A DNA stretch of 36,479 nucleotides from a virus. A program made the position numbers and the translations under genes. The stretch covers positions 1 through 36,479 of the IMG/VR virus record IMGVR_UViG_3300030098_000109. One strand, written 5' to 3'. The notes below the pieces were generated by a model. That model did no database searches and had not been told where the DNA came from. It saw nothing but the letters and a program-made list of their open reading frames with translations. Position 1 is the first letter of the stretch. Each line of letters begins with the position of its first letter. This document shows positions 1-36,479 of the stretch, one piece after another.

Positions 1-30
1 CCTCTTTCCTTTCTAGATAAGTGTCTCATA

Positions 31-1917
31 CTAAGCTCCTATGTCCACTATCTCACAACTGTCACCAGAACAGGCAAGTGTTTGTGAGGAATGAGTGTTA
101 TCTTCTTCTTCATAACTTTTAAATTTATCCCAATCAATATGAGTGAACTTACTGCTAAAATCATCGTATACAGCTTTTGTGCAATCCTGATAGGGTGCTT
201 GCTGATAAGTATGATCGGAGTGGGGTAAGAAAGAAACACCTGACATCTCGTCAAAGTGTTTGAATACAAACGCACCCACATCCATCCACTCTTCATCACG
301 CACTGATACAGTCACAGAAGGTTTATGCTCACACCAATGTCGCTGATAGAGAAGCCACATCTCTAGCTGTTCGATAGCTGTCATGTCATTTCTGACTACA
401 GACTTCTTTGGTGATTTCATCGGGAAGCTGAATACTGTCTGTGTATCAGGCTTCATGAAGTCAGCTTCACTGGGTATACCACTATCTTTCATGAAGTTAG
501 TAAGAGGATCTTTATTATCACCCCTAACGGTACGAATATAATAATCGCTATGACGAGGGTGGATACCACTGCTTGAGTCCACAAGCTGTGATACTGTCCC
601 ACTTGGTTTGACACATGTGATAGCAGTGCTTTGGGGTATTCCAAAGATTGCTGACCACTCTTTGTTTGTTTCGACTGCAACTTCTCTGAGTGCTGTGAGG
701 GTTTTTTCAAGCCCATGTTTCCTCCCATTTGTTAATTCATTATCCATAATACCTGTAAGGCTGACCCCTAGAAGTCTCTCCTCTTCAGTATTCTTCTGCC
801 ATATCTTTCTTAAATATGGAAACTTAGTGAGTGTAGCCTGTGCTGTGCCAAGTATAGTAGCAAGCATGACTTTCTTCTTCAAATCTTCAAATCTATCTCT
901 TTCTCGTATTACAACCTCTGTAAGATTGCAGAACTGATAAGGTCTAAGTATGATTTCACTGCAAGGATTACAACCAAACTCGTGATCGGCATCTCTTCTA
1001 CCAAACTTCTTTGCTTGTTCTTTTGCAGATATTCTATTAAATATACCACGTTCACCTGACTTAGATTCAACAAGAGATGTCCACTCTCGTAAGAAGGTTT
1101 CTCCATCAGGCTTGTCAGTGTATACAACAGAGTTGTTTGACAAAGCCATCTGTGGTGCTGTCTCCCACCACTTACCTGATTTGGCATGTCTCATTCGTTG
1201 GTCTGAAAGATTAGATAAACTGATCATGGCAGATCTACGTACACCACCAGAGACTACAACTTCTCCAACCTTACACATTAAATTATGACAGTCATAGCTA
1301 GAAAGTTTCTTGCCCACATTCTGTCGGAACAGAGCAACAGTAAAGCTAAATAAGTCTATGAGAGGAGCAGGACCACTAGCTCTACCACCAAATACTTTGA
1401 GTCTAGCACCTGCAGGTCTTACATTTGACATGTCCCACATAGGAACTTCGCCCATATATAAATGTCCTATAAGCTTGCGTAAGGCTCTTGCCCATCCTTC
1501 TTTACTGTCTTGCACTTTTATCACAGTGTCAACATGATCTAAACTCTGTGGAATCTCTGGTAACTGTGATACGTATTGTCTTTCAACAGAGAACCCTACA
1601 CCTGTACCACACAATAATATATACATAGCTTCATCAAAAGCTTTTGGGTCATCAACAGGCAGATAGCTACAGTTATATCCTGCTGTGTTATCTCTATCAA
1701 GTGCAGGACCTGCAGTCATCAATGCTCTCATAGAGGGCATGACATCTAAATTCTTTATGGCAGAGAAGATCTGCTGTTTAGGTAGATGTCCCTTGACTTT
1801 CTCAGTGATATAATCCACATACCTCTGCACAGTCTCTTCCCATGTCTCTCTTCTATTTTCTTCGTCAATCCATCTAGCATATCTAGATATTGCAATAAAT
1901 TTTTGATAATCGTTCAT
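31..1917 (-). CDS. Class II (adenosylcobalamin-dependent) ribonucleoside-triphosphate reductase
   Basis: Reduces ribonucleotides to deoxyribonucleotides for phage DNA synthesis, using coenzyme B12 to make the thiyl radical. The 628-aa protein shows the catalytic NPCSE motif (radical Cys319, Glu321), the redox pair Cys83 (YNCS) and Cys330 (FCNL), the glycine-rich VKPSGTVSQL phosphate-binding segment, and a C-terminal CX4C pair (Cys616, Cys621) that would re-reduce the active site. It is shorter than the roughly 740-aa Lactobacillus enzyme, as is common in marine phage versions. The start is preceded by GGAG at good spacing, and a 53-aa gene ends 1 nt upstream. Another GGAAAG-type ribosome site at positions 1-14 (minus) suggests the operon continues past the window edge. 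Confidence 0.93.
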   Translation of the reverse strand: MNDYQKFIAISRYARWIDEENRRETWEETVQRYVDYITEKVKGHLPKQQIFSAIKNLDVMPSMRALMTAGPALDRDNTAGYNCSYLPVDDPKAFDEAMYILLCGTGVGFSVERQYVSQLPEIPQSLDHVDTVIKVQDSKEGWARALRKLIGHLYMGEVPMWDMSNVRPAGARLKVFGGRASGPAPLIDLFSFTVALFRQNVGKKLSSYDCHNLMCKVGEVVVSGGVRRSAMISLSNLSDQRMRHAKSGKWWETAPQMALSNNSVVYTDKPDGETFLREWTSLVESKSGERGIFNRISAKEQAKKFGRRDADHEFGCNPCSEIILRPYQFCNLTEVVIRERDRFEDLKKKVMLATILGTAQATLTKFPYLRKIWQKNTEEERLLGVSLTGIMDNELTNGRKHGLEKTLTALREVAVETNKEWSAIFGIPQSTAITCVKPSGTVSQLVDSSSGIHPRHSDYYIRTVRGDNKDPLTNFMKDSGIPSEADFMKPDTQTVFSFPMKSPKKSVVRNDMTAIEQLEMWLLYQRHWCEHKPSVTVSVRDEEWMDVGAFVFKHFDEMSGVSFLPHSDHTYQQAPYQDCTKAVYDDFSSKFTHIDWDKFKSYEEEDNTHSSQTLACSGDSCEIVDIGA

Positions 1918-1918
1918 G

Positions 1919-2080
1919 TCAATTCTCCATAGTTATTTTACAGTGTTTTATTTTCAACCCATCAATATCGTAGATATACTCTTCTATTGCTTGTTGTAGC
2001 TCCTTAGTAACATCTCCATCAGCAGGAACAGGGTATTCTTCCTGATCAAGATCTAGGGTGAGGTATACTTTAACAACCAT
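1919..2080 (-). CDS. Small conserved-looking protein of unknown function (53 aa)
   Basis: A 53-aa reading frame beginning MVVKVYLTLDLDQEEYP and ending KITMEN. It fills the gap between the RNR gene and the DUF3310-like gene: its start overlaps the end of the upstream gene by 11 bp and its stop lies 1 nt before the RNR start, which is the packing seen throughout this operon. The RNR ribosome-binding site GGAG lies in its last codons. The protein is acidic with alternating hydrophobic residues at the N-terminus, suggesting a small beta-rich fold. I do not recognise a family and infer no function. Confidence 0.6.
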   Translation of the reverse strand: MVVKVYLTLDLDQEEYPVPADGDVTKELQQAIEEYIYDIDGLKIKHCKITMEN

Positions 2081-2363
2081 CACCCAACTCTATACTAAAA
2101 TCAAGTAGTTCTTTATCCAAACTATCCTTTTTTATTTTTATTAACTTATCTAGATACCACTGTGCTTTTTCTAAGTCTTGCACACCATTCTTGTATCGGT
2201 ATCTCCAAAGATACTTAATAATATTACCCTGCAAATAATACTCGTACCCTTCACCTGTAGCTGATTGAATAGCTTCGATGCACTCTACACCATACTTATT
2301 ATAATGTGGTGGATGGTTGACCATATCCTTATCCTTACAATTATTTACTTCCCATTTTGCCAT
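2070..2363 (-). CDS. DUF3310-like (SaV-type) phage protein
   Basis: Small protein carrying the pattern VNHPPHYN, YGVECIEAIQ, GNIIKYLWRYRYKNG and DLEKAQWYLDKLI, which is characteristic of the DUF3310 family found in many phages near nucleotide and replication genes. The molecular role of the family is not established. The start was set at MAKWEVNN: GGGAG lies 8 nt upstream and the codon follows the upstream stop by 1 nt. An ATG five codons earlier (2378) lacks a ribosome site. Its position beside RNR and replication genes fits a role in nucleotide or DNA metabolism, but that is inference. Confidence 0.8.
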   Translation of the reverse strand: MAKWEVNNCKDKDMVNHPPHYNKYGVECIEAIQSATGEGYEYYLQGNIIKYLWRYRYKNGVQDLEKAQWYLDKLIKIKKDSLDKELLDFSIELGDGC

Positions 2364-2364
2364 G

Positions 2365-2760
2365 TCATGCACTCCCATTTAATTTATCTTTCATTGATCT
2401 AAAGTCTACTCTAATAACGTTGTCATGTCTAGACATAATTGGCACAGGAACATATGGTTTATCACTTAAAGAGCTTTGTCTTTTTCTTCGTTCTTCATGA
2501 ATCTCATCCTCTACTATTTTAAATACACGCTTAGAAAAATCTACATCACTCCTAACCAAGTCAATGCCTACGAGACACATACGAGCAAAGAACATTAGCT
2601 CGTTGTAATCATCATCGGATAATGGATTAGCAGGGGAATCTATAACAGATAGATGCACATCTCCTGTCCAGTTGCCATTGGAATCAAGGCTTGGTTGCAT
2701 CCGTATAATTATATCTTGGTCCTTTATGTTCATATGTAAATCTTTAAAATCATTTGTCAT
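2365..2760 (-). CDS. Hypothetical phage protein (131 aa)
   Basis: Hydrophilic, fairly acidic 131-aa protein with a central segment LSDDDYNELMFFARMCLVGIDLVRSD that looks helical and a basic patch EERRKRQ. AAGGAG precedes the ATG by 8 nt, and the start overlaps the end of the endonuclease I gene by 11 bp, so it is translated as part of the replication operon. I do not recognise a domain. It is likely to be a conserved component of this phage type, given the intact frame and tight packing. Confidence 0.7.
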   Translation of the reverse strand: MTNDFKDLHMNIKDQDIIIRMQPSLDSNGNWTGDVHLSVIDSPANPLSDDDYNELMFFARMCLVGIDLVRSDVDFSKRVFKIVEDEIHEERRKRQSSLSDKPYVPVPIMSRHDNVIRVDFRSMKDKLNGSA

Positions 2761-3220
2761 TAGTATAACTCCTTATAAATTTTGTACCAGAGAATTTTAT
2801 TAACTCTGGGTGGTTGTTTTTTCCTTTCTCCTTTAACCATGCTTCGGGAATAATTCTATCACTAAATAAAAATTTATTCTTGTCGCACCACATAGCATAT
2901 GAAGTCTTCGATCCTTTCTGTATCTTTCGTCTACTGCTTGTAAAAACAAATCGTATGTCTAAACTAGGATGTTGCTTTTGTATACACACATGTTTATATC
3001 TATCTGCAGGTGTAAATAATCCTTTCGTTTCTATTATAATACCATTGGGTAGTACAAAATCAGGGGTGTATGTTCTATAGGCTAAGTCTTCCCACTCTAT
3101 CTTGATACCCTCATAAATATATTTTATATTAAGAGAATCAAGAAAGGTAGAAAGACCTACCTCTAGACCACTACGATAGCCTAGTGTTCGTGCTAGATTA
3201 TATTTTCTACCACCGTACAC
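2750..3220 (-). CDS. T7 endonuclease I-like Holliday junction resolvase
   Basis: Structure-specific nuclease that resolves branched DNA before packaging and may help degrade host DNA. The 156-aa protein matches the phage endonuclease I family: RSGLE (Glu20), YTPDFVLPNG (Asp54) and IIIETKG (Glu64, Lys66) reproduce the E-D-E-K catalytic set of T7 gp3, and the C-terminal YAMWCDKNKFLFSD is typical. Length is close to T7 gp3 (149 aa). The frame opens with GTG directly after the upstream TAA; no better ATG start keeps Glu20. It sits between two hypothetical genes, with the Cas4-like nuclease one gene further upstream. Confidence 0.88.
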   Translation of the reverse strand: MYGGRKYNLARTLGYRSGLEVGLSTFLDSLNIKYIYEGIKIEWEDLAYRTYTPDFVLPNGIIIETKGLFTPADRYKHVCIQKQHPSLDIRFVFTSSRRKIQKGSKTSYAMWCDKNKFLFSDRIIPEAWLKEKGKNNHPELIKFSGTKFIRSYTNDK

Positions 3221-3421
3221 TTACCATTTATACCAAAGAGCAAATGGACTCTCTAGCTTCTCCCCATAGAGAGCTTTATGCTCTGCAAGAAAAGCTTCTC
3301 TGGCAGCATTATACGATGCATACTTTTTCTCATGATAAGCTTTCTTCATGTCGGCTAACTTCTTCTGTGTCATAGATATCTGTTCAGCCATTTCTTCTAA
3401 TGTAGGTTCTTTATCTGTCAT
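3221..3421 (-). CDS. Hypothetical small coiled-coil protein (66 aa)
   Basis: The start at 3421 (MTDKEPTLEEM) is supported by AAAGGAG upstream and an ATGA overlap with the stop of the Cas4-like nuclease; a longer frame would lie inside that gene. The 66-aa product is highly charged, with a helical stretch from about residue 7 to 45 (EMAEQISMTQKKLADMKKAY) that could form a coiled coil, and an aromatic tail (FALWYKW). I do not recognise a family. Confidence 0.65.
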   Translation of the reverse strand: MTDKEPTLEEMAEQISMTQKKLADMKKAYHEKKYASYNAAREAFLAEHKALYGEKLESPFALWYKW

Positions 3422-4281
3422 GCTATTTTCTCCTTTGCTATTTCTATATATGAAACGATCTTTGGTTCTTTTGCCTGAGACATAATAGATGGTAGCTCCT
3501 GCAGATCTTTCCAACAGGAATATTTATATCTACAGAACGAGCATGTAGATCCTAAGATCTTATTACCTGTTGGCTTACCTCTAAACGTTTCTTCTACTGG
3601 TTTAAAACACCTCTCAAACTCGTTACTCTCAACTACGTCTACGTTATTATATAGTTTATCATACTCTTCTTTCAAGTCCAAACCTTCTGCAGGCACGTAT
3701 TTAAAACTACCATTAGATTTATTTACAACCCACCAACCACCTGCTTTTTTATTTAGAGCAAGTGCATACCCTGCTAATTGTGGTATGTATCCAAATGCAT
3801 CCTCTTTAGCTAAAGTATCAAAGGACTCAAACTTATTTCTGTATGACCAGTCTGATGCTGACTTGATATCATCCACAGCATCATCCATAATTATATCATA
3901 AGTGCCTTCTATAGAGGTGTCTATTGTCAAAGGAACTGAGACTTTCTTAGAATCTTCAAAGGCTATGCCTGCCTGTCTGAGTAGACCCTTGAATACAGCT
4001 TCAACTATATCTCCCAACATCATGTTCATAACAAAGTTATTGGGAAGAGGTAAAGCTTTTTCAGGTTGATTCTTCTCAAACCATAGCTGACAGGTAGGTC
4101 TGCCTACGTTAGACATTCTAATCCTAAACTCTTTCCTTTTATTCTTAGAGCCAAACTGACGGTGTAAGGCTTCCTTTATGTCTTTGCATATCTTATTGAT
4201 ATTCTTACTAGACATAATGGCTTCACCGTCAGTGGCTTTCTCCAAGAATCGGTGCAGTTGTAGTTCTGCCCTATGCTTCAT
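3418..4281 (-). CDS. Cas4/RecB-like PD-(D/E)xK exonuclease with putative Fe-S cluster
   Basis: The 287-aa protein has the core of a PD-(D/E)xK nuclease: GTYDIIM (Asp129) followed by DDIKSA (Asp138, Lys140), then a helix with YIPQLAGYALAL. One cysteine near the N-terminus (Cys64, PTCQLWFE) and three near the C-terminus (Cys247, Cys250, Cys256 in TCSFCRYKYSC) match the four-cysteine Fe-S arrangement of Cas4 and AddB-type nucleases. This predicts a single-strand exonuclease used in recombination or replication. The start MKHRAEL follows the upstream TAA by 1 nt; an earlier GTG in the upstream gene is less likely. No CRISPR array is present, so a replication role is favoured. Confidence 0.8.
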   Translation of the reverse strand: MKHRAELQLHRFLEKATDGEAIMSSKNINKICKDIKEALHRQFGSKNKRKEFRIRMSNVGRPTCQLWFEKNQPEKALPLPNNFVMNMMLGDIVEAVFKGLLRQAGIAFEDSKKVSVPLTIDTSIEGTYDIIMDDAVDDIKSASDWSYRNKFESFDTLAKEDAFGYIPQLAGYALALNKKAGGWWVVNKSNGSFKYVPAEGLDLKEEYDKLYNNVDVVESNEFERCFKPVEETFRGKPTGNKILGSTCSFCRYKYSCWKDLQELPSIMSQAKEPKIVSYIEIAKEKIA

Positions 4282-4282
4282 G

Positions 4283-5197
4283 TTACTGCACTTTCTCGCT
4301 GTCACTGGTTATATCAATAAAGTTTTCAACAACAGCAGCATCCACTTCCTCGTGGGTATGTACATTTTCATCCCAGAGGTTGATTATGTACTGATTGTAG
4401 TTTGTAACCCACGCTAGAAGGTTGGCGAATAGCTCTTGATCCTTGTCAGATGTTTCAATCTTACTGGTCAAGTCTAGCCTTGTGCTAGGAACATAGTAGC
4501 TGTTACCATTTGGTAACTTTCGTTCCTCTGATGAAGCAAACATAAGATGATTTAAAGGATATCGTTTCATCTTGCCAAGCTTATCAAATACAGTACCCAC
4601 TGTCTTGAAAGCTTCCTTATTGTCAATCTCCCATATGAAAGGGACATGACCTAGATCAGCATCAGTAACTGCATCACCCTCGACTCTCATGGCACGATCA
4701 AACTTAGCCAAACCAAACACTACACGCACACGCTTGATCTGTCTAATTAGATCTTTCTGCTTGTCAGGCAAGGCATCAAAATCCTTGACATAACCTGCAG
4801 GTTTACCACAGTTGTGACCACCATCGTTGTCCTTGAGATCAATGTTAAGATTATCAGCCATGATAGTCTTGACATATCTGTTGGGTGTATCGTCATTACC
4901 CTTGATAAATCTCTTATACATAAAGCGTTGCATAAAAGGTCTGATCTCAATATCAGACTGGTAGTAGGTGGCATCATCAGGCACATCCAACTTGTAAGAA
5001 CCACTAGGGACTTGCTCAACATTTACTGACTTACCATTTATTTCTGTAGATCCCATGATAGGTGTGTGGTTCAACCGTAGCCTAGCTAACTGATTAGCAG
5101 ACTTCTTCTCTACATCGGTGGATGCAGTTACAGTTGAAAGACCCATAGCTTTCGCCATCTCGTCAAAGTTATTATTTATAGATACTATTTCATTCAT
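4283..5197 (-). CDS. Conserved phage protein of unknown function, possibly ssDNA-binding (304 aa)
   Basis: A 304-aa soluble protein placed between DNA polymerase and the Cas4-like nuclease. It has a variable polar N-terminus (about 40 residues), a central region with alternating hydrophobic and basic residues (RPFMQRFMYKRFIKG, IRQIKRVRVVFGLAKF) and an acidic C-terminus (EEVDAAVVENFIDITSDSE). The position and acidic tail resemble single-stranded DNA-binding proteins of other phages, but I see no diagnostic motif, so this is only a suggestion. AAGGAG precedes the ATG. The gene begins 41 nt after the polymerase stop. Confidence 0.75.
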   Translation of the reverse strand: MNEIVSINNNFDEMAKAMGLSTVTASTDVEKKSANQLARLRLNHTPIMGSTEINGKSVNVEQVPSGSYKLDVPDDATYYQSDIEIRPFMQRFMYKRFIKGNDDTPNRYVKTIMADNLNIDLKDNDGGHNCGKPAGYVKDFDALPDKQKDLIRQIKRVRVVFGLAKFDRAMRVEGDAVTDADLGHVPFIWEIDNKEAFKTVGTVFDKLGKMKRYPLNHLMFASSEERKLPNGNSYYVPSTRLDLTSKIETSDKDQELFANLLAWVTNYNQYIINLWDENVHTHEEVDAAVVENFIDITSDSEKVQ

Positions 5198-5238
5198 ATA
5201 TTTTCTCCTTATTTTAAAAAAGTGTTATAGTTATACCA

Positions 5239-7272
5239 TCATACATCTTTAGTGTCAAGCCAGTTGTCACCTATTTTTGCATCTAATTTCAAAGGCACAT
5301 TAAAGTCTATATCCCAACGTGTATCAATGATAGATTTCATGTTACTGTTTATACTCTCTACTACCTGCAATACCTTGTCCACCTCGTCAGGGTGAACATC
5401 AATCACTATCGAATCATGCACTGTGTTAACAATACAACTCTGTAAAGGTTCAAGCATACCATCAATAGTTAATAATATTAAAGGAACTATATCTGCTGTA
5501 GCAAATGCTTGCACAGGATAGTTCTTTATCTGAGTGAAGTGAGACACAGTGCCATTGTTCTTTCTAATGACATCAGGAAAAGCAAATGAACGACCAGACG
5601 GTATTCTTATACGACCTGTCTGTACAGCTTCATTGCCTAACTGCTTGTGCCAATCGGACACACCCTTGTACTTTCTACCAAACTGCTCGTAGTACATAGC
5701 TTCTGCTTCAGATCTACCAAACCCTGTAGCACCATACAGAGGTGCAAAGGTATGTGCCTTTGCTTCTTGCCTAGACGTAGGTTGCCCTGCGTTTGTGATG
5801 ACCTGTGCTGTGTAACTATGTACATCAAAGCCTTCACTTATCTCCTGCATTGCTACTTCGTCCTGTGATAAATAGGCAGCAGTCCTAAACTCTAGCTGTG
5901 CAAAGTCAGCTTCAAGTATCTTACCACCCTCCCATCGGGACACAAAGATCTTCTTCACAGGAAACGTACCACCTCTAGGCATGTTCTGCATGTTTGGATC
6001 TGCACCACTGAAGCGTCCTGTAGAGGTGCGATGTTGCAGTAGTCTAACGTGTAGCTTACCATCAGCTTTGGTGTAGGTAGATATACCTTCTACAAAACTA
6101 GAGAGATAGGTATCTAGGGCAGACAGTCTGCGAACATTCTTGAGGAACAACTCTGCCTTAGTATTACCTGTACGCTTAGCATGATGTTCTAATATTTCTA
6201 GGTTTACTTTGTTTGTGCTGAAACCGTTAGCACTGACCCACTTAGGACTAGGTGGTGTAAAGCGTAACCCTGCCATCTGTGGTCTGTTCTTGTACACCCA
6301 ACCTGATTCGTTACAGGTTGTACACTTGTTAGGTTTCTTGTAAGGTGTGCCATCCTTTCTTACTTTGGTTATCTTACCACGACCCTTACAAGTCGGACAT
6401 GTGTTGGCTGTAACTTTGTATACAATGCTTGAATGCATATCAACCAGACCGTTGAACAATGACTTGTCCATGTAGGGTTCAAAGTAATTAGCCCACATAG
6501 ATTTATCTTTTGGTTTACGGCTGTAGATAACCCACGACAACTGCTCTGGACTATTAAGATTGATAGGTCTGTCACCCATGAGATCACGTACCTGTTGACT
6601 GAGATCATTCCATATACTCACCTTCTCTTTCTCAAACTCCTTGCGAACCTCGTCTAGTTTCTTGGAGTCCACACTAAACCCACGTTGATATATCTTACAC
6701 AGGCACACGGCAACCATGTTGGTATGCGTAACTGTATCCATAAGATCAGCATCACCGTTAGTTAGCCTTTGATGTATCTTGTTTGATAGATCATATGTAG
6801 CTCTGATATCGTGTAGCAGGTAATCTAATAGCTCTTGATGTGGAATCTCAGATACAAGTATACCACGCTGAAAGTAACTCTTCATTGTATCCTGCTTCTT
6901 ATTATCTAGATTGTATCGTTCAGCACATTGCTCCAAGGATAGTGGTTGTTTCTGTCCACGCTGTAGCACATACTCGCCTAGCATAGTATCAAATACAATA
7001 CCATCATACTTGAACCCCGACTCCCACAACCAAATCAAATCGTGAGCTACGTTATGACATACAAGCACAGTAGTTTTATCTAACTGCTCCTGCACCATAG
7101 CATGACCATTAGGTGTAGGTGGGGCATATGCATGATCAAACGTAACTATTCTCTCCCAGTTATCTGTCTTCATGCCTACCATAACTAAACTATTCTCAGG
7201 CTCAAAGGGATCTAGGTGTAGCTTGTCGTTACGCTTGATCACATTATTTTCTATATCTAATATTAATCTCAT
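5239..7272 (-). CDS. Family A DNA polymerase with 3'-5' exonuclease and DnaJ-like zinc insertion
   Basis: Replicative polymerase, 677 aa. Residues 1-180 hold the proofreading exonuclease: LDIE (Asp6, Glu8), HNVAHD (Asn74, Asp78) and YLLHD (Asp155). Residues 292-320 carry two CxxC pairs (CPTCKGRG and CTTCNESG; Cys292, 295, 317, 320), like half of the DnaJ central zinc domain; this fusion was reported in SAR116 phage HMO-2011. Polymerase motifs follow: HRTSTGRFSGADPNMQN (414-430), motif A EADFAQLEF (Asp456), motif B RQEAKAHTFAPLYG (Lys505, Phe509), motif C VHD (His619, Asp620). Phe509 is at the position of E. coli Pol I Phe762. AAGGA precedes the start, which overlaps the upstream stop by 4 nt. 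Confidence 0.96.
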   Translation of the reverse strand: MRLILDIENNVIKRNDKLHLDPFEPENSLVMVGMKTDNWERIVTFDHAYAPPTPNGHAMVQEQLDKTTVLVCHNVAHDLIWLWESGFKYDGIVFDTMLGEYVLQRGQKQPLSLEQCAERYNLDNKKQDTMKSYFQRGILVSEIPHQELLDYLLHDIRATYDLSNKIHQRLTNGDADLMDTVTHTNMVAVCLCKIYQRGFSVDSKKLDEVRKEFEKEKVSIWNDLSQQVRDLMGDRPINLNSPEQLSWVIYSRKPKDKSMWANYFEPYMDKSLFNGLVDMHSSIVYKVTANTCPTCKGRGKITKVRKDGTPYKKPNKCTTCNESGWVYKNRPQMAGLRFTPPSPKWVSANGFSTNKVNLEILEHHAKRTGNTKAELFLKNVRRLSALDTYLSSFVEGISTYTKADGKLHVRLLQHRTSTGRFSGADPNMQNMPRGGTFPVKKIFVSRWEGGKILEADFAQLEFRTAAYLSQDEVAMQEISEGFDVHSYTAQVITNAGQPTSRQEAKAHTFAPLYGATGFGRSEAEAMYYEQFGRKYKGVSDWHKQLGNEAVQTGRIRIPSGRSFAFPDVIRKNNGTVSHFTQIKNYPVQAFATADIVPLILLTIDGMLEPLQSCIVNTVHDSIVIDVHPDEVDKVLQVVESINSNMKSIIDTRWDIDFNVPLKLDAKIGDNWLDTKDV

Positions 7273-7757
7273 ACGTTGTCCTTCAAATTTACTAACTCAG
7301 CTTCTCCGTATGGTATATGGAAGAAGTGTTCCTTCCTACCCACATTGCCAAGCCATATTTCTTTTATACATTCTTGTGTCATCTGATAGTCTTTTATTCT
7401 CCAAGCGAACTCACAGTCTCTTCTTATAACATAGAAGTTAAAGAAAGCGTCCTTGTCGTTCATCTCTCTAAACTTATTTACGAGTTTTATTTTACGATGT
7501 GGTATGCGTATCTCCTTCCATGTTGGATTCCAATCTCCAGTCCACTGGTTCTTCATTTCTACCTCAGAATAATACTTGTGTCCATTCTTTTCTGAACTTA
7601 TATCAAAAGAGTAGTTCTCACCCGATGATATATTTATATGTCCATTACGTTCTAAATAATTAATTACAATTTGTTTAGCCTTGCCATCGTTCTCCTTGTA
7701 TGAGCTAGGCTGAAAGCGTCTATGAAACGCACCTTTTACTGGTTCTAATCTGTTCAT
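7269..7757 (-). CDS. Putative PD-(D/E)xK-like protein (162 aa)
   Basis: Encoded between helicase and polymerase with 4-nt overlaps on both sides. The arrangement helix (KAKQIVINYLERNGH), then YSFDIS (Asp52), then YYSEVEMKNQW (Glu67, Lys69) fits the D-ExK core of small restriction-like nucleases, followed by conserved-looking WKEIRIPHRK and a beta-rich C-terminal half. A role as an accessory replication or repair nuclease is an inference from this motif and the operon context. It could also be a catalytically inactive relative. Confidence 0.65.
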   Translation of the reverse strand: MNRLEPVKGAFHRRFQPSSYKENDGKAKQIVINYLERNGHINISSGENYSFDISSEKNGHKYYSEVEMKNQWTGDWNPTWKEIRIPHRKIKLVNKFREMNDKDAFFNFYVIRRDCEFAWRIKDYQMTQECIKEIWLGNVGRKEHFFHIPYGEAELVNLKDNV

Positions 7758-8977
7758 GCTGAATACCTCGCTGTGTATGGGTCTAGCTCACAGACAATCT
7801 TGCCATGCCAACCAGACAGTTTGTTTTTTACAACATTGATGTGTCTCTGTGGTGATTGTTCTTCCTCACCTTCAACGTCAGGGTTCTTGGCTAGTAGTAG
7901 CATCAGATCTGCTTCTGCAGCTTTACCTGTTCTACTACCTTCCATCATGGCTTGGTTGAGTACAACCTTGCCTTCTGCTTCAGCAGATAGCTGTGACATA
8001 TAAAATATAGCACAACCATACTGCTTGGCTATCATACGAGCATAGATAGCGTTTGCTTTCAGAGCTTCATCTTGTCGAGCAAACCCTGCTGTCTTGGCAA
8101 ACTTATCGCCCATATCTAGCACAACTATATCGGGTCTGTGTGACTTAGCCACACTCTCAACCCATGTCATATCACGACCAGTGCAATCAATCATCTCTAT
8201 ATTCTGACGCACTGTAGCATACTTCTCCTGTGTAAGCTGTGGATTCTTGACTATCTGTTCTTGTGTCATGCCTGTGCTTGCAGTTAAATATCTAATACCA
8301 ACTCTATGCACTGCTTCTTCGTTACATAGTATAACACACTTAGCACCCTGCCTAGCAAAACCATTCTGTCCTGCTATCATGGATGCGTGAAAAGATGTTT
8401 TACCTGTGTTAGGTCTAGCTCCAACCTCTATCAGATGACCCTCGTTTACACCTTCAATCTTACGTGTAAGACTTGGTATATTAAATGTCCACCTTGCTTC
8501 CATAGCATTCTTAGCAAGCAATGTCTCCATAGATATGTCTGCCCACTCCACATTGAGTGTAGGTATGAAGTCATCACCATACTGCTCTAGCATATTACGT
8601 AATGGCTCAAGACTTGACTTGCTACCATTAACGTAATCAAAACCTAAGTTAGCTATCTCTTCACCCACAACCTGCTGAAACAACTTGGATAACACCTCTT
8701 GTGCTACGTCATTACCAAGTGGTTGCTCCTTCTTGATACGAACAAAGAAGTCACCGTATGCTTGCTTCTGTGCTGTGGTCATTGTTGGATTGTTAGCCAA
8801 GAACAGTGCTTCAACCTCATCAGGTGTTACTGATCTATTGTACCGTTGCATGGCATAATCAACAGAGTTTTTTATCTTACGTAAATCCTTGCTAAATAAT
8901 TTATCAGGACAACGTATACCTCTATGTTCATCATAGAAGTCTTTCTTCATTAGACTACGTATTAATGCTATTTCCAT
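7754..8977 (-). CDS. DnaB-like replicative DNA helicase
   Basis: RecA-fold helicase that unwinds DNA at the fork. The 407-aa protein has an N-terminal helical region (1-140), Walker A GARPNTGKTS (Lys193), Walker B IVVLDM (Asp288), the MSQLS motif (about 327-331), GSRTGKAAEADLML (348-360) and the VVKNKLSGWHGK arginine-finger segment (382-393). This is the superfamily 4 (DnaB/T7 gp4) order. It is separate from the primase, unlike T7 gp4. AGGAG precedes the start, which overlaps the end of the primase gene by 23 nt. Confidence 0.92.
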   Translation of the reverse strand: MEIALIRSLMKKDFYDEHRGIRCPDKLFSKDLRKIKNSVDYAMQRYNRSVTPDEVEALFLANNPTMTTAQKQAYGDFFVRIKKEQPLGNDVAQEVLSKLFQQVVGEEIANLGFDYVNGSKSSLEPLRNMLEQYGDDFIPTLNVEWADISMETLLAKNAMEARWTFNIPSLTRKIEGVNEGHLIEVGARPNTGKTSFHASMIAGQNGFARQGAKCVILCNEEAVHRVGIRYLTASTGMTQEQIVKNPQLTQEKYATVRQNIEMIDCTGRDMTWVESVAKSHRPDIVVLDMGDKFAKTAGFARQDEALKANAIYARMIAKQYGCAIFYMSQLSAEAEGKVVLNQAMMEGSRTGKAAEADLMLLLAKNPDVEGEEEQSPQRHINVVKNKLSGWHGKIVCELDPYTARYSA

Positions 8978-9737
8978 TTATTTGTTCTCCTATTGCTGTT
9001 AGTTTTTCAATGTCGTTAGGATGTCTGTACTTCAGGTCATCGGTTAATCGTAATACTCGTACATCATTTACAATACTTTTTAACTCTCTAAAAAATTCCA
9101 TAGCTTTTGTTAGTGCATCGGGGTCTAAAGCTATAACTGCTGAAGAGAACTGTGACAAGTACCTCTTGTGTATATCAGACAGAGATGTGCCTAACACAGC
9201 AACCCCAACATACACATCACTGCCTACAACTACGGCACTGACACAGTCCTCAACAACTACAGCGACCTTACCACATCCAGATGTGAATGGCAAGCCACTA
9301 TTCCCATATTTTTTCCATTTAGGTAAACTATTTCTAAGACTTCGCCCAACTGCATCTACAATCACACCATCCTGCATGATGGGAAACACAGCACGATTAT
9401 CTTTTACGTCATAATGTAGTCCACCCATGAGGTCAAACCTTTCCATGAATTTAGTAACGTCAGGTTGTCCCTTGTATGGCACAACATACTCTGGCATTAC
9501 AAAATGCTCTCGTGCTTTCTCTCTCTTGGAGAAGGCATCACGGATATCCTTGACAGACATATGTACAGGTTTAGATCCTGATATATTACACGATGCCTTG
9601 TAGCAGTTCCAAAGCAGCCTACCCATGTTGTTTGTGGCAGTAAAGGTTTTGTATCCACCACACTCAGGACAGTTCATTCTCTTTGTCTCACCATTATCTA
9701 TATTTATATCATCTATAATGTTATATATATTATACAT
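8955..9737 (-). CDS. DNA primase (zinc-binding plus Toprim)
   Basis: Makes RNA primers for replication with the adjacent helicase. The 260-aa protein has an N-terminal zinc site (CPEC, Cys23 and Cys26; CYKASC, Cys45 and Cys50) and a Toprim fold: VVVEDCVSA (Glu163) and ALDPDA (Asp205, Asp207). The start MYNIYNI is set by AAGGAG 9 nt upstream and by an 8-nt overlap with the integrase end; an upstream frame extension lies inside the integrase. It is compact compared with bacterial DnaG, as expected for a phage primase split from its helicase. Confidence 0.9.
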   Translation of the reverse strand: MYNIYNIIDDINIDNGETKRMNCPECGGYKTFTATNNMGRLLWNCYKASCNISGSKPVHMSVKDIRDAFSKREKAREHFVMPEYVVPYKGQPDVTKFMERFDLMGGLHYDVKDNRAVFPIMQDGVIVDAVGRSLRNSLPKWKKYGNSGLPFTSGCGKVAVVVEDCVSAVVVGSDVYVGVAVLGTSLSDIHKRYLSQFSSAVIALDPDALTKAMEFFRELKSIVNDVRVLRLTDDLKYRHPNDIEKLTAIGEQINGNSINT

Positions 9738-10818
9738 TGTATTTACTCCTTGTATTGAGAGCATTCTTAGCACTCTCGTATGTGTGTTTCATGTACGGCT
9801 TTACTGACTGCACGTTTGTATGTCCAGTTACAGACATAACTTGCCCCATCGGGACACCACTGTCAATCATTTCTGTTACACCTGTCCTTCTTAGATCCAT
9901 AAGTCTGAGTTCATCGGGTAGTTCTATCTCTCTCATTATCCGTCTGCCTTTCTTAGATACACCTTCTAGTGTGTATGGATTATATTCTCCATTGACAGGT
10001 CTTACGTTAGGTGCTACATATTGTTGGAATCCATAGTCTTCGTTCTGTTGTAGTAGCATGTCATATAAACTATCTGTTATCGGTAGGTACACTTTAGATC
10101 TACGCTTTGATTGTTCTAGCGTCAGCTTACCCTTGTCTAGGTCAAGGTTATCCCATTGTAGCATTCTCATGTCTCCGATCCTCTGACACCATTCGTATGC
10201 CATATGCACTATCAGTCCAACACTTCTGTACTCAAAGTATGCATAAGCATAGTCAAGAAATTGACGCACCTGTTCTTTATCCCACACAACTCTACGTGGC
10301 TTGGGTGACTTACGTCTTATATTAGAGAATGGATTGTGATTCCCATACTCCATCTCAGATGCGTAGTTATATATTCGTGATGCTGTACTACAAATGTGGT
10401 TAGCAAAAACTACACCACGTTTTACCCACACTTCGTATGTCCTCTTTGCTAGTCTAGCTGAGACAGTATGCCACTTCTTATCACCCAAACTGTCACATAA
10501 TATCTTAATAAAGTATATGTAATTGGCTTTAGTACTGTCTCGTAAGGCTTTGAAATCATTAGACAATAAGTAGTTGTCACATAATTGTGACAGCGTAGTA
10601 GATCTATTAACTGTTATCTCTGTAAGTTTTTCTTTACGATAGTCATCAATCAAACTGTTTAGATAACGTGCAGTCTTCTTAGCTTCTGCCAGATCATAGC
10701 CTAACTCTCTACGAGACACAACTCCGATGTCAATAAGTTGACGAGGGGGATTGAACCTGTAAGACTTGATGCCTTTGGGTGTGTGTCTTTGCTGCATGTA
10801 TCGTAGTAGTTTTGTCAT
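9730..10818 (-). CDS. int: Tyrosine recombinase (phage integrase)
   Basis: Site-specific recombinase of 362 aa. An N-terminal arm-type region is followed by a SAM-like core-binding domain (about 70-170) and the catalytic domain: Arg213 (CQRIGDMRML), Lys in the beta-turn SKRRSKVYLPI (about 238-242), Arg310 (MDLRRT), His333 (GHTN) and nucleophile Tyr342 (KPYMKH). The residue normally His in the HxxR motif is Met307. The gene lies inside the replication operon, overlapping primase by 8 nt and the upstream gene by 4 nt, rather than beside an obvious attachment site. It implies a capacity for lysogeny or another recombination role. Confidence 0.9.
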   Translation of the reverse strand: MTKLLRYMQQRHTPKGIKSYRFNPPRQLIDIGVVSRRELGYDLAEAKKTARYLNSLIDDYRKEKLTEITVNRSTTLSQLCDNYLLSNDFKALRDSTKANYIYFIKILCDSLGDKKWHTVSARLAKRTYEVWVKRGVVFANHICSTASRIYNYASEMEYGNHNPFSNIRRKSPKPRRVVWDKEQVRQFLDYAYAYFEYRSVGLIVHMAYEWCQRIGDMRMLQWDNLDLDKGKLTLEQSKRRSKVYLPITDSLYDMLLQQNEDYGFQQYVAPNVRPVNGEYNPYTLEGVSKKGRRIMREIELPDELRLMDLRRTGVTEMIDSGVPMGQVMSVTGHTNVQSVKPYMKHTYESAKNALNTRSKYNV

Positions 10819-11117
10819 TCATTATCTCCTATTTTACAATATAATTTGTTACCCCCATGTCTCTTTATTATATTAGGGGTGCTTAGTTTCTTGAGGTGGT
10901 CAAGCCATTTCTTTTTGTGTATTCTCACCTTGGTATTGCCACCACCATCCCATATCTGTCGGGTGGATAGGTAGACCCACTTCCAACCTTTGTCTACCAC
11001 CCAAATACAACGACTATCTCCACCTAGCACTGATGGTGCATATCTAATATAATATTGAGTGGCATCATCCCATCGCTTACCGATAGGTCTACCATCTTTT
11101 CTTGGTGTTTTTATCAT
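10815..11117 (-). CDS. Hypothetical basic protein (100 aa)
   Basis: Lysine-, tryptophan- and glycine-rich protein (YYIRYAPSVLGGDSRCIWVVDKGWKWVYL, KKKWLDHLKKLS) with 4-nt overlap with the integrase start and 29-nt overlap with the hydrolase end. Its basic charge and coupling to the integrase could suit a nucleic-acid-binding accessory such as an excision or regulatory factor, but I see no helix-turn-helix or other recognised domain, so that is speculation. Upstream GGTGGGAAAAG is a plausible but distant ribosome site. Confidence 0.62.
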   Translation of the reverse strand: MIKTPRKDGRPIGKRWDDATQYYIRYAPSVLGGDSRCIWVVDKGWKWVYLSTRQIWDGGGNTKVRIHKKKWLDHLKKLSTPNIIKRHGGNKLYCKIGDNE

Positions 11118-11550
11118 GTTTCTTTTCCCACCTGTAAAATATATGACTATCTATCCTAGTTGTGCGAGTCTTTGTCTTTGCCCAAGAAGGACGAACATAT
11201 GTAGCATGGTAGTGTGTAGCTCCTTCCGTCAGGTCAAGGCTAATCTTTCCATGCAAAACGATTATAGCATTTTGTAGTGCAGATGACCATTCTTTACTGT
11301 CCTTTCTTACGTCATCTTTTTGACCATCACAATACCAACTAAAGCTACAGCGATGGAGTATAGGTTTATTTGTACCTTTGTGAGTGACAGCTTGCTTTAC
11401 CACTTCACATACTGTATCTGGGAATCTATCGTCATCTACCCTGTTCATTACCACTTGGGCAACTGCTAGTTGACCAATCGTGGACTGTGATCTAGCTTCG
11501 TGGTATATGTTGAATGCTAGACACATTAGTGCTGTTTCTAAGATAGCCAT
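11089..11550 (-). CDS. SleB-like cell wall hydrolase
   Basis: The 153-aa protein opens with ETALMCLAFNIYHEARSQ, the hallmark of the SleB/Hydrolase_2 family of lytic transglycosylase-like cell wall hydrolases, with Glu18 as the presumed catalytic acid, and later shows GATHYHATYVRPSWA, also conserved in the family. It probably cuts peptidoglycan during lysis. The start MAILETAL is chosen because the family begins there; the frame extends upstream, but those codons lie in a different small gene (11538-11645). No signal peptide is seen, so export may need the adjacent small membrane proteins. A second endolysin (M15 peptidase) lies on the right arm. Confidence 0.85.
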   Translation of the reverse strand: MAILETALMCLAFNIYHEARSQSTIGQLAVAQVVMNRVDDDRFPDTVCEVVKQAVTHKGTNKPILHRCSFSWYCDGQKDDVRKDSKEWSSALQNAIIVLHGKISLDLTEGATHYHATYVRPSWAKTKTRTTRIDSHIFYRWEKKHDKNTKKRW

Positions 11551-11645
11551 GTGCCTACCAAAGAAAACACTATAGCTAATATAAATACAGTGATAGCGTA
11601 GCACCATGTTATGTATGCTACATCAGGTTCTTCATTCTTTTTCAT
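11538..11645 (-). CDS. Tiny single-span membrane protein, holin candidate (35 aa)
   Basis: A 35-aa frame (MKKNEEPDVAYITWCYA...) with one predicted membrane helix from about residue 11 to 32 (AITVFILAIVFSLVGTW). AGGAG lies 9 nt before the ATG, and the stop overlaps the start of the SleB-like hydrolase by 13 nt, giving translational coupling with the hydrolase. A small hydrophobic protein directly upstream of a peptidoglycan hydrolase suggests a holin or pinholin, but one-span phage proteins have other roles too, so function is inferred only from context. Confidence 0.6.
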   Translation of the reverse strand: MKKNEEPDVAYITWCYAITVFILAIVFSLVGTWLS

Positions 11646-11684
11646 TTGTATAATCTCCTATGTTAGATGTGATATTATATATGC

Positions 11685-12185
11685 TTATGCAGCCATCCAC
11701 TCAGGCATGGATCTGCCTTTAGTGTAACGTGCAAACTTGAGCTTGTCTGCTTTGTAGAAGGCACGATATGCCTTGATAGGATAGAACTCATCAGTCTTGA
11801 GATGATCAAGCCCACTAAAACATTGAGGGTGTGGTGTTCTAAAGTTAGTTGTATTAGGCACGTAGTTTGTTCCATAATATAAAGAATCCCAATGCTTACT
11901 TGCACCATGCTTCTTGCCATACCTAGTTGTATATTCATTTAGCATGGCATCATACAGCCTGAAAGCAAAGGCATAGTTTAAGCGACACTCCATAGCCCAC
12001 AGTGTGCAAGGATGTTTCTGGTGAACAGGCTTGTACAGTCCTTTCTCCTCTGCGTACTCAGGTGCATGATGCCATAGTGTAGTGCATAGCATCTGTGCTT
12101 CTTCAAGTGGCATCTTCACTATGTGTTGATCACATAATGATCGTGCAATCTTATGCTCTTCATCTTCAATAATAAATCTATTCAT
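11685..12185 (-). CDS. Conserved phage protein of unknown function (166 aa)
   Basis: The pattern CDQHIVKMPLEEAQMLCTTLW followed by HPCTLWAMECRLNYAFAFRLYDAML and a C-terminal YPIKAYRAFYKADKLKFARYTKGRSMPEWM resembles a protein I recall from T4-like and other marine phages with no assigned activity. The conserved His, Cys and acidic residues could form an active site or metal site. AGGAG precedes the ATG by 10 nt. The start overlaps the tiny membrane protein upstream by 4 nt. I assign no function. Confidence 0.75.
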   Translation of the reverse strand: MNRFIIEDEEHKIARSLCDQHIVKMPLEEAQMLCTTLWHHAPEYAEEKGLYKPVHQKHPCTLWAMECRLNYAFAFRLYDAMLNEYTTRYGKKHGASKHWDSLYYGTNYVPNTTNFRTPHPQCFSGLDHLKTDEFYPIKAYRAFYKADKLKFARYTKGRSMPEWMAA

Positions 12186-12274
12186 GATATAAATACTCCT
12201 ATGGTTGCGTTAGTTATTAATGTTATAAGTATGACAAATGCTATTGTCAATAGTAATACTTGCCCCTCAGTCAT
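12182..12274 (-). CDS. Tiny single-span membrane protein (30 aa)
   Basis: A 30-aa frame, MTEGQVLLLTIAFVILITLI..., that is almost entirely one membrane helix (about residues 5-28). GAGG sits 10 nt upstream of the ATG, the start overlaps the previous stop by 8 nt, and its TGA overlaps the next ATG in ATGA form. This spacing on both sides is strong support for a real gene despite its size. It belongs to a run of small membrane proteins next to the SleB-like hydrolase. Confidence 0.55.
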   Translation of the reverse strand: MTEGQVLLLTIAFVILITLITNATIGVFIS

Positions 12275-12488
12275 GACAGAAGTTCCTCATAAACTTGCAG
12301 TTGTTGAATCGTTTGCAAACACGTTCATGCTTTGCAGTCTCCCAACACTCTGCTCGTGGAAAGTATTTGCTTGTAAACCTTTCAAAGGTATCATCCATCA
12401 TCATCATTAACATGACTGGCAATACAAAGAATGCCAAGACAATAACTGTGAAAGCAGGGAAGAATCCCTTGTTGTGATATGGTTGCAT
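12267..12488 (-). CDS. Small membrane protein with Cys-rich C-terminal tail (73 aa)
   Basis: One hydrophobic helix (about residues 9-31, FPAFTVIVLAFFVLPVMLMMMM) is followed by a charged tail with four cysteines (ECWETAKHERVCKRFNNCKFMRNFC). AAAGGA precedes the ATG by 6 nt, and the upstream gene ends directly before the start codon. A membrane anchor plus oxidisable cysteines on one side could indicate a periplasmic tail, as in spanin-like or exclusion proteins, but no family is recognised. Confidence 0.65.
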   Translation of the reverse strand: MQPYHNKGFFPAFTVIVLAFFVLPVMLMMMMDDTFERFTSKYFPRAECWETAKHERVCKRFNNCKFMRNFCHD

Positions 12489-12716
12489 TTATATTCCTTT
12501 CTTTTTGTTAAGACCTTGTGGGTCATATTGATCTTCATATATTTCATCAGGCATGAATCGGCTGCCTGTACCATCATCAAACCAGTTGTTCATAAACATT
12601 ATAATAATCAGTGCTATCATAACGTAGCTGAACCACTTGATGAACAGTATAAATAAAACATAGGCTTCCTGTGCTTGCTTTAACGCTTGCTCTTTTACAT
12701 CGTCATCATCATGCAT
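12489..12716 (-). CDS. Small membrane protein (75 aa)
   Basis: The start MHDDDDVKEQ at 12716 is favoured: AGGTGG lies upstream and the codon overlaps the preceding stop by 8 nt. An acidic N-terminal helix (DDDDVKEQALKQAQEAY) leads into a long hydrophobic segment, about residues 20-43 (VLFILFIKWFSYVMIALIIIMFM), then a polar acidic tail. It is one of four small membrane proteins in 11.5-12.7 kb. Role unknown; a lysis or superinfection-exclusion function is possible. Confidence 0.62.
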   Translation of the reverse strand: MHDDDDVKEQALKQAQEAYVLFILFIKWFSYVMIALIIIMFMNNWFDDGTGSRFMPDEIYEDQYDPQGLNKKKGI

Positions 12717-12891
12717 ACTGCACCACCTGTCCTGTGTTCCACTTGTCTGCTTCTTTCTGTGCGTCTTCTTGTGTATCAAATACCTTTACAGGACTCTGAT
12801 CTGTCCACATAGAACCACATCCTTGTTTGACGTAGGTCAAGCCTTCCTCTTCAAAAGGCTCAAACACTACTGCGTATTGTATTAACTTCAT
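12709..12891 (-). CDS. Hypothetical small protein (60 aa)
   Basis: The start MKLIQYAVVFEPF at 12891 has AGGAG upstream and an ATGA overlap with the preceding gene; a longer frame would extend into that gene. The 60-aa product (KVFDTQEDAQKEADKWNTGQVVQYA) has the beta-strand, helix, strand pattern of small soluble phage proteins of unknown function. No recognised family. Confidence 0.6.
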   Translation of the reverse strand: MKLIQYAVVFEPFEEEGLTYVKQGCGSMWTDQSPVKVFDTQEDAQKEADKWNTGQVVQYA

Positions 12892-13133
12892 TCTTTTTTC
12901 TCCTCTTCTGGTAAGTTTTCTTTTAACTGGTAGTCTGTATACCAACCACCCTGCAAACCTCTAGGCTGTTCAAACTCTAGTAGTCTTGCTAGTGTGAACA
13001 TGAGAGTTTCTATCTCACAAACGTGTTCATAAGAGATAGGTATTTTCTCTGATGTGTTACAGTTAAACTCCCTCAGTACATTAACGTACTTGAGTAGTTC
13101 TATTCTGTCCTTTGGTTCTATTATTATCTTCAT
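12888..13133 (-). CDS. Hypothetical small protein (81 aa)
   Basis: 81-aa soluble protein, MKIIIEPKDRIELLKYVNVLREF..., rich in Leu and Glu and probably mostly helical, with an acidic tail ENLPEEEKKE whose codons double as the ribosome site of the next gene. It overlaps the methyltransferase stop by 4 nt (ATGA). I do not recognise it. Confidence 0.6.
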   Translation of the reverse strand: MKIIIEPKDRIELLKYVNVLREFNCNTSEKIPISYEHVCEIETLMFTLARLLEFEQPRGLQGGWYTDYQLKENLPEEEKKE

Positions 13134-14134
13134 GAATATACTCCTTCTAATATGTGCGAGATCACTGCACGAGTGAAGCCATTGCCGATCATCTTGTAGC
13201 GTTGGCTGTTTGATATAGGCTTGAGTTTGTGTACCCGAAACCCCATGTGTTTATCCTGCTCGACAAACTGTCCATACTCTGTCCATCCATCAGGCAAAGT
13301 CTGAAGACGTTCACATTCTAAAGGTGTTAATGCTCTCCAATGTAGTTTGTCTGTCTCTACCTTGGGCATTCGCCATCCACCCTGCATGGTAGTCAGGGTA
13401 GGACTCTTGCCTTGCCTAGAGTACACACGCTTGATTATGTCATAGCCTTTGAGGTCAGCTTCACCGACTTGCTTACAACCTTTGTGATTGAAGACTACTT
13501 GTCTACGAGACTTCTCAAAGTACATCTTCATGCTACCACCTTTGAAGTAGTTGGCATCTACACAATAAGACTTATCCCTGTCGGTCATGCTGTCATCTTC
13601 TAGTATATCCTGTAGTACGATGCCCATGTCATCCAACTCGTCATGTGGTGAGTTAGTTATGTAGACACGCTTTCTCTCCTGACCTGACACCTTGCCACTG
13701 TTGTGAGATCGCATCTGTGCATCTGGACGTATGGCACTGATACGCTTGTACCACTCATGCTTGGCTTTGGACTCGACATTCTCAAACAGATAGAACTCAG
13801 GGTTCAGACCTTCCAATGCCTGATACATAACCTCAGACAAGTCACGACTATCTGAAGTGCCAAGCTGTTTACCTGCCACGCTGTAAGGCTGACAGGGGAA
13901 ACCTGCTACAAGCAGAAAGATATCTCTACCTTTCAGTTTATCCCAACCATTAGCATCACCATGATGTATAGCATGAGGTATCCTGTATCTTGATACAGCA
14001 CTAGCATACTTGTCTGTTTCGAATGTGTGATACTCGTAGTCACCATCAGGTGATACATCAATACCTGCATCTAGGCATGAGAGGTAGGCACTATCTGTGC
14101 CACCACATAGACTAACCACTATCTTTTTCACCAT
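13130..14134 (-). CDS. DNA (cytosine-5) methyltransferase
   Basis: Transfers methyl from S-adenosylmethionine to cytosine C5. The 334-aa protein shows motif I VVSLCGGTDSAYLSC, the PC loop GFPCQPYSVAGKQ with catalytic Cys81, motif VI ENVES (Glu118), motif VIII QERKRVYI, the region WRALTPLECERLQTLPDGWT (motif IX) and motif X RYKMIGNGF. All catalytic motifs are intact. The start at 14134 is set by AGGAG 7 nt upstream; the frame also has an upstream GTG. No restriction enzyme gene is seen beside it, so it is likely an orphan enzyme that modifies phage DNA against host restriction or alters host methylation. The recognition sequence cannot be read from the protein. Confidence 0.93.
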   Translation of the reverse strand: MVKKIVVSLCGGTDSAYLSCLDAGIDVSPDGDYEYHTFETDKYASAVSRYRIPHAIHHGDANGWDKLKGRDIFLLVAGFPCQPYSVAGKQLGTSDSRDLSEVMYQALEGLNPEFYLFENVESKAKHEWYKRISAIRPDAQMRSHNSGKVSGQERKRVYITNSPHDELDDMGIVLQDILEDDSMTDRDKSYCVDANYFKGGSMKMYFEKSRRQVVFNHKGCKQVGEADLKGYDIIKRVYSRQGKSPTLTTMQGGWRMPKVETDKLHWRALTPLECERLQTLPDGWTEYGQFVEQDKHMGFRVHKLKPISNSQRYKMIGNGFTRAVISHILEGVYS

Positions 14135-14300
14135 TAACACTCTCCTTTCTTAAATCGTTTACCATATTGACCCACTTAGACATCTCCTTCTGATGCCTAA
14201 GTTGAGCTTCTCTCTGACGTTTGTCCTGCACAACCTGCGACTTCTTACGCAGGATGTGAGGATTGCGTGGCTTCCACGCTTTGATCTTCTTGTTAGCCAT
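14112..14300 (-). CDS. Small basic protein of unknown function (62 aa)
   Basis: Lysine- and arginine-rich 62-aa protein (MANKKIKAWKPRNPHILRKKSQVVQDKRQREAQLRHQKEM...), mostly polar and helical. It starts 1 nt after the DUF932-like stop and overlaps the methyltransferase start by 23 nt. The charge suggests nucleic-acid binding, but there is no recognised motif. Confidence 0.6.
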   Translation of the reverse strand: MANKKIKAWKPRNPHILRKKSQVVQDKRQREAQLRHQKEMSKWVNMVNDLRKESVNGEKDSG

Positions 14301-14301
14301 G

Positions 14302-15159
14302 TTAAGCCACTACCAACTGCTTGAAGGTAGGTGAGTCTACCCACTTGGCAACCTCTTGCTCTCGCTTGAACAGGGTGACTTCTCTGGTATCCTTACCAGT
14401 GTTCCTGATCTTGAAGTTGTTTCTCTCATCACCATAGGTAGCGTAGTTGGTGAACGCACTGTACAGTGAGAATACATTCTCACCTCTAGTATGAGACTCG
14501 TCCTTGTACAAGGAGAACATCTTCTCTGCCTTCTTCTCAGAAGGTATTATCTTGGACAAGATACTTGGCACATCAAGACTAGCAAGATTTATCTTGCCCC
14601 AAGTATTGAGCCTACCCATACGATCAGAGAAGTCTGTGTACCCATCGTACAGTCTCTTCTCCAGACCACCGATGGTGAAGTTAGAAGTGTTCTTACACTT
14701 CGTCATGTCATACTCACCTGTGATCATACCATTGGTGCAGAAGAAGTCGATAGCACCAAAGTAAATCAGATTACCACATGTACCATCCACACCATGCAAC
14801 GCAATGATACGATAGCCTGTCTTGGTCTTGTGACCATTGTTGGTAACGATATCATAAGTCACATTAGGTAATGTGATATCCATTCGTAGCCAACCACCAC
14901 CATGAGCAGATCGGAAGGCTACACTCATGCCCTCTAGCTGTTCGGGTGTATGGTTGTCACGGACAACCTTGTAGACAGAAGAGCAGAATGCTCTGTGTCC
15001 TGCAGGGCTAAAGCCCTTGCCCATGTGAGCAATGACATCGCCAGTCACAGGGTTGATCACAAACTTGTGACCCTCCATTCGTGACTTCTCGTACTGAGGT
15101 ACAAAGTCACAGATCTCTGGAAGTTGTTGAATTGTGTTAGGTGTAAAATCTAAAGCCAT
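14302..15159 (-). CDS. DUF932-like phage protein (285 aa)
   Basis: The middle of the protein (YRIIALHGVDGTCGNLIYFGAIDFFCTNGMITGEYD) and the overall length match the DUF932 phage/plasmid family, whose function is unknown, although members often sit near replication genes and resemble RecT-neighbour proteins. AGGAG precedes the ATG by 6 nt. From this gene leftward-transcribed sequence begins to show perfect small hairpins within codons (for example 14582-14597 and 14952-14968), a feature that intensifies toward 18.2 kb. Confidence 0.75.
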   Translation of the reverse strand: MALDFTPNTIQQLPEICDFVPQYEKSRMEGHKFVINPVTGDVIAHMGKGFSPAGHRAFCSSVYKVVRDNHTPEQLEGMSVAFRSAHGGGWLRMDITLPNVTYDIVTNNGHKTKTGYRIIALHGVDGTCGNLIYFGAIDFFCTNGMITGEYDMTKCKNTSNFTIGGLEKRLYDGYTDFSDRMGRLNTWGKINLASLDVPSILSKIIPSEKKAEKMFSLYKDESHTRGENVFSLYSAFTNYATYGDERNNFKIRNTGKDTREVTLFKREQEVAKWVDSPTFKQLVVA

Positions 15160-15179
15160 AATTGACTCCTTTCTCTTGG

Positions 15180-15419
15180 TTAATGATAAGTTGGCATCTC
15201 AGGATGCTGTTCGTAGACATAGCCTACGTCTGGCTCTGAGTCAAGTAGATACTCTTTTACAAAGAGAAACTCTACCTTGGCATCAGGATAGCAAGACCTA
15301 GTTACGTCCAATGCGTAGTTAATCGCAGATGAACTGTCCATAATGGTGGGGTACGAGTAAGACACTCGCACCACACCCTTCTGTTCATCTACGGATACAA
15401 AGACCTCGTAGTGGATCAT
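15180..15419 (-). CDS. Hypothetical small protein (79 aa)
   Basis: 79-aa acidic soluble protein (MIHYEVFVSVDEQKGVVRVSYSYPTIMDSSSAINYALDVTRSCYPDAKVEF is its main body in fragments: strand-rich N-terminus, helix SSAINYALDVTRS, then strand). Begins 2 nt after the preceding stop and ends 20 nt before the DUF932-like gene. No family recognised; the beta-alpha-beta pattern suggests a small ferredoxin-like fold. Confidence 0.6.
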   Translation of the reverse strand: MIHYEVFVSVDEQKGVVRVSYSYPTIMDSSSAINYALDVTRSCYPDAKVEFLFVKEYLLDSEPDVGYVYEQHPEMPTYH

Positions 15420-15421
15420 TG

Positions 15422-15736
15422 TTAGGCTACCTTCTTCTGGATAAGGAAGGACTTGATTGGCACATAGTGTGCCACTCTTCGCTTGCCCTTTCTATCGTAG
15501 GCATGGAAGCAAGAGTAACTCTTGCCAAAGTTCAAGCGAACCAAAGGTTCACCTGACTTGCCACCTTTACCCTTACGGATAAACCATCCTGTCTCTTGGA
15601 CTTTGTCATTCCTGTAGATGACAGGCTTGTAGCCTTGTAGCTTCAGCTTGATTGCTGTAGCAATAATTTTGATGGCAGTGAAACCACCAGAGATTTTTGT
15701 GCCTTTTGGCAAGTTGTCAAAGTTAAATGTAAGCAT
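15422..15736 (-). CDS. Hypothetical basic protein (104 aa)
   Basis: 104-aa basic protein, MLTFNFDNLPKGTKISGGF..., with a central KGKGGKSGEPLVRLNFGKS and C-terminal KRRVAHYVPIKSFLIQKK. AGGAG lies 7 nt before the ATG. One copy of the TCCCAACAATGTCGGGA palindrome lies 27-43 nt upstream of the start, where it would be in the mRNA leader or promoter. Several perfect hairpins lie within the gene (15458-15474, 15509-15525, 15538-15550, 15651-15664). Function unknown. Confidence 0.62.
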   Translation of the reverse strand: MLTFNFDNLPKGTKISGGFTAIKIIATAIKLKLQGYKPVIYRNDKVQETGWFIRKGKGGKSGEPLVRLNFGKSYSCFHAYDRKGKRRVAHYVPIKSFLIQKKVA

Positions 15737-15762
15737 GGTAATGCTCCTTTCTGTGTTGTGTC

Positions 15763-15779
15763 TCCCAACAATGTCGGGA
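15763..15779. repeat. Palindromic repeat copy 1 (TCCCAACAATGTCGGGA)
   Basis: First of five 17-bp copies of TCCCAACAWTGTCGGGA. The half-sites differ only by an A/G that would pair as a G-U wobble in RNA on the minus strand. This copy is intergenic, 27 nt upstream of the 104-aa gene. Confidence 0.85.
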
Positions 15780-15799
15780 AACGTTGGGTTTATGTACCA

Positions 15800-15844
15800 C
15801 AGTTATATAGTACTTTCACTAAAGTTCAAGTACTATATTAACTG
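15800..15844 (-). promoter_or_regulatory. Long hairpin with conserved 12-nt loop, copy A
   Basis: Arms CAGTTATATAGTACTT and AAGTACTATATTAACTG form a 16-bp stem with one bulged base around the loop TCACTAAAGTTC (minus strand GAACTTTAGTGA). The structure spans the stop codon of the 140-aa gene and is followed leftward by the palindromic repeat. A second hairpin with the same loop but a different stem lies at 17208-17273. There is no clear T-tract, so a simple terminator is not the best explanation. Confidence 0.6.
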
Positions 15845-16260
15845 TATACTTTAACTGAAGGTTTTCCTTCAGCCGTAGTTGTCAGCCAGATAGACTCTAC
15901 CTCGCCAACAGGTTCACCATTGTCTACATAGACAAAGGTATCGTTCTTGTAAGGGTTATAGGTTACAAACCTGCCGTCTGTCTTTATTTGTGGCATATAC
16001 ATAACATAATGTTTAGGATACCACCCCTCGGCAAAGGCATGGACATTCTTATTGCCTTCTTTGAGGACACGCAGTCTACCCCCTTGCCTTACCTTGAACT
16101 TAGGTTTAATAGTCTTACCCCTTTTGTCATAGGTAGGCTCAAAGTAAGCACTCTCTAGGTACACTTCTGGTTGTCTACCGACAACTAGCCCAGACTTCTT
16201 GTCTTGTATAGACCATTGACCTTTGTGCAAGTTCCAATATATTCTGACATTTTTATCCAT
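15838..16260 (-). CDS. Hypothetical protein (140 aa)
   Basis: 140-aa soluble protein with conserved-looking aromatic segments (MDKNVRIYWNLHKGQWSIQDKKSG, HAFAEGWYPKHYVMYMPQI, VTYNPYKNDTFVYVD), all-beta in appearance. AAAGGAG precedes the start. The stop codon lies inside a long hairpin. The WNLHKGQWSIQ...VVGRQPEVYLESAYFEP part recalls small uncharacterised phage proteins, but I cannot name a family. Confidence 0.65.
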   Translation of the reverse strand: MDKNVRIYWNLHKGQWSIQDKKSGLVVGRQPEVYLESAYFEPTYDKRGKTIKPKFKVRQGGRLRVLKEGNKNVHAFAEGWYPKHYVMYMPQIKTDGRFVTYNPYKNDTFVYVDNGEPVGEVESIWLTTTAEGKPSVKVYS

Positions 16261-16262
16261 AG

Positions 16263-16421
16263 CTATGCTACTCCTTTCTGACGTAGTCTATGTTTACGGA
16301 CAAGCCTTCTCTCTCTGAGAGAGTTGTGCTTATCCCTTCGGTCATTCCCAACAATGTCGGGAAACACTTTCCTCTTCTTGGAAGAGGAAGCATTCTTTTG
16401 AAAGTTAATATTACTTTGCAT
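16263..16421 (-). CDS. Small very basic protein (52 aa) carrying an in-frame palindromic repeat
   Basis: A 52-aa frame that starts MQSNINFQKNASSSKKRKV and ends RKHRLRQKGVA. CGGAG lies 8 nt upstream, in the loop of a small hairpin, and the stop is 2 nt before the next ATG, whose AGGAG lies in its last codons. The repeat copy at 16346-16362 is translated as FPDIVGN. Strong hairpins lie at 16369-16391 (CTTCCTCTTC/GAAGAGGAAG) and around 16309. The composition suggests nucleic-acid binding; no family recognised. Confidence 0.6.
   Translation of the reverse strand: MQSNINFQKNASSSKKRKVFPDIVGNDRRDKHNSLRERRLVRKHRLRQKGVA
16346..16362. repeat. Palindromic repeat copy 2 (TCCCAACAATGTCGGGA)
   Basis: Second copy, within the 52-aa gene and read in frame on the minus strand as Pro-Asp-Ile-Val-Gly. 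Confidence 0.85.
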
Positions 16422-16434
16422 AGTAAAACTCCGT

Positions 16435-17139
16435 TTAATGTTCAGATAGATGTACTATCTGAGTTCTGTTAATAGTCTTCTGTGAAAAGCATCCTGCTTT
16501 ACACACACTGCAATGTCCAGATAGTTTCTTGTGTGTCTTAGGACACAAAAACATTCTCTGTTTGTAGACAGGATCTTCGATCATGTCATCATCACCAAAG
16601 AACATAATGTTCCAGTCGCTGTCAATCAAAGATTGCCATTCATCCTTCGTATTAGAAGGATCAAGAGAAGCATTGACAGCTACGTTAGGTAATGGCATTA
16701 GCTCAATCTCTATAAGAGATTTAAGTAATGTGTTTCTCCAAGCTCTAGTAGGTAGCCAGATAATACTATCTGGAGCTTCAAGAGCCATTTCTTTGATACG
16801 ATAGATATCAGAGATATCTTTGATACCTTCACCTCTGGTACAAGCTCTGACTCTCTTGGTCTGCTTCTTTCTTTTAGAAAGCCAAGAATTATAGCTATCT
16901 TTGATAGCTTCTGGTGTCATCTTTTGCCAGACTGTCTCACATCTGTCATCTCTGACAGACATGTTTTTGTACATTCTGTACAACTTTACGTTGTAACAAG
17001 TTTTGTCACAATAGTCAGTTCTGTGATCACAAGTTCCCTTGTGATTCTCTGTGTCATTGATAGGTCTATCCCAAGCAAACATATCAATGTCACTACAGTA
17101 TCTGAATAGATCATTGTACTCTTTAATGGTAACTGTCAT
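16435..17139 (-). CDS. GP88-like cysteine-rich phage protein (234 aa)
   Basis: Resembles the phage GP88 family: an N-terminal cysteine cluster (GTCDHRTDYCDKTCYNVKLY), a middle with RVRACTRGEGIKDISDIYRI and the line PDSIIWLPTRAWRN...NVAVNASLDPSN (matching the family's YTRS and S-x-D region), and a C-terminal cluster (CPKTHKKLSGHCSVCKAGC). The cysteines suggest metal or Fe-S binding; the family's activity is unknown. Its leader holds the Shine-Dalgarno GGA in the triloop of TTAAAC-GGA-GTTTAA just before the ATG. The coding sequence contains at least ten perfect hairpins, for example 16442-16462, 16705-16721, 16756-16773, 16803-16819, 16893-16909 and 17026-17045. Confidence 0.72.
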   Translation of the reverse strand: MTVTIKEYNDLFRYCSDIDMFAWDRPINDTENHKGTCDHRTDYCDKTCYNVKLYRMYKNMSVRDDRCETVWQKMTPEAIKDSYNSWLSKRKKQTKRVRACTRGEGIKDISDIYRIKEMALEAPDSIIWLPTRAWRNTLLKSLIEIELMPLPNVAVNASLDPSNTKDEWQSLIDSDWNIMFFGDDDMIEDPVYKQRMFLCPKTHKKLSGHCSVCKAGCFSQKTINRTQIVHLSEH

Positions 17140-17140
17140 T

Positions 17141-17155
17141 TTAAACTCCGTTTAA
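17141..17155 (-). promoter_or_regulatory. Ribosome site displayed in a hairpin triloop
   Basis: On the minus strand TTAAAC-GGA-GTTTAA forms a perfect 6-bp stem whose triloop is the core of the Shine-Dalgarno sequence, ending just before ATG at 17139. Related leaders occur at 17325-17341 (TTTAATC-GGA-GATTAAA, changed stem, same loop) and in weaker form at 16424-16438. The altered but still paired stem argues for selection on the fold. Confidence 0.55.
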
Positions 17156-17161
17156 GTTGCT

Positions 17162-17178
17162 TCCCAACATTGTCGGGA
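17162..17178. repeat. Palindromic repeat copy 3 (TCCCAACATTGTCGGGA)
   Basis: Third copy, intergenic, 23-39 nt upstream of the GP88-like start, at nearly the same distance as copy 1 is from its downstream gene. Confidence 0.85.
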
Positions 17179-17207
17179 ATGGTTTCGGTTTGGTCGGCAC
17201 TAAAGTC

Positions 17208-17273
17208 TATAACACTAATAGAAATAAAACACCTTCACTGAAGTTCAGGTGTTTTATTTCTGTGTTATAGTCT
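17208..17273 (-). promoter_or_regulatory. Long hairpin with conserved 12-nt loop, copy B
   Basis: Inner arms GAAATAAAACACCT and AGGTGTTTTATTTC enclose TCACTGAAGTTC; an outer pair CTATAACAC / GTGTTATAG extends the stem past a small asymmetric bulge. The loop differs from copy A (15800-15844) at one base, while the arms differ almost throughout but stay paired. It lies in the leader between the 251-aa gene and the GP88-like gene. Confidence 0.65.
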
Positions 17274-17295
17274 AAGTCTCTTCGGCAATCAAGTC

Positions 17296-17322
17296 CTATC
17301 GGACTAAAAGAAAACAAGTCAT
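17296..17322 (-). CDS. Possible 8-residue leader peptide
   Basis: A tiny frame MTCFLLVR directly follows a hairpin (17325-17341) that shows GGAG in its loop, with the ATG 10 nt after it. It overlaps another small hairpin AGTCC-TATC-GGACT. It lies between the terminator of the 251-aa gene and the long hairpin before the GP88-like gene, the position of an attenuator leader peptide. Very short, so support is only positional. Confidence 0.25.
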   Translation of the reverse strand: MTCFLLVR

Positions 17323-17324
17323 AG

Positions 17325-17341
17325 TTTAATCTCCGATTAAA
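17325..17341 (-). promoter_or_regulatory. Second ribosome site in a hairpin triloop
   Basis: TTTAATC-GGA-GATTAAA on the minus strand, a perfect 7-bp stem with the Shine-Dalgarno core as triloop. Same design as 17141-17155 with different stem bases. It precedes only the 8-codon frame at 17296-17322. Confidence 0.5.
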
Positions 17342-17349
17342 AAGGTTGA

Positions 17350-17395
17350 AACAAAAAAAAGAGCATAGCACCTAAGTGCTATACTCTTTCAGTGA
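17350..17395 (-). terminator. Rho-independent terminator after the 251-aa gene
   Basis: On the minus strand a long stem (AAAGAGTATAGCAC / GTGCTATGCTCTTT, one mismatch, loop TTAG) runs straight into a tract of eight or more T. It lies just after the stop codon at 17404. This is the clearest intrinsic terminator in the left half and isolates the 251-aa gene transcript from the genes to the left, at least in part. Confidence 0.85.
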
Positions 17396-17403
17396 AAGGT
17401 AGC

Positions 17404-18159
17404 TTACGCTACCTTCCTCTTCTTCTTGGAAGCCTTTGGCTTCTGCTGTGAAGCATGGTGCAACTCTATGAGTTGCAAGATAACCTCTTCGAGGTTAAAC
17501 TGCTTCCTTGAAGCAATCTCAGCAGTATACTGAGCCAAACCCTTGGGGTTTGAAGGAACGTTGATCACTTTCGACTTCTTAGTAGAAGTCACCTCATTCC
17601 CAACATTGTCGGGATTGACCTCAACCTTTGGTTGAGACTGAGAAGTCGTAGACTTCTTCTTGGAAGCCTTTGGCTTCTTTCTTGTTGAGAAGTCACCGAC
17701 TTCTTCAACAAATGCTCTTTTCATCGCTGAAAGCGATGTAAAGCCAAGGGACTGTTTTCCGTTGGTGAGAACTCTGTTCTCAAGCCAAGCAGTGATTTGG
17801 TCATGGTTCTTATAGAACCATAAGCATTCACTTCTCCTCTGAGAAGTGAGTTTGTTCAGAGAACACTCTTCCAATCTATGATTGGAGATCCTGCCGTATT
17901 TGCTTTCCAAGCAAAGCTCATCGATCAGCTTACCAGTTTGGTAAGCTAGTCCACCAGACTGAGTATCAGTCTTGTGAAGCTTGGAATGCTCCAACAGAAA
18001 CTTAGCAGTTTCTGAAGCAATGACTGCTCCTCTAGCTTCAAAAGTACCACTGTACTTTTGGAAAGCCTGAGGTTTCTTAGAAACCTTTGGAGCAACTTTA
18101 GTTGCTTTAGCAGATTTGCTCTTTAGAGCAGTTACGAGTTTGGATTTTGTGTTTGGCAT
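17404..18159 (-). CDS. Basic protein of unknown function encoded by a hairpin-saturated gene (251 aa)
   Basis: First gene of the leftward arm. Lys/Ser/Ala-rich tails (KPKASKKKS near 163-171 and KPKASKKKRKVA at the end) flank two more ordered regions (about 35-155 and 190-235), so a DNA- or RNA-binding structural role is plausible, but no family is recognised. The DNA is extraordinary: about 20 perfect hairpins with 6-9 bp stems and 3-5 nt loops, for example 17429-17443, 17459-17477, 17481-17497, 17536-17552, 17573-17590, 17641-17657, 17722-17738, 17803-17821, 17828-17849, 17899-17915, 17956-17972, 18039-18060. One palindromic repeat is read in frame as NPDNVGN. AAGGAGG precedes the ATG. Confidence 0.8.
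   Translation of the reverse strand: MPNTKSKLVTALKSKSAKATKVAPKVSKKPQAFQKYSGTFEARGAVIASETAKFLLEHSKLHKTDTQSGGLAYQTGKLIDELCLESKYGRISNHRLEECSLNKLTSQRRSECLWFYKNHDQITAWLENRVLTNGKQSLGFTSLSAMKRAFVEEVGDFSTRKKPKASKKKSTTSQSQPKVEVNPDNVGNEVTSTKKSKVINVPSNPKGLAQYTAEIASRKQFNLEEVILQLIELHHASQQKPKASKKKRKVA
17598..17614. repeat. Palindromic repeat copy 4 (TCCCAACATTGTCGGGA)
   Basis: Fourth copy, within the 251-aa gene, read on the minus strand as Asn-Pro-Asp-Asn-Val-Gly-Asn in the linker between its two ordered regions. Confidence 0.85.
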
Positions 18160-18175
18160 TTTGCCCTCCTTCTAT

Positions 18176-18220
18176 TAATTGGTTAACACATTTGTAAACA
18201 AATGTTGTGTTAACCAATTA
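18176..18220. promoter_or_regulatory. 45-bp palindrome with two GTGTTAACC half-sites
   Basis: Outer arms TAATTGGTTAACACA and TGTGTTAACCAATTA are perfect complements (15 bp), with inner TTTGT/ACAAA able to pair. It sits directly upstream of the ribosome site of the 251-aa gene. A third GTGTTAACC occurs at 18568-18576. A repressor operator or a replication-initiator site are the leading possibilities. Confidence 0.65.
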
Positions 18221-18233
18221 CTAGGGTTGCCGA

Positions 18234-18250
18234 TCCCAACAATGTCGGGA
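18234..18250. repeat. Palindromic repeat copy 5 (TCCCAACAATGTCGGGA)
   Basis: Fifth and rightmost copy, in the control region between the 45-bp palindrome and the rightward terminator-like hairpin, 75 nt upstream of the 251-aa gene. Confidence 0.85.
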
Positions 18251-18256
18251 ATGGAT

Positions 18257-18280
18257 CATACCCCCTTGGGGTATGTTTTT
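18257..18280 (+). terminator. Rightward-facing terminator-like hairpin
   Basis: CATACCCC-CTT-GGGGTATG followed by five T on the plus strand, a textbook intrinsic terminator. No rightward gene precedes it, so it would stop antisense transcription coming out of the leftward operon, or the stem works in the leftward mRNA leader instead. Confidence 0.6.
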
Positions 18281-18300
18281 GGATGACCAAAGAATGACCA

Positions 18301-18327
18301 TAGGCTTTAGCCTAAACCTGTTTTTTT
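18301..18327 (+). terminator. Second terminator-like hairpin in the control region
   Basis: TAGGCT-TT-AGCCTA followed after six bases by a run of seven T on the plus strand. Weaker than the neighbouring hairpin because of the very short loop and the gap before the T-tract. Confidence 0.35.
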
Positions 18328-18567
18328 CAGAAATCTTGACCTCAAACAACTGATTGCCTACGGCAACTGATGTGATAACAGTTGCTTTTAAAAACAAACT
18401 CGTTTGTTTTCAAGGCGATGGGCATTCCAAGGTGCATTGCGATGCACAATTTGCGTTCACCACGCATCGGGATGCACGATTTTACCTGCATCGGGCATCG
18501 GGACGCATGGGGAAGGGGGGGTGCGTCAGATATATGTATATATAAATACACAGATTAGGAAAAATGA

Positions 18568-18607
18568 GTGTTAACCACTTTAGTACGGATATGGATAGGG
18601 GTGTCAA
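18568..18607 (-). promoter_or_regulatory. Possible leftward promoter with operator-like GTGTTAACC
   Basis: On the minus strand TTGACA (18607-18602) is followed after 16 nt by the weak -10 TACTAA (18585-18580); GTGTTAACC at 18568-18576 would then cover the start point. The -35 is perfect and the -10 poor, so this could be a regulated promoter or chance. Confidence 0.35.
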
Positions 18608-18617
18608 ATAATTGGTA

Positions 18618-18646
18618 TTGACTACTAAAAGCATACATGATATAAT
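18618..18646 (+). promoter_or_regulatory. Sigma70-like rightward promoter
   Basis: TTGACT (18618-18623), a 17-bp spacer and TATAAT (18641-18646): close to the ideal bacterial housekeeping promoter. It would drive the right (structural and lysis) arm. It is about 10 bp from an oppositely oriented TTGACA, so the two arms may be co-regulated here. Confidence 0.8.
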
Positions 18647-18783
18647 TATATAAACTAGGATGACATATTAAGTGTTACATTAAAGTGTTTATTCAATATA
18701 AATAAATAATCACTTACATGTAACATATTAAATGTATGTCTATATAGGGATTTATCCGTACTTTTTTAAATTAATGTTTGACA

Positions 18784-18993
18784 ATGGGAAAAAAATCCGT
18801 AAAACTATACACAGATAATGTAATTGAAGAGTTTTATTCTGCTGTGGCTAATAACAACTTAGATAAATTACATATACCTCACAGTGATGTTTTCTACGTA
18901 AGAGCCGCAGTGGAAGCCCACTATGGCAGATCTTTTACTTTGAAAGAGGTGGAAGACGCTATGATAGCTGAAGGTTGGTCAGACCATAAATAG
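18784..18993 (+). CDS. Hypothetical small protein, first gene of the right arm (69 aa)
   Basis: 69-aa protein MGKKSVKLYTDNVIEEFYSAVANN... with a basic N-terminus and helical body (DVFYVRAAVEAHYGRSFTLKEVEDAMIAEGW). The C-terminal helix-loop-helix pattern could be a winged-helix or EF-like fold, but I recognise no family. The ATG at 18784 is chosen; a TTG two codons earlier is an alternative and no strong ribosome site precedes either. As the first gene behind the strong promoter it could be regulatory; that is inference. Confidence 0.6.
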   Translation: MGKKSVKLYTDNVIEEFYSAVANNNLDKLHIPHSDVFYVRAAVEAHYGRSFTLKEVEDAMIAEGWSDHK

Positions 18994-19003
18994 GAGCAAA
19001 ACT

Positions 19004-19333
19004 ATGGTAATGAAAAAAGGTAAGATGAAGAAAAAAGGCATGGCACGAGGTGGTGCTATGATGAAAAAGAAAGGCATGGCAGTGGGGGGACTCAAAAAAC
19101 CTGCAGCAGGAGCTAAAGGGCTAAAGAAGTTGCCTACATCTGTACGTAACAAAATGGGCTACATGAATAAAGGTGGCACAATGAAGAAAAAAGGTATGGC
19201 TCGTGGTGGAGCTATGAAGAAAAAAGGTTATGCAAAAGGTGGAGCAATGAAAAAGTACGGCACTATGTATAAAGTTGGTGGTGCTGTGGCAGGAAAAAAG
19301 TACGGAATGGTTGACAAGAAGAAGAAGAAGTAG
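19004..19333 (+). CDS. Lys/Gly/Met-rich repeat protein (109 aa)
   Basis: Low-complexity protein built from repeats of KKKGMARGGAM, KKKGYAKGGAM and related units (about residues 8-35 and 58-85), ending MVDKKKKK. AGGAGC precedes the ATG. The same KKGG or GG-containing short motif occurs in several right-arm proteins, suggesting a shared assembly or DNA-condensing role. Such proteins are common in marine phages, and their function is not known to me. Confidence 0.65.
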   Translation: MVMKKGKMKKKGMARGGAMMKKKGMAVGGLKKPAAGAKGLKKLPTSVRNKMGYMNKGGTMKKKGMARGGAMKKKGYAKGGAMKKYGTMYKVGGAVAGKKYGMVDKKKKK

Positions 19334-19348
19334 TATAATTATGTCACT

Positions 19349-20059
19349 ATGGCATATCTACAAAGTAACATTCCGTATTTCAAAGCTTGGGTAAGACGAG
19401 AGTATACCTGTAACTTTGAAAAATATCATGGCGAGTTTTTACACTGCATGGTTATAGCTGTAACAACTATGCCAAATAGATCACTCAGCTTTCAGGTTAT
19501 ATTTACTGGCTGTGAGACTGACGATACTGACGAACCAAACGTGCATGGTGGAGCTATGTGGGCTAGAATGCCTATCACAGCCCTAGTAGGAGACACTCCT
19601 GTAGAAGACTGGGCTGAAGAAATGCCACCCTACATAGCACAACCTTGGGATTGTATGTCCCATGATCATAGTGTCTATGTACTAGACAGAGCTACACCTG
19701 CACCGTGGATAGCAAAAGTGGATGGAGAGTTCTATCCTGCTAAATATTATTTCACTGTGGACTACACAAACAGTGAGATAGCTGATGATCCTGCACAACA
19801 TAAGCAGTCACACGTACTAGAACTGATGGATGCAGGTAAATACACAGGAAACATTGTGGCATTACCTAATAATAGAGTCAGAGTGACACACCCTGCATGG
19901 TTTGAAGCAGGAGAAGGACCACCTGACTTTAGACCCTCCCAAAGAATCTTTCATTCAAAGCAAGAAACGGAATATGTGTGGGATACTGGCAGAGTATTCA
20001 ACAATTTATATGCAAAGGAAAAGAAAAATGGTAGCAACAGCAAGAAAAAAAGTAAATAA
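19349..20059 (+). CDS. Conserved phage protein of unknown function (236 aa)
   Basis: A folded acidic protein (MAYLQSNIPYFKAWVRREYTC..., HGGAMWARMPITALVGDTPVEDWAEEMPPYIAQPWDC) with a charged tail KEKKNGSNSKKKSK. Aromatic-rich and beta-like in the middle. It lies among basic small proteins ahead of the lysis and packaging genes. No membrane segment or known catalytic motif seen. It is likely conserved among marine phages of this type, but I assign no role. Confidence 0.72.
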   Translation: MAYLQSNIPYFKAWVRREYTCNFEKYHGEFLHCMVIAVTTMPNRSLSFQVIFTGCETDDTDEPNVHGGAMWARMPITALVGDTPVEDWAEEMPPYIAQPWDCMSHDHSVYVLDRATPAPWIAKVDGEFYPAKYYFTVDYTNSEIADDPAQHKQSHVLELMDAGKYTGNIVALPNNRVRVTHPAWFEAGEGPPDFRPSQRIFHSKQETEYVWDTGRVFNNLYAKEKKNGSNSKKKSK

Positions 20060-20309
20060 AGTTATAAAAGGATTAAAAAAAGCTACAAAGCTACACTCGC
20101 AACAAGCAAAATCTTTATCTACTTTAAAATTAAGTAAAGGTGGTAGCACTGTAAACAAAGCAGGTAACTATACCAAGCCGGGAATGAGAAAAAGAATGTT
20201 TCAGGCTATAAAAGCAGGGTCAAAGGGTGGTAATCCCGGACAATGGAGTGCGAGAAAAGCACAATTACTAGCAGCACGCTACAAAAAAGGTGGTGGGGGC
20301 TATAAGTAA
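20028..20309 (+). CDS. DUF5872-like small basic protein (93 aa)
   Basis: The C-terminal half, KPGMRKRMFQAIKAGSKGG then GNPGQWSARKAQLLAARYKKGGGGYK, matches the DUF5872 pattern (KxGxxGGxPGQWSARKAQ...YKxxGGGY). AAAGGA lies 9 nt before the ATG, and the gene overlaps the preceding one by 32 nt. Very basic, so nucleic-acid binding is plausible; activity unknown. Confidence 0.72.
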   Translation: MVATARKKVNKVIKGLKKATKLHSQQAKSLSTLKLSKGGSTVNKAGNYTKPGMRKRMFQAIKAGSKGGNPGQWSARKAQLLAARYKKGGGGYK

Positions 20310-20608
20310 TGGCTGACCCCAAGGTTGGCACAGGCAAAAAGCCTAAAGGAAGTGGTAGAAGACTTTACACAGATGAAAATCCTAAAGATACAGTAAGTAT
20401 AAAGTATGCAACGGTAGCAGATGCAAAAAAAACTATTGCAAAAGTTAAAAAGATTAACAAATCCTATGCGAGGAAGATCCAAATCCTCACCGTTCTTGAA
20501 CAACGAGCTAGGTTTGCAGGAAAAACTGAACAATCTAGGCTTGCCAAGAAAGCGAAAGAAACACTAAGGAGACAACATGGCACTGGCAAAAAGTCAAAGG
20601 TCACTTAA
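20309..20608 (+). CDS. Small basic conserved protein (99 aa)
   Basis: Starts at the TAATG overlap with the preceding gene. Contains DPKVGTGKKPKGSGRRLYTDENPKDTVSIKYATVADA followed by a helical KKINKSYARKIQILTVLEQRARFAGKTEQSRLAKKAKE. The N-terminal KGSGRRLYTDENPKDTV segment is shared with small proteins of other marine viruses as far as I recall, of unknown function. Likely structural or DNA-associated given charge and location. Confidence 0.65.
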   Translation: MADPKVGTGKKPKGSGRRLYTDENPKDTVSIKYATVADAKKTIAKVKKINKSYARKIQILTVLEQRARFAGKTEQSRLAKKAKETLRRQHGTGKKSKVT

Positions 20609-20825
20609 ATCATGGACAAAACAAAAATGGAGAACAAAAAGTGGTAAGCCGAGTAAACAAACTGGAGAACGCTATCTTCCAACGGCTGCAATCAAAGCTC
20701 TATCACCCCAAGAGTACGCAGCGACAACTAGAGCTAAAAGAAAAGGCAAGGCGGCAGGCAAGCAATTCGTTAAACAGCCTAAAGGTATTGCTAAGAAAAC
20801 GAGAAGTTATAGAAAGGTTACATAA
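20577..20825 (+). CDS. Small basic conserved protein (82 aa)
   Basis: AGGAG is placed 5 nt before the ATG, and the gene overlaps the preceding one by 32 nt. The sequence SLKSWTKQKWRTKSGKPS...GERYLPTAAIKALSPQEYAATTRAKRKGKAAGKQFVKQP is a pattern I associate with a small protein widespread in marine phages, function unknown. Very rich in Lys, Arg, Ser and Thr. It is one of four consecutive highly basic proteins (19004-20825), which may be DNA-binding or internal head proteins. Confidence 0.65.
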   Translation: MALAKSQRSLKSWTKQKWRTKSGKPSKQTGERYLPTAAIKALSPQEYAATTRAKRKGKAAGKQFVKQPKGIAKKTRSYRKVT

Positions 20826-20842
20826 TATGGGGTATTTTGAAA

Positions 20843-21127
20843 ATGATAGTTGAAGCATGGTTTGCAGTAGCAGTAATGTTAGGAGTACACGAGAATGGTA
20901 TGCAGGACATACTTATATTTAAGCAACCAGAAGAACATGGACACTTTCATAGCGTGGAGGAATGCAAGACTTTTGTGCAAAAAAATCCTGCACCTCTAGT
21001 AAAAACAATATGGAAGTTCTATGGACAAAGACCTGTAGAGAGAATTATATGTGTAAATGAAGATATTATTAATCAATTTGTAGCACAACAGAATGAGATT
21101 CTTTTAGATAAAATACCAATATACTAA
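20843..21127 (+). CDS. Hypothetical protein with N-terminal hydrophobic segment (94 aa)
   Basis: Begins MIVEAWFAVAVMLGVHENG, a short hydrophobic stretch that may be a signal or membrane anchor, followed by a soluble acidic region with two cysteines (VEECKTF and RIICVNED) that could form a disulfide if exported. The ATG at 20843 is preferred to a TTG two codons earlier. It is the first gene of the lysis-like cluster (20.8-22.9 kb). Function unknown. Confidence 0.6.
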   Translation: MIVEAWFAVAVMLGVHENGMQDILIFKQPEEHGHFHSVEECKTFVQKNPAPLVKTIWKFYGQRPVERIICVNEDIINQFVAQQNEILLDKIPIY

Positions 21128-21264
21128 TGCTTTATGAACCTACCTGTGAGATTTGTGGCAGTCACATTGAAGATGATAAATGTGAGGTATGTGAACATAC
21201 TGGCGATAATGGTGACTGGGTAGAAGAGGTTATAAAGAAAAAAGATGACTCCAGAGACTCTTGA
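21127..21264 (+). CDS. Tiny zinc-ribbon-like protein (45 aa)
   Basis: A 45-aa frame MLYEPTCEICGSHIEDDKCEVCEHTGDNG... with two CxxC pairs (Cys7/Cys10, Cys19/Cys22) spaced as in a small zinc finger, followed by an acidic tail. It starts at a TAATG overlap with the preceding stop and overlaps the next start by 20 nt. The cysteine pattern and coupling support a real gene; role unknown. Confidence 0.55.
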   Translation: MLYEPTCEICGSHIEDDKCEVCEHTGDNGDWVEEVIKKKDDSRDS

Positions 21265-21472
21265 CAGATGGCGAGTATTACCAAGACTTATGATGCTAGT
21301 GATGACAGGTGTTTATATACGCTGTATCGAATGGGCTTTGAGTCAGCCAGAATTGACTACACAACAAGCAGGACTAATATCCGTGATTACAGGGGCGATG
21401 ACTGGGAGTTTTGCCATATGGATGGGAGCAGAGAAGTCCGAACCCAAAAGAATGGAGAGGGAAGAACGATGA
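21245..21472 (+). CDS. Two-span membrane protein, holin candidate (75 aa)
   Basis: Two hydrophobic segments (about residues 11-31, VLPRLMMLVMTGVYIRCIEWAL, and 41-61, AGLISVITGAMTGSFAIWMG) separated by a short polar turn, with a charged C-terminus (KSEPKRMEREER): the architecture of a class II holin. It lies two genes before the 3TM holin-like protein and upstream of the M15 endolysin. Either protein could be the holin and the other an antiholin. Confidence 0.7.
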   Translation: MTPETLDRWRVLPRLMMLVMTGVYIRCIEWALSQPELTTQQAGLISVITGAMTGSFAIWMGAEKSEPKRMEREER

Positions 21473-21543
21473 GAAGATATTTTAAAAGATTATGGTGTGC
21501 ATTACTAAATAGAAAATGCCACGAAGATTGTGACTGCGTATAA
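21469..21543 (+). CDS. Possible Cys-rich micro-protein (24 aa)
   Basis: MRRYFKRLWCALLNRKCHEDCDCV: ATGA overlap with the upstream stop, AGGGAAG before the ATG, and a TAATG overlap with the downstream gene. Five Arg/Lys and four Cys in 24 residues. The precise linkage on both sides suggests translation; size leaves doubt. Confidence 0.45.
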   Translation: MRRYFKRLWCALLNRKCHEDCDCV

Positions 21544-21902
21544 TGATAGGATCACTGATAAGTTCAGTATCTAGTTTAGCTTCATCATACATAGAAGGCA
21601 AGACAGCCATACAGAAGGCTGAAGCTACTATTCGTATGAAAGAAGCAACAGGTGAGATTGATTGGGACTTAGCTGCTATGAGGGCATCCCAAAGCTCGTG
21701 GAAGGACGAATGGCTGACTTTGCTTTTCAGCATTCCTCTGGTACTGAGCTTCATGGGTGAGTGGGGCAGGGGCATAGTAGCAGATGGCTTTACTGCACTT
21801 GCAGGTATGCCACAGTGGTATCAAATTGCGTTAGGAGCTATCGTAAGTGCAAGCTTTGCCACACGTTCTGCAGGTAAATTTTTTAATATGAGGAAAAAAT
21901 AA
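21543..21902 (+). CDS. 3TM holin-like protein (GTA_holin_3TM type)
   Basis: 119 aa. The segment SQSSWKDEWLTLLFSIPLVLSFM, then GFTALAGMPQWYQIALGAIVSASFATRSAGKFF, matches the three-span holin family found in gene transfer agents and marine phages. An N-terminal amphipathic or hydrophobic part (SLISSVSSLASSYIEGK) and two clear membrane helices (about 58-74 and 92-107) are visible. It would form membrane lesions letting the endolysin reach peptidoglycan. Located two genes upstream of the M15 peptidase. Confidence 0.78.
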   Translation: MIGSLISSVSSLASSYIEGKTAIQKAEATIRMKEATGEIDWDLAAMRASQSSWKDEWLTLLFSIPLVLSFMGEWGRGIVADGFTALAGMPQWYQIALGAIVSASFATRSAGKFFNMRKK

Positions 21903-22393
21903 TGCCCAGATTAAAAGCTGCAGTTAAAGCTGCAATGACCCGAAAGAAGAATAAAGAAGCTAGAGAAGCTGCAGAAAGAAAGAAGCAGGATCAGAAGCTT
22001 GAAACTAGAACAGAGATTAAAGAAGAGAAAACTGTAAGACGAGTTGATCCTGAAAAAGAACTAAAGTTTAGAATAGATGAAGTAGAGAATGAAATACTAG
22101 ATGTGCTAGGTTCAAACAAACGTGGCTCTGTTTCTCCCGAACAATACGGAAGTTACATGGACATGAACGAGGATCAACTTAGAGATCTGGTTACTACATT
22201 GAAAAGTTTAAGAGCTAGGCTACGTGATAAGAACTACAAGAGTGGTGCAGAGATAGGGGGCTTCTTAGAGGAGTTTGGAATCAAACGTGCTGAAGATGCT
22301 CTAAAAGCAAAGTTTAATTTTAAGTTTAAGCGTGGGGGAAATGTCAATGGCTTTCTTGCTCACACTATTAAAAAGAAAAAGGGAACTAGATAA
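21902..22393 (+). CDS. Hypothetical charged coiled-coil protein (163 aa)
   Basis: Highly charged N-terminal half (AAMTRKKNKEAREAAERKKQ, then KLETRTEIKEEKTVRRVDPEKE) likely helical or coiled coil, a helical middle (EDQLRDLVTTLKSLRARLRDK) and a C-terminal FKRGGNVNGFLAHTIKKKKG, which repeats the short GG motif of other right-arm proteins. TAATG overlap with the holin gene. Sits between holin and endolysin, the place of spanins, but it has no membrane segment. Function unknown. Confidence 0.65.
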   Translation: MPRLKAAVKAAMTRKKNKEAREAAERKKQDQKLETRTEIKEEKTVRRVDPEKELKFRIDEVENEILDVLGSNKRGSVSPEQYGSYMDMNEDQLRDLVTTLKSLRARLRDKNYKSGAEIGGFLEEFGIKRAEDALKAKFNFKFKRGGNVNGFLAHTIKKKKGTR

Positions 22394-22858
22394 ATGTACA
22401 AGTTATCGGGGAGAAGTTTAAATAAGTTGGAAGGTGTGCATCCTACAATGGTGGATACAGTTAAACGTGCTATTGAACTGAGCAAAGTGGACTTTGGTGT
22501 GATCTATGGGGTTCGTTCTCTTGCAGAACAAAAGAGGTTGTATGAAGCAAAAAGATCACAGACCATGAAATCCAAACATCTTGTGCAGGAAGATGGATAC
22601 TCACACGCTGTCGATTTAATGGCATACGATGGCAGTGACCCAAGTTGGGACATCGTGATGTACGATGATATAGCAGATGCAATGAAAGCTGCAGCGAAAG
22701 AAACTGGAGCTAGAATACGTTGGGGGGCAGCGTGGACAATAGATAATATAGCTGAGTGGGAAAGACCAATGCAAGATGCTATGAACAACTATATTGATAT
22801 AAGACGTAGATCTAACAGGACTCCGTTTATTGATGGTCCTCATTTTGAGTTGAACTAA
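22394..22858 (+). CDS. M15-type peptidase endolysin (L-alanyl-D-glutamate or D,D-peptidase)
   Basis: 154 aa. The N-terminal FGVIYGVRSLAEQKRLYEAKRS is the substrate-side pattern of VanY/M15 and T5 endolysins. Zinc ligands are expected at SKHL (His62) or YSHAVDL (His71), at Asp74 and at GPHFEL (His150). About eight residues (VQEDGYSH) are inserted between SKH and AVD compared with the usual SxHxxGxAxD. It cleaves peptide bonds in peptidoglycan for host lysis. No signal peptide, so it depends on the upstream holin-like proteins. Confidence 0.85.
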   Translation: MYKLSGRSLNKLEGVHPTMVDTVKRAIELSKVDFGVIYGVRSLAEQKRLYEAKRSQTMKSKHLVQEDGYSHAVDLMAYDGSDPSWDIVMYDDIADAMKAAAKETGARIRWGAAWTIDNIAEWERPMQDAMNNYIDIRRRSNRTPFIDGPHFELN

Positions 22859-23163
22859 TGGCAGGACGTAAAAAATCTAAGGGTAGACAAAAAGATACCA
22901 TGAAAGGTATGTCTATCAAGAGTGGGGACAAGCGACCCACTAAGTCAGGTGCAGGTATGACTGCCAAAGGTGTGGCTAAATACAATAGACGGACAGGTGG
23001 TAATTTAAAAACAGCAGTAACAGAAAAAGATCCAAAAGGTAAACGAGCAGCAAGAAGAAAGTCCTACTGTGCTAGAAGTGCAGGACAAATGAAAAAGTTC
23101 CCAAAGGCTGCGAAAGATCCAAATAGTAGATTACGACAAGCTAGAAGACGATGGAGATGCTGA
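22858..23163 (+). CDS. DUF6321-like basic protein (101 aa)
   Basis: The pattern GAGMTAKGVAKYNRRTGGNLKTAVTEKDPKGKRAARRKSYCARSAGQMKK and a C-terminal KDPNSRLRQARRRWRC resembles the DUF6321 family of small basic phage and viral proteins. Function unknown; the composition suggests nucleic-acid binding. It starts at the endolysin stop (TAATG) and precedes the terminase small subunit by 1 nt. Confidence 0.7.
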   Translation: MAGRKKSKGRQKDTMKGMSIKSGDKRPTKSGAGMTAKGVAKYNRRTGGNLKTAVTEKDPKGKRAARRKSYCARSAGQMKKFPKAAKDPNSRLRQARRRWRC

Positions 23164-23164
23164 C

Positions 23165-23527
23165 ATGAGACAGCTTACAGAGAAACAACAAAAGTTTTTA
23201 GATGTGCTATTTGATGGTGCAAATGGAGATATAGGGGAAGCAATAAAGCTTGCAGGATATGCAAAGGGTGTTAGTCCCTCTCAAGTTACTACTGGATTAA
23301 AAGAAGAGATCCTTGAAGCTACTCAGATGTACATGGCACGTAATGCTCCAAAGGCAGCGATGGCTGTTGTAAATGGTCTGTATGACCCAACAGAGCTAGG
23401 TATACGTGATAAGATGTCTGCAGCCAAAGAGCTACTAGATAGAAGTGGTTTAATTAAAACTGAAAAAGTTCAGGTAGAAACATCAGGTGGTGTAATGCTA
23501 ATGCCACCTAAGAATAAAGAGGAGTAG
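23165..23527 (+). CDS. Terminase small subunit
   Basis: 120 aa. LTEKQQKFLDVLFDGANGDIGEAIKLAGYAKGVSPSQV is a helix-turn-helix of the kind found in small terminases, followed by APKAAMAVVNGLYDPTELGIRDKMSAAKELLDRSGLIK and a C-terminal LMPPKNK. It recognises phage DNA for packaging with the large subunit encoded about 0.9 kb downstream. Two genes intervene. Confidence 0.78.
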   Translation: MRQLTEKQQKFLDVLFDGANGDIGEAIKLAGYAKGVSPSQVTTGLKEEILEATQMYMARNAPKAAMAVVNGLYDPTELGIRDKMSAAKELLDRSGLIKTEKVQVETSGGVMLMPPKNKEE

Positions 23528-23531
23528 TTCT

Positions 23532-24197
23532 ATGGTATTTAAATTTTTAAAAGGGGTAAGTAAAAAGGGATCACAGAAAGGACTGAAGAAACTATCAGGT
23601 GTAGGAGATCAGGCTAGATCAGATATAGCTAGAGGTCTATCAAAAATCAGCAAGGCTGATACAGAAGCTTTGTATAAAGCACAGGCAAAGATTAGAGGAC
23701 TAGCAGCTGAAGCTAAGATGCAAGTAAAAGCATTTAGAAAAAAAAATCCAAACAATCCCCATGTTAAAACTGTATATAGAATAAAACCAGAGATAGAGCA
23801 GAGAGATAAAGGTAAAGCTACGATAGCTCCTACAACAACAACTAAACTTCCAACTAAAACTACAAGTAGTAAAACACGTAAGAAAAAAACTACAACAACA
23901 AAAACTGCTACTAAAAAAGAGATAGACGATTTAGCTAAAACAGGAACACCTACAAAGACTGTATATAATCTAGGAAAAACAAAAGGTAAAGTAACAGCAA
24001 AACAAAAGGCAGCAATGAAAAAGTTTGCTGAGTTTAAGCCAACTAGTAGAGTGGGAACAGCAGACTATGACAAAGAGATAAACAAAGCAAGTGCTGAGTT
24101 AGCACGAGTTATGGGAGCAACCTCTGCTACAGGTAAGAAGTACACACGAAAAAAGAGAAGAACAAGAAGAACAAAGAAAAAGGCAGATGGCAAATAG
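23532..24197 (+). CDS. Thr/Lys-rich low-complexity protein (221 aa)
   Basis: A basic N-terminal part (about 1-90) is followed by a long Thr/Lys-rich linker (TTTTKLPTKTTSSKTRKKKTTTTKTATKK is its character, residues about 98-128) and a basic tail KKYTRKKRRTRRTKKK. AGGAG precedes the ATG. Disordered and nucleic-acid-binding in character. Between the terminase subunit genes; could be a packaging accessory or internal head protein. No family recognised. Confidence 0.62.
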   Translation: MVFKFLKGVSKKGSQKGLKKLSGVGDQARSDIARGLSKISKADTEALYKAQAKIRGLAAEAKMQVKAFRKKNPNNPHVKTVYRIKPEIEQRDKGKATIAPTTTTKLPTKTTSSKTRKKKTTTTKTATKKEIDDLAKTGTPTKTVYNLGKTKGKVTAKQKAAMKKFAEFKPTSRVGTADYDKEINKASAELARVMGATSATGKKYTRKKRRTRRTKKKADGK

Positions 24198-24612
24198 AGA
24201 ACTAGGGAAATGGAAACTCCCTCAACCACTTGACCTACATGATGAAACAGAGTGGCTACCCATACCAAGAATAGCTAGAACAGTTCCGTTTGGATATGAG
24301 TTAGACTCTACAGATGATAGTATGCTGTTGCCCATAAAACAAGAGCTAGACTTATTACACAAAGCAAAATCTCTAGTTAAACAATACTCCTACAGAGAAG
24401 TAGCACTATGGCTAACTAAAAATAGTGGCAGACATATATCTCATGTAGGATTAATGAAACGATTAAAGAATGAAAAAAGACGGAAGAACAAAGCTTTCAG
24501 CTTACGCAGATGGGCAGACTATGCCCAAAAAGCGATCCAAAAAGCCGAGCAAATCGAAGAAAGCAGAACAGGTGCAAGAAACGAAAGTAGTGGAGAAACA
24601 GCCACCACCTGA
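24187..24612 (+). CDS. Packaging-associated helix-turn-helix protein (141 aa)
   Basis: The start LGKWKLPQPLDLHDETEWLPIPRIARTVPFGYELD is a segment I know from marine phages, encoded directly before or fused to the large terminase. It is followed by LVKQYSYREVALWLTKNSGRHISHVGLMKRLK, a helix-turn-helix. The gene overlaps the terminase by 143 nt in another frame, an unusually long overlap, so frameshifting or re-initiation may link the two. It may help the terminase select DNA; that is inference. Confidence 0.72.
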   Translation: MANRELGKWKLPQPLDLHDETEWLPIPRIARTVPFGYELDSTDDSMLLPIKQELDLLHKAKSLVKQYSYREVALWLTKNSGRHISHVGLMKRLKNEKRRKNKAFSLRRWADYAQKAIQKAEQIEESRTGARNESSGETATT

Positions 24613-26038
24613 AGTACGTGAAAATTTTGCTGTACAGGAAACACATAATGTTGTGTTCAAACCAAATGAAGGACCACAGACAGAGTTCTTGGCAGCTAAC
24701 GAAAGAGAAGTTTTATATGGTGGATCTGCAGGTGGCGGCAAAAGTTACGCTATGTTGGCAGATCCTTTGCGTTATATGGGACACCCTGAATTTAGTGGCT
24801 TACTCTTGCGTCACACCACTGAGGAACTGCGAGAACTTATATTTAAAAGCCAAGAACTATATCCAAAGATATGGAAAGGCATTAAGTGGTCAGAGAGAAA
24901 GATGCAGTGGGTTGCTCCGTCAGGTGCAAGACTGTGGATGTCTTACCTAGATAGAGATGATGATGTGCTACGATATCAAGGTTTGGCATTTAGTTGGATA
25001 GGCTTTGACGAACTTACACAGTGGGGAACACCATTTGCTTGGAATTATATGAGATCACGTTTACGATCTACATCATCTGATCTACCTGTATATATGAGAG
25101 CCACAACGAACCCCGGAGGTAGGGGGCATCACTGGGTCAAGAAAATGTTTATAGACCCTGCACCATACAACAAGGCATTTAATGCAACAGATATTGAAAG
25201 TGGAGAAGAACTCAAGTATCCTGCAGGACACAGCAGAGCAGGACAGCCATTATTCAAACGTAGGTTTATACCTGCTAGACTTACAGATAACCCTTATCTC
25301 TCATCTCAAGGGGATTATGAAGCAATGCTTTTATCCCTTCCTGAACAGCAAAGAAGACAACTATTGGAAGGCGATTGGGATATTAAAGAGGGAGCAGCAT
25401 TCACCGAGTTTGATCGCAAGCTACATGTGGTTGAGCCTTTCCATATACCTAGTAATTGGGTTAAGTTTCGGGCATGTGACTATGGGTATGGAAGTTATTC
25501 TGCCGTTGTCTGGTTTGCTGTTGCTCCGTCAGAACAGCTAATAGTATATAGAGAAATGTATGTATCAAAAGTGTTAGCAACAGATCTGGCTGACATGATA
25601 TTAGATGCAGAAGCAGAGGACGGTAATATAAAGTATGGAGTGTTAGATAGCTCACTCTGGCACAAACGTGGAGACACAGGACCTAGCCTAGCAGAACAAA
25701 TGATACTAAGAGGATGTAGGTTTAGACCATCAGATAGAAGTAGGGGAAGTAGAGTTGCAGGTAAAAATGAAATACATAGAAGATTACAGACGGATGAATT
25801 TACAGAAGAGCCACGCTTGGTTTTTTTTAGCACATGTACTAACATCATTTCGCAACTTCCTGCTATTCCGATAGACAAGAAGAATCCCGAAGATGTAGAC
25901 ACACAATCTGAAGATCACTTGTATGACGCACTAAGATATGGTATAATGTCAAGACCTAAGTTTAGTATATTTGACTATGATCCTGCAAGTCGGCAAACGA
26001 ACTCAATGCCCATAGCAGACGCAACATTTGGATATTAA
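24470..26038 (+). CDS. terL: Terminase large subunit
   Basis: ATP-driven DNA packaging motor and nuclease. Numbering from this start (522 aa): ATPase Walker A GGSAGGGKS (84-92, Lys91), Walker B SWIGFDE (Asp180, Glu181), coupling motif ATTNPGG (211-217); nuclease domain ACDYG (Asp337), VLDSS (Asp393) and EDHLYDALRY (Asp486). The first 60 residues are Lys/Ser-rich and probably disordered; an alternative start is at 24521 (MPKKRSKK). The ORF overlaps the preceding gene by 143 nt. Confidence 0.95.
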   Translation: MKKDGRTKLSAYADGQTMPKKRSKKPSKSKKAEQVQETKVVEKQPPPEVRENFAVQETHNVVFKPNEGPQTEFLAANEREVLYGGSAGGGKSYAMLADPLRYMGHPEFSGLLLRHTTEELRELIFKSQELYPKIWKGIKWSERKMQWVAPSGARLWMSYLDRDDDVLRYQGLAFSWIGFDELTQWGTPFAWNYMRSRLRSTSSDLPVYMRATTNPGGRGHHWVKKMFIDPAPYNKAFNATDIESGEELKYPAGHSRAGQPLFKRRFIPARLTDNPYLSSQGDYEAMLLSLPEQQRRQLLEGDWDIKEGAAFTEFDRKLHVVEPFHIPSNWVKFRACDYGYGSYSAVVWFAVAPSEQLIVYREMYVSKVLATDLADMILDAEAEDGNIKYGVLDSSLWHKRGDTGPSLAEQMILRGCRFRPSDRSRGSRVAGKNEIHRRLQTDEFTEEPRLVFFSTCTNIISQLPAIPIDKKNPEDVDTQSEDHLYDALRYGIMSRPKFSIFDYDPASRQTNSMPIADATFGY

Positions 26039-26039
26039 T

Positions 26040-28199
26040 ATGGCAGAAGATGACAACAATGAAATAACAATGGATGATCAGGTTATATCTGTAGAAGATG
26101 TAGCATCTGATGAGCCTGACCCAACACAAAGCATAAACATGATATCTTTTATTATGGATAGATATAAACGAGCAGATGACTACAGAGAGCAGGATGAGCA
26201 GAGATGGCTAAGAGCCTACAGAAATTACAGGGGTTTGTATGGATCAGATGTACAGTTTACAGAAGCTGAGAAGTCACGAGTATTTATAAAGGTAACTAAA
26301 ACTAAAACGTTGGCAGCATACGGTCAGATAATAGATGTGTTGTTTGCTAATAATAAGTTTCCGTTGACTGTAGAGCCAACAGAATTACCAGAAGGTGTAG
26401 TGGCTGATGTAAGCTTTGATCCTGCAGAACCACCACAAGTTAGAAACGATGAGATGTCTAGCCCATATGGGTTCAAAGGAGATGGTAAAGATTTACCTGC
26501 AGGTGCTACACGACAATCTTTGATGGATAATCTAGGTCCTCTTCAAGGTAAGTTTGATGACATAGATAATTTAAAAGAAGGTGTAGGCAAGACACCTACT
26601 TCTGTTACGTTTAGTCCTGCTATGGTAGCAGCTAAAACTATGCAGAAAAAAATACATGATCAGTTAGAAGAGTCTAATGCAAACAAACATTTACGAAGCA
26701 CAGCCTTTGAGATGGCTTTGTTTGGTACAGGTGTTATGAAAGGACCTTTCGCTGTAGATAAAGAATATCCAAACTGGGATGAAGAGGGTGAGTATTCACC
26801 TGTATTTAAAACAGTACCACAAGTTTCACATGTGTCAGTCTGGAACTTTTTTCCTGACCCTGATGCAAACAATATGGATGAAGCACAATATGTTATAGAA
26901 AGACACAAGCTATCACGTACCCAGTTACGTGCATTGAAGAAACGTCCACACTTTAGAGAGCAGGTTATTGAAACAGCAATAGCCCTAGGTGAAAACTATA
27001 ATAAAGAATATTGGGAAGATGATCTATCTGATTATGCACCTGAACATGCTATAGATAGATATGAAGTATTAGAGTATTGGGGTACTGTGGATATTGACAT
27101 GCTAGTTACAGAGCAGGTAGAGATACCACCTGAACTACAAGACTATGATGAAGTACAGTGTAATGTATGGATATGCAACGGACAAGTATTAAGAATGGTG
27201 CTTAATCCATTCAAACCTGCAAACATACCTTACATGGCAGCACCCTATGAGCTTAACCCATACAGCTTCTTTGGTGTAGGTATTGCAGAGAACATGGATG
27301 ATACACAGACATTGATGAATGGTTTCATGCGTATGGCTGTGGACAATGCTGTAATGTCAGGTAATCTGTTGATAGAGATAGATGAAACCAATCTAGTTCC
27401 CGGACAAGACCTGAGTGTATATCCCGGAAAAATATTCAGAAGACAAGGGGGCGCACCCGGACAGGCTATCTTTGGTACAAAGTTTCCTAACGTAGCAGGT
27501 GAAAACATGCAACTGTTTGATAAAGCACGAGTGCTTGCCGATGAAAGTACAGGGTTACCAAGCTTCTCACACGGACAAACTGGTGTGATGGGAGTAGGAC
27601 GAACAGCATCAGGTATATCTATGTTAATGAATGCTGCTAGTGGTGGTATTAAGAATGTTATAAAGAATGTAGATGACTATCTTCTTAGACCATTAGGAGA
27701 GGGACTGTTTAGATTTAACATGCAGTTCAACTACGACAAAGCTACTAAGGGTGATCTAGAAGTAAAAGCTCGTGGTACAGAAAGCTTGATGGCAAACGAA
27801 GTGCGTAGTCAAAGACTCATGCAGTTTATGCAGGTAGCATCTAGTCCTGCACTTGCACCCTTTGCAAAGTTTCAGTATGTAATACGAGAGATAGCTAAGT
27901 CATTAGATTTAGATCCCGACAAAGTAACTAACAACATGGATGAAGCCACACTACAGGCAGAGATCATGAAAAAATTTCAGCAACCTCCTCAAGCACCTAC
28001 ACCTCCTGCAGGAGCAGATCCAAAAGATCCAACAGGAGCAGGTGGTGCAACAATAGGTACAGGTCAAGTGCCTATGCCACAGGAACAAGGATTCTCAGGA
28101 AATGAACAACAACAACAACCAAAACAACCCACAGGTCAACCTGTACAGCAAGCTCAAGCCACTGGTCAACAACAAGGACCACTGGGACAGCTTCAGTGA
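26040..28199 (+). CDS. Portal protein
   Basis: 719-aa head-tail connector that forms the DNA entry ring. The size, an acidic N-terminus, FIMDRYKRADDYREQDEQRWLRAYRNYRG, the WNFFPDPDANNMDEAQYVIERHKLSR segment (about 275-300), GSRT-like GRTASGISMLMNAASGGIKNVIKNVDDYLLRPL (about 525-558) and a Gln/Pro-rich C-terminus fit marine podovirus portals. It starts 1 nt after the terminase stop. The TTG four codons earlier is an unlikely start. Confidence 0.9.
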   Translation: MAEDDNNEITMDDQVISVEDVASDEPDPTQSINMISFIMDRYKRADDYREQDEQRWLRAYRNYRGLYGSDVQFTEAEKSRVFIKVTKTKTLAAYGQIIDVLFANNKFPLTVEPTELPEGVVADVSFDPAEPPQVRNDEMSSPYGFKGDGKDLPAGATRQSLMDNLGPLQGKFDDIDNLKEGVGKTPTSVTFSPAMVAAKTMQKKIHDQLEESNANKHLRSTAFEMALFGTGVMKGPFAVDKEYPNWDEEGEYSPVFKTVPQVSHVSVWNFFPDPDANNMDEAQYVIERHKLSRTQLRALKKRPHFREQVIETAIALGENYNKEYWEDDLSDYAPEHAIDRYEVLEYWGTVDIDMLVTEQVEIPPELQDYDEVQCNVWICNGQVLRMVLNPFKPANIPYMAAPYELNPYSFFGVGIAENMDDTQTLMNGFMRMAVDNAVMSGNLLIEIDETNLVPGQDLSVYPGKIFRRQGGAPGQAIFGTKFPNVAGENMQLFDKARVLADESTGLPSFSHGQTGVMGVGRTASGISMLMNAASGGIKNVIKNVDDYLLRPLGEGLFRFNMQFNYDKATKGDLEVKARGTESLMANEVRSQRLMQFMQVASSPALAPFAKFQYVIREIAKSLDLDPDKVTNNMDEATLQAEIMKKFQQPPQAPTPPAGADPKDPTGAGGATIGTGQVPMPQEQGFSGNEQQQQPKQPTGQPVQQAQATGQQQGPLGQLQ

Positions 28200-28350
28200 T
28201 TATATAGGGTTCTTGATAGCACAGAACCACGCTATTATGGAGCAGACAAACGACTTAGTCACACTCCATAGATCACAAGGTGCTATCGCTATGCTAAGAC
28301 GATTACGACAACTAAGGGATCATGTAAACTCCAATGGGTCTACTAAGTAA
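28102..28350 (+). CDS. Small helical protein after portal (82 aa)
   Basis: LKPLVNNKDHWDSFSDYIGFLIAQNHAIMEQTNDLVTLHRSQGAIAMLRRLRQLRDHVN: helical, with the pattern of a small protein commonly encoded right after the portal in related marine phages. The Asn-rich first 15 residues overlap the portal Gln-rich end in another frame for 98 nt. It overlaps the giant gene start by 17 nt. Function unknown, possibly a scaffold or connector accessory. Confidence 0.6.
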   Translation: MNNNNNQNNPQVNLYSKLKPLVNNKDHWDSFSDYIGFLIAQNHAIMEQTNDLVTLHRSQGAIAMLRRLRQLRDHVNSNGSTK

Positions 28351-31300
28351 AGCTGTAAAACAGGGATTAATAAACAATCCCCAGATCATCACTAAAAAAC
28401 AGGATGAAGTTGCTAAAGAAGCAAAGGATAGGGCTGACTTAAACGCAAACGATCCTAACACAAATCCTGATGTGTATGATGAGCAGATGGCAGATCCTAA
28501 TGTATCTAGCATCATAGTGCCTGAAGATCCTACTCCTGTTCTTGGAAGTATGTATGGAGACTTAGTAAATACATTTGAATCCATGCCCTTTTACGGAAAA
28601 GAGACAATATCAGGAGCAAACTTTATAGAGCAGTTAAATTATTATGTAAAAAATATCCAAGGCAGAAATATGCCCTTGTATAAATTTATGGAAAAGCGAG
28701 GAGCTTTTAAAAAATTTAGAGACAATCCTAAAAAACAATTTACAAGAAAAGAGATATTAGATTCTTTAAAAGACTTTTCTTCTTTTGAATTTAGAATAAG
28801 AACAGACAAAGATACATTATACCGACCTCAACAAAGACTACCTATTGATGAGAGTGCAGGAGACTATAAGAAAATAGGTTATGCTGAAATAACTTTACAT
28901 GCCCCCATAGATAATACTGTGCCTTCAATACAAAAATTTGCAGACAAGCACTTTAAAGGAAATACTATAGGACATACTAGATCTTCTTTTGTGTATAACA
29001 ATAAAACTAAAGATTCGGCTGTTATGCCTGAAGAGGTACAAGGAGATCTTCTTCAAAACATTGGAAAAAAAGTAGATGTTACAACGGATAGATTAACTAA
29101 CATACCTACATATGATAATTTTCAAGAGACAACTCTGGTTGGTAATCAAACTATGAGTTTAGTAGGAATTAGATCAGATACTACAATAACTAGATCTGAA
29201 TCTCCTAGTTGGTTTACTACTTCATTTATAGCACCTACTCGATCTTATAATAGCTTAAAAGAAAATTTAAGACTTGAATACTTTCTTATGGAAGATAATG
29301 CAATGCTACTTAATAGGATTAAAGAAGGTAGAGTTCCACTAAATGAAGAAGTTGCTAATGCCATAGGAAGAGATAAAGGTATAATGAACATTGGCTCTCC
29401 AGATGCAACAAGCAGAATGGAGGACAACAAAAGTAGATTTATATCACAATTATTTTCTAAAGGTTTTTCACCAAGACAAATTAGAGAAAAACTAAACGAA
29501 TATTTTCCTTTGTCTAGTTCTAAAATAAAAGGCGAAAGTTTAACTGAAAGACAGATACAATCATTTTTAAAAAGAGAAAAACAAAATAAGATAGATCATT
29601 ATAAAGAAGTATTTAATAAAAATTTTATTGGTATTGGAGAGGAAGCTCAAGATATTAGTGGTAGCACTATAACTGCATTTAGTGAGTTACCTAGATTAGG
29701 TGCATTAATAGATAAATTAGAAAAAAATTATGCAACAGGTTCGGCTGAAAGACAGCCTTTTTTTACATTGCGATATATGCAAAGTTCTCTTTATGAAACT
29801 ATAATAAATTTAGAACGTAGAGACTCATTTGAGTATCAAAGATTAGAAGACGTAACGGATTTTTCTCAATTTAAAAGTTATGAAAAACTAAGAAAGTTAA
29901 ATGCACAAAAATTAAAAGATATTCAGAATACTATGCCTAGAACAATGGTATCTGGTTATGACTATAGAAATCCTAGTGCGATACCTGTATTTATGCAACG
30001 CTTTGCTGCTCATGGTTTTAACATGACAGAGAGAACAGAGATGATTAATGATATTCTTTCTAAATATAATTTAAATTATTTTAGAGGTGCAAATATAAGA
30101 AAGGGTCATCAACAAGGACAGGTAAGAGATGATGAGAGAGATAGATTTTTAACTGATGGTTCTACTAATTATGCAGGGCAAATAAAATATCCTGATGGCT
30201 CTATTAAAACCTATATGAATGCTAACGAAAGATTTCTAAGATATTTTGATGAAATAAATGAAGATAGACAAATAGGAGCTTCTACTTGGTCTGACCACCA
30301 TCCTGAATATCAAGATCATTTAATTCAAGAAGAATTTAAGTTACCTGATTTTGAAGATGCATATCCAGATATATCACAACCTTTGCCTTATAATTTTGAA
30401 GACACTAAAAAGAGAATGAAAAAAATTGTTGATGATTTAAATGAACAATACAACGCTATAAATGCAGCCAGATACAAACTAAGTAAATATTTAACTAAAG
30501 CATTGGAACAAGATGCTTTACATAAAATAAATGTAGATCCTATAGGAGATACAACAGGTCCTGATAGTAGACTTACAAATGTTACTATGTGGAGAGAGAC
30601 TAAAGATAAGCCAGTAGTAGGAAAGGATGCAGGTGATTATGGACGTTACTATGATGATACAATTAGTCCTGCACAAAAAGAAGTTATATCGGTTAACTAT
30701 GAAGGAGATTTTATAGATAATCAAAATGCTGTTACACAAGAACGAGATGCCTACAATAGAAAACAAGATGAAATTATAGACTTAGAAAATGATCCACGAT
30801 TGAATGACCCATCTGGTGATGATGGTCTTTCTGAACAATTAGACGAGTTATACAATGATCTATCAGATATAGCACTAGATATAGATAAGGCAGAACAAAG
30901 AATGTTAAGAGATTTAACAGCAAAAAATATAGGAAATTTTGCTACACTCTTTGATCCTTTTGAACATGTATTTGATCCGAAACAAATAAATGAACTAAAG
31001 TTAATTGACTTTGATGAAATAGTAGATGACTACGGAGCAGAAAAAGATCCTAGATTTGGTGCAAGCTTTGTTGCTCATGTAATGCGTGAAGTTACAAAAC
31101 AAGATTACTTAAATGGTTTAAATGATTTTGGTTATACTGTGTTTAGTGAGCTAGATATGAATAGATTAAAAAATACTCTTAGTAGTGCTGAAGCAAGAAA
31201 AACTTCTATGGAAGCATATCAAAGATTAGAAGATCTGTCATATAATCCATTAAAGAAAGATGACTATATTACAAAAGGTTTAAACAGGGTTGTAGAAAGA

Positions 31301-33139
31301 GATGATTTACCTATAGCAGACAAGTTAGACTTTCTGTACAAAATGGTTATTGGGCAAATGATGCTTGCTAAAAAATTAAAAACAAACAAAGTAATTATAC
31401 CGAATGCTTCTGAGTTAATTAATTTAAGAGAAAAGCCTACCCCAGAACAAATGGTAAAATTAGGAAGATTTCAGGCTAATAGTAGAGAGTTTAAAAAGTA
31501 TGAAAAAGAGTATGATGAATTAAAATATACAAGAGCAGATGGCACAAAGTATAGTGATAGACAAAAAAGAAAAGGCAAAGATGATCTTTATAATAAGTCA
31601 AGAGTATTAATGATGGATCTATTAAAGAAAAGATTCGGAGATGATGTAAAGATATATGAAATAAAACAAACTTATAGCAATCCCCCTAGAGAAGTGCCTG
31701 CAACAGTCATAGAGTTTAACTTTGACTTTGATCCTGAAAAACAAATGATAAAGATGAGAGAGGGTGGGCTTGTACAGATAGACAATATGCGAGAGTCAAT
31801 GAATTTGTTTACCGATCCAAAAGCATTTGGTGATGATGAGTATAGACAAGATGCTATACGAGAAGCTTTGGAAGCAGGTGTAATATCATTTAACTTTAAC
31901 GAAGGGGGAGTAACTGACCCTACACCTAAACCACCGATGATAGATTATATAACACAACAAGACTATAAAGAAAGAGCAGGAGAACTGTTTGAGAAAGATG
32001 ATCTATATAGAAAGTATCCCAGTTCTTTTTATGCATATAGAAAACAAACGTTTGACTTTCCAGATCCTTCCGTAGACCAATCTAAGTATGAAAAGATTAT
32101 GGAATTTGCTAGTCCAAAGTTAGGTAGCCTAGAGTTTGAAGCCGATATTATTCCTAAGTTTAGAACTGCAGCTTTAGGTAAATTAGGATTCTATAGTGCA
32201 AGTGATGGCACAGGAATGCCTGATCCAAAAGTAGAGAAAGCAGATGATGCCTATCAAAGATCACAAGGATCATTTCGTCCATCGAACATGACTATAGCAT
32301 TAACAAATGACCCTGAAGAGGGAAAGAGGATACGAGCATTAAGAAGAATAACATCAGAAAAAGATCCACTATTTATATCACCATCTTCACTTCCTCACCC
32401 TGAGTTAGAAAGGATGTATACTTTAAATGCAGAAAATCCTACACCTGAACATGAAGCTATTCATAGAGCTATATTAATATTACAAAACTATTATGCAAAT
32501 GATAGAGACTATGTTGTTAAGAAGTATGGTGAAGAAACAGGTAATGTTTTATTTGATTTATTAAAACCTTCTAGGGATAATAATTATTTTCAACTATCTA
32601 ATGAAGTATTAACTGAACAAAATGATGCCATAAGATCAGGTGCTAAGTTTGATTCTGAAACGTATTTACGAAGAACACTTGGTGAGAGAGATGCAGATTT
32701 AAGAAACTATAAAGCAAAATATAAAGACATGTTTAACGAAAAAGACTCATTAGCAAACAATGTAGATCGCATTGTTAGAGCAGGGGGAAAAGAACCTGAA
32801 CATATACTAAATAGAATAAGAGGTATATCTAGAGAAGGACATGCAGACTTTGTATTGAATATATTTGATAGAATAACAAAGCAATTACCTAACTTAGAAG
32901 AGTTAGCCAAAGAAAGATTGTATGACAGAAATCCTAGAGGTGGACCTACCTTTGATGCAAGAGGAATAGCAAAGGGAAGTTTAGACGAAGGATTTTATGA
33001 TAAGTTAAAAGTAGACAGAGCATCTGGAGAGGAGACAAAAAACTTTCTGCAGAGACAACTACAAAAATTTAGAGATCGAAGAAATTTGAAATCTAATATT
33101 AGAGCAAGTGAATCAATAGACTTAGGTGGAAGGTTTTAA
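28334..33139 (+). CDS. Giant virion or ejection-type protein (1601 aa)
   Basis: Largest gene of the window, between portal and capsid genes. Residues about 90-260 include GANFIEQLNYYVKN, KKQFTRKEILDSLKDF, YAEITLHAPI, HFKGNTIGHTRSSFV and MPEEVQGDLLQNI, resembling the multi-segment polyvalent or internal virion proteins of marine phages in which an EIQSD-like motif occurs; similarity continues near KKLKTNKVIIPNAS (about 1013-1026). Around residue 1373 there is an HEAIH (HExxH) motif as in zinc proteases (His1373, Glu1374, His1377). Codons are A/T-rich. Probably ejected into the cell or part of the head interior; inference. Confidence 0.8.
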   Translation: MGLLSKAVKQGLINNPQIITKKQDEVAKEAKDRADLNANDPNTNPDVYDEQMADPNVSSIIVPEDPTPVLGSMYGDLVNTFESMPFYGKETISGANFIEQLNYYVKNIQGRNMPLYKFMEKRGAFKKFRDNPKKQFTRKEILDSLKDFSSFEFRIRTDKDTLYRPQQRLPIDESAGDYKKIGYAEITLHAPIDNTVPSIQKFADKHFKGNTIGHTRSSFVYNNKTKDSAVMPEEVQGDLLQNIGKKVDVTTDRLTNIPTYDNFQETTLVGNQTMSLVGIRSDTTITRSESPSWFTTSFIAPTRSYNSLKENLRLEYFLMEDNAMLLNRIKEGRVPLNEEVANAIGRDKGIMNIGSPDATSRMEDNKSRFISQLFSKGFSPRQIREKLNEYFPLSSSKIKGESLTERQIQSFLKREKQNKIDHYKEVFNKNFIGIGEEAQDISGSTITAFSELPRLGALIDKLEKNYATGSAERQPFFTLRYMQSSLYETIINLERRDSFEYQRLEDVTDFSQFKSYEKLRKLNAQKLKDIQNTMPRTMVSGYDYRNPSAIPVFMQRFAAHGFNMTERTEMINDILSKYNLNYFRGANIRKGHQQGQVRDDERDRFLTDGSTNYAGQIKYPDGSIKTYMNANERFLRYFDEINEDRQIGASTWSDHHPEYQDHLIQEEFKLPDFEDAYPDISQPLPYNFEDTKKRMKKIVDDLNEQYNAINAARYKLSKYLTKALEQDALHKINVDPIGDTTGPDSRLTNVTMWRETKDKPVVGKDAGDYGRYYDDTISPAQKEVISVNYEGDFIDNQNAVTQERDAYNRKQDEIIDLENDPRLNDPSGDDGLSEQLDELYNDLSDIALDIDKAEQRMLRDLTAKNIGNFATLFDPFEHVFDPKQINELKLIDFDEIVDDYGAEKDPRFGASFVAHVMREVTKQDYLNGLNDFGYTVFSELDMNRLKNTLSSAEARKTSMEAYQRLEDLSYNPLKKDDYITKGLNRVVERDDLPIADKLDFLYKMVIGQMMLAKKLKTNKVIIPNASELINLREKPTPEQMVKLGRFQANSREFKKYEKEYDELKYTRADGTKYSDRQKRKGKDDLYNKSRVLMMDLLKKRFGDDVKIYEIKQTYSNPPREVPATVIEFNFDFDPEKQMIKMREGGLVQIDNMRESMNLFTDPKAFGDDEYRQDAIREALEAGVISFNFNEGGVTDPTPKPPMIDYITQQDYKERAGELFEKDDLYRKYPSSFYAYRKQTFDFPDPSVDQSKYEKIMEFASPKLGSLEFEADIIPKFRTAALGKLGFYSASDGTGMPDPKVEKADDAYQRSQGSFRPSNMTIALTNDPEEGKRIRALRRITSEKDPLFISPSSLPHPELERMYTLNAENPTPEHEAIHRAILILQNYYANDRDYVVKKYGEETGNVLFDLLKPSRDNNYFQLSNEVLTEQNDAIRSGAKFDSETYLRRTLGERDADLRNYKAKYKDMFNEKDSLANNVDRIVRAGGKEPEHILNRIRGISREGHADFVLNIFDRITKQLPNLEELAKERLYDRNPRGGPTFDARGIAKGSLDEGFYDKLKVDRASGEETKNFLQRQLQKFRDRRNLKSNIRASESIDLGGRF

Positions 33140-33141
33140 TC

Positions 33142-35118
33142 ATGGAACAGCAACAAATGGACTTATTTGAAGATGGTGGACTACGTGATCAGGGTGGTGG
33201 TAAAGATCCTGTATCAGGTAACGATGTGCCTGTTGGCTCACTAGAAAAAGAAGTACGAGATGATATACCTGCAATGTTAAGCGAAGGAGAGTTTATCTTT
33301 CCTGCTGACGTAGTGCGTTATTGGGGATTAGATTTGTTAATGCAGATGCGTCAAGAAGCGAAGCAGGGACTGAAGAAGATGGAAGATATGGGACAGATGG
33401 GTAACAGCGAAGAAGCTACACTTCCTGATGACATGCCGTTTAACATGGACGATATAGAAACAGGAGATGAACCTGCTTTTAAATTTAACGTTGGTGGTCT
33501 GGCAGCTGATCCACGATTTGCAACACAGAATGTGAACGTTCCTACATACACAGAAGAAGACAAAAAGAACATGGAAACGGCTGTGCTAAGTGGTATATTC
33601 GGTGACATAACCATGAAGCGATATGTCAATGCAGATGGTAAAGTTATATACATACCGTTTATTGGAGACAAACCACAAGCACCTATTCCTGAAGGATATA
33701 ACTTAGATGAGTCACCAGTTGTTTCATCCCCATCTACAGCACGAGCTACTACAGATAGTGGAGGTGGTGGTAGCACATACGACCCTGCTCTTACCCCTCT
33801 TGACAGGGCATTGCAACAACCAGACATGCCAAAGGTAAAGTCTGTTGACATAAATAAAATGTCTCCTGAAGAGCTAGTGGCATACTATGAATCGTTTACT
33901 AGCCCGATGGCTAGGTTTGCATCTGTGGGTGCAGGGCTACTCTTTGGTCCTCTTGTAGGTGCAGGATTAGCTTTAGCTCAACAATGGAGCATTAGAAACG
34001 GACCTAATAGTTTTGTAAACACAGAGAAAAAACTTGCAGAGTTAATATCTACAGGTAAGCTAAAAGATGCAGGACTAATAAAAAGAATAACAAATGCTAG
34101 AAAACTTGCTAAAGAAAATGGTGTAGGACCTGTAAGTTTATTATCTAAGATAGGCGAAAAATTAGGCTTGTCAAAAGGACCAGATTCTGATATACTATCA
34201 AAAGATTTAGCTGATGCTATTAAGAATGGTGTATTTCCTAAAAATGCAGAAAAAATCTTTAATGAGAAAGAAGCAATAGAACAAGCTTTAAGAGAGATAG
34301 ATCCGAAAACTCTTCCTCAGTCTGGTACATTTGGGACACAATATACTGAAGTTCAGCCTTCTAATATTGATAGAGGTAATTTTGAAACAATAGGCACAAC
34401 TCCTGCTAACTTTGATTATGGTACTGTACCTGAGTTTGGTGAAGGACAACGTGTACAACCTGTTACAGTTCAACCTACTGATGCAGAAGCAAATTACTTA
34501 AAAGCGAGTGGTGCAGTACAACCAGAAGATCCATTTGCTTTAACCTCAGATCAATTTGTTCCTGACTACGGTTTTGACGATAAAGCTCAAGAGCAAGCTA
34601 GAGAAGAACGAATGAGAGATAGAAGATCTCCTATAACAAAATTTCTTACACCTATAGAAGAGGTAGAAACAAAATCTGGTGTGGAGCAAGATAGAAGAAT
34701 AAAACAAAAACCTGCCTACGTTCCAACTTATGATCCTGACGATGAAAGAAGAACTGCAACAGATTTTTATGATCTTCCACAGCAACAGGATGACGATAGA
34801 GATGATGGTGGACCATCTTCTGATCCACAAAATTATGGTTCTCCGTTTGATAATACTGGACAAACTACAACACCTAGAACTGACACATATGCAGATTTAA
34901 CAGGTAGTCCTTTTGGAGATACAGGTAGATCTCAAGCATCACAAGCAGTAGGAACTAGTGGTGGTGCAGGACAAAGATTTGGTCCTACTGGTGGATTCTA
35001 TGTAGGTGGTGTACCCACTAAACCTATAAAGCCACAGAGACTGAAGAAAGGTGGTTTAGCTAAACCTAAAGTTAAACCAAAAAAAATGAAGAAGGGTGGA
35101 CTAGCTTCTAAAAAATAA
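33142..35118 (+). CDS. Virion structural protein with MLSEGEFxxPADVV module (658 aa)
   Basis: Residues about 37-80 (EVRDDIPAMLSEGEFIFPADVVRYWGLDLLMQMRQEAKQGLKKMEDMG) match a module common in marine phage structural proteins. A glycine-rich FKFNVGGLAADPRF follows (about 112-125), then a hydrophobic, perhaps membrane-active segment at about 256-282 (FASVGAGLLFGPLVGAGLALA), low-complexity linker sequence and a tail with KKGGLAKPK and KKGGLASKK. The hydrophobic segment suggests an internal or ejected protein. Exact role unknown. Confidence 0.72.
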   Translation: MEQQQMDLFEDGGLRDQGGGKDPVSGNDVPVGSLEKEVRDDIPAMLSEGEFIFPADVVRYWGLDLLMQMRQEAKQGLKKMEDMGQMGNSEEATLPDDMPFNMDDIETGDEPAFKFNVGGLAADPRFATQNVNVPTYTEEDKKNMETAVLSGIFGDITMKRYVNADGKVIYIPFIGDKPQAPIPEGYNLDESPVVSSPSTARATTDSGGGGSTYDPALTPLDRALQQPDMPKVKSVDINKMSPEELVAYYESFTSPMARFASVGAGLLFGPLVGAGLALAQQWSIRNGPNSFVNTEKKLAELISTGKLKDAGLIKRITNARKLAKENGVGPVSLLSKIGEKLGLSKGPDSDILSKDLADAIKNGVFPKNAEKIFNEKEAIEQALREIDPKTLPQSGTFGTQYTEVQPSNIDRGNFETIGTTPANFDYGTVPEFGEGQRVQPVTVQPTDAEANYLKASGAVQPEDPFALTSDQFVPDYGFDDKAQEQAREERMRDRRSPITKFLTPIEEVETKSGVEQDRRIKQKPAYVPTYDPDDERRTATDFYDLPQQQDDDRDDGGPSSDPQNYGSPFDNTGQTTTPRTDTYADLTGSPFGDTGRSQASQAVGTSGGAGQRFGPTGGFYVGGVPTKPIKPQRLKKGGLAKPKVKPKKMKKGGLASKK

Positions 35119-35190
35119 GTTCACAATATGTTGGCTACCTAACTCCCCACTAACATGGCATACAGTTAGCCCTAACGAAAGGTAAGTAAA
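35119..35190. other. Intergenic gap before scaffold
   Basis: 72 bp holding TAGCCCTAACG (35170) and AAAGGTAAG, the scaffold ribosome site. The TAGCCC element recurs in the capsid leader. No promoter or terminator is clear. Confidence 0.5.
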
Positions 35191-36060
35191 ATGGCAGAAG
35201 CAAAAGTAATGGTGGAAGAGACAACACCAAAAAAAGTAATGTCTCTAGCATCTCGTAAGTATTCACGAGAAGATAAAATAAAAAAAGACGAAGAGGAATT
35301 AAATCAATTAATCGCAGAGCAAAAAGGTGAAGTGACAGAAGAGGTACAAGCAGAAGCTGAACCTACATCTGCAGAGGAGAGAACTTTTAAGAAACGCTAT
35401 GGTGATCTTAGAAGACACTCACAACAAAAGGAAGCTGATCTGCAGGAGCAGATAAACAGTTTAAAAACACAGCTTGATGAAGTTACTAAAAAAGAAATCA
35501 GGCTACCAAAGTCAGACGAGGACTTAGAAGCATGGGCAACTAAACATCCTGATGTAGCAGCAATAGTTGAAACTATAGCTATCAAGAAATCTAAGGAGCA
35601 ATCTAAAGATCTTGAAGACAGGATTAAAAAGATAAACGAGATGCAAGAGTCTGCTACTAAGGAGAAAGCAGAGGTAGAATTACTGAAGCTACATCCTGAC
35701 TTTGTAGAGATACGTGAGGACGATGAGTTTCATAACTGGGCTGAAGATCAACCTAAGTGGGTACAGCAAGCTCTTTATGAAAATGATGATGATGCAAAGT
35801 CTGCAGCTCGTGCTATAGACTTATATAAAGCTGATAAGGGTATTACTAAAAAGAAAGCAAGCACATCAAAGGATGCTGCATTTGCTACAAATACCAAAGC
35901 ATCACGATCAAAACCTCAGACAAATGATCAGTCATCATATCTGAGGGAATCACAAGTACAAAAGATGTCAGCACAGGAGTACGAGAAACGACAAGAGGAG
36001 ATTATGGAAGCAATACAGACAGGTAAGTTTGTATACGATGTTTCTGGATCTGCACGATAA
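35191..36060 (+). CDS. Capsid scaffolding protein
   Basis: 289-aa acidic, strongly helical protein (EEELNQLIAEQKG, KKRYGDLRRHSQQKEADLQEQINSLKTQLDEV) between the structural genes and the major capsid protein, with the coiled-coil character and HPDVAAIVETIA / HPDFVEIREDDEFHNWAEDQPKWVQQALY segments found in podovirus and marine-phage scaffolds. It would direct capsid assembly and leave the procapsid. AAAGGT precedes the ATG. Confidence 0.8.
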   Translation: MAEAKVMVEETTPKKVMSLASRKYSREDKIKKDEEELNQLIAEQKGEVTEEVQAEAEPTSAEERTFKKRYGDLRRHSQQKEADLQEQINSLKTQLDEVTKKEIRLPKSDEDLEAWATKHPDVAAIVETIAIKKSKEQSKDLEDRIKKINEMQESATKEKAEVELLKLHPDFVEIREDDEFHNWAEDQPKWVQQALYENDDDAKSAARAIDLYKADKGITKKKASTSKDAAFATNTKASRSKPQTNDQSSYLRESQVQKMSAQEYEKRQEEIMEAIQTGKFVYDVSGSAR

Positions 36061-36289
36061 AAAAGTTGACATTTAAAAATTTATACATATAACTATGTAT
36101 AATACGTAAATACATACACATAGCCCCTTTATGGACACCTAAAGTGTGTATTTTTATCACAAAAGACAATGCGATGAGACTTACCTAGTTTGTCTAGCCC
36201 AGTGTGTACAACTGCACCTAGAACTAAATTAGCCCCGAATCAGAATTGTAATTTGTATCTGTGACCTTGAAAAGTAAGGAGGAACGACT
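36061..36289 (+). promoter_or_regulatory. 229-bp capsid leader with repeated TAGCCC elements
   Basis: After the promoter, the leader carries TAGCCCC (36121), CTAGCCCAG (36195) and TAGCCCC (36230), a possible stem ATACACA/TGTGTAT followed by a T-rich tract near 36150 (weak terminator or attenuator), and a very strong ribosome site AAGGAGGA 8 nt before the capsid ATG. No gene of its own is seen. Confidence 0.5.
36066..36103 (+). promoter_or_regulatory. Promoter before the major capsid gene
   Basis: TTGACA (36066-36071) with TATAAC after 16 nt (36088-36093), and a further TATAAT at 36098-36103. This is immediately after the scaffold stop and would boost capsid expression. The spacing to the second -10 is too long for the same -35, so the first pair is preferred. 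Confidence 0.6.
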
Positions 36290-36479
36290 ATGGCTTTTCA
36301 AACTGCTGCAGGGCATACCAGTTTACCTAATGGTAACTTTAGTCCTGTCATATATTCCAAACAGGTACAGCTTGCTTTCCGTAAGTCATCTGTTGTGGAA
36401 GGGATCACAAACTCTGATTATTTTGGTGAGATTAGTCAGATGGGTGATACCGTTAAAATTATCAAAGAGCCAGAGATTA
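36290..36479 (+). CDS. Major capsid protein, N-terminal part (cut by window end)
   Basis: Starts MAFQTAAGHTSLPNGNFSPVIYSKQVQLAFRK... and continues SSVVEGITNSDYFGEISQMGDTVKIIKEPEI to the last base. This N-terminus with FSPVIYSKQVQLAFRKSSVVEGITNSDYFGEI is typical of capsid proteins of HMO-2011-like and similar marine podoviruses. AAGGAGGA before the ATG gives the strongest ribosome site in the window, as expected for the most abundant virion protein. The remainder lies outside. Confidence 0.85.
   Translation, partial: MAFQTAAGHTSLPNGNFSPVIYSKQVQLAFRKSSVVEGITNSDYFGEISQMGDTVKIIKEPEI

Follow-up and report, generated by a model that had tools for sequence, protein, structure and literature searches.

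Why should a protein-coding gene of a phage be written largely as a run of tiny hairpins, and at what level does such a pattern arise? The question comes from a preliminary description of the viral record IMGVR_UViG_3300030098_000109, analyzed here over its whole 36,479 nt (hereafter the window), which singled out a 251-aa gene as a chain of about twenty micro-hairpins and supposed either that the gene functions mainly as structured RNA or that a tolerant protein records hairpin-driven mutation. Judged from its polymerase, zinc-finger motif, and matching early genes, the window phage is of the HMO-2011 type, a very common kind of ocean phage. Its DNA polymerase is 65.7% identical over the full length to that of Puniceispirillum phage HMO-2011, and the translation carries a CXXCXGXG-type motif, the DnaJ-like zinc finger whose presence in the DNA polymerase marks the HMO-2011 group (PMC6918029).

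Within the 251-aa gene we counted 22 non-overlapping perfect stems of 6–9 bp, 17 with loops of 3 nt and five with loops of 4 nt, compared with a mean of 1.5 (maximum 5; n = 200) in dinucleotide shuffles and a mean of 2.9 (maximum 7) in synonymous-codon shuffles made within the gene, with protein and codon counts unchanged. Because the synonymous shuffles produce so few, the hairpins are the result of codon choice and are not forced by the protein. The initial count of about twenty was therefore sound, as was the account of perfect 6–9 bp stems with mostly 3-nt loops; the estimate that roughly half of the bases lie in stems was slightly generous (318/756, 42%), and the fit to the reading frame ascribed to each hairpin is a phase preference only, shared by 11 of the 17 three-nt-loop hairpins. 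A stem-loop, GAAGCC-TTT-GGCTTC on the plus strand, does encode KPKASKKK, at both copies of this motif rather than at the one reported (Table 1). The predicted folding energy of the mRNA was -296.5 kcal/mol against -206.2 kcal/mol in shuffles (44% lower, z -11.8). A helicase stretch of equal length (7754–8509) with no hairpin excess still folded 16% below its shuffles (z -4.6), and mild RNA structure may therefore be a general trait of the genome.

The chain of hairpins is real in this gene but is not a trait of it alone, as had been described: it belongs to an array of ~4.2 kb that runs through adjoining genes and intergenic DNA to ~14.27 kb (Table 1). The array begins abruptly beside the divergent intergenic region, thins leftwards, and ends ahead of the methylase gene, with 14.9 hairpins per kb in coding and 8.7 per kb in non-coding DNA; loops of 3–5 nt are favored, and arms more than ~10 nt apart show little excess. 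Compared with synonymous shuffles in the same genome, no excess was present in the methylase, polymerase, helicase, primase, or reductase genes, nor was any found in the rightward genes of the window. We looked for even spacing of the hairpins and did not find it, and Rfam covariance models applied to positions 13000–19000 gave three matches, all under their gathering scores. GC and AT skew both flip at ~18.4 kb, where the array starts in the divergent intergenic region. Possibly this region both holds the replication origin and switches the direction of transcription; minus-strand promoter matches in it were at chance level. Just past the first gene, the window (17180–17400) and the close relatives L004, L006, and L007 differ in gene content, the replaced DNA staying hairpin-dense; a long terminator-like hairpin in the intergenic DNA at 17220–17260 (AGAAATAAAACACC...GGTGTTTTATTTCT) shows a paired A-T to T-A swap in L005 and L007.

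Table 1. Positions of the hairpin array, its genes, and individual hairpins in the window
Feature	Position	Strand	Remarks
Hairpin array: 59 perfect stems of 6–9 bp, loops of 3–5 nt	14265..18447	minus (sense)	~3 in shuffles
Early gene, 285 aa	14302..15159	minus	9 hairpins vs 1.15 in synonymous shuffles
Early gene, 140 aa, mycobacteriophage L5 gp82-like (PF25735)	15838..16260	minus	3 hairpins vs 0.4
Early gene, 234 aa, Pfam GP88 (PF17338) family	16435..17139	minus	11 hairpins vs 1.2 in synonymous shuffles
Ribosome-site hairpin TTAAAC-GGA-GTTTAA, Shine-Dalgarno bases in loop	17141..17155	minus	Abuts ATG at 17139
First early gene, 251 aa, apparent founder of an undescribed protein family	17404..18159	minus	ATG start; 22 hairpins
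Stem-loop coding second KPKAS, sense GAAGCC-AAA-GGCTTC	17429..17443	minus	Compensatory G-C to A-T in L003 and L005
Hairpin in which relatives show two compensatory changes	17573..17590	minus	One change swaps S to L in step with pairing
Stem-loop coding first KPKAS	17663..17677	minus	Sequence identical to that at 17429..17443
8-bp hairpin at LWFYKN	17803..17821	minus	Same codons hairpinned in CRP-1 (LWFYEN)
9-bp hairpin at AYQTGKL	17927..17947	minus	Same codons hairpinned in L103 clade (AYQLGKL, ~38% protein identity)
Intergenic region from which early (minus) and late (plus) genes diverge	18160..18777		Strongly conserved among relatives

Comparison of the 251-aa gene with seven relatives (90–98% protein identity) showed how closely the pairing is kept. 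Among 1113 comparisons of stem pairs, 1099 were identical, nine were compensatory (both partners changed, giving a new Watson-Crick pair), five were G-U, and none was broken; where the amino acid is conserved, 4.2% of third codon positions varied in stems as against 28% in spacers. Across the whole array region of the clade, variable positions made up 2.6% of stem and 8.4% of spacer. This is the opposite of a protein kept while its stems are lost and its synonymous sites evolve freely, and it bears out the idea that selection acts on the nucleic-acid structure of the gene: compensatory changes preserve the stems, and their synonymous sites are nearly frozen. In places the amino acids, too, track the pairing, as where a paired change at alignment positions 569/586 hits a second codon position; a 21-base insertion in L007 itself forms a hairpin.

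The same behavior extends well beyond this clade. All 41 nucleotide clusters of the first-gene family were enriched in hairpins, ~2- to 26-fold, with density falling with distance from the first gene, and their folding energy, computed in tiles, had a mean z of -5.9. Across 28 independent phage pairs, divergence was 4.9% in stems, 8.7% in spacers, and 9.3% in loops, and 362 of 472 hairpins were unchanged; between clades, at ~38% protein identity, homologous genes carry mostly different stems at similar density. What is conserved is pairing, independent of any particular protein and mostly of any particular hairpin, densest in the first gene and decaying downstream. The array is genuine, widespread, and under strong selection, and a single-gene framing is too narrow for it. 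Because pairing is kept through compensation, hairpins turn over at steady density, and stem size is tuned, we consider it very probable that pairing as such is under selection in the early operon.

Stem size also separates this reading from a mutational origin, in which template switching within transient hairpins would perfect imperfect palindromes in an operon that merely tolerates or attracts the process. Quasipalindrome template-switch mutation is an established mechanism in bacteria and would yield both perfect stems and paired changes. Consistent with it, hairpins occur in coding and non-coding DNA alike, and transversion-type double changes, which are unreachable via G-U, make up about half of all double changes (36 hairpins), above the single-substitution expectation (ts:tv 1.1); because they seem commoner than expected, a one-step mutation keeps some share of the probability. 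Template switching would be expected, however, to leave open-ended stems and loop inversions. Triloop hairpins instead numbered 220 at exactly 6 bp (15 expected) and 94 at 7 bp (3 expected), with extension beyond this peak no more frequent than chance, and loop inversion had to be rejected as a mutational signature, with three cases among 130 loop changes. Moreover, the polymerase, helicase, and reductase genes, copied by the same polymerase, show no excess, and phages of the same type that do not carry the first-gene family lack the array. The recurring unit is a short hairpin of set dimensions (6–7 bp, a 3–4 nt loop, and a 5'-pyrimidine/purine-3' closing pair), not a growing palindrome, and its stems and loops share no sequence; in coding DNA it favors the codon phases with the greatest synonymous freedom. 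Mutation thus appears an improbable source of the array, and the proposal of a tolerant protein that records it is disfavored.

Relatives of the 251-aa gene open the early operons of CRP-1 and CRP-345, and an alignment of 34 members shows the protein conserved to ~25% identity; a helical core with no known fold is confidently predicted between Lys/Ser-rich ends. We found no Pfam or PHROGs family for it, no convincing match in a PDB sequence and fold search, and no relative in bacterial genomes, the one viral fold match being an unnamed protein, S4S2E1; on these searches, the first early gene founds an undescribed protein family with no known relatives. The suggestion that the gene is mainly structured RNA accordingly holds in that structure is selected, but it fails to accommodate a conserved protein with a predicted helical core, and the structure is a trait of the whole early operon.

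Could this protein be the reason for the array, binding the hairpins as RNA or as DNA and thereby joining gene and hairpins into a single system? In 43 comparable records, dense early arrays occurred only alongside the first-gene family, with a median maximum density in the early region of 13 per kb where the family gene was present and 3 per kb where it was not (kinship not corrected for), and the Lys/Ser-rich ends and helical core of the protein fit such a role. The association is nevertheless not independent because the phages are related, three records with diverged homologues have no array, and the loops offer no common sequence, which leaves a protein-guided array, on present sequence comparisons, with little probability. 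No array was found in CRP-2, CRP-3, or T7; in N4 (L257, 1–49000) small hairpins are mildly in excess across the genome (54 vs 30) and peak at the left early end. A broader version would have the first early protein and size-tuned mini-hairpins, set by synonymous choice in all early genes, form a self-contained system that provides a structural coat, or a code, for early mRNA or DNA. This seems to us rather unlikely; if true, protein and hairpins together would have no described precedent among double-stranded DNA viruses.

Our preferred reading, to which as a whole we assign a probability of about 0.5, is that the early operon is selected for dense, short, local hairpins that act in the early mRNA. 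Small hairpins would fold as the RNA emerges from the polymerase, and the folded early mRNA would offer few unpaired stretches to host RNases, to Rho, or to R-loop formation, with Shine-Dalgarno sites remaining open in loops and the first ~60 nt of genes remaining free; the choice among RNases, Rho, and R-loops as the target is a guess, in which we put RNase E-type decay first. RNase E-like RNWTT motifs are enriched in the stems of the sense strand, an excess that is, however, confounded by the closing-pair bias. The restriction of the array to one operon was counted in favor of the RNA level. Among imperfect stems, G-U exceeded A-C by 21 to 7 in two dense clades, whereas the two were equal (50 to 52) over all clusters; stems of at least 6 bp continued past an outer G-U in 52 of 121 cases and past an outer A-C in 26 of 107, which hints at pairing on the sense strand, and this difference was not repeated with 5-bp stems, nor did stem ends show a clear bias. 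Shine-Dalgarno bases lie in a hairpin loop before 40 of 176 early starts, those of downstream early genes and not of the first gene, and hairpin cover drops from ~0.17 to 0.07 past start codons. As evidence for the sense strand, the G-U bias, the loop-placed Shine-Dalgarno sites, and the gap after start codons are only suggestive; the latter two would be expected whatever made the hairpins. Over the 41 clusters, the antisense RNA is predicted to fold no less stably than the sense RNA, and DNA parameters give a signal at least as strong. That early mRNA is the level of selection thus has, in our estimation, roughly even odds.

These last observations would suit hairpins that form in DNA, with negatively supercoiled or single-stranded phage DNA extruding mini-hairpins closed as C-loop-G, as at N4 early promoters. 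In N4, C:G closing together with 5' G and 3' A loop bases is needed for extrusion at physiological supercoiling (PMC4496689), and the triloops of the 41-cluster pool match these needs: the closing pair is 5'-C..G-3' in 122 cases and G..C in 15 (T..A 101, A..T 30), a bias absent from other stem positions and from shuffles, and GNA loops are ~5-fold over expectation. Pairing is, moreover, almost purely Watson-Crick and strand-symmetric, folding as DNA gave a z of -13.4, and GC skew reverses at the array boundary. Yet GNA loops favor the sense strand (94 to 29 in coding and 38 to 4 in non-coding DNA, against a background of 1.4), a preference shared by GNNA loops that strand-blind extrusion would not give. 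Loops in the densest clade are mostly A-rich rather than GNA, and C-G closing with GNA loops, strong in the pool, is weak in the window, where most loops are AAA, ATA, TAC, and similar; N4, besides, needs a handful of hairpins and not ~60, and a virion polymerase of its type was not noticed among the window genes. Hairpins extruded in DNA, which would bind proteins, prime synthesis, or take up supercoils where early transcription or replication starts, are a serious rival that ranks next after the mRNA reading, though we think it less likely than not. We judge the RNA level about twice as likely as the DNA level.

Two kinds of element in the early operon call for separate mention. Ribosome-site hairpins of 5–7 bp (for example TTAAC-GGA-GTTAA) stand a few bases 5' of the ATG in the window (17325–17341 and the site in Table 1) and at many other loci, among them L250, L208, and L226, sharing just GGA or GAA in the loop. 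An operator-like palindrome, TTCCCGACAWTGTTGGGAA, occurs in five copies (15762–15780, 16345–16363, 17161–17179, 17597–17615, and 18233–18251), all within the early operon (chance 0.02). The family-wide form, TCCRAYRTYGGA or TCCCRAC..GTYGGGA, has 147 copies in 39 of the 41 clusters and none in shuffles; its copies typically lie just 5' of genes, with one occurrence within the first gene that codes for the conserved NVG motif. These palindromes probably serve a phage regulator as binding sites.

We found no description of such hairpin arrays in phages in the open-access literature. Selection that can hold synonymous sites and draw amino acids after it within an operon of a double-stranded DNA phage would mean that ordered viral nucleic-acid structure is not confined to RNA viruses, and pairing kept where sequence changes points to an unrecognized job for the structure itself. 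The 41 clusters, ranging from dense to sparse, form a comparative system for what the structure does, and several cultured members, among them CRP-1 and CRP-345 with their roseobacter hosts, make testing possible. The arrays also warn that in the early genes of phages, structure can govern both codon choice and dN/dS.

Among known systems, the promoters of the N4 virion RNA polymerase resemble the array in their 5–7 bp stems, 3-nt loops, and early location (PMC4496689); their C-G closing and preferred GNA loops recur strongly in the 41-cluster pool but weakly in the window. The promoters differ in being few and in having conserved bases, whereas the array comprises ~60 hairpins of unrelated sequence, mostly intragenic, among which we found no N4-like conserved recognition bases at a fixed distance from a start site. 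The start-associated sequences (SAS/ESAS) of cluster K mycobacteriophages contain a Shine-Dalgarno site, have ends complementary to each other, and precede some of the genes, with an inverted repeat upstream (PMC3203893), an arrangement comparable to TTAAC-GGA-GTTAA plus the TCCRAYRTYGGA palindrome in these phages. SAS, however, is one conserved 13-bp sequence; no single repeat of the GGGATAGGAGCCC type was found at the starts here, where stems vary from gene to gene and form a small part of the array. The genome-scale ordered RNA structure (GORS) of RNA viruses is pervasive and selected, and its position turns over (PMC7642675). Like GORS, the array consists of widespread short-range stem-loops in coding sequence, with energies far under those of shuffles in both the 251-aa gene (z -11.8) and the 41 clusters (mean -5.9), with less variation at paired sites (4.9% vs 8.7% among phage pairs, 2.6% vs 8.4% in the clade), and with a turnover of individual stems that leaves the overall amount of pairing intact. 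Unlike GORS, which is spread over the genomes of positive-strand RNA viruses, it occupies ~4.2 kb of the window and uses hairpins of one narrow size, and its energy excess is 44% as against the 7–15% quoted for RNA viruses (PMC7642675), figures obtained with different shuffling schemes. Because the genome is double-stranded DNA and the array is limited to one operon, it is not a member of GORS, which by analogy is nonetheless its closest counterpart in behavior.
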